From contig JAEUMK010000066.1 of the NCBI GenBank assembly GCA_016792565.1, positions 1 to 47,176 on the forward strand: DNA of 47,176 bases, written 5' to 3'. The translations under genes and the position numbers were made by a program. The notes below the pieces were generated by a model. The model searched no databases. It was not told the DNA's origin and worked only from the letters and a program-made list of their open reading frames with translations. Of the stretch, positions 1-47,176 are shown one piece after another. This DNA comes from Alphaproteobacteria bacterium. Lineage in GTDB: Bacteria; Pseudomonadota; Alphaproteobacteria; Micropepsales; Micropepsaceae. Every line of letters begins with the position of its first letter. Positions within the stretch are counted from its first letter, which is position 1.

Positions 1-24
1 CAGGGCGATCGTTTTGGTGCGCAT
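1..24 (-). CDS. Possible 5' end of a gene leaving the window (partial)
   Basis: On the minus strand an ATG at 24 opens a reading frame MRTKTIAL that runs off the left edge. An AAGGACC stretch lies about 14 bases upstream, slightly far for a Shine-Dalgarno, and an FNR-like box lies ~95 bp upstream (112-126). Eight codons are too few to name a product. The start is consistent with a basic signal-peptide N-region, but that is a guess, and the frame could be fortuitous. Confidence 0.3.
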
Positions 25-111
25 GCTGAGAAGGTCCTTGCTGCTGCCGATCGGCGCGACGCCGCCCGGGCTGTTGTCCCCGGGCACAGTGTCGCAACCG
101 TGCCGGGCCGC

Positions 112-126
112 TTTGACGAAGATCAA
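112..126 (-). promoter_or_regulatory. FNR/FixK-like box
   Basis: Plus strand reads TTTGACGAAGATCAA, which is TTGAC-N4-ATCAA with near-perfect dyad symmetry. This is the consensus bound by CRP/FNR-superfamily regulators (FNR, FixK, FnrL) in alphaproteobacteria. It has the same TTTGACnnAGATCAA form as the box at 43733. It sits between the tRNA-Gly and the possible minus-strand gene starting at 24, with its centre ~95 bp from that ATG. I see no convincing -10 at the matching distance (85-90), so function is uncertain. Confidence 0.45.
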
Positions 127-201
127 CCGCGGCGCGCGAAATAGCCGCCGCGCCGGCCGCAAGGAAGGAGGGTCGGAAAGTCGGAAGAGACCTGAAAGAC
201 A

Positions 202-276
202 TGGAGCGGGCGAGGCGATTCGAACGCCCGACCCCAACCTTGGCAAGGTTGTGCTCTACCCCTGAGCTACGCCCGC
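202..276 (-). tRNA. tRNA-Gly(GCC)
   Basis: Reverse-complement folds as a standard 75-nt tRNA. The seven-base acceptor stem GCGGGCG (270-276) pairs with 206-212, followed by discriminator U (205) and an encoded CCA (202-204). The D-arm begins GCTC, the anticodon loop is CTTGCCAAG with GCC at 242-244, and the T-arm contains GTTCGAAT. The GCC anticodon reads GGC/GGU glycine codons, which suits this GC-rich genome. Confidence 0.95.
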
Positions 277-391
277 TCACGAACCGCCGGCCAAATGGGT
301 AATGGGCCGCCGGGAAGGCGGGCCTTATTGCCGAAATCGACGGGCGATGCAAGAGAGCGGCAACGGGAATGCACACGAAGGACGACGCCCC

Positions 392-1030
392 ATGATCCGC
401 CCGCCTCGCCGCCTGCCTCTGCGCCCCGCCGCGCTCCTCGCCGTCGCGGCGCTCGCCGGCGGATCCGCCGGCGCGATCGAGGCGGCCAATCCGCCGCTGC
501 CCCGTCCTGTGCCGGTGTTCGACGGCACCGTGGACTTCAGCGCCGCGGAAGGCTCGCCCGAGCATGCCGCCTCGGTGGATTTCCTGGCCAGGCTGCCCTC
601 GGCGCCGGAACTGATCTTCCTCGATCTCACGATCGCCCCGGCCCTGCTGGACCCCAACGACACCTCGAAACTGGATTTCGCCGTCACCGCGCTGACGCCG
701 ACGGGCGCCGCCGCCGAGCCCTTCCCCTGCTCGCCGGGCGCCTGGGGGATGATCGATCGCGGCCTTTCGGCGCTCAGCTTCGCGCCGGGGCGGATCGACA
801 CCCATCTGCTGCTGACCGTCGAGATCGCCCCGGGCGCCGCCGCGCCCTACAACGCGGTCTCGTGCGACTACGCGCCCGGCCTGCCCGCCCAGGTGGCGCT
901 GCGCGTCACCGGCTTCTTCGTGGTGCAGGAGACCACCGTCCCGACCGCCCGGGCGCTGCGCCTCGTGCCGGTCGCGCCGCCCTATGCCGAGGCGATGGAC
1001 GGCCTCGCCCGCTCGATCGCCCAGCCGTGA
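392..1030 (+). CDS. Exported protein of unknown function
   Basis: Encodes 212 aa. The ATG at 392 is preferred over an in-frame ATG at 302 because it directly precedes a basic, then hydrophobic, signal peptide (MIRPPRRLPLRPAALLAVAALAGG) and has GAAGGACG upstream. The mature part carries two cysteines (CSPG and SCDY), which could form a periplasmic disulfide. I do not recognise a family. The stop TGA overlaps the GTG start of the next gene, so it is probably cotranslated with prdX. It is the first gene of the plus-strand cluster that runs to 4127. Function cannot be assigned. Confidence 0.75.
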   Translation: MIRPPRRLPLRPAALLAVAALAGGSAGAIEAANPPLPRPVPVFDGTVDFSAAEGSPEHAASVDFLARLPSAPELIFLDLTIAPALLDPNDTSKLDFAVTALTPTGAAAEPFPCSPGAWGMIDRGLSALSFAPGRIDTHLLLTVEIAPGAAAPYNAVSCDYAPGLPAQVALRVTGFFVVQETTVPTARALRLVPVAPPYAEAMDGLARSIAQP

Positions 1031-1548
1031 TCGATCCGGCCGCCGCCGAGATCGCGCTGCTGGCCCGGCTGGAGCGCCTCGGCATCGCCTATGCGCGCCA
1101 TGCCCACGCCCCGGTCTTCACGGTGGACGAGGCCCGCGCCCTGCGCGGCGCACTGCCCGGCGGCCACGCCAAGAACCTGTTCCTCAAAGACAAGAAGGAC
1201 CGGCTGTTCCTGGTGGTGGCGGAGGAAGAGGCAGCGGTCGACATGAAGGCGCTGGAGCGGCTGCTGGGCGCGGCGCGGCTGTCCTTCGGGCGGGCCGAAC
1301 TGATGGCCGAGGTGCTGGGCGTCGCGCCCGGCTCGGTCACCCCCTTCGCGGCGATGAACGCCGCCCCCGGACGGCTGACGGTGGCGCTCGACCGCCACCT
1401 CATGGGCTTCGATCCGGTCAACTTCCACCCGATGCGCAACGACGCGACGCTGGCCCTGGCGCCGGGAGATCTGGTGGCTTTTCTGGCGTCTTGCGGGCAT
1501 GTGCCGGTGGCGATTGACTTCCGGCAGCCGTCCCCCGCCCCTATATAG
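1027..1548 (+). CDS. prdX: Prolyl-tRNA editing deacylase, PrdX/YbaK family
   Basis: Encodes 173 aa and belongs to the YbaK/ProXp superfamily of free-standing editing enzymes. PrdX/ProXp-ala members hydrolyse Ala mischarged onto tRNA-Pro. Family features visible are the HAxxVFTVDEA segment near residue 25, the AKNLFLKDKK core with the conserved lysines, a SVTPFA stretch and the C-terminal FHPMRNDATLAL. Length matches the stand-alone family (~165-175 aa). The start is GTG 1027, inside the TGA of the preceding gene; upstream in-frame ATGs would overlap that gene deeply. It is the second gene of the cluster. It acts in the cytosol in translation quality control. Confidence 0.88.
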   Translation: MIDPAAAEIALLARLERLGIAYARHAHAPVFTVDEARALRGALPGGHAKNLFLKDKKDRLFLVVAEEEAAVDMKALERLLGAARLSFGRAELMAEVLGVAPGSVTPFAAMNAAPGRLTVALDRHLMGFDPVNFHPMRNDATLALAPGDLVAFLASCGHVPVAIDFRQPSPAPI

Positions 1549-1593
1549 GCGCTCATGCACGCCCGCCGGGCGTCCCCGATCACGACCGAGACG

Positions 1594-2502
1594 ATGGAAA
1601 CGCCCACCCAAGCCGCCGCCCAAGCCGCCCCGCTGGTCAAGGACACGACCGACCGGGCCTTCGCCGCCGACGTCATCCAGGAATCGCTGGCCCAGCCGGT
1701 GATCGTGGACTTCTGGGCGCCCTGGTGCGGCCCCTGCAAGCAGCTGACCCCCGTGCTGGAACGCCAGGTGGCGGCCGCCAAGGGCGCGGTGAAGCTGGTC
1801 AAGATCAATATCGACGAAAACCCGCAGATCGCCTCGCGGCTGCGCATCCAGTCGATTCCGGCCGTCTACGCCTTCCACAAGGGCCAGCCGGTCGACGGCT
1901 TTATGGGGGCGCTGCCCGAGAGCCAGGTGAAGGACTTCATCAAGCGCCTTGCGGCGATGGCCGGCGGCGGCGACTCGCCGGTCGACGAGCTGCTGGCCGG
2001 TGCCAGGACGGCGCTGGAGGCGGGCGAGATCGCCGTCGCGGCGCAGGCCTTCAGCGAAGTCCTGGCGGCCGAGCCCGACCGGGTCGAGGCCCTTGCCGGT
2101 CTGGCCCGCTGCTATCTGGCGACCGGCGACCTTGAGGGGGCGCGCGCGACGCTCGCGGCGGTTCCGGAGGAGGCGCGCGGCAACGAGGACGTGAAGGCCG
2201 CCGAAGCGGCGCTGGCGCTCGCCGGCAAGGCGGGTCCGGCGGGCGAGAGCGAACGGCTGAAGGCGGCGCTGGCGGCCGATCCCGACAGTCTTCAGGCGCG
2301 CTACGACTACGCCATGGCGCTGGTCGCCGAGCAGGCCCACGAGCAGGCGATGGACGAGCTGCTCGCCATCGTCAAACGCGACAAGACCTGGGACGACCAG
2401 AAGGCGCGCAAGGAATTGCTGACCCTGTTCGAGGCACTGGGGCTCGCCGATCCGCTGGTCCTGGCGGCGCGGCGCAAGCTCTCAGCCCTGTTGTTCAGCT
2501 AG
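1594..2502 (+). CDS. cnoX: Chaperedoxin CnoX/YbbN (thioredoxin domain plus TPRs)
   Basis: Encodes 302 aa. The thioredoxin fold is at residues ~15-120, with a canonical WAPWCGPCK active site (Cys45 and Cys48) and a cis-Pro in SIPAVYAF. It is followed by an alanine-rich helical TPR-like region to the C-terminus. This architecture matches CnoX/YbbN, a holdase that hands clients to GroEL. E. coli YbbN lacks the CxxC, whereas the alphaproteobacterial form keeps it and can also reduce disulfides. An ATG at 1555 adds 13 unusual residues. I chose 1594 because homologous proteins begin shortly before PLVKDTT. TATATA at 1542-1547 could be a -10 placing transcription near 1555. Confidence 0.88.
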   Translation: METPTQAAAQAAPLVKDTTDRAFAADVIQESLAQPVIVDFWAPWCGPCKQLTPVLERQVAAAKGAVKLVKINIDENPQIASRLRIQSIPAVYAFHKGQPVDGFMGALPESQVKDFIKRLAAMAGGGDSPVDELLAGARTALEAGEIAVAAQAFSEVLAAEPDRVEALAGLARCYLATGDLEGARATLAAVPEEARGNEDVKAAEAALALAGKAGPAGESERLKAALAADPDSLQARYDYAMALVAEQAHEQAMDELLAIVKRDKTWDDQKARKELLTLFEALGLADPLVLAARRKLSALLFS

Positions 2503-2515
2503 GAGGCGCGCAACG

Positions 2516-3211
2516 GTGACGGACCAGAACTGGCCGGTCGTCTATGCCAAGCCCGGCGACCTGCCGGACATCGTTCCCCTGTTTCCGCTGGCGGGCGCGG
2601 TGTTCTTCCCGCGCGCCAACCTGCCGCTCAACATCTTCGAGCCGCGCTATCTGTCGATGATCGACGACGCCATGCGCGGCAATCGCATCATCGGCATGAT
2701 CCAGCCGGCCGGCGGCCCCGAAAAGCGCCCCGCGCTCTATGGGGTCGGCTGCGCCGGACGGATCATGTCCTATGGCGAGACCGACGACGGGCGGATGGTG
2801 ATCTCGCTGCGCGGCATCTGCCGCTTCCGCCTCGGCGAGGAACTCACCGCGATGACGCCCTATCGCCAGGCGCGCGTCGACTACGCCCCGTTCGCAGCCG
2901 ACTTCAGGGAAACCGACCCGGCCGCCGCGGAAGCCTCGTTCGACCGCTCGCGGTTCCTGGCGACGCTGAAGCTCTACCTGCGGGCCATCCAGGTCCAGAT
3001 CGACTGGGACTGGGTCGAGAAGGCGCCGGCGGAGATCCTGATCAATGCCTTTGCGATGCTCGCGCCGCTCGGCCCGCAGGAAAAGCAGGCGCTGCTCGAA
3101 GCCGGGTCGCTCCAGGAACGCGCCGAGAGCGCCTTTGCGCTGATGGAACTGGCGGTGGCCGAAGCGGGCGGCGGCTTCGCCGGTCCCGGCGGCGGCGCCA
3201 CGATCAACTGA
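2516..3211 (+). CDS. LON-substrate-binding-domain protein
   Basis: Encodes 231 aa resembling only the N-terminal PUA-like substrate-binding domain of Lon protease; no AAA+ or protease domain is present. The typical entry [22 protein letters not shown] and [12 protein letters not shown] lie at residues ~20-57. The GTG start at 2516 follows a perfect AGGAGG at 2501-2506, which overlaps the cnoX stop; the spacing is ideal. In alphaproteobacteria this gene conventionally sits between the YbbN-like thioredoxin and the Trm112-like gene, exactly as here. The molecular role is not established; peptide recognition is inferred from the domain. Confidence 0.88.
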
Positions 3212-3221
3212 ACGGAACATC

Positions 3222-3413
3222 ATGGACGCCGATCCCAAGCTGCTCGAAATCCTGGTCTGCCCGCAGAGCCGCGGGCCGCTGAGCTACGACCGCGACCGGC
3301 AGGAACTGGTGAGCCGCCAGGCGGGGCTCGCCTTCCCGATCCGCGACGGCATCCCGATCATGCTGATCGGCGAGGCGCGCGAGTTGACCGACGAGGAGCG
3401 CCGGCGGCCGTGA
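3222..3413 (+). CDS. Trm112/UPF0434-family small protein
   Basis: Encodes 63 aa with the family layout: [11 protein letters not shown]...GPLSYD near the N-terminus and [18 protein letters not shown] at the end. Trm112-like proteins in eukaryotes and archaea activate methyltransferases; the short bacterial versions (YcaR type) have no settled role. This copy has CPQSRGPL with a single cysteine, so it lacks the zinc-binding set of the eukaryotic protein. It ends in GTGA, where the TGA overlaps the GTG start of the next gene, implying translational coupling. Confidence 0.88.
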
Positions 3414-3778
3414 CGACCGGCGGCGCGCCCTGGCCGGTCGAACTGCGCTATCGCCGCGCCACCCGGGCGCTGGAGGTCGATTTCGAGGACGGCCGGACGA
3501 TCGTATTGCCGGCCGAGCTGCTGCGGGTGGAATCGCCCAGCGCCGAAGTGCGCGGCCACGGTCCGGGCCAGAAGCAGATCGTCGCCGGCAAGCGCCATGT
3601 CGGGATCGCGCGTATCGAGCCGGTCGGCAATTATGCCGCCCGCCTCGTCTTCGACGACGGCCATGACAGCGGGCTCTACACCTGGCGCTATCTCGCCGAA
3701 CTGGGCGCGACGCAGGAGAAGGTCTTCGCCGACTATCTCGCGGCGCTCGCCGCAGAGGGCCTCGGCCGTGAGCCGTGA
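3410..3778 (+). CDS. DUF971 (GBBH-like N-terminal domain) protein
   Basis: Encodes 122 aa of the DUF971 family, related to the N-terminal domain of gamma-butyrobetaine hydroxylase. Diagnostic segments are [57 protein letters not shown] and [10 protein letters not shown]. Bacterial members are often encoded near Fe-S cluster or P-loop ATPase genes, but the function is not firmly known. The GTG start at 3410 forms a 4-base overlap with the Trm112-like stop. The end overlaps the next gene by 11 bases. Confidence 0.87.
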
Positions 3779-4127
3779 CCTCTTCTGGGTCCTCGTCGCC
3801 TGCTTCGCGCTGACCGCGGTTCTGGGTCTGCGCCACCACATCAAGGCCTGGGCCGATCGCCGCGAGGCGGCCAAGCTCGCCTTCCGGGCCGAGCAGGAGC
3901 GCCAGGCGGGCGACCCGCTCGCCCATTTCTATCTGACGGTGCAGGAGATCGACGCCCGCACGCCTCAGCCCGAGACCTTCGAGCGCTTCGAGCGCACGAT
4001 CTGGCGTTTCGAGGACAGGAACTATCTCTCCGCCGAAGCCGCCGGCGAAGCGCGGCGCCAGGCCGTGCTGCGCGACGCCCGCGCCTTCTATCAGGACGTC
4101 GATCGGCTGCGGCTGGGTCGGCGCTAG
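3768..4127 (+). CDS. Small single-pass membrane protein, unknown
   Basis: Encodes 119 aa from a GTG at 3768, overlapping DUF971 by 11 bases. Residues ~4-20 (LFWVLVACFALTAVLGL) form one hydrophobic helix followed by basic residues, giving a likely N-out/C-in anchor. The remainder is charged, helical and tyrosine-containing and would be cytoplasmic. No family is recognised. It is the last gene of the cluster. Its TAG stop shares the palindrome CTAG with the stop of the convergent PAS gene. Confidence 0.7.
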   Translation: MSRDLFWVLVACFALTAVLGLRHHIKAWADRREAAKLAFRAEQERQAGDPLAHFYLTVQEIDARTPQPETFERFERTIWRFEDRNYLSAEAAGEARRQAVLRDARAFYQDVDRLRLGRR

Positions 4128-5380
4128 GCGGCCGCGCCGATCAGCAGGCCGTCGGCCCGGCTCTGGATGTCGCGGTTCATGGTGTCGATCTCCTTCAGGG
4201 CCGCCGCGATCGTCCGCTGAAAGGTCTCCAGATCGCCGAGCAGCTCGTCCATGCGGTCGCGCGCATGGGTATGGCGGGCGCACTCGACCTTGCCCATGAC
4301 GCGGGTCACTTCAAGCCCGGCGGCCAGGCGGTTCATCTCCACGCAGGTCGCCTCGAAATCGACGGCGGTTCGGGAAATCTCGCGCAGGCCGTCGAGCGCC
4401 TTCGCGCGGTAGGCGCGCTGCTGCGCATCGAGCAATGCCATTTCGCGCTCGCGCGACTGTCCGGCGTCGCCCTCGCTTTCCTCCTCGGCGAAGAAGCACC
4501 GCAATTCGCGCTGCATGCGCGCCGTGCCGAGCAGGAAGAAGCCGTCATTGATGGTGCGGAAGACGTCCTGCGCGGCAGCGACGAAACGGGCCAGAACGCG
4601 CTGCATCTCGGCGGAGAGCGCGCCGTAGTTGCCGGAGATGATGCTGATCGCGGCGCCTTCGCGGCCGAGCTGCGCGGCAAGGACGCGGAAATTGAACGGC
4701 ACGTTGGCATAGCTGGCGAAGGCCGAGGCGATGATCTCGCTCTGCCGGAGCAGGGACTGCGCGGTGGCGGAGAGGGCTTCGAACATGGCGCCCGTCGCGT
4801 CCGGCTGGCGGCCCAGCGCCTTGTCGCGCGCGGCGATTTCTTGTCCCAGCGCGGCGGACATGAAGCTCGGGTAGTCGGCGAAGCCGAGCTCGCCCAGCCT
4901 GAGCAGCAGCGCGGCGGCTGCGGCGGGCGGGGCGATGCCCTCGGCGCGCTCGGCGGCGGCGAGGGCCGCGTATTCCTGCTTCACGACCGCGAGCAACGGG
5001 CTGGTCGGCTTCAGCCGCACGGACAGATAGCCGCCGTCCACCGGCGTCACGATCGCAAACACCCAGTAGTGGCGGCCGTCCTTGGCCCGGTTCTTCACAT
5101 AGGCGCCGATCGGGCGTCCCTGGCGGATCGTGTCCCAGAGCAGCCAGAAGACGGCGCGCGGCGTATCGGGGTGACGGACGATCTTGTGCGGCTTGCCGAT
5201 CAGTTCGTCCCACTCATAGGCGCTGACCCGCTGAAAGACGTCGTTGCCGGCCTGGATGATCCCTGCCGCATCGGTGCGCGAGAAGAAGAGTTCGTGAACC
5301 TCGAACGGCGCTTCCGCCGATGGCGCCGGGGCCGCCTCGATCGCCAGCCCGGGGTCAAGCGCAAGTGAGATCGCGGTCAT
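4124..5380 (-). CDS. Soluble Aer-type PAS-domain sensor-like protein
   Basis: Encodes 418 aa. Residues ~30-125 are an aerotaxis-receptor-type PAS domain, with FSRTDAAGIIQAGNDVF, GKPHKIVRHPDTPRAVF, LWDTIRQGRP, KNRAKDGRHYWVFA and TPVDGGYLSVR. In Aer this domain binds FAD and senses redox. Unlike Aer there is no transmembrane segment, HAMP or recognisable methyl-accepting signalling hairpin. The rest (~140-418) is predicted helical with a possible coiled coil near the C-terminus (MDELLGDLETFQRTIAAALKEI). It may feed a chemotaxis or other partner-based output, but no partner is nearby. It is transcribed alone on the minus strand. Confidence 0.8.
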   Translation of the reverse strand: MTAISLALDPGLAIEAAPAPSAEAPFEVHELFFSRTDAAGIIQAGNDVFQRVSAYEWDELIGKPHKIVRHPDTPRAVFWLLWDTIRQGRPIGAYVKNRAKDGRHYWVFAIVTPVDGGYLSVRLKPTSPLLAVVKQEYAALAAAERAEGIAPPAAAAALLLRLGELGFADYPSFMSAALGQEIAARDKALGRQPDATGAMFEALSATAQSLLRQSEIIASAFASYANVPFNFRVLAAQLGREGAAISIISGNYGALSAEMQRVLARFVAAAQDVFRTINDGFFLLGTARMQRELRCFFAEEESEGDAGQSREREMALLDAQQRAYRAKALDGLREISRTAVDFEATCVEMNRLAAGLEVTRVMGKVECARHTHARDRMDELLGDLETFQRTIAAALKEIDTMNRDIQSRADGLLIGAAA

Positions 5381-5739
5381 CTGAGGTCCCGGTCCTGGGC
5401 CGGATCCGCGAGACGGCCGGCAAAGCTTTCGGCGGGGCGCGCCGGTCGGGGCTTATGCCGACGCCGGCAGAGCCACGGGACGCAGAGTCTGACCGGCCAA
5501 TCCTTACCATCGCGTTAGGGTTGGCCGCGACGTGTGCTCGCGCTACGTCAACCCGTTCGGGTTGGTGTGTCCCCGCCGCCGCACTTGCGGCCCCACGCGC
5601 AGCCGGTGTGATGCCGGCCCACTTGTTGACATTTTCCGATCCCACTAAACCGCCGCTGCGCTTCGACGACAGCCCGGCGACCGCCTATGCGCGTCGCAAC
5701 GGATGCCGGCGAGACCGATTCACACTTGGGAGACCACAC
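5381..5739. other. 359-bp intergenic region between PAS gene and outer-membrane gene
   Basis: No convincing gene lies here; the open frame running into the porin gene upstream of 5740 has no family-like sequence and precedes the signal peptide. The region holds a promoter for the downstream gene (5626-5651). It also has a 7-bp inverted repeat CGGCCAA/TTGGCCG (5494-5500/5521-5527) and a small hairpin CAACCC-GTTC-GGGTTG (5549-5564). On the minus strand TTGACG at 5546-5551 could be a -35 for the PAS gene, but I see no good -10. Confidence 0.5.
5626..5651 (+). promoter_or_regulatory. Promoter for the outer-membrane protein gene
   Basis: TTGACA (5626-5631), 12 bases, then ACTAAACC (5644-5651). 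This agrees with the housekeeping promoter described for Caulobacter and relatives (TTGAC, N10-14, GCTANAWC). Transcription would start near 5658, leaving an ~80-nt leader before the ATG at 5740. Confidence 0.5.
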
Positions 5740-6558
5740 ATGAACAAGGCACTTCTGGCGGCGGGCGTCAGCCTCCTTGCCCTCACCGGGGCGGCGGCCG
5801 CCGGACCGGTCGGCAATGTCTCGGCCGGCTACACCTATCTCGACTTCAACGAAGACCTCTTCGGCGGCAAGTCGCTCAACTGGAACCAGTTCAACCTCAA
5901 CGGCTCGGCCGGCTACGATGTCGGTTCGAACTGGATGGTCCAGGGCGACTTCTCGTTCCGCTCCGATAAGCTCTCGGCCGATGGCGCGCCCGAAGATTTC
6001 GGCATCGACACCTGGCGGGCCGGCGGCCAGGCCTTCTGGCGCGATCCGAGCCAGGGCCTTGCGGGATTCGAGCTCGCCTATACCAGCATCGACGCCGGCT
6101 TTTCGATCGACGGCGTCCTGATCGGACTGCGGGGCGAGGTGTTCGCCTCCGACAGCTTCACTTATGGCGCGGCAATCTCGTACAACGCGTTCGAGGGCAA
6201 GGGCGCCGAGTTCGACGCCTGGACGGGCACCGCATTCGCGACCTACTACGCCGGCCCCAAGACCGCGCTCTCGCTGCGTCTCAACGGGTCCGACACGGAG
6301 ATCGACGTGTCGTCGAACAACCTCTCGACGTGGGGCGTCGGCGGCGATGTCGAGTACCTGCTCGACAGCAACCTGTCGCTGACCGGCGGTCTGAGCTACG
6401 CGACGCTCGACGGCGGCTTCGGCGACGACATCGACATGTTCTCGTTCTCGGCCAAGCTGAAGGTCTATTTCGGCACCGAGGGCACGCTCGCCCAGCAGCA
6501 TCGCACGACGACGCTCGAGCCCGGCACCCTCACCGGCCTGCCGCTCCCGCTCCTGTAG
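5740..6558 (+). CDS. Outer-membrane beta-barrel (porin-like) protein
   Basis: Encodes 272 aa. The signal peptide MNKALLAAGVSLLALTGAAAA is cleaved before GPVGNVSAGY. The mature protein alternates aromatic and polar residues in strand-like blocks (SAGYTYLDFNEDLF, SAGYDVGSNWMVQGDFSF, TYGAAISYNAF, AFATYYAGPKTALSLRL), and near the end FSFSAKLKVYF, typical of small gated or specific porins. It is followed by a short tail ending LPLPLL, so the strand-terminating aromatic is not the last residue. It has its own promoter (5626) and terminator (6579). Its substrate cannot be inferred. Confidence 0.8.
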   Translation: MNKALLAAGVSLLALTGAAAAGPVGNVSAGYTYLDFNEDLFGGKSLNWNQFNLNGSAGYDVGSNWMVQGDFSFRSDKLSADGAPEDFGIDTWRAGGQAFWRDPSQGLAGFELAYTSIDAGFSIDGVLIGLRGEVFASDSFTYGAAISYNAFEGKGAEFDAWTGTAFATYYAGPKTALSLRLNGSDTEIDVSSNNLSTWGVGGDVEYLLDSNLSLTGGLSYATLDGGFGDDIDMFSFSAKLKVYFGTEGTLAQQHRTTTLEPGTLTGLPLPLL

Positions 6559-6578
6559 TCGGCGCGCGATGATCTAGC

Positions 6579-6606
6579 AGCGGCGCGGGAGCAATCCCGC
6601 GCCGCT
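6579..6606 (+). terminator. Hairpin terminator after the porin-like gene
   Basis: AGCGGCGCGGG (6579-6589) pairs perfectly with CCCGCGCCGCT (6596-6606) around a six-base loop. It lies 20 bp after the stop. The T-tract is poor (TTCGCT), so termination may be partial. Confidence 0.6.
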
Positions 6607-6665
6607 TCGCTATGCGCCCGGCCGCTCCACTTGCGCGCGGGGCGGCCATCCATCAGAACCGAGCC

Positions 6666-8105
6666 ATGCGGATCGCACTCGCCCAATGCGGCGCCATCCA
6701 TGACCTCGCCGCCGGCCGGGCGCTCGCCGCCGCGGACCTGCATGCGGCCATCGCCGGGCGGGCCGCCGCTCTCAAGGCGAAGGGCGTCGGGCGCGGCGCC
6801 ACGATCGTCATCGGCCATGGCGGCAGCGCCGGCTTCTTCGCCGATCTCTTCGCGGTCTGGGCCTGCGGTGCGACCGCCGCCTGCATCGATGCCAGCCTGA
6901 CGCCGGGCGAGCGCGCGACCGTCGCGGCCTTCGCGCGGCCCGTGCTGGCGCTCGTCTCCTGCCCGGCGGAGGCCGACGGCTGGGGCGTCGAAACGCTCTC
7001 GCTCGCCGGGACGCCGCCCGCCGCGGACCTGCCGGTCGAGGCGGCCTCGCACCTGGACGACGCGGCGCTGGTGCTCTTCACCTCGGGCACCACCGGCGCG
7101 CCCAAGGGCGTGGTCCTCACGTTCCGTGCGCTCTTCGCCCGCATCGCGCTTAACCATGCGGCGATCGGCGACCCGCTGCGCGGCCGGACGCTGGTGACGC
7201 TGCCGACCCATTTCGGCCACGGCCTCATCGGCAATGCGCTCACCCCGCTCCTGGCGGGCGGCGACATCGTGCTGGCGCCACGCGGCCTCGGCCTCGCCAA
7301 GGACCTCGCGCGGCTGATCGACGCCGAACGCATCACCTTCATGAGTTCGGTGCCGACGCTCTGGCGCATGGCGCTGAAGCTTTCCAGCCCGCCGGCCGGC
7401 GGCACGCTGGCGCGCGTCCATGTCGGCTCGGCGCCCTTGTCGGCCGCGCTATGGGCCGACATCGCGGCGTGGAGCCGGGCGGAGACGGTCAACTGCCTCG
7501 GCATCACCGAGACCGCCAACTGGATCGGCGGCGCGTCCTCGCGCGCCGACGGCATCGCGGACGGCTATGTCGGGCGGCCGTGGGGCGGCAGCGTCGCGGT
7601 GCGGCTCGACGACGGCCGCGTCATGGCGGCGGGGGAGGGCGAGATCGTCGTGCAGACGCCGGCCCTGATGCAGGGCTATCTCGACCGGCCCGATCTCACG
7701 GCGGCGGTGCTGGAAGCCGGCTGGTATCGAACCGGCGACCAGGGTGTCGTCGAGGCGCGCGGCGTTACCGTGCAAGGCCGCCTGAAGGACGAGATCAACC
7801 GCGCCGGCTTCAAGGTGCAGCCGGCCGAACTCGACATGCTCATAGAACAGCACGCCGATGTCGCCGAAGCCTGCGCCTTCGCGATCCCCGACGCGGTCAG
7901 CGGCGAGATCGTCGGCGCCGCCGTGCGCTTCAAGTCGGGCGTCTCGGGCGACCTGGAGGCCGTGCGCGCCTTCTGCCGCGAGCGGCTGCGGCGCGAGGCG
8001 ACGCCCGAGCGCTGGTTCGCGGTCGACGAAATCCCGCGCACCCCGCGCGGCAAGGTCAGCCGCGAGGCGGTCCGCCGCACCCTGCTGGGAGAGACCGCGT
8101 CATGA
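6666..8105 (+). CDS. Acyl-adenylating ligase (ANL superfamily)
   Basis: Encodes 479 aa. It activates a carboxylic acid as acyl-AMP and transfers it to a thiol (CoA or a carrier protein). Core motifs are present: TSGTTGAPKG (139-148), CLGITET, YRTGDQG, the hinge GRLKDEINRAGFKVQPAELD and the C-terminal PRTPRGKVSR with catalytic Lys463. It is at the short end of the family. The start at 6666 (MRIALAQCG) is preferred to 6612, which would run into the upstream region without homology. It overlaps the GNAT gene by ATGA and is followed by an ACP gene, so the acceptor is probably that ACP rather than CoA (inference). The acid substrate is unknown. Confidence 0.88.
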   Translation: MRIALAQCGAIHDLAAGRALAAADLHAAIAGRAAALKAKGVGRGATIVIGHGGSAGFFADLFAVWACGATAACIDASLTPGERATVAAFARPVLALVSCPAEADGWGVETLSLAGTPPAADLPVEAASHLDDAALVLFTSGTTGAPKGVVLTFRALFARIALNHAAIGDPLRGRTLVTLPTHFGHGLIGNALTPLLAGGDIVLAPRGLGLAKDLARLIDAERITFMSSVPTLWRMALKLSSPPAGGTLARVHVGSAPLSAALWADIAAWSRAETVNCLGITETANWIGGASSRADGIADGYVGRPWGGSVAVRLDDGRVMAAGEGEIVVQTPALMQGYLDRPDLTAAVLEAGWYRTGDQGVVEARGVTVQGRLKDEINRAGFKVQPAELDMLIEQHADVAEACAFAIPDAVSGEIVGAAVRFKSGVSGDLEAVRAFCRERLRREATPERWFAVDEIPRTPRGKVSREAVRRTLLGETAS

Positions 8106-8704
8106 TGCCCCGACAGCCGCAGCGTCCGCCGCTGCGCCGACCGCCCAGGCCCCTCAAGATCGAGACCGAGCGCTGGCTGCTGCGCACGCTCGTTCCCGCC
8201 GACGCCTCGGAACGCTGGTGCGGATGGGTCGCCGATCCGGAGGTCATGGGACCGGTCAACACCGCGCCGCGCACCATGACGCGGGCCGAGCTTGCCGCCT
8301 ATATCGCCCGCTTCGATCAGGAGACGCGGCTGCTGATCGGCATCTTCGAGCGCGCGAGCGGCCTCCACATCGGCTTCTACCAGGTCGATCTCAATCCGCG
8401 GCACCGCACGGCCAGCCTCAACGTCATCATCGGCGACAAGAGCTTCTGGGGCCGCAAGGTGGTGCTGGAGACGCGCGCCGCGCTGCTCGACCATCTCTTC
8501 CGCAACGGCACCGAAAAGGCGCTCGGCGCGCCGCTCGCCCGGAACTTTCCGGCCGTGTTCAACTACAAGGCGCAGGGCTGGCGGCTGGAAGGCATCCTCA
8601 AGGGACAGTGCCGGCCGATGTATGGCGGCCCGCGTCTCGACCAGTACCAGTACGGACTGCTGAAGGACGATTGGATCGCCATGCGCAGGAAGGCCGCCCC
8701 ATGA
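8102..8704 (+). CDS. GNAT-family N-acyltransferase in the ligase/ACP operon
   Basis: Encodes 200 aa of the RimJ/RimL-like GNAT group: IETERWLLRTLVPADA at residues ~20-35, EVMGPVNTAP, then the acyl-donor segment GDKSFWGRKVVLETRAALLDHLF and the C-terminal ARNFPAVFNYKAQGWRLEG. It transfers an acyl group to an amine or hydroxyl. ATG 8102 overlaps the ligase stop and its own TGA overlaps the ACP start. Sandwiched between an acyl ligase and an ACP, it may use an acyl-ACP donor instead of acetyl-CoA, which is inference. The acceptor is unknown; sugars of surface glycans or flagellin are possibilities known from comparable gene sets. Confidence 0.83.
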   Translation: MMPRQPQRPPLRRPPRPLKIETERWLLRTLVPADASERWCGWVADPEVMGPVNTAPRTMTRAELAAYIARFDQETRLLIGIFERASGLHIGFYQVDLNPRHRTASLNVIIGDKSFWGRKVVLETRAALLDHLFRNGTEKALGAPLARNFPAVFNYKAQGWRLEGILKGQCRPMYGGPRLDQYQYGLLKDDWIAMRRKAAP

Positions 8705-8922
8705 GTCTGTCGGACGCGAAGGCGCTGCTCGCCGAGGCGCTGCAGGTCGCGCCGGCGACGCTCGGCGACGAGGCCCGTCTGGGCGCGGTCGAGGCCTGGG
8801 ACAGCCTCGCCCATATGCGCCTCATCCTCGCCATCGAGGAAAAGCGCGGCGCGCCGCTCGACGCCGAAACCGCCGCCGGCATCGAGAGCCTTGCCGATAT
8901 CGCCCGCGTCCTCGCGCTCTAG
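8701..8922 (+). CDS. Acyl carrier protein (stand-alone)
   Basis: Encodes 73 aa with the phosphopantetheine attachment motif WDSLAHMRL (Ser35) following LGAVEA, and acidic helices typical of ACPs. It is somewhat shorter than the fatty-acid synthase AcpP and is not near fab genes, so it is a specialised carrier. ATG 8701 overlaps the GNAT stop (ATGA). Its TAG stop lies in the CTAG shared with the convergent GNAT gene. It probably receives the acyl group made by the ligase at 6666. A phosphopantetheinyl transferase must act in trans; none is in the window. Confidence 0.87.
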   Translation: MSLSDAKALLAEALQVAPATLGDEARLGAVEAWDSLAHMRLILAIEEKRGAPLDAETAAGIESLADIARVLAL

Positions 8923-9548
8923 GCCTTGCCGGCCATGCCGGCCTGCAGCTGGGCCCAGCCGTCGCGGGTCATCTCCCAGTAGAGCGAGCGCCGCGTGCTG
9001 CCGTCGGCGCGCCGGCTCTCGCGCTCGCCCATGCGCACGAAGCCGGCGCGGTCGATCAGCTTGACGGAGCGGATATTGTCCGGCGCCGCGGTGAGCCCGA
9101 TCAGGCGGACCTTCAGCGCGTCGAAGATCCACGAAAAGCTGCGCACCGCGCCCTCGCCGCCGCCGCCGCCGCCCTGGATGTCGGCCCGCATCGCGCCAGC
9201 CATCTCGGCCGAGGCGCGCTCCGGCCAGACGGTGATCTGCGAGTAGGAGAGAATGCCCTTGCCGAAATCCGGCGTGACGACGAGCAGGCCTTCGCCGCGC
9301 GCCCGCTTGGCGGCGAAATCGGCGACCCAGGCGCCGACATTCTCCAGCGTCAGCGGCCGCGGCAGATCGTAGATCGCCTCCGACACTTCCGGATCGCTGA
9401 GCAATTCGAGCAGGGCCTCCACATGCTCGGGTCCGGCGATCACGCGATTGGGGCCCAGACCCTCGGGATCGGCGGTCCGCACGGCCTGGCGGATTTCCGC
9501 CTCCTCTTCGGGGCTTGCTGTCAGGACGGTCTTGGGAGGGGCGCTCAT
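8919..9548 (-). CDS. GNAT-family N-acetyltransferase
   Basis: Encodes 209 aa of the RimJ/RimL type: a helix with DPEVSEAIYDLPRPLTLENVGAWVADF, the central GKGILSYSQITVW strand and the acetyl-CoA/substrate segment APDNIRSVKLIDRAGFVRMGERES, ending in a WEMTRDGW-type C-terminus. A run of glycines (GGGGGGEG, residues ~127-134) replaces the usual loop before the cofactor motif. It is convergent with the ACP gene and is a different subtype from the GNAT at 8102. Role unknown; acetylation of an amino group on a small molecule or protein N-terminus is the family norm. Confidence 0.82.
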   Translation of the reverse strand: MSAPPKTVLTASPEEEAEIRQAVRTADPEGLGPNRVIAGPEHVEALLELLSDPEVSEAIYDLPRPLTLENVGAWVADFAAKRARGEGLLVVTPDFGKGILSYSQITVWPERASAEMAGAMRADIQGGGGGGEGAVRSFSWIFDALKVRLIGLTAAPDNIRSVKLIDRAGFVRMGERESRRADGSTRRSLYWEMTRDGWAQLQAGMAGKA

Positions 9549-9708
9549 GGCGGTTCGACAATCATGCTGCGACGCGCCTATCCTCGGTCCAGTCCCTCAC
9601 TTCGGCAAGACGGCCCGATGCCCCAGATCGTCGCGATGCTTAAGGTTCATGGCCGCCCGCCCGGCCGGCCAAGGACGGCGGCCGCATGCCGCCGGGAGCG
9701 CCGAACCC

Positions 9709-10458
9709 ATGGATGAAGAAAAGATCGCCGCCGTGATGGCGCAGCTTGGCCGGCCGCGCCGCGTGCCCCGGCCGCACCGGCATTTCGACGGCGACTATGC
9801 CGAGGCGCCGGGCGGCCGCGTCGCCTACACCGCCGAAGGGGCCGGCCCGGCCGTGCTGCTGGTCCATGGCTGGGACGGCAGTCCGCGCGACATGCAGGAC
9901 CTGGCAACGGCGCTGTCGCGCGCCGGGGCGCGCGTTGTCGCGCTCGACCTGCCGGCGCACGGCTTCTCCGATGGCGACACGCTCTCGGCCGAGGATGCGG
10001 CGGCGGCGATCCTGGCGGTGGCGGCGCGCGAGGGACCGTTCGAGTGCGTGATCGCGCACTCCTTCGGCTGCCCCTCCACCGTGCTCGCCCTGGAAGGGGG
10101 GCTGAAGACCGCCGCGCTCGTCTTCTTCGCGCCGCCGCTGCGCCAGATCGACCAGTTCCGCCGCCTCGGCTCGCGCTACGGCCTTGCCCCCGACGAGATC
10201 GAGGAGGTGATCGTGCGGCTCCGCGCCGCGGGTTCGTCGATGGATGCGATGGATCTGGGCGCCAAGGGCGCGGCGCGCACCGAGCCGCTGCTCATCATCC
10301 ATTCGGCCGACGACGAGATGACGCCGGTCGAGGGGGCGCGGGCGCTGGCGGCGGCCTGGCCCGGCGCCCGGCTGCTGGAGGCCGAGGGTCTCGGTCACAA
10401 TCTCACCATGCGCGACGGCGTTCTGGTCGCCGCCGCGGTGCGCTTCGCGGTCGGTTGA
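9709..10458 (+). CDS. Alpha/beta-hydrolase
   Basis: Encodes 249 aa. It shows oxyanion-hole HGWDGSPRD (53-61), nucleophile elbow AHSFG (Ser118), acid DDEMTP and the final catalytic His in GLGHN. An insertion-poor lid and length point to a small esterase- or lipase-like enzyme; the substrate cannot be told. ATG 9709 is chosen because the sequence upstream (from an ATG at 9649) is low-complexity. The gene stands alone between divergent and unrelated genes. Confidence 0.83.
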   Translation: MDEEKIAAVMAQLGRPRRVPRPHRHFDGDYAEAPGGRVAYTAEGAGPAVLLVHGWDGSPRDMQDLATALSRAGARVVALDLPAHGFSDGDTLSAEDAAAAILAVAAREGPFECVIAHSFGCPSTVLALEGGLKTAALVFFAPPLRQIDQFRRLGSRYGLAPDEIEEVIVRLRAAGSSMDAMDLGAKGAARTEPLLIIHSADDEMTPVEGARALAAAWPGARLLEAEGLGHNLTMRDGVLVAAAVRFAVG

Positions 10459-10493
10459 TTGTGGCGCCGGGCCCGCGCTGCTAGGCTCGGCCC

Positions 10494-10556
10494 ATGACGG
10501 TCAAGCAGACCTTGCTGCAGCTCTGCGCGCGGATCGGCTTCAACCCGCCGCGCTGA
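10494..10556 (+). CDS. Possible 20-residue ORF (doubtful)
   Basis: ATG 10494 to TGA 10556 encodes MTVKQTLLQLCARIGFNPPR. It lies in the 163-bp gap before the aminotransferase gene, with no clear ribosome-binding site. It might be a leader peptide, but nothing else supports translation. Confidence 0.15.
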   Translation: MTVKQTLLQLCARIGFNPPR

Positions 10557-10621
10557 AGGCGCCCATGCGCGTGCGCGCGCCCCAGTCCGTTTCAGATCGA
10601 TCAAATCCGGAGGTCCAGGCC

Positions 10622-12013
10622 ATGACGCCGACCGTGCACAATCAGACCCGCCACTGGCAGGCGCTCGACGCCGCCCACCACATCCATCCCTTCAGCGACA
10701 CCGCCGCGCTCAACCGCGAGGGCGTGCGCATCATCACCCATGCCAAGGGCATCTATGTCTATGACTCCGAGGGCGCCCGGCTGCTCGACGGCATGGCGGG
10801 GCTGTGGTGCGTCCAGCTCGGCTACGGCAACGAGGAACTGGCGGAGGCCGGCGCCAAGGCGCTGCGCGAGCTCCCCTACTACAACCACTTCTTCAAGACC
10901 TCGAACCCCTGGACGATCGAGCTCGCCACCAAGCTCGCCCAGGTCCTGCCGGAGGGGCTGGAGCGCGTCCTCTTCGCCAATTCAGGCTCCGAGGCGAACG
11001 ATACGGCGCTGAAGCTCATCCGCTATTACTGGAACCTCAAGGGCAAGCCGAAGAAGAAGATCCATATCAGCCGCGAGATGGCCTATCACGGCGTCACGAT
11101 GGCGGCGGCCTCGCTCTCGGGCCTCACCCCCATGCATCCGCAATGGGATCTGCCGCTCGCCGGCTTCGAGAAGGTGCCGACCTGCTATTGGTACGCCGCC
11201 AAATCGGCCGGCTACGGCGACGTCTCGCCGGAGGATTTCGGCGAGCTGATCGCCGCGAAGCTGGAGGAGAAGATCCTCGCGCTGGGGCCGGACAACGTTG
11301 CCTCGTTCTCGGCCGAGCCCATTCACGGCGCGGGCGGCCTCATCTTCCCGCCCTCCACCTACTGGCCTGCAATCCAGAAGGTCTGCGCCAAGTACGACGT
11401 GCTGCTGCATGTCGACGAGGTGATCACCGGCTTCGGGCGGACCGGCAACTGGTTCGGCAGCCATACCTACGGCATTTCGCCCGACGTCATGACGATGGCG
11501 AAGGGGCTCTCCTCGGGCTACCAGCCGATCTCGGCGATCGCGCTGGGGCCGCGCATGGGCGACGCGATCGCCAATGCCAACGAGGAACTGGTGCACGGCT
11601 ACACCTATTCCGGCCATCCGGTGGCCTGCGCGGTCGCCCTGAAGAACCTGGAGATCATGGAGCGCGACGCGATCCCGGCGCGGGTCGGCACCGACACGGG
11701 CCCCTACCTCCAGGCTTCGCTGCGCGCCGCCTTCCAGGACCATCCTCTGGTCGGAGAAGTGCGCGGCGTCGGCCTGCTGGCGGCGATCGAACTGGTCGAC
11801 GACAAGGCCGAGCGGCGATTCTTTCCGGAAGTCGGCGAGGTCGGCACGATCTGCCGCAACCATTGCTTCCGCGAAGGGCTCGTCATGCGGGCGATCCGCG
11901 ACACCATGGTCTGCTCGCCGCCGCTCACCATCACGCGGGCCGAGATCGACGAGATGGTGGCGCTGGCCAAACGCTGCTTCGACCTGACGGCAGCCGACCT
12001 GGGCCGGACCTGA
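10622..12013 (+). CDS. Class III omega-aminotransferase (PLP)
   Basis: Encodes 463 aa. It transfers an amino group from an omega-amine or diamine (putrescine- or beta-alanine-like donors in the family) to pyruvate or a similar keto acid. Motifs include the N-terminal HPF...L, GSEANDTALKL (phosphate binding), the aspartate in HVDEVITGFGRTG and the PLP-binding lysine in MAKGLSSGYQP (Lys294), followed by GYTYSGHPVACA. The start at 10622 has GGAGG at 10610-10614 with 7-base spacing; the ATG at 10565 lacks one. It resembles SpuC/putrescine-pyruvate aminotransferases, but the substrate is not certain. It is monocistronic, followed by a regulatory region. Confidence 0.9.
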   Translation: MTPTVHNQTRHWQALDAAHHIHPFSDTAALNREGVRIITHAKGIYVYDSEGARLLDGMAGLWCVQLGYGNEELAEAGAKALRELPYYNHFFKTSNPWTIELATKLAQVLPEGLERVLFANSGSEANDTALKLIRYYWNLKGKPKKKIHISREMAYHGVTMAAASLSGLTPMHPQWDLPLAGFEKVPTCYWYAAKSAGYGDVSPEDFGELIAAKLEEKILALGPDNVASFSAEPIHGAGGLIFPPSTYWPAIQKVCAKYDVLLHVDEVITGFGRTGNWFGSHTYGISPDVMTMAKGLSSGYQPISAIALGPRMGDAIANANEELVHGYTYSGHPVACAVALKNLEIMERDAIPARVGTDTGPYLQASLRAAFQDHPLVGEVRGVGLLAAIELVDDKAERRFFPEVGEVGTICRNHCFREGLVMRAIRDTMVCSPPLTITRAEIDEMVALAKRCFDLTAADLGRT

Positions 12014-12032
12014 GCTTCGACGGCCAAGCAAG

Positions 12033-12079
12033 TTTCGTGACGAAATTGTATCAAAAATGGCACTGTCACGAACTTCGTG
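12033..12079. repeat. Nested inverted repeats, operator-like
   Basis: Two 13-bp palindromes built from the same half-site: TTTCG-TGA-CGAAA (12033-12045) and CACGAA-C-TTCGTG (12067-12079). In addition AAGTTtCGTGAC and GTCACGAACTT are inverted over ~25 bp. They lie 30-75 bp upstream of the -35 at 12109, where a transcription factor could act, and just after the aminotransferase stop. A hairpin in the aminotransferase transcript is an alternative; there is no T-tract. Confidence 0.45.
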
Positions 12080-12108
12080 CGATTTCTGGGGGTTGTTAAC
12101 GACGAATG

Positions 12109-12137
12109 TTGCAAACTGTGGCTTTGTTGCATATACT
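12109..12137 (+). promoter_or_regulatory. Sigma-70-type promoter
   Basis: TTGCAA (12109-12114), exactly 17 bases, TATACT (12132-12137). This is the best promoter match in the window, lying in an AT-richer stretch. Predicted start is at about 12144-12146, immediately before the structured region. Confidence 0.7.
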
Positions 12138-12144
12138 GAAAACT

Positions 12145-12277
12145 GAAGAAGGGTTGGTTGACCTGCGTTGCCCCCCGCTAGCGGGTTTGCCTTCTTCATT
12201 CGCCGGATTATCCCCTCCCGGCGTTGGCGCATCCCAGCGCATGGCGTCCGTCCCCCCAGGGCGGACGCCCTTTTTTT
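12145..12277 (+). ncRNA. Candidate small RNA or structured leader (~133 nt)
   Basis: A transcript from the 12109 promoter would begin at the base of a stem GAAGAAGG/CCTTCTTC (12145-12152/12190-12197) enclosing a CCCG-ctag-CGGG hairpin. Next comes CGCCGG/CCGGCG (12201-12206/12218-12223), with a pyrimidine-rich loop containing CCCCTC that resembles an anti-Shine-Dalgarno. Then come GCGC/GCGC (12227-12230/12237-12240) and a strong intrinsic terminator. The layout is that of alphaproteobacterial trans-acting sRNAs. Because the next gene starts 17 bases past the terminator, a cis-acting attenuator leader is the main alternative. No Rfam family was recognised. Confidence 0.55.
12243..12277 (+). terminator. 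Strong intrinsic terminator
   Basis: GGCGTCCG (12243-12250) pairs with CGGACGCC (12262-12269) over an 11-base loop. It is followed by C and seven T residues (12271-12277). It is the clearest Rho-independent terminator in the window. Confidence 0.85.
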
Positions 12278-12293
12278 CGAGGAGCGCCGGGCA

Positions 12294-12881
12294 TTGAGCG
12301 ACGACGAGGACTGGCCGGACGAGGCCGCCGACGACACGGCCCTGGTGCTGATCCCCCGCTTCATCGCGGCCGCCAGCGGACCGTTCTGGTTCTCGACCGT
12401 GGGCCAGCCGCTGCGTGGCACGATCCGCCGCGACGCACTGGCCTGGCTCGGCGCGCTCGGCTTTCCGCATGCGACGCCGATCGCGCTGCGCGACTGGCGC
12501 GAGGCCGCCGAAGCCGCCGAAGGCACCGGTATCGACGACCCGGCCTTCGAGACCGAGGAACAGCTGCGCGCGGCCCTGACGTCCGATGCGATCGACATCC
12601 ACGGCGAGGAAGCCGTCACCATCGTACTCACCCATGTCGCTGCCGAACTAGGCCCCGCCATCGGCGAGGCGGCGCTCAACGCGACGCGGGTCTGGGGTCT
12701 GGACGATTTCGGCCTCGTCAATGCAGCCGCCGGCGCCGGCGTCCAGGCGTGTCACAACGCGGCGCTGCTGCTGCTGGCCGGGCGGGCCGAGGACGACCAT
12801 CCCTTCGCGCTGAAATACCGCCTGTTCGAACGCGGCCGCTGGCCGATCGCGCTGATCGGCTCAAGCCTGCATCTGTTTTGA
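12294..12881 (+). CDS. Hypothetical protein
   Basis: Encodes 195 aa if started at TTG 12294, which follows GAGGAG at 12279-12284 with good spacing. The frame is open back to 12168, but that part would run through the terminator and the sRNA-like structure. The protein is acidic at the N-terminus (LSDDEDWPDEAADD) and continues with mixed alpha/beta sequence and a C-terminal FALKYRLFERGRWPIALIGSSLHLF. There is no signal peptide or membrane segment, and no family is recognised. Expression may depend on read-through of the terminator 17 bases upstream. Confidence 0.65.
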   Translation: MSDDEDWPDEAADDTALVLIPRFIAAASGPFWFSTVGQPLRGTIRRDALAWLGALGFPHATPIALRDWREAAEAAEGTGIDDPAFETEEQLRAALTSDAIDIHGEEAVTIVLTHVAAELGPAIGEAALNATRVWGLDDFGLVNAAAGAGVQACHNAALLLLAGRAEDDHPFALKYRLFERGRWPIALIGSSLHLF

Positions 12882-12892
12882 GGCGGTCGCCG

Positions 12893-12998
12893 CTAGAGCA
12901 CCATCCGAAGACGTGGATGCCCGTTTTTCGAAACGATGATGCTCAATAAGGAAACCAGGAGCCCCGTTCCGATTCCATCGGAACGGAAATGGCTCTAG
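12893..12998. repeat. Bipartite intergenic palindromic element
   Basis: The 106-bp element is bounded by CTAGAGC (12893-12899) and GCTCTAG (12992-12998). Its right half is a hairpin CGTTCCGAT-tcc-ATCGGAACG (12965-12985) ahead of GGCTCTAG; the left half contains AGACGTGGATGCCCGTTTTTCG. This composition matches a dispersed extragenic element I know from Hyphomicrobiales genomes (AGAGC...GTTCCGATTCCATCGGAAC...GGCTCTA). Only one copy is seen in the window. Its right end contains the stop codon of the minus-strand gene. Confidence 0.7.
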
Positions 12999-14143
12999 CC
13001 GGTGGCGGCCAGCGGGGCCGCCGGCTGCGACAGGCGGAACTGCTTCTCGAGGGAACAGATCGCCGCGGTCAGCGCGCACAGGATCTCGGCCGGCACGCGG
13101 GACTTGTCGAGTTCGCGCGTGCGGTAGCTCCAATAGCTCAGGATGTGCTCGACGATCGCGATGCAGCCGCCGAACCCGCTGACGTTCTTCGGCAGGTCCT
13201 CAAGGTAGCGCTTCAGCTCCAGCGTATCGCTGCTGGCGATGATCGTCGCGCGGCGCTGCGAATTGAAGGCCTGGGCGGCCGAGAGCGAGCGCTGATAGGC
13301 CCGGCCGATGAACCCCTTCAGCGACGCGAGGTGCTCCTCGACCAGCGAACGCGGATAGGTCTCGGAGAAATTGCAGCTCTTGACCGACGCAAGCTCGCCC
13401 AGCATCGCGACGAAGCGGCGCTGGGTGTCGAGAAAGCGCGTCTCGTAGAAGAGCGCCGCCTTCCAGGCGAAGGCGACGCCGGCCCAGCCCGCCTCGGCAA
13501 GCCCCATGGACCTGAAGAAGTCGGCCGCCTGCGGGCCGACCTCGTCGCCGAAGATCGACTCCACGAAGCGCCCGACCTTCGCCGGATCGGCGCTGCTCGT
13601 CGCCATGCGGATCAGCGGCGCCAGTTCCCGCGTGATATAGGCGCGGATTGCATCGTCCTCGAGCAGCGAGACCTGGAAATAGGCCGCCGGGATGCGAAAG
13701 GCGCTCGCGGCGAAGAGTTCGCGCAACAAGAAGAGATCGAGCGAGGGCGTTTCGCTCAGCCGTGCGAGGATCGCCGCATCGCGATCGATCTCGGCGCCGG
13801 AGACCCTCAAGCCGAAGGACTGGCGCATGATGGCCGGATAGGCGCGCTCGCCGATGAAGAAGGATATCGCGCCGCTGGTGATCGCGCGGCCCTGAAGCGG
13901 CACCAGCACTTTCGTCGCCACCACCGGGGCCTGGTCGAACATGTCGCGCTCGTGCTCGCGCAGCGTGTGCTTGAGAATGATCGATTCCGACAGGCGGCGG
14001 TTCTGGAAGAACGTCCCGGCCTCGTCGCCATGGCGCTCGCGCAGGCTGCGCGTCGTGGCATAGAGGTTGAGGATGCGCCAGTTCGACGGCGCCGCCGCGA
14101 GCCTCGCCATCTGCAGCGCGTCGGGTGAGTGACTGTTGTTCAT
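12995..14143 (-). CDS. Hypothetical protein, 382 aa
   Basis: Not recognised. It starts at ATG 14143 (MNNSHSPDALQ). The protein is soluble-looking and largely helical, with a central region carrying FFRSMGLAEAGWAGVAFAWKAALFYE and a cysteine-containing C-terminus. There is no signal peptide. The TAG stop (12995-12997) lies inside the terminal CTCTAG of an intergenic repeat, so the C-terminal tail (PAAPLAATG) may derive from, or have been trimmed by, insertion of that element. It lies downstream of the transketolase-like gene on the same strand, separated by 122 bp containing a palindrome. Confidence 0.75.
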   Translation of the reverse strand: MNNSHSPDALQMARLAAAPSNWRILNLYATTRSLRERHGDEAGTFFQNRRLSESIILKHTLREHERDMFDQAPVVATKVLVPLQGRAITSGAISFFIGERAYPAIMRQSFGLRVSGAEIDRDAAILARLSETPSLDLFLLRELFAASAFRIPAAYFQVSLLEDDAIRAYITRELAPLIRMATSSADPAKVGRFVESIFGDEVGPQAADFFRSMGLAEAGWAGVAFAWKAALFYETRFLDTQRRFVAMLGELASVKSCNFSETYPRSLVEEHLASLKGFIGRAYQRSLSAAQAFNSQRRATIIASSDTLELKRYLEDLPKNVSGFGGCIAIVEHILSYWSYRTRELDKSRVPAEILCALTAAICSLEKQFRLSQPAAPLAATG

Positions 14144-14224
14144 GAAAGCCCCAAGAGCCGCAGCGATAGACCGGAACGCTTTAATGCCGGGTTAGCGATA
14201 ACCCCTGGTTGCACTCGGGCGCCC

Positions 14225-14247
14225 CCCTGCCTGCCAGGCAGGCAAGG
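14225..14247. repeat. Intergenic palindrome
   Basis: TGCCTGCCAGGCAGGCA (14228-14244) is a perfect 8-bp inverted repeat about a single central base, extendable with one mismatch to 14225-14247. It lies between the AceE-like gene and the unknown gene downstream. Without a T-tract on either strand it is more likely an extragenic palindrome or protein-binding site than a terminator. Confidence 0.45.
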
Positions 14248-14265
14248 ACGGGGCGCAGAACGCCT

Positions 14266-16641
14266 TCAGGAGCGGCCTGCCGCAGCATTCAAAGCCCGCA
14301 CGATGCCCGCCGCGTCGATGCCGTAGTGGCCGTATAATTCGGCGATCGAACCGGTCTGGCCGAAATGCTCCACGCCCAGGGAACGCGTGCGGTGTCCGGC
14401 CACCGCCCCCAGCCACGCGAGCGTTGCAGGATGACCGTCCAGCACGGTGACGATCGCGCAATGGCGCGGCAGCGGGCCGAGCAGCCGGTCGATCAGGCTG
14501 GATGCGCCGCGCGCGCCACGCTCGCGCGCCCGCGCCGCCGCGGTCCAGCCGGCGTTCAGCCGATCGGCGGAGGTGATGGCCAGCACGCCGATATCGCGCA
14601 GCTGCTGGCCCGCCATCCCGGCGGCGGCGATCGCCTCGGGGGCGAGTGCGCCGGTATAGGCGATCACAGCTTCGCAATTGGGGCCGGGCGGGCGCAGCCA
14701 GTAGGCGCCGTCGACGATGTCGCGGGCGAGGCCTGCGTTCATCTCGCGCAGCGGCTGTTCCAGCGGGCGCGTCGAGAGGCGCAGATAGACCGAGCCGCCT
14801 GTCTCGTCGCGCAGCCAGGTGCGCTCGTCGGGCTCGTCCCCGTCCTTCGCGGCGTCGCGCTGCATATAGTCGAAGGCGAAGCGCATGATGACGGCGAGTT
14901 CGTCGGCGAAGGCCGGCTCGAAGCTGCACAGACCGTCCTGCGCCATGCCGATCAGCGGCGTACCGATCGACTGGTGCGCGCCGCCTTCGGGGGCGAGCGT
15001 GACGCCCGAGGGCGTCGCCGCCAGCAGGAAGCGGGCGTCCTGGTAGCAGGCGTAGTTCAGCGCATCGCCGCCGCGCACGATGAAGGGATCGTAGAGCGTG
15101 CCGACCGGCAATAGCCGCGCGCCGAAAAGCGAATGGGACAGGCCGAGCGCCGAGAGCATGAGGAAGAGGTTCATCTCGGCGATGCCGAGCTCCAGGTGCT
15201 GACCCTTGGTGGAGAAGGACCAGTTGAAGGTCGAGGGGATGCGCTCGGCCTTGAAGAGATCGGCAAGTTCCTCGCGCGCGAAGAGGCCGCGCCGGTTCAC
15301 CCAGGCTCCCAGATTGGTCGATACCGTGACGTCCGGCGACGTCGTGACGATGCGGGCGGCAAGTTCGCTGCCGCTCTTGCCGATCTCGTCCAGAATCAGG
15401 CCGAAGGCCTGCTGGGTGCTCATCTCCTTCGCGGCGCGGAAGGCAAGCGCCGGCGGCACCTCGACCGTCGGCGCGGCGAAGCGCCTCGGCCCCGCGGCGA
15501 AGAAGGGTACGTCCTTCAAGAAGGACTTCAGATCGCTCTCGCCAATCTCCAGACCTTCGAACGGCTCCCACTCGTGCCCGGTCCGCACCGACATCGCCTC
15601 GCGCAGCGAGTCCATCTGCGTCGGCGTCATCAGCCCGGCATGATTGTCCTTGTGGCCGGCGAAGGGCAGACCCTTGCCCTTCACCGTATAGGCGATGAAG
15701 CAGACCGGGCGGTCGTGGTCGATCTTCTCGAAGGCTTCCAGCAGCACCGGCAGGTCGTGGCCGCCGAGATTGCCCATGAGCGCGGCCAGCTCGGCGTCGC
15801 TGCGCCGCTCGATCAGGCGCGTCGTGGCGCCTTGGTCGCCGATGTCGTCGAGCAGCCGCTTGCGCCACGCCGCGCCGCCCTGGAAGGTGAGGGCGCTGAA
15901 CAGCTGGTTGGGGCACGAATCGATCCACGCCTTCAGCCGTTCGCCGCCCGGCTCGGCGAACGCCGCCTGCTGCAGCGAGCCGTATTTCAGGATGACCACA
16001 TCCCAGCCGAAGTTCCGGAACAGGCTTTCGAAACGCTCCCACAGGCCTTCGCGGATCACCGCGTCGAGCGACTGCCGGTTGTAGTCGACGATCCACCAGA
16101 GATTGCGGACGCCGTGCTTCCAGCCCTCCAGCAGGGCTTCGAAGATATTTCCCTCGTCCATCTCGGCGTCGCCGATCAGCGCCACCATGCGCCCGTCGGG
16201 GCGGCCGCCGGACCAGCCATGGGCGCGCACATAGTCCTGAACCAGGCTCGCGAACAGCGTCTGAGCGACGCCCAGGCCCACGGACCCGGTCGAGAAATCG
16301 ACGTCGTCGGTATCCTTGGTGCGCGAGGGATAGGACTGCACGCCCTTGTAGCCGCGGAAGTTCTTCAGCCTCTCCAGGCTCTGGCGGCCCATCAGATACT
16401 GAATGGCGTGGAAGACCGGCCCGGCGTGGGGCTTGACCGCCACGCGGTCCTCGGGCCTCAGCACCGCGAAGTAGAGCGCCGTCATGATCGTGGCGAGCGA
16501 CGCGGACGAGGCCTGGTGGCCGCCGACCTTCACCTCCGCGTCGCTCTCGCGCAGGTGATTGGCGTTGTGGATCGTCCAGGACGAGAGCCACAGCGCCTTG
16601 CGCTCGAGGGCCGCAAGATAGGGCAGGCGGGGATCGCTCAT
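14266..16641 (-). CDS. AceE/transketolase-like ThDP-dependent enzyme
   Basis: Encodes 791 aa. It resembles the homodimeric pyruvate dehydrogenase E1 (AceE): HxGPVFHA, RTKDTDDVDFSTGSVGLG, the ThDP/Mg motif GDAEMDEGNIFEALLEGW...LWWIVDYNRQSLD, the YTVKGKG and KDNHAGLM segments, and LGIAEMN followed by EGGAHQSIGTPLIGMAQ in the pyrimidine-binding domain. It is ~100 aa shorter than E. coli AceE, and no E2 or E3 gene adjoins it, so it may act as a transketolase- or decarboxylase-like enzyme rather than in a PDH complex. ATG 16641 has AGGAG upstream; the frame continues to 16716 without a good site. Confidence 0.85.
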   Translation of the reverse strand: MSDPRLPYLAALERKALWLSSWTIHNANHLRESDAEVKVGGHQASSASLATIMTALYFAVLRPEDRVAVKPHAGPVFHAIQYLMGRQSLERLKNFRGYKGVQSYPSRTKDTDDVDFSTGSVGLGVAQTLFASLVQDYVRAHGWSGGRPDGRMVALIGDAEMDEGNIFEALLEGWKHGVRNLWWIVDYNRQSLDAVIREGLWERFESLFRNFGWDVVILKYGSLQQAAFAEPGGERLKAWIDSCPNQLFSALTFQGGAAWRKRLLDDIGDQGATTRLIERRSDAELAALMGNLGGHDLPVLLEAFEKIDHDRPVCFIAYTVKGKGLPFAGHKDNHAGLMTPTQMDSLREAMSVRTGHEWEPFEGLEIGESDLKSFLKDVPFFAAGPRRFAAPTVEVPPALAFRAAKEMSTQQAFGLILDEIGKSGSELAARIVTTSPDVTVSTNLGAWVNRRGLFAREELADLFKAERIPSTFNWSFSTKGQHLELGIAEMNLFLMLSALGLSHSLFGARLLPVGTLYDPFIVRGGDALNYACYQDARFLLAATPSGVTLAPEGGAHQSIGTPLIGMAQDGLCSFEPAFADELAVIMRFAFDYMQRDAAKDGDEPDERTWLRDETGGSVYLRLSTRPLEQPLREMNAGLARDIVDGAYWLRPPGPNCEAVIAYTGALAPEAIAAAGMAGQQLRDIGVLAITSADRLNAGWTAAARARERGARGASSLIDRLLGPLPRHCAIVTVLDGHPATLAWLGAVAGHRTRSLGVEHFGQTGSIAELYGHYGIDAAGIVRALNAAAGRS

Positions 16642-16740
16642 GCGTCCTCTCCTCGGCCGGAAGCGCCGCTGCGTCAAGCGCGCGGCGATGCCGGCCGCGC
16701 CTTGCGAAATGTTCATCCGGCCATCGTCGATTGGGACTTT

Positions 16741-16773
16741 GTTAACCGCGCCCGGCGTTCTAATGCGTTAACC
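16741..16773. promoter_or_regulatory. Divergent promoter region with two GTTAACC motifs
   Basis: Identical GTTAACC heptamers occur at 16741-16747 and 16767-16773 in the 161-bp gap between the AceE-like gene and the first L,D-transpeptidase. TTAACC is the half-site of the cell-cycle regulator CtrA (TTAACCAT; the second copy reads TTAACCAA). The full TTAA-N7-TTAA consensus is not met. A role in controlling cell-wall genes is speculative. Confidence 0.3.
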
Positions 16774-16802
16774 AATCTGAACCGTCCGCTAACGCGTTTT
16801 CC

Positions 16803-17756
16803 ATGGTCCCCACCGGCCTTCGCCACAGCCTCCGCGCCATTGCGGCGGCGGCCTTGTGTTTCCTGGCCGCCGCGTGCGCCTCGCGCCCGGCGGATGCGCC
16901 GTGCGCGCCCGTCGCGGGCCTCGATCCGGGCTGCGTCATCCAGAACCGCGCCCTGCTGGAAGAGGCGGTCGCCTCCTATCGCAAGCACTACGCCAAGATG
17001 GATGTCGGGCCGTCCATCGCGGTCACCTACAATCAGGCGCAGATCCCGTTCACGACCCACTGGCTGCGGACCGATCAGTTTATCGTCATCGACTTCTCCA
17101 GGCCGGCCTATGAGAAGCGCCTCTTTCTGGTGAACTGGAAGACCGGCGCGGCGGAAGCCTTTCATGTCAGCCATGGGCGCGGCTCGGCGGCGAGCGAGCG
17201 GTCCTACGCCGCCAAGCGCTTCACCAACGTGATCGGCAGCGGCACCTCGTCGGTCGGCGCCTTCGTCGGCGGGCAGGAATATCTCAGCCCGCGCTGGGGC
17301 CGGGCGCTCAGGGTGCGCGGGCTCGACCCGACCAACAGCCGGGCGCTGGAGCGCACCATCGTCTTCCACGCCAACGAGGCGTTCTTCGACAAGCACCGCA
17401 ACGTCTTCGGCTGGTCCTGCGGCTGCTTCATGACCGACGAGGAGGACCTGCCGCGGGTCTTCAGCGCGCTCCAGGACGGCGGCTTCGTCTATGCAGGCCC
17501 CGCCTCGCTCTACGACCGCTCCAGCCACGACAAGGTGCGCGAGTGCAACCCGTTCTGCGGCGACGAAGACGGCTGTAAGGTCGCGGCCGGCGCAAATCCG
17601 GTCGGCTCGCTGCCGGGCGTCGCCGCCCCGGCCCCGCGGCCCGACCGGCCCGCCTATCACGTCGTGCCGGTCGTCGCGCCCGGCGAAACCTACCCGGTGC
17701 CTTCGCAGAAACCGCCCGGCCTCGCCGCCCCCGCCACCCGGCCGACAGGGAGTTGA
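16803..17756 (+). CDS. L,D-transpeptidase (YkuD_2 type), lipoprotein, copy 1
   Basis: Encodes 317 aa. The signal sequence ends in a lipobox LAAACAS (Cys25), so it is probably an outer-membrane lipoprotein facing the periplasm. The murein L,D-transpeptidase catalytic region spans ~90-240: FIVIDFSRPAYEKRLFLVNW, conserved His in SHGRGS and the nucleophile in WSCGCF (Cys208). A proline-rich tail ends in PVPSQKPPG. The family cross-links peptidoglycan stems or attaches lipoproteins to them. It is the first of three tandem paralogues, with a 4-bp gap to the next, hence an operon. No Shine-Dalgarno is visible before ATG 16803. Confidence 0.86.
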   Translation: MVPTGLRHSLRAIAAAALCFLAAACASRPADAPCAPVAGLDPGCVIQNRALLEEAVASYRKHYAKMDVGPSIAVTYNQAQIPFTTHWLRTDQFIVIDFSRPAYEKRLFLVNWKTGAAEAFHVSHGRGSAASERSYAAKRFTNVIGSGTSSVGAFVGGQEYLSPRWGRALRVRGLDPTNSRALERTIVFHANEAFFDKHRNVFGWSCGCFMTDEEDLPRVFSALQDGGFVYAGPASLYDRSSHDKVRECNPFCGDEDGCKVAAGANPVGSLPGVAAPAPRPDRPAYHVVPVVAPGETYPVPSQKPPGLAAPATRPTGS

Positions 17757-17760
17757 TCCG

Positions 17761-19053
17761 ATGGCCGTGCCGCGCTCTATTCACGGGATGACACGACGCG
17801 CCGTTATCGCCGCGTGCGCCCTTTTCGCGCTCGCCGTGCCCGAGGCTTTGGCCGCGACCGCCCGCAACGGCGCGCCGCTCGATCCGCAGAACCTGATCGC
17901 CGACGATCTCGAGGCCGAGGCGCTCGCCTCCTATGCGCGCAATGCCGCACGCGCGCCCTTCAAGGGGCACGAGATCGTCATCGTCGACTACCGCCTGCCG
18001 TCGAGCGCGCGACGGCTCTATGTCCTGAACCTCAACACCGGTGCGGTGGAGCCCCACTATGTTGCGCATGGCCGGGGCTCCGATCCCGGCCACACCAAGG
18101 TGGCGATGCGGTTCGGCGACACCGAGGGCAGCGGCATGTCGTCGATCGGCGCGTATCGGGGGCTGGAGCGCTACCAAAGCCCGACGCACGGCCCGGCGCT
18201 GCGCCTTGCCGGCCTCGACCGCTCCAACGCCTCGGCCTATGAGCGGCTGATCGTCGTGCACACGGCCCCCTATTTCGATCCCGCGAAAGGCAAGTTCGGC
18301 CGCTCGCTCGGCTGCTTCGTGGTCACGGTCGACGATCGCCGCCGGGTCTACGACGTCATCGCCGATGGCGGCTTTCTCTTTGCCGGGCCCTCGTGTCTCG
18401 CATCGGGCGGCGGCAACGCCTGCCGCAAACCCGACATCCTGATGGCCGCCGCCCAGCGCGAAGAGACCCCGCTCCCTGCGGTCGCCGCCGCCCCGAAGGC
18501 GCCCGAGGTGGCGCGGCCCGCGGTTGTCCTTGCGTCCGCCGCACCGCTGCCGGTCGTGCGCGCCGACGCCGGCGCGCCGCCGCGCGCCAAGCCGCGGCTT
18601 GCGCCGATCGCGGTCGCTGCGGTTTTCGTCCCGCCCGTGCCGCGCGCCAAGCCGGCGATCGACAGCGAAGTGCAGATCGCCGCGGCGACCGAAATCCTCG
18701 CGCGCCGCCGTCCCGTCCGCCTCGCGCCCGCCGAACCGGCACCCGTCGCCGTCGCCGATGCGACTCTGCCACTGCCGCAGGCCAAGCCGGCGCTCATCGC
18801 CCTGGCCGCGCCGGCAGCTGCCGACGTGCCGGTGCCGTCGCTCAAGCCCAGCCTGGGTCTGGAGGCCCCGGCCGAGCTGGCGGCCCTCGCAACCGTTCAG
18901 GACGTTCCCAAGCCGCGCGCCAAGCCTGACCTGCTCGCGGCGCCTGTCGTGCTTGCGGCCCTCGAGCCCGAGGCGGCGATCGTGCCCGTTCCGATGCCCA
19001 AACCGTCCGGTCTGCGCCGGATGGCCGACGCCGGAACGGGGACGGCGCGATGA
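17761..19053 (+). CDS. L,D-transpeptidase (YkuD_2 type) with KP-repeat tail, copy 2
   Basis: Encodes 430 aa. A Sec signal peptide (TRRAVIAACALFALAVPEALA) precedes a catalytic domain at ~40-215 with IVIVDYRLPSSARRLYVLNL, AHGRGSD and SLGCF (Cys185). The C-terminal half (~230-430) is Ala/Pro-rich and carries six P-x-P-x-x-K-P-like repeats near residues 274, 295, 338, 358, 383 and 409 (for example PPRAKPRL, PLPQAKPAL, PVPSLKPSL, PKPRAKPDL). Such tails may span or bind the cell wall. GGGAG eight bases before ATG 17761 supports this start, with ATG 17788 as alternative. It overlaps copy 3 by ATGA. Confidence 0.86.
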   Translation: MAVPRSIHGMTRRAVIAACALFALAVPEALAATARNGAPLDPQNLIADDLEAEALASYARNAARAPFKGHEIVIVDYRLPSSARRLYVLNLNTGAVEPHYVAHGRGSDPGHTKVAMRFGDTEGSGMSSIGAYRGLERYQSPTHGPALRLAGLDRSNASAYERLIVVHTAPYFDPAKGKFGRSLGCFVVTVDDRRRVYDVIADGGFLFAGPSCLASGGGNACRKPDILMAAAQREETPLPAVAAAPKAPEVARPAVVLASAAPLPVVRADAGAPPRAKPRLAPIAVAAVFVPPVPRAKPAIDSEVQIAAATEILARRRPVRLAPAEPAPVAVADATLPLPQAKPALIALAAPAAADVPVPSLKPSLGLEAPAELAALATVQDVPKPRAKPDLLAAPVVLAALEPEAAIVPVPMPKPSGLRRMADAGTGTAR

Positions 19054-19886
19054 CCGTCCGGCGCGGCCTCCTGGCAGCGCTTCTGGCGCTCGCCGCGGGG
19101 GCCTGCGCTACCGCGCCGCTGCCGCCGCCGGTCGTCAACGCCGCCGCGCTCACTGTCGATGGCGTCCGCATGGACCCCGCCGGGCGGATCGCGCCCGATC
19201 TTCTGGCGGAGGCGCTCGGCGCCTATGCCAGGCACTACGGCACGGTCCGCGAACGCACACTGGTCTTCGACTTTCCCACCAGACGGGTCGAGGCCGTGCT
19301 GTCGCCGATCCGCCGTGACGTGATGGCGGTCGTCGATTTCCGCCTGCCCGCAACGCGTCCGCGCCTCTTCATCGTCGATCTTGGCGACGGATCGGTCATC
19401 GCCCACCGCGTCGCGCATGGCCGCAACTCCGATGCGGCCGGCGACATCGCGCTCTCCGGACGGCTTGTCGCGACGGGCGGCGCGGTGCGCGCCTCGAACC
19501 TCCTCGACTCCAACGAGTCGGCGGTCGGCGCTTATGTCGCGGCCAATACCTATGACGACGGCTCCTGGCCGGGCTCGATGCGTCTGCACGGTCTCGACGC
19601 CACCAATTCCTGCGCCTTCTGGCGGGCCATCGTGCTGCATCAGGCGGCCTACATGACGCCCGATACCGACAAGGGCGAGGTCGGCACCAGCGACGGCTGC
19701 CTGGCGGTCGAACTGGCCAGCCGTCCCGTCGTGACGGGGCTGCTCGCCAATGGCGGCTTCCTCTATGCCGGCCCGGCCGCGCTGCACGTGCCCAGCGCCG
19801 CCGACGGGCGCGACAGCCAGGCCGCCTGCGAGGCGGTGCGGCTGAAGCCCGAACTGGGGCCGCAGGTCCCCCCGCCCGGGGCGTGA
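19050..19886 (+). CDS. L,D-transpeptidase (YkuD_2 type), lipoprotein, copy 3
   Basis: Encodes 278 aa. The lipobox LAAGAC (Cys19) indicates a lipoprotein. The catalytic region shows VMAVVDFRLPATRPRLFIVDLGDG, the His in VAHGRNSD and the nucleophile in TSDGCLAV (Cys217). Compared with copies 1 and 2 it has an extra N-terminal segment and replaces the GRGS motif by GRNS. ATG 19050 overlaps the stop of copy 2, so the three are translationally linked. It presumably acts in the periplasm on murein; the specific reaction (3-3 cross-linking, D-amino-acid exchange or lipoprotein attachment) cannot be told. Confidence 0.84.
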   Translation: MTVRRGLLAALLALAAGACATAPLPPPVVNAAALTVDGVRMDPAGRIAPDLLAEALGAYARHYGTVRERTLVFDFPTRRVEAVLSPIRRDVMAVVDFRLPATRPRLFIVDLGDGSVIAHRVAHGRNSDAAGDIALSGRLVATGGAVRASNLLDSNESAVGAYVAANTYDDGSWPGSMRLHGLDATNSCAFWRAIVLHQAAYMTPDTDKGEVGTSDGCLAVELASRPVVTGLLANGGFLYAGPAALHVPSAADGRDSQAACEAVRLKPELGPQVPPPGA

Positions 19887-19966
19887 GGGCTTTGCCCGGC
19901 GGGCGTCACCGTGCTGTCATGCCGGCGGCGTATTGCATCGGCGCATCCGCCAGACCAACGAGCCCC

Positions 19967-21901
19967 ATGACCGACGTCGATCATCTCGGCGATATCGCCA
20001 CGCGCTTCCTCTCCCGCCGCGCGCTGCTGAAGGGCGCAGCCGCGGTCGCCGCCTTCGCCGCCTCGCCGCTTGGCGCGCTGACGGCGACGCCGGCGCGGGC
20101 GCAAGGCTCGGCCTCGCTCACCTTCACCGAACTGCCCGTCGCGCCCAAGAACGACCCTGACCAGTACATCGCACCCGGCTACCGGGCCGACGTGCTCATC
20201 GCCTGGGGCGACCCGATCCTGCCCGGCGCCCCGGCCTTCGATCCGCTGGCCCAGACGGCGGCGGCCCAGGCCGGTCAGTTCGGCTTCAACTGCGACTTCA
20301 TCGGCTATCTCCCGCTCGGCGAGGGCGCATCGTCCACCGCGCAGCACCTCGCCTCGCGCAACAGCGCCCGCGGCCTGCTCGGGGTCAACCACGAGGCGGT
20401 CAAGCCGCACATGATGTTTCCCGGCCTCGCCGACTCGGACGCGGCCTTCGCGGCCGCAACGGCAGAGCGCGTGGCGGTGGAGCGCGCGGCGCTCGGGTTC
20501 TCGGTCATCGAAGTCGCTCGCACCGATGGGCGCTGGAGCGTCGTGGTGGGCAGTCCCTTCGCCCGCCGGATCAGCGCCGAGACGCCCTGCGCCATCACCG
20601 GCCCGGCGCGCGGCCATGCCCGCATGAAGACGCCGGCCGATCCCGCCGGCGAGATCGTGATCGGCACGTTCGAGAACTGCGCCGGCGGCGTGACGCCGTG
20701 GGGGACCTTCCTCTCCTGCGAGGAGAATATCCAGAACCGCTTCGCCGGCGCTCCGGCCAAGCTGCCGCCCGAACATGCGCGCGAGGCGGCGAGCGCGGAA
20801 TCCCTCGCCCTGCGCACCAAGGCAAGCTGGGCGCTGTTCGATACGCGCTTCGATGTGAACCTCACGCCGCACGAGTTCAACCGCTTCGGCTGGGTGGTCG
20901 AGATCGACCCTTACGATCCGGCTGCGATGCCCAAGAAGCGCACGGCGCTGGGGCGATTCCGCCACGAGGCGGCGACGATCGTGGCGAAGCCGGGCAAGCC
21001 GGTCGTCTGCTACATGGGCGACGATCAGAACTATCAGTTCGTCTACAAGTTCGTTTCGGCGCGTCCCTATGCGGATGGCGACCCGGCGGCCAACGCGGAT
21101 ATCCTCGACGACGGCACCCTCTACGTGGCGCGCTTCCGCGACGACGGCAGCGGCGAATGGCTGCCGCTCGTCCACGGCACGGGGCCGCTCACCGCCGAGA
21201 ACGGGTTCGACGATCAGGGCGACGTGGTCATCGATGTCCGCCGCGCCGCCAAGCTGCTCGGCGCGACCGAGACCGACCGGCCCGAGGACATCGAGACCGA
21301 TCCGATCACCTCGCGCACCTATGTCGCCTTCACCGGCGGCACCGACCGCAAGGAGCCCGGCCCCGCCATGCCGCGCGCCCCGAACGAGCGCGGCCACATC
21401 GTCGAGATCCTCAGCCCCGGCACGGACGGCGAGCGCGACCACACCGCCACCGGCTTCGCCTGGGACATTCTGCTGCTCGCCGGCCACCCGCGGGCCGAGG
21501 CGGCCTCCAAGGGCGTCTACGGGCCGGGCACGACCGACGCCGGCATCTTCGCCTATCCCGACAATCTCGTCTTCGATCCACAGGGACGGCTCTGGATCGC
21601 CACCGACGGCGGGCGGCAGATCGGCATCGCCGACGGCCTCTGGGCCTGCTGCATCACCGGGCCCGAGCGGGCGACGACCCGCCACTTCTATGCCTCGCCC
21701 ACCGGCGCCGAAGTCACCGGCCCCTGCTTCACGCCGGACGGCGAGACGCTGTTCGTCTCGATCCAGCATCCAGGCGATCAGACAGGCTCGTCCTTCGACA
21801 ATCCGACGACGCGCTGGCCAGCGCCGATGGACAGCGCTCTGCCGCCGCGCCCCAGCGTCATCGTCGTCACCCGCGAAGGCGGCGGGCCGATCGGCAGCTA
21901 G
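19967..21901 (+). CDS. phoX: PhoX-family phosphatase, Tat-exported
   Basis: Encodes 644 aa of the PhoX/DUF839 family, Ca2+/Fe3+-dependent periplasmic phosphatases that release phosphate from organic esters. A twin-arginine signal SRRALLKGAAAVAAFAASPLGAL (Arg17-Arg18) agrees with export in folded, metal-loaded form. Family segments include LLGVNHEAVKPHMMFP, CAGGVTPWGTFLSCEENIQNRF, EFNRFGWVVEIDPYDP and GRFRHEAATI, then YVAFTGGTDRK and PDNLVFDPQGRLWIATDGG. ATG 19967 is preferred to 19883, which would place the RR motif too far in. No Pho box is evident. It converges on the peptide-binding gene with a shared CTAG. Confidence 0.88.
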   Translation: MTDVDHLGDIATRFLSRRALLKGAAAVAAFAASPLGALTATPARAQGSASLTFTELPVAPKNDPDQYIAPGYRADVLIAWGDPILPGAPAFDPLAQTAAAQAGQFGFNCDFIGYLPLGEGASSTAQHLASRNSARGLLGVNHEAVKPHMMFPGLADSDAAFAAATAERVAVERAALGFSVIEVARTDGRWSVVVGSPFARRISAETPCAITGPARGHARMKTPADPAGEIVIGTFENCAGGVTPWGTFLSCEENIQNRFAGAPAKLPPEHAREAASAESLALRTKASWALFDTRFDVNLTPHEFNRFGWVVEIDPYDPAAMPKKRTALGRFRHEAATIVAKPGKPVVCYMGDDQNYQFVYKFVSARPYADGDPAANADILDDGTLYVARFRDDGSGEWLPLVHGTGPLTAENGFDDQGDVVIDVRRAAKLLGATETDRPEDIETDPITSRTYVAFTGGTDRKEPGPAMPRAPNERGHIVEILSPGTDGERDHTATGFAWDILLLAGHPRAEAASKGVYGPGTTDAGIFAYPDNLVFDPQGRLWIATDGGRQIGIADGLWACCITGPERATTRHFYASPTGAEVTGPCFTPDGETLFVSIQHPGDQTGSSFDNPTTRWPAPMDSALPPRPSVIVVTREGGGPIGS

Positions 21902-23487
21902 CGGTCGACGCTCATCCAGCGCGTCGGATGCGCATCGTTGGGATTGGGCTGGAAGCCGCTGACCCAGTTCTGGACCAGCGCCCGGTTGACCGGGATGTAG
22001 ACGGGGATCAGCGCCGTCTCGTCGAGGGCGATCTTCTCCGCCGCGGCATAGAGTTCGCCGCGCCTGACGAGATCGCGCTCGCGATTGCCCGCATTCGCCA
22101 GGCGGTCGTAGTCGGCGTTCGCCCAGCCGCCGAAATTCACTTCCGTGGAATCGCTGCGCAGCAGATAGATGAAGTACTCGGCATCGGGTTGCGCCGAGAA
22201 ACCGCCGTCCGCGACCTCGAATGCCTTCTCGCGCAGCCTGGCGTAGTGGGTCTTCACCTCGTTCGCCTCGATCCGCACGTCGACGCCGACCGCCTTCCAC
22301 ATGTCCGCGACGGCGAGCGCGGCACGCTTGTTGGCCTCGCCGGCACGATGCATGAAGGTGAAGGCCAGTGTGTTGCCGGGGCCGTAGCCGGCCTCGGCCA
22401 GAAGCCGGCGCGCCTCGCCCTGGCGCTCGGACATCGGCATCGCCGAGAAGTCGCCGGCCCCGGACGAGACGAAATGGCGCGTACCCGGCGGCACGAAGCT
22501 CCAGGCGGGCAATTCGCCATTGTTGAGCACCCGCTTCGCGATCGTCTCGCGGTCGATGGCGATCGACAGCGCGCGCCGGACGCGCGCGTCGGCGAAGCGC
22601 AGTTCCGCATGGTTGAAGACGATGTAGCCGATCCATGAGGCGGGATAGGTCCGCGTTTCGCTCGGCAGATCGCGCTTCAGCATCGCGTAGAGGCTGGGCG
22701 GAAAGCGCATGTTGATGTCGAGCTCCCCGGCCCGGAAGCGCTTCACGGCCGAGGTGTCGTCATCGGTGGGATAGTAGTAGACCTTGTCGATCCGAACGCT
22801 CGCCGCGTCGAAATAGGCCTCGTTCTTCTCCAGCGTGACGCGGTCCTGCGGCACCCATTCGACCAGGCGATAGGGCCCGTTGGAGACCATCTTGCCGGGC
22901 TGGACCCAGCCGTCCCCTTCCTTGGCCAGAACGTGGGCGGGCGCGGGGAAGAAATTGGGATAGCTCGCAAAGAGCGGCAGAAGCGTCTGGCTCGGCTCGT
23001 TCAGCTTCACCTCGAAGGTCAAGGCATCGATCGCCCGGACGCCGAGCGCCTCGAGCGGCATCCGGCCTTCCACGATCTCGCGCGCATTGACGATCACATA
23101 GCCGAAATTGGCGTAGGCCGAGGCCGTCCTGGGGTCGAATGAGCGGCGGAAGCCGACGACGAAATCCTCGGCCGTCACCGGAGCGCCGTCCGACCATCTG
23201 CCGTCGGCGCGCAGCCTGAAGGTCAGCGTGAGGCCATCGTCGGACACGGTCCAGCTTTCGGCCGCGCCCGGGATCGAATTGCCCTCGGCATCCTGCTGAA
23301 GCAGTCCGTTGAAGAGATCGCTGAGGATCCAGTTCTCGTAGGTGGTGAACCACTTGGCCGGATCGAGCGTGTCGGGCTCGGCGAGATTGCCGCGGTGGAG
23401 TTCGCTCGCCGAGGCGGGCGGTGCCAGCGAGGCCGTCCAGCCGATCGCCAGCGCCGCGGCAAGGGCGGCAAAGAGGCGGCGCCTCAC
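21898..23487 (-). CDS. Oligopeptide ABC transporter substrate-binding protein, copy B
   Basis: Encodes 529 aa of the SBP_bac_5 (OppA/DppA) family: Sec signal peptide (MRRRLFAALAAALAIGWTASLAPPASAS), then ELHRGNLAEPDTLDPAKW, WTVSDDGLTLTFRLR, SDGAPVTAEDFV, MVSNGPYRLVEW and VRRALSIAIDRE. It captures peptides in the periplasm for an ABC permease. The GTG start at 23487 overlaps the upstream paralogue's stop (GTGA). Both paralogues are 529 aa. No permease or ATPase gene accompanies them. The longer open frame upstream is a shadow of the other gene. Confidence 0.87.
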   Translation of the reverse strand: MRRRLFAALAAALAIGWTASLAPPASASELHRGNLAEPDTLDPAKWFTTYENWILSDLFNGLLQQDAEGNSIPGAAESWTVSDDGLTLTFRLRADGRWSDGAPVTAEDFVVGFRRSFDPRTASAYANFGYVIVNAREIVEGRMPLEALGVRAIDALTFEVKLNEPSQTLLPLFASYPNFFPAPAHVLAKEGDGWVQPGKMVSNGPYRLVEWVPQDRVTLEKNEAYFDAASVRIDKVYYYPTDDDTSAVKRFRAGELDINMRFPPSLYAMLKRDLPSETRTYPASWIGYIVFNHAELRFADARVRRALSIAIDRETIAKRVLNNGELPAWSFVPPGTRHFVSSGAGDFSAMPMSERQGEARRLLAEAGYGPGNTLAFTFMHRAGEANKRAALAVADMWKAVGVDVRIEANEVKTHYARLREKAFEVADGGFSAQPDAEYFIYLLRSDSTEVNFGGWANADYDRLANAGNRERDLVRRGELYAAAEKIALDETALIPVYIPVNRALVQNWVSGFQPNPNDAHPTRWMSVDR

Positions 23488-25073
23488 CGCTCGATCCTCA
23501 GATAGCGGCTCGGGTGCTGGCGCAGCGCATTCCCCTCGAAGCCCTTCACCCAGTCCTGCACCAGGTTGCGGTGGGCGCCGTAGAACAGCACGATCATCGC
23601 CGTCTCCTTCATCGCCACGATGTCGGCTTCCTGGAACAGCCTCAGCCGCTCGGCAGGGTCCATCGCGACGATCGCCGCCTGGGCCAGCCGGTCGAAATCG
23701 GCGTTCGACCATTTGCCGTAATTGGTTTCCGACCCCGTCAGCAGGAGATTGGTGAAGAATTCCGGCTCGGGCGTGCCCTGCCAGCCGGCATCGGCGACCT
23801 CGAAGTCGCCCTCGCGCAGCTTGGCGTAGTGCACCTTCACCTCGTTCGCCTGCATCTCGGCTTTGACGCCGATCTTCGCCCACATCGCGGCGATGGCGAC
23901 GACGGCGCGCTTGTTGGCGTCGCCGGCGCGATAGTCGAAGCGGAACCGCAGCGGATTGTCCGCCCCATAGCCGGCCTCGGCCAGCAGCCGGCGCGCCTCG
24001 GCCTGGCGGTCGGCGAGCGGCGTCTTGCCGAAATCGTTGCCGGGCGGCGGCGTCCAGCCGACGGCGATGCCGGGCACGAAGCTGTAGCCGGGGACCTGGC
24101 CGGTCGCCAGCACGCGTTCGGTCAGCATCTCGCGGTCGATGGCGAGCGAAAGGGCGCGGCGCACGCGCGCGTCGCCGAAGCGCGGATCGGTATGGTTCAG
24201 AGCCAGGAACGTCACCGTCGAGGCGGGCGTGATCTGCGCCTTGCCGGGCATGTTGGCCTTGAGCCACTCCCACTGGCCCGGCGGGAATCCCAGATTGAGG
24301 TCCAGTTCGCCGTTGCGGAACTGCTTGAGCGCCGCGTTCTCGTCGGATGTCGGATAGAAGATCACCTCGTCGATGGCGACGTTGGCGGCGTCCCAGTAGC
24401 GCGGGTTCTTGACCAGCCGGACGCTCTCCTGCGGCGTCCACTCGGCCAGCATGTAAGGCCCGTTCGAGACCATCGTGCCGGCCCGCACCCAGCCGTCGCC
24501 GGCCTGCTCGAAGACATGGCGGGGCAGCGGCGCGAAGAGCGGAAAACCGGCGATCCGGCGGATAAAGACCGCGCTCGGCGCCTCCAGCACGATCTCGACG
24601 GTGGAGGGGTCGGGCGTGGTGACGCCCAGCGCTTCGGGCGGCAGGCGGCCTTCGGACACCGCGCGGGCGTTCTTCACCGTGAAGGCAAGGTCGACCAGTT
24701 GCGCGGCGGTCTTCGGGTCGACCGCCCGCCGGATGCCGGCGACGATGTCCTCGGCGGTCAGCGGCGTTCCGTCCGACCAGAGAACGCCCTCGCGAAGCTT
24801 GAAGGTATAGACCGTGCCGTCGGGCGAGACCGTCCACGAGACGGCGAGGCCGGGGATCGGCTCTCCCTTCGCGTCGTAGTCGACGAGGCCCTGGAACAGA
24901 TCGTTGTGGATGTTGAGTTCGACGGTCAGGCCGTATTTGTGCGGGTCCAGCGTGTCGGGCTCGGCGCCGTTGCCCCGCCGCAGCGTCTCGGCCCCGGCCG
25001 GCGCGAGGCCGGCAAAGGCGAGGACGCAGGCGGTCAGAAGGACCTTGAGACAGGCGGTCGGCCGGCGGATCAT
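23484..25073 (-). CDS. Oligopeptide ABC transporter substrate-binding protein, copy A
   Basis: Encodes 529 aa of the SBP_bac_5 family with a Sec signal peptide (MIRRPTACLKVLLTACVLAFAGLAPAGA) and the signature TLRRGNGAEPDTLDPHKYGL, WTVSPDGTVYTFKLREG, SDGTPLTAEDIV, MVSNGPYMLAEW and VRRALSLAIDREML. It is clearly a tandem duplicate of copy B. It is first in a two-gene minus-strand operon and divergent from the oligoendopeptidase at 25223 across 149 bp, so the three genes may share regulation. Peptide binding is family knowledge; the actual ligand is unknown. Confidence 0.88.
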   Translation of the reverse strand: MIRRPTACLKVLLTACVLAFAGLAPAGAETLRRGNGAEPDTLDPHKYGLTVELNIHNDLFQGLVDYDAKGEPIPGLAVSWTVSPDGTVYTFKLREGVLWSDGTPLTAEDIVAGIRRAVDPKTAAQLVDLAFTVKNARAVSEGRLPPEALGVTTPDPSTVEIVLEAPSAVFIRRIAGFPLFAPLPRHVFEQAGDGWVRAGTMVSNGPYMLAEWTPQESVRLVKNPRYWDAANVAIDEVIFYPTSDENAALKQFRNGELDLNLGFPPGQWEWLKANMPGKAQITPASTVTFLALNHTDPRFGDARVRRALSLAIDREMLTERVLATGQVPGYSFVPGIAVGWTPPPGNDFGKTPLADRQAEARRLLAEAGYGADNPLRFRFDYRAGDANKRAVVAIAAMWAKIGVKAEMQANEVKVHYAKLREGDFEVADAGWQGTPEPEFFTNLLLTGSETNYGKWSNADFDRLAQAAIVAMDPAERLRLFQEADIVAMKETAMIVLFYGAHRNLVQDWVKGFEGNALRQHPSRYLRIER

Positions 25074-25222
25074 CGTCTCTCCCGGGCTGGTGCGGACCTC
25101 ACGATAACGAAAACGCGACCGCGGACCAGCTTCCTTTCACGCCGACGTGACGGCCTCCGCATTGCGCGCGGGGTGCCGGCGGGCAGTATGCGGGCAGGGG
25201 ATCACCAATTCGGGGATATACG

Positions 25223-27121
25223 ATGCTGCGCCAGCTCCGCGCCGTTCTGCTTGCCGCCTCCGCCTTCACCGCCGCGCTCGCGGCGCCCGCCGCGCTCGCC
25301 CAGGACCCGCCCGCCGCGACCGCGCCGGCGCGGTCGGAGGATGCGGTCTGGGACCTCGCCGACCTCTATGCGACGCCCGAAGCCTGGACCGCCGAACTGG
25401 AGCGGCTGAAGGGCGAGATCCCCAAGATCGGGGCCTGCAAGGACAGGATCGTCGCCGACGCCGCCAGCATGCTCGCCTGCTTCGAGCAGATGTCGGAGAC
25501 CCAGAAGCAGATCCTGCGCCTCTACACCTACGCCATGCTGAAATCGGACGAGGATCTGTCGGTCGCCGAAAACACCGAGCGCAAGTCTGCGGCGCAGATG
25601 CTGTTCGTCGCCTACGGGTCCGAGACCTCGTGGCTCAACCCGGCGCTGCTGGCCGCCGGCAAGGAGAAGATCGACGCCTTCCGCGCCGAGCAGCCGAAGC
25701 TGAACGAGGTCTTCGGCTTCCTGCTGGACAACGTCCTGCGCGCCGCACCCCACACGCTCACCCCGGACTCCGAAGCCGTGATGGCGCAGGCCGGCGACGT
25801 GCTCTCCAAGGCGTCCGATACCTACGACATCTTTTCGGCGGCCGAACTGCCCTTCCCGACGATAAAGCTCGCCGACGGACGCGAGGTGAAGGTCGACCAG
25901 AGCGCCTACACGCTCTACCGCCAGGAGCCGAACCGCGACGACCGCAAGGCAGTGTTCGATGCCTTCTGGGGCAAGTGGAAGGAGTTCGAGGGCACGCTGG
26001 GCGCAAATCTGTCGGCCCATGTCTCGGGCCATGTCTTCAACGCCAAGGCGCGCGCCTATGCCAATTCGCTCGACGCCGCGCTCTTCCCGGACGCGATGCC
26101 GGAAGCGGTCTATCGCATGCTGGTCGCGCAGGTGAACGAGAACCTTCCGGCTCTGCACCGCTACTTCAAGCTGCGCAAGAAGATGCTGGGGATCGAGGGC
26201 GACCTCGAATATTACGACATCTACCCGGCGCTGGTCCGGCTGGACAAGACCTTCGACCTGAAGACCAGCCAGGACTACACGCTGGCGGCGCTCGCGCCGC
26301 TGGGCGAGGAATACCTCAACCCGCTGAAGCAGATCTGGTCGTCGCGCTGGACCCATGTCTATCCGCAGCCGGGCAAGGCCTCGGGCGCCTACATGATGGG
26401 CGCCGCCTATGACGTGCACCCCTATGTGCTGCTGAATCACAACGACGACTACGAGTCGATGTCGACGATGGCGCACGAGACGGGCCATGCCGTCCACACC
26501 ATGCTGACCAAGCAGAACCAGCCCTTCGAGAAGTCAGACTACTCGACCTTCACGGCCGAGACCGCCTCGATCATGAACGAGATGCTGCTGCAGGACTACA
26601 TGGCGCAGAACGCCGCCTCGAAGGAGGAGAAGCTCTACTATCTCGGCATGGCGCTCGAGGCGATGCGCGGCACCTGGTTCCGCCAGACGATGTTCGCCGA
26701 GTTCGAGTTGAAGATCCACGAGGAGGCGGAGGCCGGCAAGCCGTTGTCGGGTGCGCGCATGAGCGAGCTCTATTGCGAGCTCCTGCGCAAGTACCATGGC
26801 GAGGCGGAAGGGGTGATGAAGATCAACCCGACCTACTGCATCGAGTGGGCCTACATCCCGCACTTCTACCGCAACTTCTACGTCTACCAGTACGCCACCT
26901 CGATCACCGGCGCGGCCTTGCTCGCCGAGCGCATCCAGTCCGGCGACCCGGCGCAGCGCGAGACCTTTCTGGCGCTGCTGAAGGCGGGCGGCTCCGACTA
27001 TCCTTTCGAGCTCTACAAGAAGGCCGGCATCGATATGGCGACGCCGGAGCCCTATCAGGCGCTGGTCAAGCGCATGAACGCGATCATGGACGAAATGGAG
27101 GCGCTGCTGGCGCAGCCTTGA
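25223..27121 (+). CDS. pepF: M3-family oligoendopeptidase F-like, exported
   Basis: Encodes 632 aa. Zinc motif HETGHAVH (near residue 416) and the third ligand in FTAETASIMNE identify M3B oligoendopeptidase F. The N-terminus is a clear Sec signal peptide (MLRQLRAVLLAASAFTAALAAPAALAQ), whereas classical PepF is cytosolic, so this enzyme probably trims peptides in the periplasm. GGGGA precedes ATG 25223. It is divergent from two oligopeptide-binding proteins and followed by a terminator and a proline-iminopeptidase-like gene. That grouping supports a role in using external or wall-derived peptides (inference). Confidence 0.9.
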   Translation: MLRQLRAVLLAASAFTAALAAPAALAQDPPAATAPARSEDAVWDLADLYATPEAWTAELERLKGEIPKIGACKDRIVADAASMLACFEQMSETQKQILRLYTYAMLKSDEDLSVAENTERKSAAQMLFVAYGSETSWLNPALLAAGKEKIDAFRAEQPKLNEVFGFLLDNVLRAAPHTLTPDSEAVMAQAGDVLSKASDTYDIFSAAELPFPTIKLADGREVKVDQSAYTLYRQEPNRDDRKAVFDAFWGKWKEFEGTLGANLSAHVSGHVFNAKARAYANSLDAALFPDAMPEAVYRMLVAQVNENLPALHRYFKLRKKMLGIEGDLEYYDIYPALVRLDKTFDLKTSQDYTLAALAPLGEEYLNPLKQIWSSRWTHVYPQPGKASGAYMMGAAYDVHPYVLLNHNDDYESMSTMAHETGHAVHTMLTKQNQPFEKSDYSTFTAETASIMNEMLLQDYMAQNAASKEEKLYYLGMALEAMRGTWFRQTMFAEFELKIHEEAEAGKPLSGARMSELYCELLRKYHGEAEGVMKINPTYCIEWAYIPHFYRNFYVYQYATSITGAALLAERIQSGDPAQRETFLALLKAGGSDYPFELYKKAGIDMATPEPYQALVKRMNAIMDEMEALLAQP

Positions 27122-27134
27122 GCCTGACCGCATA

Positions 27135-27168
27135 ATGCCGACCGCCCCATCGGGGCGGACGGCATTTT
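27135..27168 (+). terminator. Intrinsic terminator after pepF
   Basis: ATGCCG-a-CCGCCCC (27135-27148) pairs with GGGGCGG-a-CGGCAT (27152-27165) around the loop ATC, with one A/A mismatch, and ends in TTTT. It separates pepF from the hydrolase whose ATG is 20 bases further on. Confidence 0.8.
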
Positions 27169-27187
27169 CCGGCGCGAGGCTCATTCC

Positions 27188-28057
27188 ATGTACGTTACCG
27201 TCAACGGGGCGCGGCTCTTCTTCGATACCGCCGGGTCGGGGCTCGGCATCGCCCCGGACGGTCCGCACCAAAAGCCGGTGCTGCTCGTCCTGCACGGCGG
27301 GCCGGGCTTCGACCACTGGGGCATGCGATTCTATTTCGACCGCTTCGCCGACATCGCACAGGTCGTCTATCTCGACCATCGCGGCAACGGGCGCAGCCGC
27401 GGCGGCAATGGCGCAGACCCCACGCACTGGACGCTCGATCAGTGGGGCGACGATATCGCCGGCTTCTGCGCGGCGCTCGGTATCGAAGCGCCCATCGTCT
27501 TCGGGCAGTCGTTCGGCGGCATGGTGGCGCAATCCTATGCGGCGCGGCACCCCGGCCATGCCCGCGCCCTGGTCTTCTCGTCGACCGCCGCCCGCATGCG
27601 GCTCGACGAGGTGCTGGACGGCTTCGAGGCGCTCGGCGGCCCGGAGGCGCGCCATGCCGCCGCCGCTTTCTGGACGCATGGCCGCGACGAGGACATCGCG
27701 CTCTATTTCCGCGTCTGCAACCCTCTCTACAACACCCGCCCGCGCGACGAGGCGGCGGGCCGGGGCGTCAGGTTCCAGTGGGACGTCTATCGCCATTTCA
27801 GCCTGCCGGCCGGCGAGATCTGGCGCATGGACCTGACGGCGGGACTCGCCGCCGTCCAGGTGCCGACCCTTGTGCTGACCGGCGACCGCGACCCGGTGAC
27901 GCCCGCCGCCTGCGCGCGCGCCATCGCGGCGGCGCTCAATCCCGATCTCGTGCGCTACGTCGAAATGGCGGATTGCGGCCACGGCACGTTCCGCGACGCG
28001 CCGGAGGCAACGGAGACGCTGCTGCGCGCCTTCATCGCCGAGGCGGCTAGACCCTGA
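27188..28057 (+). CDS. Alpha/beta-hydrolase, prolyl-iminopeptidase-like
   Basis: Encodes 289 aa. The HGGPGFDHWG oxyanion segment (36-45) is characteristic of proline iminopeptidases and related hydrolases. The nucleophile elbow is GQSFGG (Ser108), followed by the acid in TGDRDPVTP and the final His in CGHGTF; YLDHRGNGRS follows strand 4. It would remove N-terminal proline from peptides, fitting the neighbouring peptide-binding and peptidase genes, though other substrates are possible. There is no signal peptide, so it is cytosolic. The end overlaps the convergent small gene by 11 bp. Confidence 0.83.
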   Translation: MYVTVNGARLFFDTAGSGLGIAPDGPHQKPVLLVLHGGPGFDHWGMRFYFDRFADIAQVVYLDHRGNGRSRGGNGADPTHWTLDQWGDDIAGFCAALGIEAPIVFGQSFGGMVAQSYAARHPGHARALVFSSTAARMRLDEVLDGFEALGGPEARHAAAAFWTHGRDEDIALYFRVCNPLYNTRPRDEAAGRGVRFQWDVYRHFSLPAGEIWRMDLTAGLAAVQVPTLVLTGDRDPVTPAACARAIAAALNPDLVRYVEMADCGHGTFRDAPEATETLLRAFIAEAARP

Positions 28058-28373
28058 CGTCCACCGTCGTCCCCGCCGCGGCGCCCTCGGCGGCGACGAT
28101 GCCGTTGACGAAGACCACTTTCTGCGCCGCCACGAAGGCGGCTGCCTCGGCCGCCGCCTTGCGCTGCAGGCGCACCTCGTTCGACTGGGCCGCCGCACCG
28201 GCCATGGCGTCGGCCTCCTCGACGCGCCGCCGTTCGGCCGCGCGGGCGCTGGCCGCGGCCAGATCGGCGTAGCGAGCCATCAGCGAAGCCGGTCCGGCGA
28301 GCGCATCCATGGGGACAGGCTGGCCCGGGCCAGGGCCCCGCGTCCAATCGCCTTCGACATAAACAAGACTCAA
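28047..28373 (-). CDS. Small hypothetical protein
   Basis: Encodes 108 aa from TTG 28373 (MSLVYVEGDW), or 87 aa from ATG 28310. It is Ala-rich with a central charged helix (ARAAERRRVEEADAMAG...RLQRKAAAEAAAF) and a hydrophobic C-terminal stretch. No signal peptide or family is recognised. GGCGGG lies just before the TTG. It converges on the hydrolase with an 11-bp overlap and is divergent from the glutamate dehydrogenase gene. It may be real but the evidence is only an open frame in an otherwise uncovered stretch. Confidence 0.5.
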   Translation of the reverse strand: MSLVYVEGDWTRGPGPGQPVPMDALAGPASLMARYADLAAASARAAERRRVEEADAMAGAAAQSNEVRLQRKAAAEAAAFVAAQKVVFVNGIVAAEGAAAGTTVDVRV

Positions 28374-28496
28374 ACCCGCCGGACGCCCCGCCGGCTAACG
28401 CATTCGACACAGTTTCCGTTAAGTATACCGCCAGACACGGGGGCGTCAGACCCCCGGCGCGGCTGCCTCCCGGCAGCCCGTGCCCCGAGGAGCGAC

Positions 28497-31400
28497 ATGA
28501 CCGATTTCTCCGCCGTCCGCGACGCCGCCATCCGTGTCGCCGACCATCTCTCAGGCCCGCCCGCCGCCACCTTCGCCCGCGCCTTCCTGGCGACCGCGGC
28601 TCCCGAAGATGTCGTCAGTTTCCCGCCAGAAACCCTCGCGCGCCTGGCGATTCTCGCCCGCGACCTCTCGGCCTCGCGCCCGCCGGGCGATACGCTGGTC
28701 AGGGTCTTCGCCCCCGATCCGGCGGTCGACGGCTTCGCCTATGACGGCGCGATCCTCGTTGCGATCAACGACGACAAGCCGTTCCTGTACGATTCGATCC
28801 TGGGCGAGATCAGCGCCACGTCGCTCACCGTCGAAGCCGCCTTCCATCCCATCGTCGACAATGGCCGCGACGGACAGGCGCGCGAGAGCGTCATCGTCAT
28901 GGCGATCGCCCGCCAGCGCGATCCGGCCCGGCTGATGGCGCTGGAGGAAGCGGCGCGCCGGGTCTTCGCCGATGTCGCGGCGGCGGTCGGCGACTGGCGC
29001 GTCATGCTGGAGAAGCTGACCGAGTCGATCGAGGAGCTGAGGCGCAATCCGCCGCCGGTCGAGCCCGCCGAGCTGGCCGAGGCGGTCGCCTTCCTCAAAT
29101 GGCTCGCCGACAACCACTTCACGCTGCTCGGCGCGCGCGACTACCGCTATGACGAGACGACCCGACAGCACAGCCCGCTCGACGAAACCGGTCTTGGCGT
29201 GCTGCGCGATCCGGCGGCGCGGATCATCCGCAAGCCCGATGCCGCCGCCGAACTCACGCCCGAGGTCGCCGGCTTCCTCACCGATCCCCAGCCTGTCGTC
29301 ATCACCAAGTCGAACAGCCGCAGCCGCGTCCACCGCGCCGCCGTGCAGGACTATATCGGCGTCAAGCGCTTCGACGCCTCGGGCCGCCTCATCGGCGAGC
29401 GGCGCTTCGTCGGCCTCTTCACCTCTTCGGCCTATCACCAGCTGCCCTCCGAGATACCGTTGCTCCGGCGCAAGGAAGCGCGCGTCGTCCAGCGCGCCGG
29501 CTTCGATCCGCGCAGCCATGACGGCAAGGCGCTCGCCCATGTCGTCGAGACCTTCCCGCGCGACGACCTCTTCCAGATCTCGGAAGACGACCTCCTGACC
29601 CAGGCGCTCGGCATCATGCATGTGCTGGAGCGCCCGCGGGTGAAGACCTTCCTGCGCTTCGACCGCTTCGACCGCTTCGTCTCGGCCCTCACCTACATGC
29701 CGCGCGACCGCTATTCGGGGGCGGTCCGGCTGAAGATCGGCGAGATCCTCAGCGCCGCGTTCGGGGGCGAAGTCACCCACTCAAGCCCGACCTTCGGCGA
29801 GTCGCCGGTGGCGCGGGTCGATACGATCGTGCAGTTCGGGCCGGCTGCGCACGGTGTCGATCTCGCCAGGCTGGAGGCCGACATTGCGGCGGCCACCGTC
29901 ACCTGGGCCGACGGCCTCGCCGCGGCGCTCGGCGGATCGGCGCAGGCCGACCCCGCCCGCCTTGCGGCGCGCTATGCGAACGCCTTCCCCGTCAATTACC
30001 GCGAGCAGGTCCGCCCCGCCGACGCCCTCGACGACATCGCCCGGCTCGAGGCGCTGGCGGAGACGGGCGCCGGCGGCGTCTCGTTCCACGCCTATCGCGA
30101 GGCCGGCGACGGGGCGGCGGCGCTGCGGCTGAAGCTGCTGCATACCGGCGGCTCGGCCGAACTTTCCAGCGTCCTTCCGATTCTCGAGAACATGGGTCTC
30201 GTCGTCGCCGAGGAAACCAACTACCGGATCGTCCCGGCCGGTCTGCCGCAGCCGATCGTCATCCACGCCTTTGCGATGCGGCTGAAGCAGCCCCAGCCGC
30301 TCGATCTCGACGAGGTCGGGCCCAAGCTCGAAGCGGCGCTCGAAGCGGTCTGGTCGGGCCGTTCGGAAAATGACGGCTTCAACGCCCTCACGCTGGCCGC
30401 CGGCCTCGACTGGCGGGCGGTAGCGATCGTCCGGGCGATCGCGAAATTCCTGCGTCAGGCCGGTATCGCGTTCAGCCAGCCCTATATGGAAGAGGCGCTG
30501 GTCCGCAACGCCGACATCGCCCGGCTGGGGGTCGAGCTCTTCGAGGCGCGCTTCGATCCCGCGCGCCCGGGAGATGCGTCCGACCGCGCCGCGGCGGCGG
30601 CTGCGGCCTACGCCGCCATCGAGCGCGCCCTCAACGACGTCAAGAGCCTCGACGAGGACCGGATCCTGCGCCGGTTCCGCAATGTCATCGATGCCATGCT
30701 GCGCACCAATGCCTGGCAGAAGGGCGCCGACGGCGCCGACCGACCGGCGCTCGCCTTCAAGCTCGACAGCCAGCGCCTCGACGAACTGCCCGCGCCGCGG
30801 CCCTGGGTCGAGATCTTCGTCTACAGCCCGCGCGTCGAGGGCGTCCATCTGCGCTTCGGCCGGGTGGCGCGCGGCGGCATACGCTGGTCGGACCGGCGCG
30901 AGGACTTCCGCACCGAGATACTCGGCCTGGTGAAGGCCCAGCAGGTCAAGAATGCGGTCATCGTGCCGGTCGGCTCGAAGGGCGGCTTCTATCCCAAGCA
31001 ACTGCCCAAGGACGCCTCGCGCGAGGCGGTCCAGGCCGAAGGCGTCGCCGCCTACACGGTCTTCATCGACGCCTTGCTCGATCTCACCGACACCATCGCC
31101 GGCGACGGCGCGATCGTGCCGCCCGCCGCGGTCGTGCGGGCCGATGGCGACGATCCCTATCTCGTGGTCGCAGCCGACAAGGGCACCGCGACCTTCTCCG
31201 ACACCGCCAACGCGATCTCGCAGCGGCGCGGCTTCTGGCTCGACGACGCCTTCGCGTCCGGCGGCTCGGCCGGCTACGACCACAAGAAGATGGGCATCAC
31301 GGCGCGCGGCGCCTGGGAAGCCGTGAAGCGCCATTTCCGCGAAATGGGCCGCGACATCCAGAGCGAGCCCTTCACCGTCGTCGGCGTCGGCGACATGTCG

Positions 31401-33281
31401 GGCGACGTCTTCGGCAACGGCATGCTGCTGTCGAAGGCGATCAGACTCGTCGCCGCCTTCGACCATCGCGACATCTTCATAGACCCCGATCCCGACCCGG
31501 CGGCTTCGTGGGCCGAGCGCAAGCGTCTTTTCGACCTGCCGCGCTCGTCCTGGGCGGACTACGACAAGGCGCTCATCTCGACGGGCGGCGGCGTCTTTTC
31601 GCGCGCCCTGAAGTCGATCCCGCTGACGCCGCAGATGAAGGCGCTCTCGGGCCTCGCCGCCGACGCGGTGACGCCGTTCGATCTGATGAGCGCGCTGCTG
31701 AAGGCCGAAGCCGATCTGCTCTGGTTCGGCGGCATCGGCACGTACGTCAAGTCCTCGACCCAGAGCCACGCCCAGGCCGGCGACCGCGCCAACGATGCGA
31801 TCCGGGTCGATGGGCGCGATCTGCGGGCGAAGGTGGTGGGCGAAGGCGCCAATCTCGGCGTCACCCAGCCCGGCCGGATCGAGGCGGCGCGCGCCGGGGT
31901 GCGCCTCAACACCGACGCCATCGACAATTCGGCCGGCGTCGATACCTCCGACCACGAGGTCAATCTGAAGATCCTCTTCGCCGCGGCGGCGGGGAAGGGA
32001 ACGCTCGGCCGCGCCGAGCGCGACGCGCTGCTCGCCGAGATGACCGACGAGGTCGCCGCCCATGTGCTCGCCGACAACTACCGCCAGACCCTCGCCCTTT
32101 CGATCGCCGAAGCCGATGCGCCCGGCGCGCTGGAGGCGCAGGCGCGGCTGATGCGATCGCTGGAAGCCAAGGGCAAGCTCGACCGCGCCGTCGAGATGCT
32201 GCCCGACGAAACCGCGATACGGGCTCTGCGCGGCGCCGGCCAGGGCCTCACCCGTCCCGAGGTGGCGGTCCTGCTCGCCTACGCCAAGATCGATCTCAAC
32301 GAGGCGCTGCTCGACAGCCCGCTCCCGGACGATCCGGCCTTCGCCGACAACCTGAGTTCCTACTTCCCGCCCCAGGTGCGGGCGCGGTTCGCGGGCGAGA
32401 TCGGCGGCCATCGGCTGCGCCGCGAATTGGTGGCGACGCTGCTCTGCAACGACATCGTCAACCGCGCCGGGCCCGCCTTCGTCCAGGGCATCGCGGAGGC
32501 GACCGGCGCCGACATCGCGGCGGTGGCGCGCGCAGCGGTGATCGCCACCGGGGCGTTCCGCCTCGCCGAGCTCTACGACCGCATCAACGCGCTCGACGGC
32601 CAGGTGAGGGCCGCCGTGCAGATCGCCATGCACAAGACGGCGATCGAACTGCTGCGCCGCCAGACCCAGTGGATGCTGCGCAACGTCGCCGCAGATGCCC
32701 CGATCGACCTCACCGCCGCGCAATACCGCGACGGAATCGACTTACTCAAAGGTACGTTCTCGGGCCTCGTCTCGCCTCTGGAACGCGAGGCGGTGACGGC
32801 CCGCATCGGCGAACTCGCCGCGGCCGGCGTGCCGGCCGATCTTGCCGACGAGGTCGGGGCGCTGCCGCTCTTCGCCACCGTCGCCGACATGGTTTCGCTG
32901 GCGCGCGAATCCGCCATTCCGCTCGATGCGGTGGCGGGGGCCTATTTCGCCGCCGGGGCGGCGCTCGGCATCGACCGGCTGCGCGAGCAGGCGACCCGGG
33001 TGAAGCCGCAGGGCCATTGGGACGCGCTGTCGCTGACCCGGATCGAGGACGATCTCTTCGCGATCCAGCGGCTGGTCGCCGCCAAGGCGCTGAAGAGCGT
33101 CGCGGCGGCGTCCGCCGCAGCGCGCGCCGAAGGCGCGGCCTCGGTCGCGGCCTGGGCGGCGGCGGCGGCCGGCGGCATCGAGCGGGCCCGCGCCCTCATC
33201 GCCGATCTGGAGCGCGACGGCGCCTTTACGGCGGCGAACCTGGCGCTCGCCACCGCGCAGCTGCGCGATCTGGCGATGTAG
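28497..33281 (+). CDS. NAD-specific glutamate dehydrogenase, ~180 kDa class
   Basis: Encodes 1594 aa. It oxidises glutamate to 2-oxoglutarate and ammonia with NAD+. It belongs to the large four-domain class (GdhB of Pseudomonas, GdhZ of Caulobacter). An N-terminal ACT-like regulatory region (LYDSILGEI, FHPIV) precedes the catalytic core at ~780-1250, with RVARGGIRWSDRREDFRTEI, LVKAQQVKNAVIVPVGSKGGF, VGVGDMSGDVFGNGML and GEGANLGVTQPGRIE. The C-terminal helical domain ends LRDLAM. Length matches the family (~1600). ATG 28497 follows GAGGAG. In Caulobacter the enzyme also affects cell division; that is not testable here. It is monocistronic and converges on the DMT transporter 3 bp away. Confidence 0.95.
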   Translation: MTDFSAVRDAAIRVADHLSGPPAATFARAFLATAAPEDVVSFPPETLARLAILARDLSASRPPGDTLVRVFAPDPAVDGFAYDGAILVAINDDKPFLYDSILGEISATSLTVEAAFHPIVDNGRDGQARESVIVMAIARQRDPARLMALEEAARRVFADVAAAVGDWRVMLEKLTESIEELRRNPPPVEPAELAEAVAFLKWLADNHFTLLGARDYRYDETTRQHSPLDETGLGVLRDPAARIIRKPDAAAELTPEVAGFLTDPQPVVITKSNSRSRVHRAAVQDYIGVKRFDASGRLIGERRFVGLFTSSAYHQLPSEIPLLRRKEARVVQRAGFDPRSHDGKALAHVVETFPRDDLFQISEDDLLTQALGIMHVLERPRVKTFLRFDRFDRFVSALTYMPRDRYSGAVRLKIGEILSAAFGGEVTHSSPTFGESPVARVDTIVQFGPAAHGVDLARLEADIAAATVTWADGLAAALGGSAQADPARLAARYANAFPVNYREQVRPADALDDIARLEALAETGAGGVSFHAYREAGDGAAALRLKLLHTGGSAELSSVLPILENMGLVVAEETNYRIVPAGLPQPIVIHAFAMRLKQPQPLDLDEVGPKLEAALEAVWSGRSENDGFNALTLAAGLDWRAVAIVRAIAKFLRQAGIAFSQPYMEEALVRNADIARLGVELFEARFDPARPGDASDRAAAAAAAYAAIERALNDVKSLDEDRILRRFRNVIDAMLRTNAWQKGADGADRPALAFKLDSQRLDELPAPRPWVEIFVYSPRVEGVHLRFGRVARGGIRWSDRREDFRTEILGLVKAQQVKNAVIVPVGSKGGFYPKQLPKDASREAVQAEGVAAYTVFIDALLDLTDTIAGDGAIVPPAAVVRADGDDPYLVVAADKGTATFSDTANAISQRRGFWLDDAFASGGSAGYDHKKMGITARGAWEAVKRHFREMGRDIQSEPFTVVGVGDMSGDVFGNGMLLSKAIRLVAAFDHRDIFIDPDPDPAASWAERKRLFDLPRSSWADYDKALISTGGGVFSRALKSIPLTPQMKALSGLAADAVTPFDLMSALLKAEADLLWFGGIGTYVKSSTQSHAQAGDRANDAIRVDGRDLRAKVVGEGANLGVTQPGRIEAARAGVRLNTDAIDNSAGVDTSDHEVNLKILFAAAAGKGTLGRAERDALLAEMTDEVAAHVLADNYRQTLALSIAEADAPGALEAQARLMRSLEAKGKLDRAVEMLPDETAIRALRGAGQGLTRPEVAVLLAYAKIDLNEALLDSPLPDDPAFADNLSSYFPPQVRARFAGEIGGHRLRRELVATLLCNDIVNRAGPAFVQGIAEATGADIAAVARAAVIATGAFRLAELYDRINALDGQVRAAVQIAMHKTAIELLRRQTQWMLRNVAADAPIDLTAAQYRDGIDLLKGTFSGLVSPLEREAVTARIGELAAAGVPADLADEVGALPLFATVADMVSLARESAIPLDAVAGAYFAAGAALGIDRLREQATRVKPQGHWDALSLTRIEDDLFAIQRLVAAKALKSVAAASAAARAEGAASVAAWAAAAAGGIERARALIADLERDGAFTAANLALATAQLRDLAM

Positions 33282-33284
33282 GCG

Positions 33285-34154
33285 TCAGGCGAGTTTGAGC
33301 AACGTCGCCCCGGCCAGCACCAGCAGCGCCCCGGCGATGCGGCGCTTGCTCATCGGGTCGCCCATGAAGGCCCAGCCGATGAAGGCGGCGACCGCGACGG
33401 AGGTCTCGCGCAGCGCGCTGACCCCGGCGACCGGGGCGAAGCTCATCGCCCACAGGACGAGGCCGTAGCCGAGCGCCCCGGCCGGTCCGCCCACCGCCGC
33501 CCGCCGCCAGTTGGTGCGGGCATACAGGGCGAGCGCGGCGGGTCCGCGCCAGGCGGCGACGATCGCCATGAAGCACCCCCCCATCAGCACGAAGAACCAG
33601 ATCGCATAGCCGATCGGCTCGCCGCTCGCCCGCGCGCCAAGGCCGTCGAGCACCGAATAGGCGGCGATGGTCAGCGCCACGCAGAGCGCCAGCAGCGTCG
33701 CCCGCGCCGGGGCGTGCGGGGCGAAGCCGGTCGCCAGGATGCCGGCGCTGATGACCGCGATGCCCAGATACTGCCCCGGGGCCAGCGTCTCGCCCAGCGC
33801 CGCCGTCGCCAGCGCGATCAGCATCGGCGGCGAGCCGCGGGCCACGGTGTAGACATGGCTGAGGCTGCCCGCCCGATAGGCCGCCGCCAGCAGCAGGCCG
33901 TAGGGCATGTGGATGAAGAGCGTCGCCAGCAGATAGGGCCAGGCCGCCGCCACCGGCACGGCGACGAAGGGCAGGCAGACGAGCGCCACCGCCGCCGACC
34001 CGCCCCAGACCAGCGCCAGGTCCATCAGCGGGTCGCCGCCGCCCTTGACCAGCGCGTTCCACACCGCGTGCAGCACGGCGGCGGCGAGGGCGGCGATGAC
34101 GGCTTCGATGGGCAAGGGGGCACGCGGCGCGGGGAGACCAGCGTCGCCTCGCAC
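33285..34154 (-). CDS. EamA/DMT-family transporter
   Basis: Encodes up to 289 aa with about ten hydrophobic helices in two homologous halves, typical of drug/metabolite exporters. The second half shows FAPVAGVSALRETSVAVAAFIGWAFMGDPMSKRRIAGALLVLAG, the usual EamA C-terminal signature, and the first half ends GSPPMLIALATAALGETLAPGQYLGIAVI. It lies in the inner membrane; the substrate is unknown. The start is ambiguous: GTG 34154 gives MRGDAG..., while a TTG ~14 codons later (LPIEAVIAAL) sits right before the first helix. It is divergent from the MFS gene. Confidence 0.85.
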   Translation of the reverse strand: MRGDAGLPAPRAPLPIEAVIAALAAAVLHAVWNALVKGGGDPLMDLALVWGGSAAVALVCLPFVAVPVAAAWPYLLATLFIHMPYGLLLAAAYRAGSLSHVYTVARGSPPMLIALATAALGETLAPGQYLGIAVISAGILATGFAPHAPARATLLALCVALTIAAYSVLDGLGARASGEPIGYAIWFFVLMGGCFMAIVAAWRGPAALALYARTNWRRAAVGGPAGALGYGLVLWAMSFAPVAGVSALRETSVAVAAFIGWAFMGDPMSKRRIAGALLVLAGATLLKLA

Positions 34155-34246
34155 GCGCGCCCGGCGGCGTCAACGCGGCTTGCCTTCGGCCGCGTCCGGG
34201 TGGAGGCTGGCTCAAAGCCATAACAAGACACCCTGAGGAACCGCTC

Positions 34247-35695
34247 ATGAAACGACGCGCCGTCGCGGCCGCTGCCGCGATCGAGGATCAGAGCGTGTCC
34301 GCCACGGGCGGCGAGATCGCCTCGCGCCTCGGCCAGACCAGCTGGGCGCTCTTCGAATGGGCCCGCAATCCCTACGTCCTGCTCATCACCATCTATGTCT
34401 TCGCTCCGTACTTCTCCGAGCGGCTGGTCGGCGACCCGGTGGCGGGCCAGGCGCTGTGGGGCGATCTGTCCGGCCTCGGCGGCCTGATCATCGCGGTTCT
34501 GGCGCCCTTCCTCGGCGCGATCGCCGATCTGGGCGGCCGCCGCAAGCCGTGGATCGCCGGCTTCGCCTTCCTGATGGCGCTGCTCACCTTCATGCTGTGG
34601 TTCGCGGTGCCGGGCGAGGCGGTCCTGCCGCTCTTCGCGATCGGCGCGATCATCGTGATCAACAACATCCTGTTCGAGTTCACCGCCGTTTTCCACAACG
34701 CGATGCTGCCCGAGATCTGCAATCACGGAAGGGTCGGCGGCCTTTCGGGCCTCGGCCTCGCGCTCGGCAATCTTGCCGGGCTGATCATGCTGGTCTTCAT
34801 GCTCTACGCCTTCGTCATGCCCGGGCAGGTGGACTGGAGCTTCATTCCCGCCGCGCCCTGGTTCGGCATCGACCAGGCGGCCTACGAACACGAACGCCTG
34901 TCGGGACCGATCTCTGCGATCTGGCTCGTTCTCTTCACACTGCCGATGCTTCTCTTCACGCCCGACCGCGTCGCCTCGGGGATGCCGCTCAGGCGGGCGA
35001 TCCATGTCGGCGTCGGGCGCGTCTTCAAGACGCTGGGAAGCCTGCGCCACTACCGCAACGTGACGACCTACCTCGTCGCCCGCATGGCGTATAACGACGG
35101 CAAGACGGCGATCCTCACCTTCGGCGGCATCTATGCGGCCGGCACGTTCGGCTGGGGCGCGCTCGACATGCTGGCCTACGGCATCGTGCTCTCGGTCTTC
35201 GCGGTGTTCGGCGGGGTCTTCGGCGGCTGGCTGGACGACAAGATCGGCTCGCAGAAGGCGATCCTCGTCTCGATCAGCGGCACCTCGATCGGCCTCATCC
35301 TCTCGCTGCTGATGGGCCCTGAGACGATCCTGGGCATCTGGACCTACGCGCCCGATGCGGTGCCGCTGGTCTATGACGGGCCGTTCTTCAACACGGTGCC
35401 GGAGATCATCTATGTCGGCCTCGTCGTCATCCTGGCGATCTTCATCACCGCGGCCTACGCCAACAGCCGCACGATGCTGGCGCGCATCGCGCCGTCCGAC
35501 AAGATGACGGAATTCTTCGGTCTCTACGCGCTGTCCGGCACGGCGACCGCGTTCATGTCGCCCATCGTGGTCGGCATGTTCACGCGGTGGTTCGAAAGCC
35601 AGGCCGCCGGCATGGCCTCGATCCTCATCTTCCTCGTCGTCGGCCTGGTGCTGATGCTCTATGTGAGGAACGAGCGCGCCGTCGCGCGGCATTGA
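34247..35695 (+). CDS. MFS transporter, UMF1 (Atg22-like) family
   Basis: Encodes 482 aa with 11-12 predicted membrane helices. The start [25 protein letters not shown] is characteristic of the UMF1/Atg22-type major facilitators, as are [27 protein letters not shown] and the mid-loop [21 protein letters not shown]. It has a long C-terminal half ending [14 protein letters not shown]. Eukaryotic Atg22 exports amino acids from the vacuole; bacterial substrates are unknown. ATG 34247 has GAGGAA upstream. It converges on purH with 25 bp and no visible terminator. Confidence 0.87.
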
Positions 35696-35720
35696 AGGCG
35701 CGCCTGCATCGGCGGGCGGC

Positions 35721-37319
35721 TCAGTGCCGGAAGTGGCGCACGCCCGTGAAGGCCATGGCGATGCCCGCCTCGTCGGCGGCAGCGATCACTTCGGCGTCGC
35801 GCATCGAGCCGCCGGGCTGGATGACGGCGGTGGCGCCCGCCTTCACGCATTCCAGTAATCCGTCGGCGAAGGGAAAGAAGGCGTCGGAGGCAGCGGCCGA
35901 GCCGATCGTCTTCGCCTCCGGCCAGCCGGCGGCGGCACGCGCGTCCTCGGCCTTCCAGGCGCCGATGCGCGAGGATTCGCGGCGGTTCATCTGGCCCGCG
36001 CCGATCCCGGCGGTCGCCCCGTCCTTGGCGTAGACGATGGCGTTCGACTTGACGTGCTTGGCGACCGTGAAGGCGAACAGCATGTCGGCCAGCTCGCGCG
36101 GCGTCGGCTGGCGTTTGGTGACGATCTTGAGGTCGGCGGCGGCGATGCGTTTGGCGTCGCGGCTCTGCATCAGGAAGCCGCCCGCGACCGACTTGAACGC
36201 CATGCCGGGCGCGGCCGGGTCGGGCAGCGCGTCGGTCAGCAGCAGGCGCAGGTTCTTCTTCGCCGCGATGATCGCCATCGCTTCCTCGCTTGCCCCCGGC
36301 GCGATAATGACCTCGGTGAAGATGGCGGCGATCGCCTCGGCCGTCTCCGCGTCGAGGGCGCTGTTCAGCGCGACGATGCCGCCGAAGGCGCTCACCGTGT
36401 CGCAGAGATAGGCCTTCTCGTAGGCGTCCTTCAGCGTCGCGCCGGTCGCCACGCCGCACGGATTGGCGTGCTTGATGATGGCGACGGCGGGTGTCGCGGC
36501 GTCGAACTCGGCGACCAGTTCATAGGCTGCGTCGGTATCGTTGATGTTGTTGTAGCTCAGCTCCTTGCCCTGCACCTGGCGCGCGGTGGCGACCCCGGGG
36601 CGCGCGTCGGTCACATAGAACGCCGCCTGCTGGTGCGGATTCTCGCCATAGCGCAGCGCCTGTCGCAGGCTGCCAGAGAAGGCGACGCGGGCCGGCGCGC
36701 CTTCGGCCTCGCCGGCGCCGGCGCGCCAGCGCTCGAACCATGCCGAGATCGCCGCGTCATAGGCGGCGGTGCGCGCGAACGCCTTGGCGGCGAGCATGCG
36801 CCGCGTCGCGCCGGTGACGCCGCCGGCATCGTGCTCGGCCAGCACGCGGTCATAGTCGGCGGGGTCGGTCGCGACCGACACATAGGCGTGGTTCTTGGAG
36901 GCGGCGCGGATCATCGCCGGACCGCCGATGTCGATCTGCTCGACGATCGCGTCGAAATCGTCGCTCGCGGCGACCGTCGCCTCGAACGGGTAGAGATTGG
37001 AGACGAGGAGATCGATGCCTTCGATGCCGTGGGCGCGCATCGCTTCGGCATGGGCCGCGTCGTCGCGGATGGCGAGCAGGCCGCCATGCACCTTGGGGTG
37101 CAGCGTCTTCACTCGCCCGTCCATCATCTCCGGGAAGCCGGTGACGTCCGCGACATCGAGTACCGCAAGGCCGGCCTCGCGCAGCGTCTTGGCCGATCCG
37201 CCGGTCGAGACCAGCACGACCCCGCGCGCCGCCAGCGCCCGGCCCAGCTCCGCAAGGCCGGTCTTGTCATAGACGGAAAGCAGCGCGCGGCGGATCGGGC
37301 GGCGCGTTTGGTCGGTCAT
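35721..37319 (-). CDS. purH: Bifunctional AICAR formyltransferase/IMP cyclohydrolase
   Basis: Encodes 532 aa and performs the last two steps of de novo purine synthesis (AICAR to FAICAR with 10-formyl-THF, then ring closure to IMP). The N-terminal MGS-like cyclohydrolase domain (~1-200) has [46 protein letters not shown] and [14 protein letters not shown]. The C-terminal transformylase domain has the catalytic KHANPCGVA and SFGGIVALN and ends FTGVRHFRH. Length is as expected (~530). It is last in an apparent operon rpe, heparinase-like, purH, with 66 bp to the gene upstream. Confidence 0.97.
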
Positions 37320-37385
37320 GGCGGCCTCTGGACTGGGGTCTGGATTCGCGCCGGGCTGGTAGCATGCTCCGGCGGGGCGCGCGAC

Positions 37386-39110
37386 TCAGACGATGCGCCG
37401 CCGCGGCCGTGCGGCCGGGGTCTCGATCGCAAAGGCCCAGCGCACCGTCCACTCCGGCGCCGGGGCCTCGGCGCGGATAACGATCGCCTCGGTCCGCCGC
37501 ACGGTTTCGCCGCCCATGTAGACGGCCGGCTCGATGGTCAGCCGCCCGCCGGATCCGGCAAGCCCCGCCCGGAACCGCCAGGCCTCGCCGGCATGCGGGG
37601 CGATCAGCACGCTGTCGCCGCCCTGCGCCAGGGTGGCGCGGCAATCGGGGTGCAGCAGGAAGCGGATCGCCACGTCGAGCCGGCCGCGCCCGCTCCGGCG
37701 GACCACGACGTCCTCGCCGCGCAGATCGCTGCCCGCCGCATCGAGGAACAGCCGCCGCCGGTGCTCGGCACCGAAGCGCGGCGCATAGAGGCTGTGCGTG
37801 GCCGCCGCCAGCTGCCCTCCGGGCGCGGTCTGGCACTCGCCGCGCGCCGTGCCGCCATAGAGGCGCGGGCCCAGCCGGGCCGCATAGGGCCCGCTGAGGA
37901 CCTCGCCTGCATCGGCGCCGGCGATTTCGAGCGTGGTGTGGGCGGCAGTGCGGCGCGCGGCGCCGGCCCAATCGGGGCCGCGCCGCCGGGCGACACCGCC
38001 ATTGACGACGATCCGTGCGGCCTCGCGCGACAGTTCGAAGGCGAGCGGCGCCGCATGGGCCGCGATGGCATGCGGGCCGGGCGGCGGCCCGCCCGTGTCG
38101 AAGAGGACGCAGCTCGATCCGGCGGCCAGCCGGGCATAGCCCCAATGCGGCGCGAAGCCGCCATCGGCCGGCGTCTCGCCCTCCAGCAGATCGGCGAGCC
38201 ACGCCGCGTCGCCCTCCGCCGATCCGTTGAAGCAGCCGAGCCGGCCATCGCCGTGACGCAGCATGGCCAGCGCCCCGCGCATCCGCGCTGCCGCATCGGG
38301 CAGGACCGGCGGCATCGGACGGCGGGCATCGGCCAGCGCCCGTCCGGCCCGCAGGATCGTGGCCAGGGCCTCGGCCTGGTCGGCGGGCGAGCGTGTGACG
38401 ATCCCGCCATCGGCCAGTACCGCGCCGCCGAGCGCCAGGCGAAGCGCCTCGATGGCCCTCAGGCTTCGTCGCTCGCTCTCGGGAAGGGCGCAGTCCATGA
38501 CCACCAGGGCGGCGGCCGCGGCCAGCGCCTCGGGTCCCGGCCGCGCCGCGGCGACGGTGCGTGCCAGATGGCGCGTCTGCTCGGCCATCGTCTTCAGCAG
38601 GCGCGAGCGGAAGATCAGATCGTGGTCGGCGATCAGGAAGCGGAAATGCGCGGCCCATTGCACGAGGCGCGGGCCCAGCACCGCCGGCGCCCAGACCGGC
38701 GTGTCGACATGGCGGAAGCGGTCGATCCAGTCCTCGACCAGGGCGCGGGCGACGAAATGCGCGGTCTTGCCGCCGGCCTTCTCCAGGTGACCGAGCCAGC
38801 CGAAGCGGTGGAGTTCGTCGCGCAGGCCCGGTGCGGCGGTCGTGTCGAACGGCGAGCAGCCGCTCGGCTCGATGATGCCGTCGTCGAGCGTGAAGCGGCC
38901 GCGCAGAATGTCCTGCGCGCGTTCCAGCGAAGCGGGCACCAGGGCATCGGGGACGACGCTCAGACCGGACGGCAGCGGACCGCGCAGCGACAACCGCCAC
39001 AGGGCGCCGCGTTGCAGTGCGGCGCGCGCCGCCGCGGCGCTCTCGGCCGCCGCATGGCCGAGCAGCGCCGCCGTCAGGCCGGGATAGGGCAGGGGGCGGC
39101 CTTCGCGCAT
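37386..39110 (-). CDS. Heparinase II/III-family protein
   Basis: Encodes 574 aa. The N-terminal ~280 aa form the helical toroid (HRFGWLGHLEKAGG, VEDWIDRFRHVDTPVW). The C-terminal half is beta-rich with the family's SSCVLFDTGGPPPG and CFNGSAEG segments, TLEIAGADAG and GLAGSGGRLTIEPAVYMGG. Members are polysaccharide lyases, but the alphaproteobacterial version next to purH has no established substrate. No signal peptide is seen. ATG 39110 follows GGAGG closely; in-frame ATG 39185 would overlap rpe. It lies between rpe (44 bp) and purH (66 bp) on one strand. Confidence 0.86.
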   Translation of the reverse strand: MREGRPLPYPGLTAALLGHAAAESAAAARAALQRGALWRLSLRGPLPSGLSVVPDALVPASLERAQDILRGRFTLDDGIIEPSGCSPFDTTAAPGLRDELHRFGWLGHLEKAGGKTAHFVARALVEDWIDRFRHVDTPVWAPAVLGPRLVQWAAHFRFLIADHDLIFRSRLLKTMAEQTRHLARTVAAARPGPEALAAAAALVVMDCALPESERRSLRAIEALRLALGGAVLADGGIVTRSPADQAEALATILRAGRALADARRPMPPVLPDAAARMRGALAMLRHGDGRLGCFNGSAEGDAAWLADLLEGETPADGGFAPHWGYARLAAGSSCVLFDTGGPPPGPHAIAAHAAPLAFELSREAARIVVNGGVARRRGPDWAGAARRTAAHTTLEIAGADAGEVLSGPYAARLGPRLYGGTARGECQTAPGGQLAAATHSLYAPRFGAEHRRRLFLDAAGSDLRGEDVVVRRSGRGRLDVAIRFLLHPDCRATLAQGGDSVLIAPHAGEAWRFRAGLAGSGGRLTIEPAVYMGGETVRRTEAIVIRAEAPAPEWTVRWAFAIETPAARPRRRIV

Positions 39111-39153
39111 GCCTCCGGGCCGGGCGGCGGCGGTGCCGTCCTCGCCTGGTCGG

Positions 39154-39813
39154 TCAGCCCCGGAGGCTTGCGATGTTGCCTGCATAGGCGGCGGCTCCGC
39201 CCTTGAATACGGCCGATCCTGCGACCAGCACATTGGCGCCCGCTGCGACGCATTGGCGGGCCGTGTCGGCGTTCACGCCGCCATCGACCTCCAGCTCGAT
39301 GGCCCGTCCGCTGTCGGCGATCTTGCGCGCGATGGTCTCGATCTTGGAAATCTGGCTGCCGATGAAGCTCTGCCCGCCGAAGCCCGGATTGACGCTCATC
39401 ACCAGGATGAGGTCGGCGAGGTCCATCAGGTTGTCCAGAACCTCGGCCGGCGTCCCGGGGTTCAGCACGACGCCCGCCCTCTTGCCCAGCGACTTGATGA
39501 GCTGCAGCGTGCGGTGGATGTGCGGGCCCGCCTCGGGGTGGACGGTGATGATATCGGCCCCGGCCTCGGCGAAGGCGGCGACATAGGGGTCGACCGGCGC
39601 AATCATCAGGTGGACGTCGAAAGGCAGCTTCGTGTGCGGTCTTAGCGCCGCCACGACGGCCGGCCCGATGGTGATGTTGGGCACGTAGTGGCCGTCCATC
39701 ACGTCGATATGGATGTAGTCGGCCCCGGCCGCGTCGATGGCGCGGATCTCCTCGCCCAGCCGGGCGAAGTCGGCCGACAGGATCGACGGCGCAATCTTGG
39801 GCGAAGCAGACAT
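39154..39813 (-). CDS. rpe: Ribulose-phosphate 3-epimerase
   Basis: Encodes 219 aa and interconverts ribulose-5-P and xylulose-5-P in the pentose phosphate or Calvin pathway. It is a TIM barrel with [34 protein letters not shown] (metal-binding His and Asp), [22 protein letters not shown] (second metal-binding Asp is in the ELEVDGGVN motif) and [14 protein letters not shown]. Length is exact for the family. It is first gene of the run rpe, heparinase-like, purH. A terminator of the upstream lipoprotein gene separates it from that unit. Confidence 0.97.
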
Positions 39814-39846
39814 GCACGAGGGCTAGCACGCGTCCGCCCGCGCGGC

Positions 39847-39882
39847 AAAACGAAACGGCCGGGGAGAGGCTCCCCGGCCGTT
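39847..39882 (-). terminator. Intrinsic terminator of the lipoprotein gene
   Basis: On the minus strand AACGGCCGGGGA pairs perfectly over 12 bp with TCCCCGGCCGTT (39854-39865/39871-39882) around a five-base loop. It is followed by TCGTTTTG. It lies 21 bp past the stop of the gene at 39903. Confidence 0.78.
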
Positions 39883-39902
39883 CGTCAGAAGATCAGCGAA
39901 GC

Positions 39903-40385
39903 TCAGCGCGCCTGAACGATGCGCGTCGAGCCGTCGCGGCCGTAGATGACCTGCACGCGGGCATTGCGCGGGATGATCGGATCGGCGCCCTGCGCCACGG
40001 TGATGACGCCGCCGCGATCGAGGCGCACGGTGTATTCGATGCCCTTCTGGCTGGTGACGCCTTCCTCGACCGCATCGCCGATCAGGCCGCCGACCACCGC
40101 GCCGGCGATGCCGGCCACAGCGCGCTCCTCGGTGCCGCCGCCGATCTGCGAGCCGGCGATGCCGCCGGCCACCGCGCCGGTCGCGGCGCCGACGCCCGAG
40201 CGCGTGCCTTCGATCGTCACCTGGCGGGCGTCGATCACGACGCCGTATTCGACCGTCGCGGCGCTGCGCGTCGCGTCGCGCGACACCGTGTTGCCGCCGC
40301 CGACTTGGCTCGAGGCGCAGGCGCCGAGCGCTGCGGTCATGGCGACGACGAGCGTCGCGCGCTTTGCGAAGGAGATGATGCTCAT
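39903..40385 (-). CDS. Glycine-zipper outer-membrane lipoprotein (SlyB/Pcp-like)
   Basis: Encodes 160 aa. The lipoprotein signal MSIISFAKRATLVVAMTAALGAC has lipobox Cys23. The middle (~65-110) is a glycine-zipper region, VGAATGAVAGGIAGSQIGGG...VAGIAGAVVGGLIGDAVEEG, as in SlyB/Rick_17kDa proteins. The C-terminus (YTVRLDRGGVITVAQG...RVQVIYGRDGSTRIV) is the family beta part. Such proteins stabilise the outer membrane; SlyB forms stress-induced rings with barrels in E. coli. ATG 40385 follows AAGGACG. It is monocistronic with its own terminator. Confidence 0.87.
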   Translation of the reverse strand: MSIISFAKRATLVVAMTAALGACASSQVGGGNTVSRDATRSAATVEYGVVIDARQVTIEGTRSGVGAATGAVAGGIAGSQIGGGTEERAVAGIAGAVVGGLIGDAVEEGVTSQKGIEYTVRLDRGGVITVAQGADPIIPRNARVQVIYGRDGSTRIVQAR

Positions 40386-40438
40386 GTCGAAACGTCCTTT
40401 TGTGAGCCGGTCGTGCGCACCCTGTGCGGGTGGACAAA

Positions 40439-41809
40439 TTAACCGCCGCTGAACGGTGCGTCCATCGCCGCATTCTTGACCAGGCCTGCGACGAAAAATC
40501 CGTCCATGCCGCCCCTGTCGGCGGCGAAGGACGGCAGAAGGCGCAGAAACCCGCCGCGCCGTGCCGCCTCGGGCAGGCCGAACCGGGCAGGATCGGGCGC
40601 CGCCAGGCGCACACCCGGCGTCCGGCCGAGAAACGCTTCCATCTGCCGTTCGCCTTCTTCGGGCTCCAGCGAGCAGACGGCGAAAACCAGCACGCCGCCC
40701 GGCTTCAGCATCGCGAAGGCGGCGTCCAGCAGCGCCGCGGCGGCGGCGGCGTTGCGCGTCACCGCGCCCTCGTCGCGGATCCAGGGCAGTTCGGGATGGC
40801 GCCGGATCGTCCCGGTGGCGCTGCAGGGGGCATCCAGCAGCACGGCATCGACCGGCGCGTCCGGCCGCCAGATGCGGCCGTCGGCAGCGACGGTCTCGGC
40901 GGCAAGGCCGGTGCGGGCGAGATTGGCGGCGAGGCGCTTCAGCCGCCCGGCCGAGGAATCGACCGCGATCACCCGCGCGCCGGCGGCCGCCAGTTGCATC
41001 GTCTTGCCGCCCGGCGCGGCGCAGAGGTCGACGATCGTCTTGCCGGCGCCGCCGCCCAGAAGATCGAGCAGCAGGCGGGCAGGCACGCTCGCCGCGGCGT
41101 CCTGCACCCACCAGGCGCCCTCGGCGAAGCCGGGCAGCGTCTCGACCGCGCCCGGCGCGGCCAGCCGCAGCGTTCCGGGGAGGATCTCCGCAGCTCCCAG
41201 CGCGCTCTGCCAGTGCTCGCCGCCGGCCGGATCGCGCAACGTCAGGTCCAGCGGCGCAGGGTTGGCGTGCGCCTCGGCGATGGCGTGCGCCGCGTCCTCG
41301 CCATAGGCCGCGCTCCAGCGCCGCCACAGCCAGTCGGGCGTGTCGGCACGCGGCCTGTCCATCATGTGCCAGGCCGCCTCGCCCTCGGCGGCGACGCGGC
41401 GCAGCACGGCGTTGATCAGTGGCTTGAAGGGCTTGGCCTCGCGGGTTGCGACGGCGAGGCGGTTGGCGCCGTCGACCGCCGCATGGCTCTTGCCCGCCAG
41501 CACCATCAGTTCGGCCGCGCCGCACAGCAGCACCCGCCCGGCGGCCAGGCCATGGGCGGGCAAAGCCTGCTTGATGTAGCGGCCGAGCAGTTTCTCCAGC
41601 GCCCCCTTGTGGCGCAGCGCGCCATAGGCGATGGCGCGGGCAAAGGCGGCGTCGCGCGGCGGCATGCGGGCGGCGACGGAGGCCAGCGCCTCGTTCGCCT
41701 CGTCGAGGGTGACGCGCTGGTCGAGCACGCGGGTGAGGAGCGAGAAAGCGAAACGGCGGGCCGGAAGGCCCGCCGCTTCGTCCTCGAAGGCGCGTTCGCT
41801 CAACCCCAC
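40439..41809 (-). CDS. rsmB: 16S rRNA (cytosine-967-C5)-methyltransferase
   Basis: Encodes 456 aa. An N-terminal NusB-like RNA-binding domain (~15-145, with [29 protein letters not shown]) precedes a SAM-dependent Rossmann domain. Motifs are [10 protein letters not shown] (261-270), DAPCSATGT (Cys329) and the second catalytic cysteine in [10 protein letters not shown] (Cys379), the two-cysteine m5C mechanism. It methylates C967 of 16S rRNA. The ATG at 41809 overlaps the 3' end of htpX by 10 bp, so htpX and rsmB are an operon, the standard alphaproteobacterial arrangement. Confidence 0.93.
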
Positions 41810-42720
41810 GGGCCGGCCCGGCGTCCGGCGCCCGACAGCATCGGCTCGCCCGCCGCGCCATAGTCCTCGCCCAGCCCCATCGCCGCCGCCATGGCGCGCA
41901 GGCGCAGCACGCGGTCGACGGTGCGCGGATGGGTGGAGAACATGCCGTCGATGCTCTGGGTATGCAGCGGGTTGATGATGAACATGTGGGCGGTCGCCGG
42001 GTTGCGCTCGGCGTCGACGTTGTCGATACGCCCCGCCGCCAGGGCGATCTTTTCCAGGGCGCTTGCCAGGGCGTCGGGCCGGCCGGAAATCTCGGCGCCG
42101 CCGGCGTCGGCCTCGAATTCGCGGCCGCGGCTGATCGCCATCTGCACCAGCATGGCGGCGATCGGCGCGAGGATGACCATCAGGATCACGCCGATCGTCC
42201 CCAGCGGATTGTTGCGGTTGTCGCCGCCGCCGAAGAACAGGCCGAAATTGGCCAGCATCGAGATCGCGCCTGCCAGCGTCGCGGTGATCGTCATGGTCAG
42301 CGTGTCGCGGTTGCGGACATGGGCCAGCTCATGCGCCATGACGCCCGCCACTTCGTCGCGGTTCAGGCGCTGCAGCAACCCGGTGGTCGCGGCGACGGCG
42401 GCGTTGGACGGGTTGCGGCCCGTCGCGAAGGCGTTGGGCTGGGGGTTGTCGATCAGGTAGACCTTGGGCATCGGCATGCCGGCGCGCCCGGCCAGGCCTT
42501 CCACGATGCGGTAGAACTCGCCGCCGCTCGCCGCGTCGAGGGGCTTGGCGCCATACATGCGCAGCACGATCTTGTCGGCGTTCCAGTAGGCGAACAGATT
42601 GGTGACCGCGGCGACGCCGAGCGCGATCATCATGCCGGCCGCGCCGCCGATCAGATAGCCGACCACGCCGAACAGCGCGGTCAGCGCCGCGATCAGCAAG
42701 CCGGTGCGAACAGTATTCAT
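41800..42720 (-). CDS. htpX: Membrane zinc protease HtpX
   Basis: Encodes 306 aa. It has two N-terminal membrane helices (~5-42), the zinc motif HELAH (130-134), two further helices (~143-200) and the third ligand in [17 protein letters not shown]. The [25 protein letters not shown] tail is typical of M48B HtpX. It degrades damaged or misassembled inner-membrane proteins. Length is close to the family (~290-310), with a slightly extended C-terminus overlapping rsmB. ATG 42720 has GAGGCC upstream (weak). It is first gene of the htpX-rsmB operon. Confidence 0.95.
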
Positions 42721-42848
42721 GGCCTCCTCGGTGCCGCACGGGTGAGCGCCCCTCTGGCGCGCTGCGCGGCAAGCCTTATGTAGGAGGGGCGGCGCGGGGG
42801 TTCAATTCCCATGCACCCCGCAAGGACAAGGCCAAGAAGGACAGGGCC

Positions 42849-43040
42849 ATGAGCGACAGCGACGCCCCCCGCAAAGACCTGAGCGACGCCGCCAAGCGCG
42901 CCCTTGCCGAAGCCGCCGAACGGCGGGCGAAGGCCGCGGCGGAAGCGAAACCGCTGCCGCCCGAGATCGGCGGCCGCGCCGGTCCGGAGCCCACCCGCTA
43001 CGGCGACTGGGAGAAAAAGGGCCTGATCAGCGATTTCTAG
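42849..43040 (+). CDS. Succinate dehydrogenase assembly factor 4 homologue (DUF1674)
   Basis: Encodes 63 aa. The charged N-terminal half is followed by the invariant C-terminal motif PPEIGGRAGPEPTRYGDWEKKGLISDF, the defining feature of SDHAF4/Sdh8. In mitochondria that factor binds flavinylated SdhA and protects it before complex II assembly; the bacterial ancestor probably does the same. It is divergent from htpX, a conserved neighbourhood in alphaproteobacteria. AGGACAGG precedes the ATG. Its stop shares CTAG with the GST gene. Confidence 0.92.
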   Translation: MSDSDAPRKDLSDAAKRALAEAAERRAKAAAEAKPLPPEIGGRAGPEPTRYGDWEKKGLISDF

Positions 43041-43669
43041 TTCTTGGGGCCGTAGGCGTAAGGCCCGCCCTTCTCCAGCGCCCGGCGATAGGCGGGGCGG
43101 GCCTGCATCGCCTTCATGTGGCGGGTGAGTTCCGGGTAGGGCTCCAGCGCGCCGCGGGCCGCCGCCGCCTCGCTGGTGAAGGAGAGCTGGATGTCGGCGC
43201 CGGTCAGGCCGTCGCCGACAAAGAAGGCGCGGCCCGCGATCGCCCCTTCCATATAGCCCAGGTGATTGGCGATCTCGGCGTCGATGCGGGGGCCGAGCGG
43301 CGCGGCCGCCTCGCCCAGCAGCGAGGTGTAGAGCTTCAGCATCAGCGGCAGCATCGCCGAACCTTCGGAGAAGTGCAGCCAGTGGATGTAGTCGATATAG
43401 GCGTCGCTGCCGTGCGGCGGGGCGAGGCGGTCGGGGGCGAAGCGCTCGATCAGCAATTCGACGATCGCCCCGGACTCGGCGATCGTCTTGCCGTCCACCG
43501 TCACCACCGGCGACTTGCCCAGCGGATGCACCGCCTTCAGCTCCGGCGGGGCGTAGGGCACCGGCGAGCCGCGCTGGTAGCGCTTGATCTCATAGTCGAC
43601 GCCCAGCTCCTCCAGCAGCCAGAGAATGCGCTGCGAACGGCTGTCGTTCAGGTGATGGACGACGATCAT
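43037..43669 (-). CDS. Glutathione S-transferase family protein
   Basis: Encodes 210 aa. The N-terminal thioredoxin-like domain begins MIVVHHLNDSRSQRILWLLEELGVDYEIKRYQRG and contains the cis-Pro/Glu-Ser glutathione contacts KSPVVTVDGKTIAESGAI. The C-terminal helical domain includes the N-capping box-like FFVGDGLTGADIQLSF. It conjugates or reduces using glutathione; the substrate is unknown. ATG 43669 follows GGGAGGGA; the frame upstream to 43765 runs into the regulatory region and is not used. The FNR-type box at 43733 lies 64 bp upstream and could affect this gene too. Confidence 0.9.
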   Translation of the reverse strand: MIVVHHLNDSRSQRILWLLEELGVDYEIKRYQRGSPVPYAPPELKAVHPLGKSPVVTVDGKTIAESGAIVELLIERFAPDRLAPPHGSDAYIDYIHWLHFSEGSAMLPLMLKLYTSLLGEAAAPLGPRIDAEIANHLGYMEGAIAGRAFFVGDGLTGADIQLSFTSEAAAARGALEPYPELTRHMKAMQARPAYRRALEKGGPYAYGPKN

Positions 43670-43732
43670 GGATCCCTCCCGGTTCTTGTCGGGCGGAGGC
43701 TGCACCGGCCGGGGCCGGGGCGCAAATCGGGG

Positions 43733-43774
43733 TTTGACCCAGATCAAAGATGACGCCTGCGTCACGATTATGAT
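43733..43774 (+). promoter_or_regulatory. Class II FNR/FixK-type promoter
   Basis: TTTGACCCAGATCAAA (43733-43748) contains TTGAC-N4-ATCAA centred at 43740.5. A -10 TATGAT is at 43769-43774, predicting a start at 43781-43782. The box would then be centred at -40.5/-41.5, the exact position of FNR-activated class II promoters. The ~42-nt leader ends in GAGGAA before ATG 43824. Confidence 0.7.
43751..43764. promoter_or_regulatory. Palindrome TGACGC-CT-GCGTCA within the promoter
   Basis: A perfect 6-bp inverted repeat with a two-base centre lies between the FNR box and the -10. A protein bound here would overlap the promoter spacer and could repress. Its regulator is unknown. Confidence 0.4.
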
Positions 43775-43823
43775 GCCTCACTCGGAACCTGCCCGTGCGG
43801 CGGGAAACATGTGAGGAACAGCC

Positions 43824-44939
43824 ATGCTCAACGTCCAGGTCGTGAAGGGTCCGCCGACCGAAATTCAGAACTTCGACGACGACGATCTCGCCAAGCGGCT
43901 CACCGATCACGACGTCGAGGTTATCCGCGAGATCTTCAACACGCCGCTGACCGGGTCCTACAATTGGGACTACGACACCGCGAACACCAAGATCCGCCGC
44001 CTCTACGAGCTCGGCAAGCGGTTCAACTGGAACGTGGAGATGGACATCGACTGGGCGCAGCCCTTCCCGCAGAACGAGCCGCCGCCGGCCGGCGAACCGG
44101 AGGGCTTCTGCGACCATCCCAAGTGGAAGGCGCTGAGCGACGCGCAGAAGATCGACTTCATGCGCCGCTCCAACGCCCAGGTGCTCTCGCAGTTCCTGCA
44201 CGGCGAGCAGGGCGCCCTCATGGTCGCCTCGCAGCTCGTCAGCTGCGCCCCCACCCATGACGCCAAGCTCTACGCCGCCTCGCAGACCTTCGACGAGGCG
44301 CGCCATGTGGAGGTGTTCCACCGCTACCTGATGGAACGCTGCCGGATGATCTATCCGATCAATCCCAGCCTCAAGTTCCTGCTCGACAAGGTGCTGACCG
44401 ACGAGCGCTGGGACCTGAAGTTCATCGGCATGCAGATCCTGATCGAAGGCCTGGCGCTCGCCGCCTTCCAGGCGATCCACGCGACGACCCGCGATCCGCT
44501 GCTGCGCGACATCGTCGGCCTGGTGATGCGCGACGAAGGCCGCCATGTGGCGTTCGGCGTCAACTACCTGGAAGACTGGATCCGCGCCCTGCCTGAGGAC
44601 CAGATCGAGGAGCGCGCGCAGTTCGCCTACGAGGCCTGCGTCGTGATGCGCAATCGCCTCGTCTCGACGACCGTCGCCGAGGAGTTCGGCTTCACCCACG
44701 ACGAGGCGATGGAGATCAACGCCGCCAGCCAGGGCGGGCGCGCCTTCCGCACCTTCCTGTTCGAGCGCATGATCCCGAACCTGAAGCGCGTCGGCCTTCT
44801 CACCGACCGCATCCGTCCGAAGTTCGAGGAACTGGGCGTGCTCCAGTTCGAGAACCTCAAGCATGACGGCGCGATCGACTGGACGACGCTGGAAGCCCCG
44901 CTCACCACCGGCAAGGGCGAGATCCTGATCGCCGCCTGA
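43824..44939 (+). CDS. R2-like/ferritin-like di-iron protein
   Basis: Encodes 371 aa. It has the full four-helix carboxylate-bridged di-iron ligand set: Glu128 (HGEQ), Glu158 and His161 (DEARH), Glu208 (IEG), and Glu238 and His241 (DEGRH), spaced 30/50/30 as in ribonucleotide reductase R2, AurF-type oxygenases and related oxidases. It lacks features that would show it to be a true class I R2, and no nrdA is near. It probably activates O2 for an oxidation or N-oxygenation; the substrate is unknown. The FNR-type promoter implies induction when oxygen is low. GAGGAA lies 6 bases before the ATG. It is monocistronic with terminator. Confidence 0.82.
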   Translation: MLNVQVVKGPPTEIQNFDDDDLAKRLTDHDVEVIREIFNTPLTGSYNWDYDTANTKIRRLYELGKRFNWNVEMDIDWAQPFPQNEPPPAGEPEGFCDHPKWKALSDAQKIDFMRRSNAQVLSQFLHGEQGALMVASQLVSCAPTHDAKLYAASQTFDEARHVEVFHRYLMERCRMIYPINPSLKFLLDKVLTDERWDLKFIGMQILIEGLALAAFQAIHATTRDPLLRDIVGLVMRDEGRHVAFGVNYLEDWIRALPEDQIEERAQFAYEACVVMRNRLVSTTVAEEFGFTHDEAMEINAASQGGRAFRTFLFERMIPNLKRVGLLTDRIRPKFEELGVLQFENLKHDGAIDWTTLEAPLTTGKGEILIAA

Positions 44940-44963
44940 TCGCCGCGAACCCTGAAATGAAGA

Positions 44964-44990
44964 GCCCCGGCGGAGACGATCCGCCGGGGC
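44964..44990 (+). terminator. Hairpin terminator (usable on both strands)
   Basis: GCCCCGGCGGA (44964-44974) pairs perfectly with TCCGCCGGGGC (44980-44990) around GACGA, followed by CTTCGCTTTG. It lies in the 70-bp gap between the convergent di-iron protein and acyl-CoA dehydrogenase genes. Confidence 0.72.
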
Positions 44991-45009
44991 CTTCGCTTTG
45001 CCTGTCGTC

Positions 45010-46242
45010 CTAGAGCAGATCGCCGCCGGCTGCCGAGGCGGTCGTCCCGTACTTCTCGTAGGCCTTCAGCACGTTGCGCCCTGTGGTCCAGCGATGCACC
45101 TCGTCCGGCCCGTCGACCAGGCGCTGCGAGCGGATATGGGTGTACCAGCGGGCGAGCGGCGTATCGGTCGAATAGCCGAGCGCCCCATGAAGCTGGATGG
45201 CGGTGTCGACCACCTTGTGCACCATGTTGGCGAGGAAGACCTTGGCGATGCCGTTCTCCTGGCGCAGGTCCAGGCCCTTCTCCGCCTTGTAGGCGATGTG
45301 CAGCAGCATCAGCCGGGCGATGTAGAGTTCGCTCGCGCAGTCGGCCAGCATCCATTGCACGCCTTGGCGCTCCGACAGCTTCTTGCCGAAGGTGGAGCGC
45401 TTGGTGACGTGTTCGGCCGCCATGTCGAGCGCCCGCTGGGCCATCGCCACGTTGTGCATGCCGTGGCGCAGGCGGCCATAGGCGAGACGGTGCTGGCCCA
45501 TATTGAAGCCGTTGCCCTCACCGCCCAGGAGGTTTTCGGCCGGGACTTCCAGGTTTTCGATCTTCACCTCGCTGTGGCCGCCGCCCAGGATCTCGCTCAA
45601 GGGGCCGTGCGCCGCCATCGTCTCGATGTCGCGGACGATGCGGTAGCCGGGATTGGGCAGCTCGACGAGGAAGGTGGAGAATTGCTGGTGGCGCGGCGCA
45701 TCGGGATTGGTCTTGGCCATGACCAGCGCGATGTCGGCGACGCTGGCGGCCGAAGAGAACCATTTCTCGCCGTTCAGAACATAGGTCGAGTTGCCCTTCT
45801 TCTCGGCCCGGGTCTGCATGCCGGTCGCATCGGCGCCCGCCGCCTTTTCGGTCATCGAGTAGCAGATGCGCTTCTCGCCGTTCAGCAGCGGCTTGAGGAA
45901 GCGCTCCTTCTGGTCCTCGGTGCCGTGGGCGATCAGCGTCATGATCGTCGCGTCGTCGGGGCCTTGCGTGTTCATCGACAGGGCGCCGAGATAGCTCTCG
46001 CCCAGCTCCATCTGCACCAGAGCGTTGGCGAGCGGGCCCAAACCCATGCCGCCATATTCCTTGCCGACGAAGGGCATCCACAGGCCCTGGGCCCGCGCCT
46101 TGGCGCGCAGCGCGCCCAGCACCTCCTTGTAGGGCTTGCCGGCGAGCAGTTCCTTTTCCGCCGGCACGCACTCCTCGTGGACCCAGCGGCGCACCTTCTC
46201 GCGGATGGCCTTGGCCTCGGGCGGTACTTCGAAGTCGATCAT
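45010..46242 (-). CDS. Acyl-CoA dehydrogenase
   Basis: Encodes 410 aa, the flavoprotein catalysing alpha,beta-desaturation of an acyl-CoA. Segments seen are LWMPFVGKEYGGMGLGPLANALVQMELGES, CYSMTEKAAGADATGMQTRA, LNGEKWFSSAASVADIALVMAKT, RSTFGKKLSERQGVQWMLADC, ETAxQ-like TAIQLHGALGYSTDTPLARWY and RLVDGPDEVHRWTTGRNVL. It resembles ACAD10/11-type enzymes; chain-length specificity is unknown. ATG 46242 (MIDFEVPPEA) with GAGGAA upstream is chosen over 46284. It is alone on its strand. Confidence 0.92.
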   Translation of the reverse strand: MIDFEVPPEAKAIREKVRRWVHEECVPAEKELLAGKPYKEVLGALRAKARAQGLWMPFVGKEYGGMGLGPLANALVQMELGESYLGALSMNTQGPDDATIMTLIAHGTEDQKERFLKPLLNGEKRICYSMTEKAAGADATGMQTRAEKKGNSTYVLNGEKWFSSAASVADIALVMAKTNPDAPRHQQFSTFLVELPNPGYRIVRDIETMAAHGPLSEILGGGHSEVKIENLEVPAENLLGGEGNGFNMGQHRLAYGRLRHGMHNVAMAQRALDMAAEHVTKRSTFGKKLSERQGVQWMLADCASELYIARLMLLHIAYKAEKGLDLRQENGIAKVFLANMVHKVVDTAIQLHGALGYSTDTPLARWYTHIRSQRLVDGPDEVHRWTTGRNVLKAYEKYGTTASAAGGDLL

Positions 46243-46332
46243 CTGGGGTTTCCTCGTCCTGCGTTGCGCATTCTTGTCCGCCAAGTGTGGGCCAAATCGC
46301 CGGGTCCCGCCACCGCGGCCGATCTAGGCCCC

Positions 46333-46360
46333 TTGTCCTAGGCATTTATTCTGGTATGCT
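46333..46360 (+). promoter_or_regulatory. Promoter predicting a leaderless transcript
   Basis: TTGTCC (46333-46338), 16 bases, TATGCT (46355-46360). The expected start, 6-7 bases on, coincides with the A of the thermonuclease ATG at 46367, and no Shine-Dalgarno is present. Confidence 0.5.
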
Positions 46361-46366
46361 GCGGCG

Positions 46367-46795
46367 ATGCTGCGCCTCGCCCTCATCGCCGCGATTCTCG
46401 CGCCGTCCGCCCATGCCGGCGCGCCGCGTCTCGCCGGGCCCTACGAGGCCGAGGTCGTGCGTGTCATCGACGGCGACAGCTTCGAGGCCCGGGTGACGAT
46501 CTGGCTCGACCAGGAGGCGCTGACGGTCGTCCGCCTCGCCGGCATCGACACGGCCGAGCGCAGCGCCCCCTGCCTCGGCGCGCGGCTCGCCGCCAACGCC
46601 GCCCGGGCCTTTCTCGCCGCGCGCATCGAGGGGCGAAGGGTCCGGCTCAGCGACATCGCGCGCGACAAATATGGCGGCCGCATCCTCGCCCGTGCGGCCG
46701 GCGAGGACGGGCGCGATCTCGGGGCGCTGCTCGCCGCCTACGGCCTTGCGCGCCCCTATGACGGCGGCAGGCGGGCGTCCTGGTGCGCGCGCTGA
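46367..46795 (+). CDS. Thermonuclease (SNase-like) family protein, exported
   Basis: Encodes 142 aa. The signal peptide MLRLALIAAILAPSAHAG is followed by a staphylococcal-nuclease OB fold: VVRVIDGDSFEA (Ca2+-binding Asp), VVRLAGIDTAE (Arg56 and Glu64, the catalytic Arg/Glu) and DKYGGRILA (Arg105, the second catalytic Arg). All residues needed for nuclease activity appear present. It may digest nucleic acid in the periplasm or outside. The 3' end overlaps the convergent gene by 40 bp. ATG may be leaderless. Confidence 0.87.
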   Translation: MLRLALIAAILAPSAHAGAPRLAGPYEAEVVRVIDGDSFEARVTIWLDQEALTVVRLAGIDTAERSAPCLGARLAANAARAFLAARIEGRRVRLSDIARDKYGGRILARAAGEDGRDLGALLAAYGLARPYDGGRRASWCAR

Positions 46796-47176
46796 TCGTC
46801 GAGCCAGCCGGTCAGGGGGCCGCGGATCGGATCGAGCGCCTTGTAGGCCGCCATGTCGCGCGGCATCTCGCGCACCGCTCTGGCGAGGCCCTCGATCAGG
46901 TCCGGCCGTCCGGCAATGGCGGCCAGCGGATCGATATGGGTCTTGATGGTGAAGAGGATGGCGCCGCTCTCCGGCAGCCGGGTCAGCGTCTGCCGCTCCA
47001 CCCGCAGCACGAGGCGCGTTCCGGCGCTCGCCCGTGTCAGCCCGGCGAGGCGTTCGGCCGAGCGGTCATGCCCGCCGGGCTGGAACAGCGCCGGATCGCT
47101 CATCACCGACCAGTTCAGCCGCCACACCGGCGCGCCATCGCGCAAATGGGTGAAGATCCGATCGACCCGTCCGGAC
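46756..47176 (-). CDS. Heme-dependent oxidative N-demethylase (DUF3445), C-terminal part
   Basis: The last ~139 residues of a minus-strand gene entering from the right edge: RVDRIFTHLRDGAPVWRLNWSV, LRVERQTLTRLPESGAILFTIKTHIDPL and ALDPIRGPLTGWLDDQ. These match the C-terminal end of DUF3445 proteins, the heme-dependent oxidative N-demethylase family, which remove methyl groups from small amines. The frame is open through 47176, so the start lies outside the window; the apparent start at 47145 is an internal TTG. It overlaps the thermonuclease gene by 40 bp at the 3' ends. Confidence 0.77.
   Translation of the reverse strand, partial: SGRVDRIFTHLRDGAPVWRLNWSVMSDPALFQPGGHDRSAERLAGLTRASAGTRLVLRVERQTLTRLPESGAILFTIKTHIDPLAAIAGRPDLIEGLARAVREMPRDMAAYKALDPIRGPLTGWLDDQRAHQDARLPPS

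Follow-up and report, generated by a model that had tools for sequence, protein, structure and literature searches.

Introduction

The Caulobacter crescentus RNA RusT (CCNA_R0199) is 118 nt long, is encoded between lolA and xth and folds into four stem-loops (PMC11005374). Its seed is the conserved loop of stem-loop 2 (SL2; nt 45–57, including C53), and SL3 is the Hfq-responsive site (PMC11005374). The rusT promoter is bound by NtrX, and RusT is induced by iron starvation or zinc (PMC11005374). RusT represses TonB-dependent receptors and ompW, and compensatory changes restore repression for two targets (PMC11005374). rusT has been described within the Caulobacteraceae only (PMC11005374), and our literature search found no paper extending it beyond this family. 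SisA-D/ar8, which has a C-rich seed, also represses TonB-dependent receptors (PMC12559287).

Here, we analyzed a stretch of 47,176 nt of alphaproteobacterial DNA (the window). Its segment 12109–12277 very probably encodes a trans-acting sRNA of the RusT family. This kind of RNA is already known; what is new is how widely it occurs, that its conserved SL1 loop may be a second seed, that the gene has moved away from lolA and xth, and that it is often linked to the gene at 12294.

A promoter, four hairpins and a terminator precede the gene at 12294

The features of the locus, all on the forward strand, are as follows.

12109–12137, +: sigma-70-type core promoter TTGCAA-N17-TATACT (read directly; the pattern recurs in homologues)
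12145–12277, +: sRNA gene of ~133 nt, very probably of the RusT family (fold, covariance models, covariation)
12145–12197, +: stem-loop 1, SL1 (fold, alignment, covariation helices 1–2)
12201–12223, +: stem-loop 2, SL2 (fold, alignment, covariation, comparison with RusT)
12227–12240, +: stem-loop 3, SL3, GCGC-AUCCCA-GCGC (fold, covariation helices 4–5)
12243–12277, +: intrinsic terminator with an 11-bp stem, loop CCCCA and T7 (sequence, covariation helix 6)
12294–12881, +: neighbouring gene (it starts with TTG, its relatives with ATG), outside the RNA

The promoter consists of a -35 element TTGCAA (12109–12114), a 17-nt spacer and a -10 element TATACT (12132–12137), and it was the only sigma-70-like site found within 11000–14000. 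Judged from the promoter and the first stem, the 5′ end of the RNA would lie at ∼12144–12146. The outer stem of SL1 has 8 bp (GAAGAAGG/CCUUCUUC, 12145–12152/12190–12197) and its inner stem pairs GACCUGC with GCGGGUU. In SL2, a CGCCGG/CCGGCG stem (12201–12206/12218–12223) encloses the loop AUUAUCCCCUC, which contains CCCCUC, and the seed AUCCCCUCCCGG spans 12210–12221. The SL3 stem pairs GCGC with GCGC (12227–12230/12237–12240). The terminator stem spans 12243–12269 and is followed by T7 (12271–12277), GAGGAG (12279–12284) and the TTG codon (12294–12296). An earlier reading of the letters alone (the sequence-only reading) had described the promoter, the 8-bp stem, the hairpin with the CCCCTC loop, the third small hairpin, the T7 terminator, GAGGAG and TTG, and each was recovered at the position given there. 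Its list of elements did not include the C-rich SL1 loop GUUGCCCCCCGCUA (12167–12180), which is as conserved as the SL2 loop.

The predicted folding energy of the RNA was -68.7 kcal/mol, compared with -55.1 ± 3.9 kcal/mol for shuffled sequences (z = -3.46), and none of 200 shuffles folded as strongly.

The promoter is kept along with the RNA. TTGNNN-N17-TANNNT lies upstream of 30 of 33 family members, compared with 1.2% of segments drawn at random from these loci. A spacer motif, TGTGNC, is kept in 27 of the 33 (4.8% in the comparison), and reads TGTGGC at 12117–12122 in the window. GTGGC also occurs near the -10 element of Caulobacter- and Maricaulis-type copies, at other spacing. Farther upstream, in the window (∼12036–12056) and at homologues (L011–L038), a conserved TGACA/TGTCA-type element is seen, which might be a regulator site; it takes the form GTGACA-N6-TGTCAG in the window's genus and ACTGTCATTAAAAA in Rhizomicrobium-type loci.

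The predicted helices show compensatory changes in relatives

Compensatory changes in relatives had been proposed as a check on the structure. They were present: among 72 homologues, 21 of 28 pairs had changed on both sides, a result matched by none of 500 shuffles, and 95.4% of pair cells held standard pairs. When the partner was slid by one base, pairing fell to 30–43%. In the terminator (helix 6), 9 of 11 pairs showed double-sided changes and the stem was kept in 98.6% of cells. The alignment of the 72 homologues was fitted to the model, so these figures lean towards it; what makes the result safe nonetheless is that pairing fell in the slid controls and that stems can be seen to have changed independently in a ten-homologue alignment. 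In that alignment, the CCCCCCGCU and AUCCCCUCCCG blocks were invariant and the stems variable. Among homologues, the loops UUGCCCCCCGCU (SL1) and AUCCCCUCCC (SL2) are nearly invariant.

The window RNA shares its SL2 with RNAs of RusT length at lolA-xth

With a second covariance model, R2, the RNA was detected around G477, a Caulobacteraceae/Hyphomonadaceae-type genome, in 49 of 60 family members and in 192 of 299 genomes of the order. Six of the R2 matches (L286–L291) are short copies of ∼117–123 nt in the order lolA-sRNA-xth; their genomes are presumably Caulobacteraceae, as gene order and RNA length suggest. Their SL2 is GCCGGAUCUAUCCCCUCCCGGC or a close variant, within a GCCGG...AUCCCCUCCCGGC hairpin, and the window counterpart is CGCCGGAUUAUCCCCUCCCGGCG. 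Counted from the match start in these copies, C53 falls in the CCCC of SL2. The seed AUCCCCUCCCGG is identical in the window and in five of the six (L286, L288–L291).

Since RNAs of RusT length at lolA-sRNA-xth share its SL2, we filed the window RNA as a RusT orthologue. Like RusT, it has four stem-loops, the last being an intrinsic terminator; the SL2 loop with AUCCCCUCCCGG and the third stem-loop are conserved, and the gene is usually present in a single copy. In several families, including those with the short Caulobacter-type copies, homologues of the window RNA lie between lolA and xth, as rusT does. There are also differences: the window-type RNA is longer (∼133–150 nt vs. 118 nt), its SL1 is larger and carries the conserved UUGCCCCCCGCU loop, a second C-rich loop that is missing from Caulobacter-type copies, and in the window's genus the gene has moved away from lolA and xth. 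The sequence-only reading could assign the RNA to no known family; this stands for Rfam, in which no family covered it at gathering thresholds or at relaxed E-values, and falls for the literature, in which RusT is a relative (PMC11005374).

Other described RNAs were compared and set aside. The Rfam matches weev_FSE, mir-4433 and ylbH were chance or repeat matches. The window RNA scored 21.9 bits with 6C RNA (RF01066; gathering 47) and 18.2 bits with suhB/ar8 (RF00519; gathering 41). SisA-D/ar8/suhB resembles it as an alphaproteobacterial sRNA with a C-rich seed, but adjoins an FGase gene (PMC12559287). CcnA (CCNA_R0094) has a CCCC loop that pairs with GGGG in mRNA 5′ UTRs, but it lies at the chromosome origin under CtrA control (PMC8959179), whereas homologues of the window RNA lie at lolA-xth. 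GsrN exposes a C-rich loop for pairing with G-rich leaders of mRNAs, but it is transcribed from a sigma-T (EcfG) promoter at a general-stress locus (PMC5869019), compared with the sigma-70-type TTGCAA-N17-TATACT of the window. In all, ar14, suhB, 6C, GsrN, CcnA, ChvR and PmaR were rejected on the basis of published descriptions and scores.

The RNA is widespread in the Alphaproteobacteria

When 61 genomes were searched at the DNA level, the locus turned up in each of the five members of the window's genus and in other genera of its family. A covariance model built on a hand-drawn structure (R1) recovered the RNA from 92 of the family's 96 genomes (59 of the 60 high-quality ones). Every one of the seven genera is represented, and each genome has a single strong copy; in the genome collection, the window's order consists of this one family. 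In a class-wide sample, ∼37 of 385 genomes matched R1 at E 1e-5, the strong matches being spread over several further families; among the weak class-level matches, some are unlikely to be true homologues. Scanning named genomes with a sequence pattern returned at least 118 stretches, nearly all from Alphaproteobacteria, among them SO-S41 (window's genus; AP024629.1:313044–313186), Rhizomicrobium electricum (window's family), Maricaulis, Hyphobacterium, Marinicaulis/Parvularcula and Hyphomonadaceae. On this sequence evidence, RusT appears to be much older than its published Caulobacteraceae range.

Weak class-level R1 matches of 30–47 bits, such as L180–L189 and L193–L194, were rejected as homologues, as the SL1 and SL2 motifs were not both present; they are probably other sRNAs or chance terminators. 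One of them, L194 (G031:C19; 35.9 bits), is a second, weak match in a genome that also holds a full copy, and is probably not a true paralogue. Four others (L181, L183, L189 and L193) have a layout of their own, with a UCCCCU-loop hairpin followed by a GGCGCCCGG...CCCCCC terminator, and are perhaps a separate C-rich sRNA family.

Gene order and alternative readings of the locus

Across homologues, the common order is lolA-sRNA-(homologue of the 12294 gene)-xth, and the upstream neighbour is most often the LolA gene. In the window's genus, the upstream place of lolA is taken by an AT3 aminotransferase gene; lolA and xth are not adjacent there, and neither is present in the window. The two arrangements are joined by bridging loci: L112 has the order ABH-AT3-sRNA-(12294-gene homologue)-xth, and L090 and L191, the latter from another family, have AT3-sRNA-(12294-gene homologue)-xth.

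The sequence-only reading had left open whether the element is a ∼133-nt trans-acting sRNA or a leader that attenuates the gene at 12294. In a leader, polymerase would normally stop at 12277 unless a signal let polymerase or ribosome continue. The spacing gives the leader reading some weight: the TTG lies only 17 nt past the terminator, so that a separate promoter for the 12294 gene would fall inside the sRNA. In addition, many lineages have a homologue of this gene (27–88% identity) directly 3′ of the RNA and on its strand. In other lineages, however, the RNA directly precedes xth, uppP or opposite-strand genes, and because the downstream gene changes in this way we reject attenuation as the main function. 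No conserved anti-terminator helix was seen, the terminator stem is kept almost without exception, and the conserved unpaired parts are the C-rich loops. A leader, or a mixed sRNA/leader form, is improbable, although there may be some read-through control, since the 12294-gene homologue does follow the RNA in several families; of the two original options conservation and compensatory changes favour the trans-acting sRNA.

Two further readings have a still smaller claim. The C-rich loops of SL1, SL2 and the terminator resemble the anti-Shine-Dalgarno end of 16S rRNA, as a protein-sponging or ribosome-mimicking RNA that lacks specific mRNA targets might; the precedent of RusT, which base-pairs with defined mRNAs such that compensatory changes restore repression at two targets (PMC11005374), makes this very unlikely. 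Membership in the rhizobial ar14/NfeR1 family (RF02344) is, if anything, less credible still. NfeR1 also has several hairpins with anti-Shine-Dalgarno-like C-rich loops, and the window RNA gave a full-length match to it of 20.3 bits. That score is far under the gathering threshold of 58.8, however, and the family was reported for none of the homologues up to E 2. Moreover, NfeR1 carries CCUCCUCCC in each of three hairpins and lies at rhizobial loci (PMC10746234), whereas the window RNA has four hairpins and lacks CCUCCUCCC, and the gene order is that of RusT in many homologues.

The protein encoded at 12294–12881 had no Pfam or NCBIfam match. Its AlphaFold model (pLDDT 90) is a helical fold, and the sole standout fold match was one chain of the Rhs2-CT/RhsI2 toxin-immunity complex (8cm0, 9t38), with Z 11.6 (next entry 4.2) and a Foldseek E-value of 0.33. 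The two showed no sequence match, and we treat the likeness of the modelled fold as a lead.

Receptor ribosome-binding sites as candidate targets

TonB-dependent receptor genes were defined by Pfam Plug, and their ribosome-binding sites (RBSs) were scored for GGGG within 20 nt of the start, on stretches of each genome. In the window's genome (G000), GGGG was present in 9 of 17 receptor RBSs and in 27 of 168 other genes (p = 0.0012); this enrichment was tested after it had caught attention. In SO-S41, for which the rule was set in advance, the figures were 19 of 30 receptor RBSs vs. 24 of 150 (odds ratio 9, p = 3.6e-7). AGGA was not enriched in receptor RBSs. When the two genomes were taken together and compared with long genes only, the proportions were 28/47 and 21/134.

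Two alphaproteobacterial control genomes with no detected copy showed a weaker bias in the same direction (7/14 vs. 22/93 and 5/14 vs. 18/105), so that the receptor GGGG signal is not specific; as target evidence, the enrichment is suggestive. Receptor genes also have stronger canonical Shine-Dalgarno pairing, which accounts for some of the pairing energy (eS was lower as well). When five members of the genus were searched strictly for GGGAGGGG-N1-9-ATG, no orthologous gene with the site was shared between them. By analogy with RusT, it is on the whole likely that the window-lineage RNA represses TonB-dependent receptors through its loops, a claim that we have lowered because the control genomes differ only weakly.

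Proposed working and evolution of the RNA

In the proposed scheme, RNA polymerase would start near 12144–12146 at the sigma-70 promoter and stop at the terminator at 12277. The four hairpins would hold out single-stranded C-rich loops, AUCCCCUCCC in SL2 and here also UUGCCCCCCGCU in SL1, which may pair with G-rich RBSs (GGGG, GGGA, GGGAGG). The RBSs paired would most likely be those of TonB-dependent receptor and other envelope genes, whose translation would be blocked. Hfq might bind at SL3 and/or the U-tail; SL3, the site of the Hfq response in RusT, is present and conserved here. Hfq binding, control by NtrYX, the iron response and repression are predicted from RusT.

These data suggest that (i) RusT, which has no Rfam entry, is a widely kept alphaproteobacterial sRNA, since almost all genomes of another order and members of several further families carry it; (ii) the covariation, invariant loops and gene order provide a ready seed alignment; and (iii) the SL1 loop is a candidate second seed, with a link to outer-membrane receptor control indicated outside Caulobacter. 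We regard as evenly balanced the fuller account in which RusT is ancient and shared by a large part of the Alphaproteobacteria. On this account, the ancestral RNA carried two separate C-rich seeds (SL1 UUGCCCCCCGCU and SL2 AUCCCCUCCC) and preceded the gene for a small conserved protein with a fold like the Rhs2-CT/RhsI2 chain, and the Caulobacter copy would since have been reduced, losing both the SL1 seed and this neighbouring gene.

Downstream of the 12294 gene, an imperfect inverted repeat, GAGCACCATC ... GATGATGCTC, occupies 12895–12946 between convergent genes that end at 12881 and 12995.
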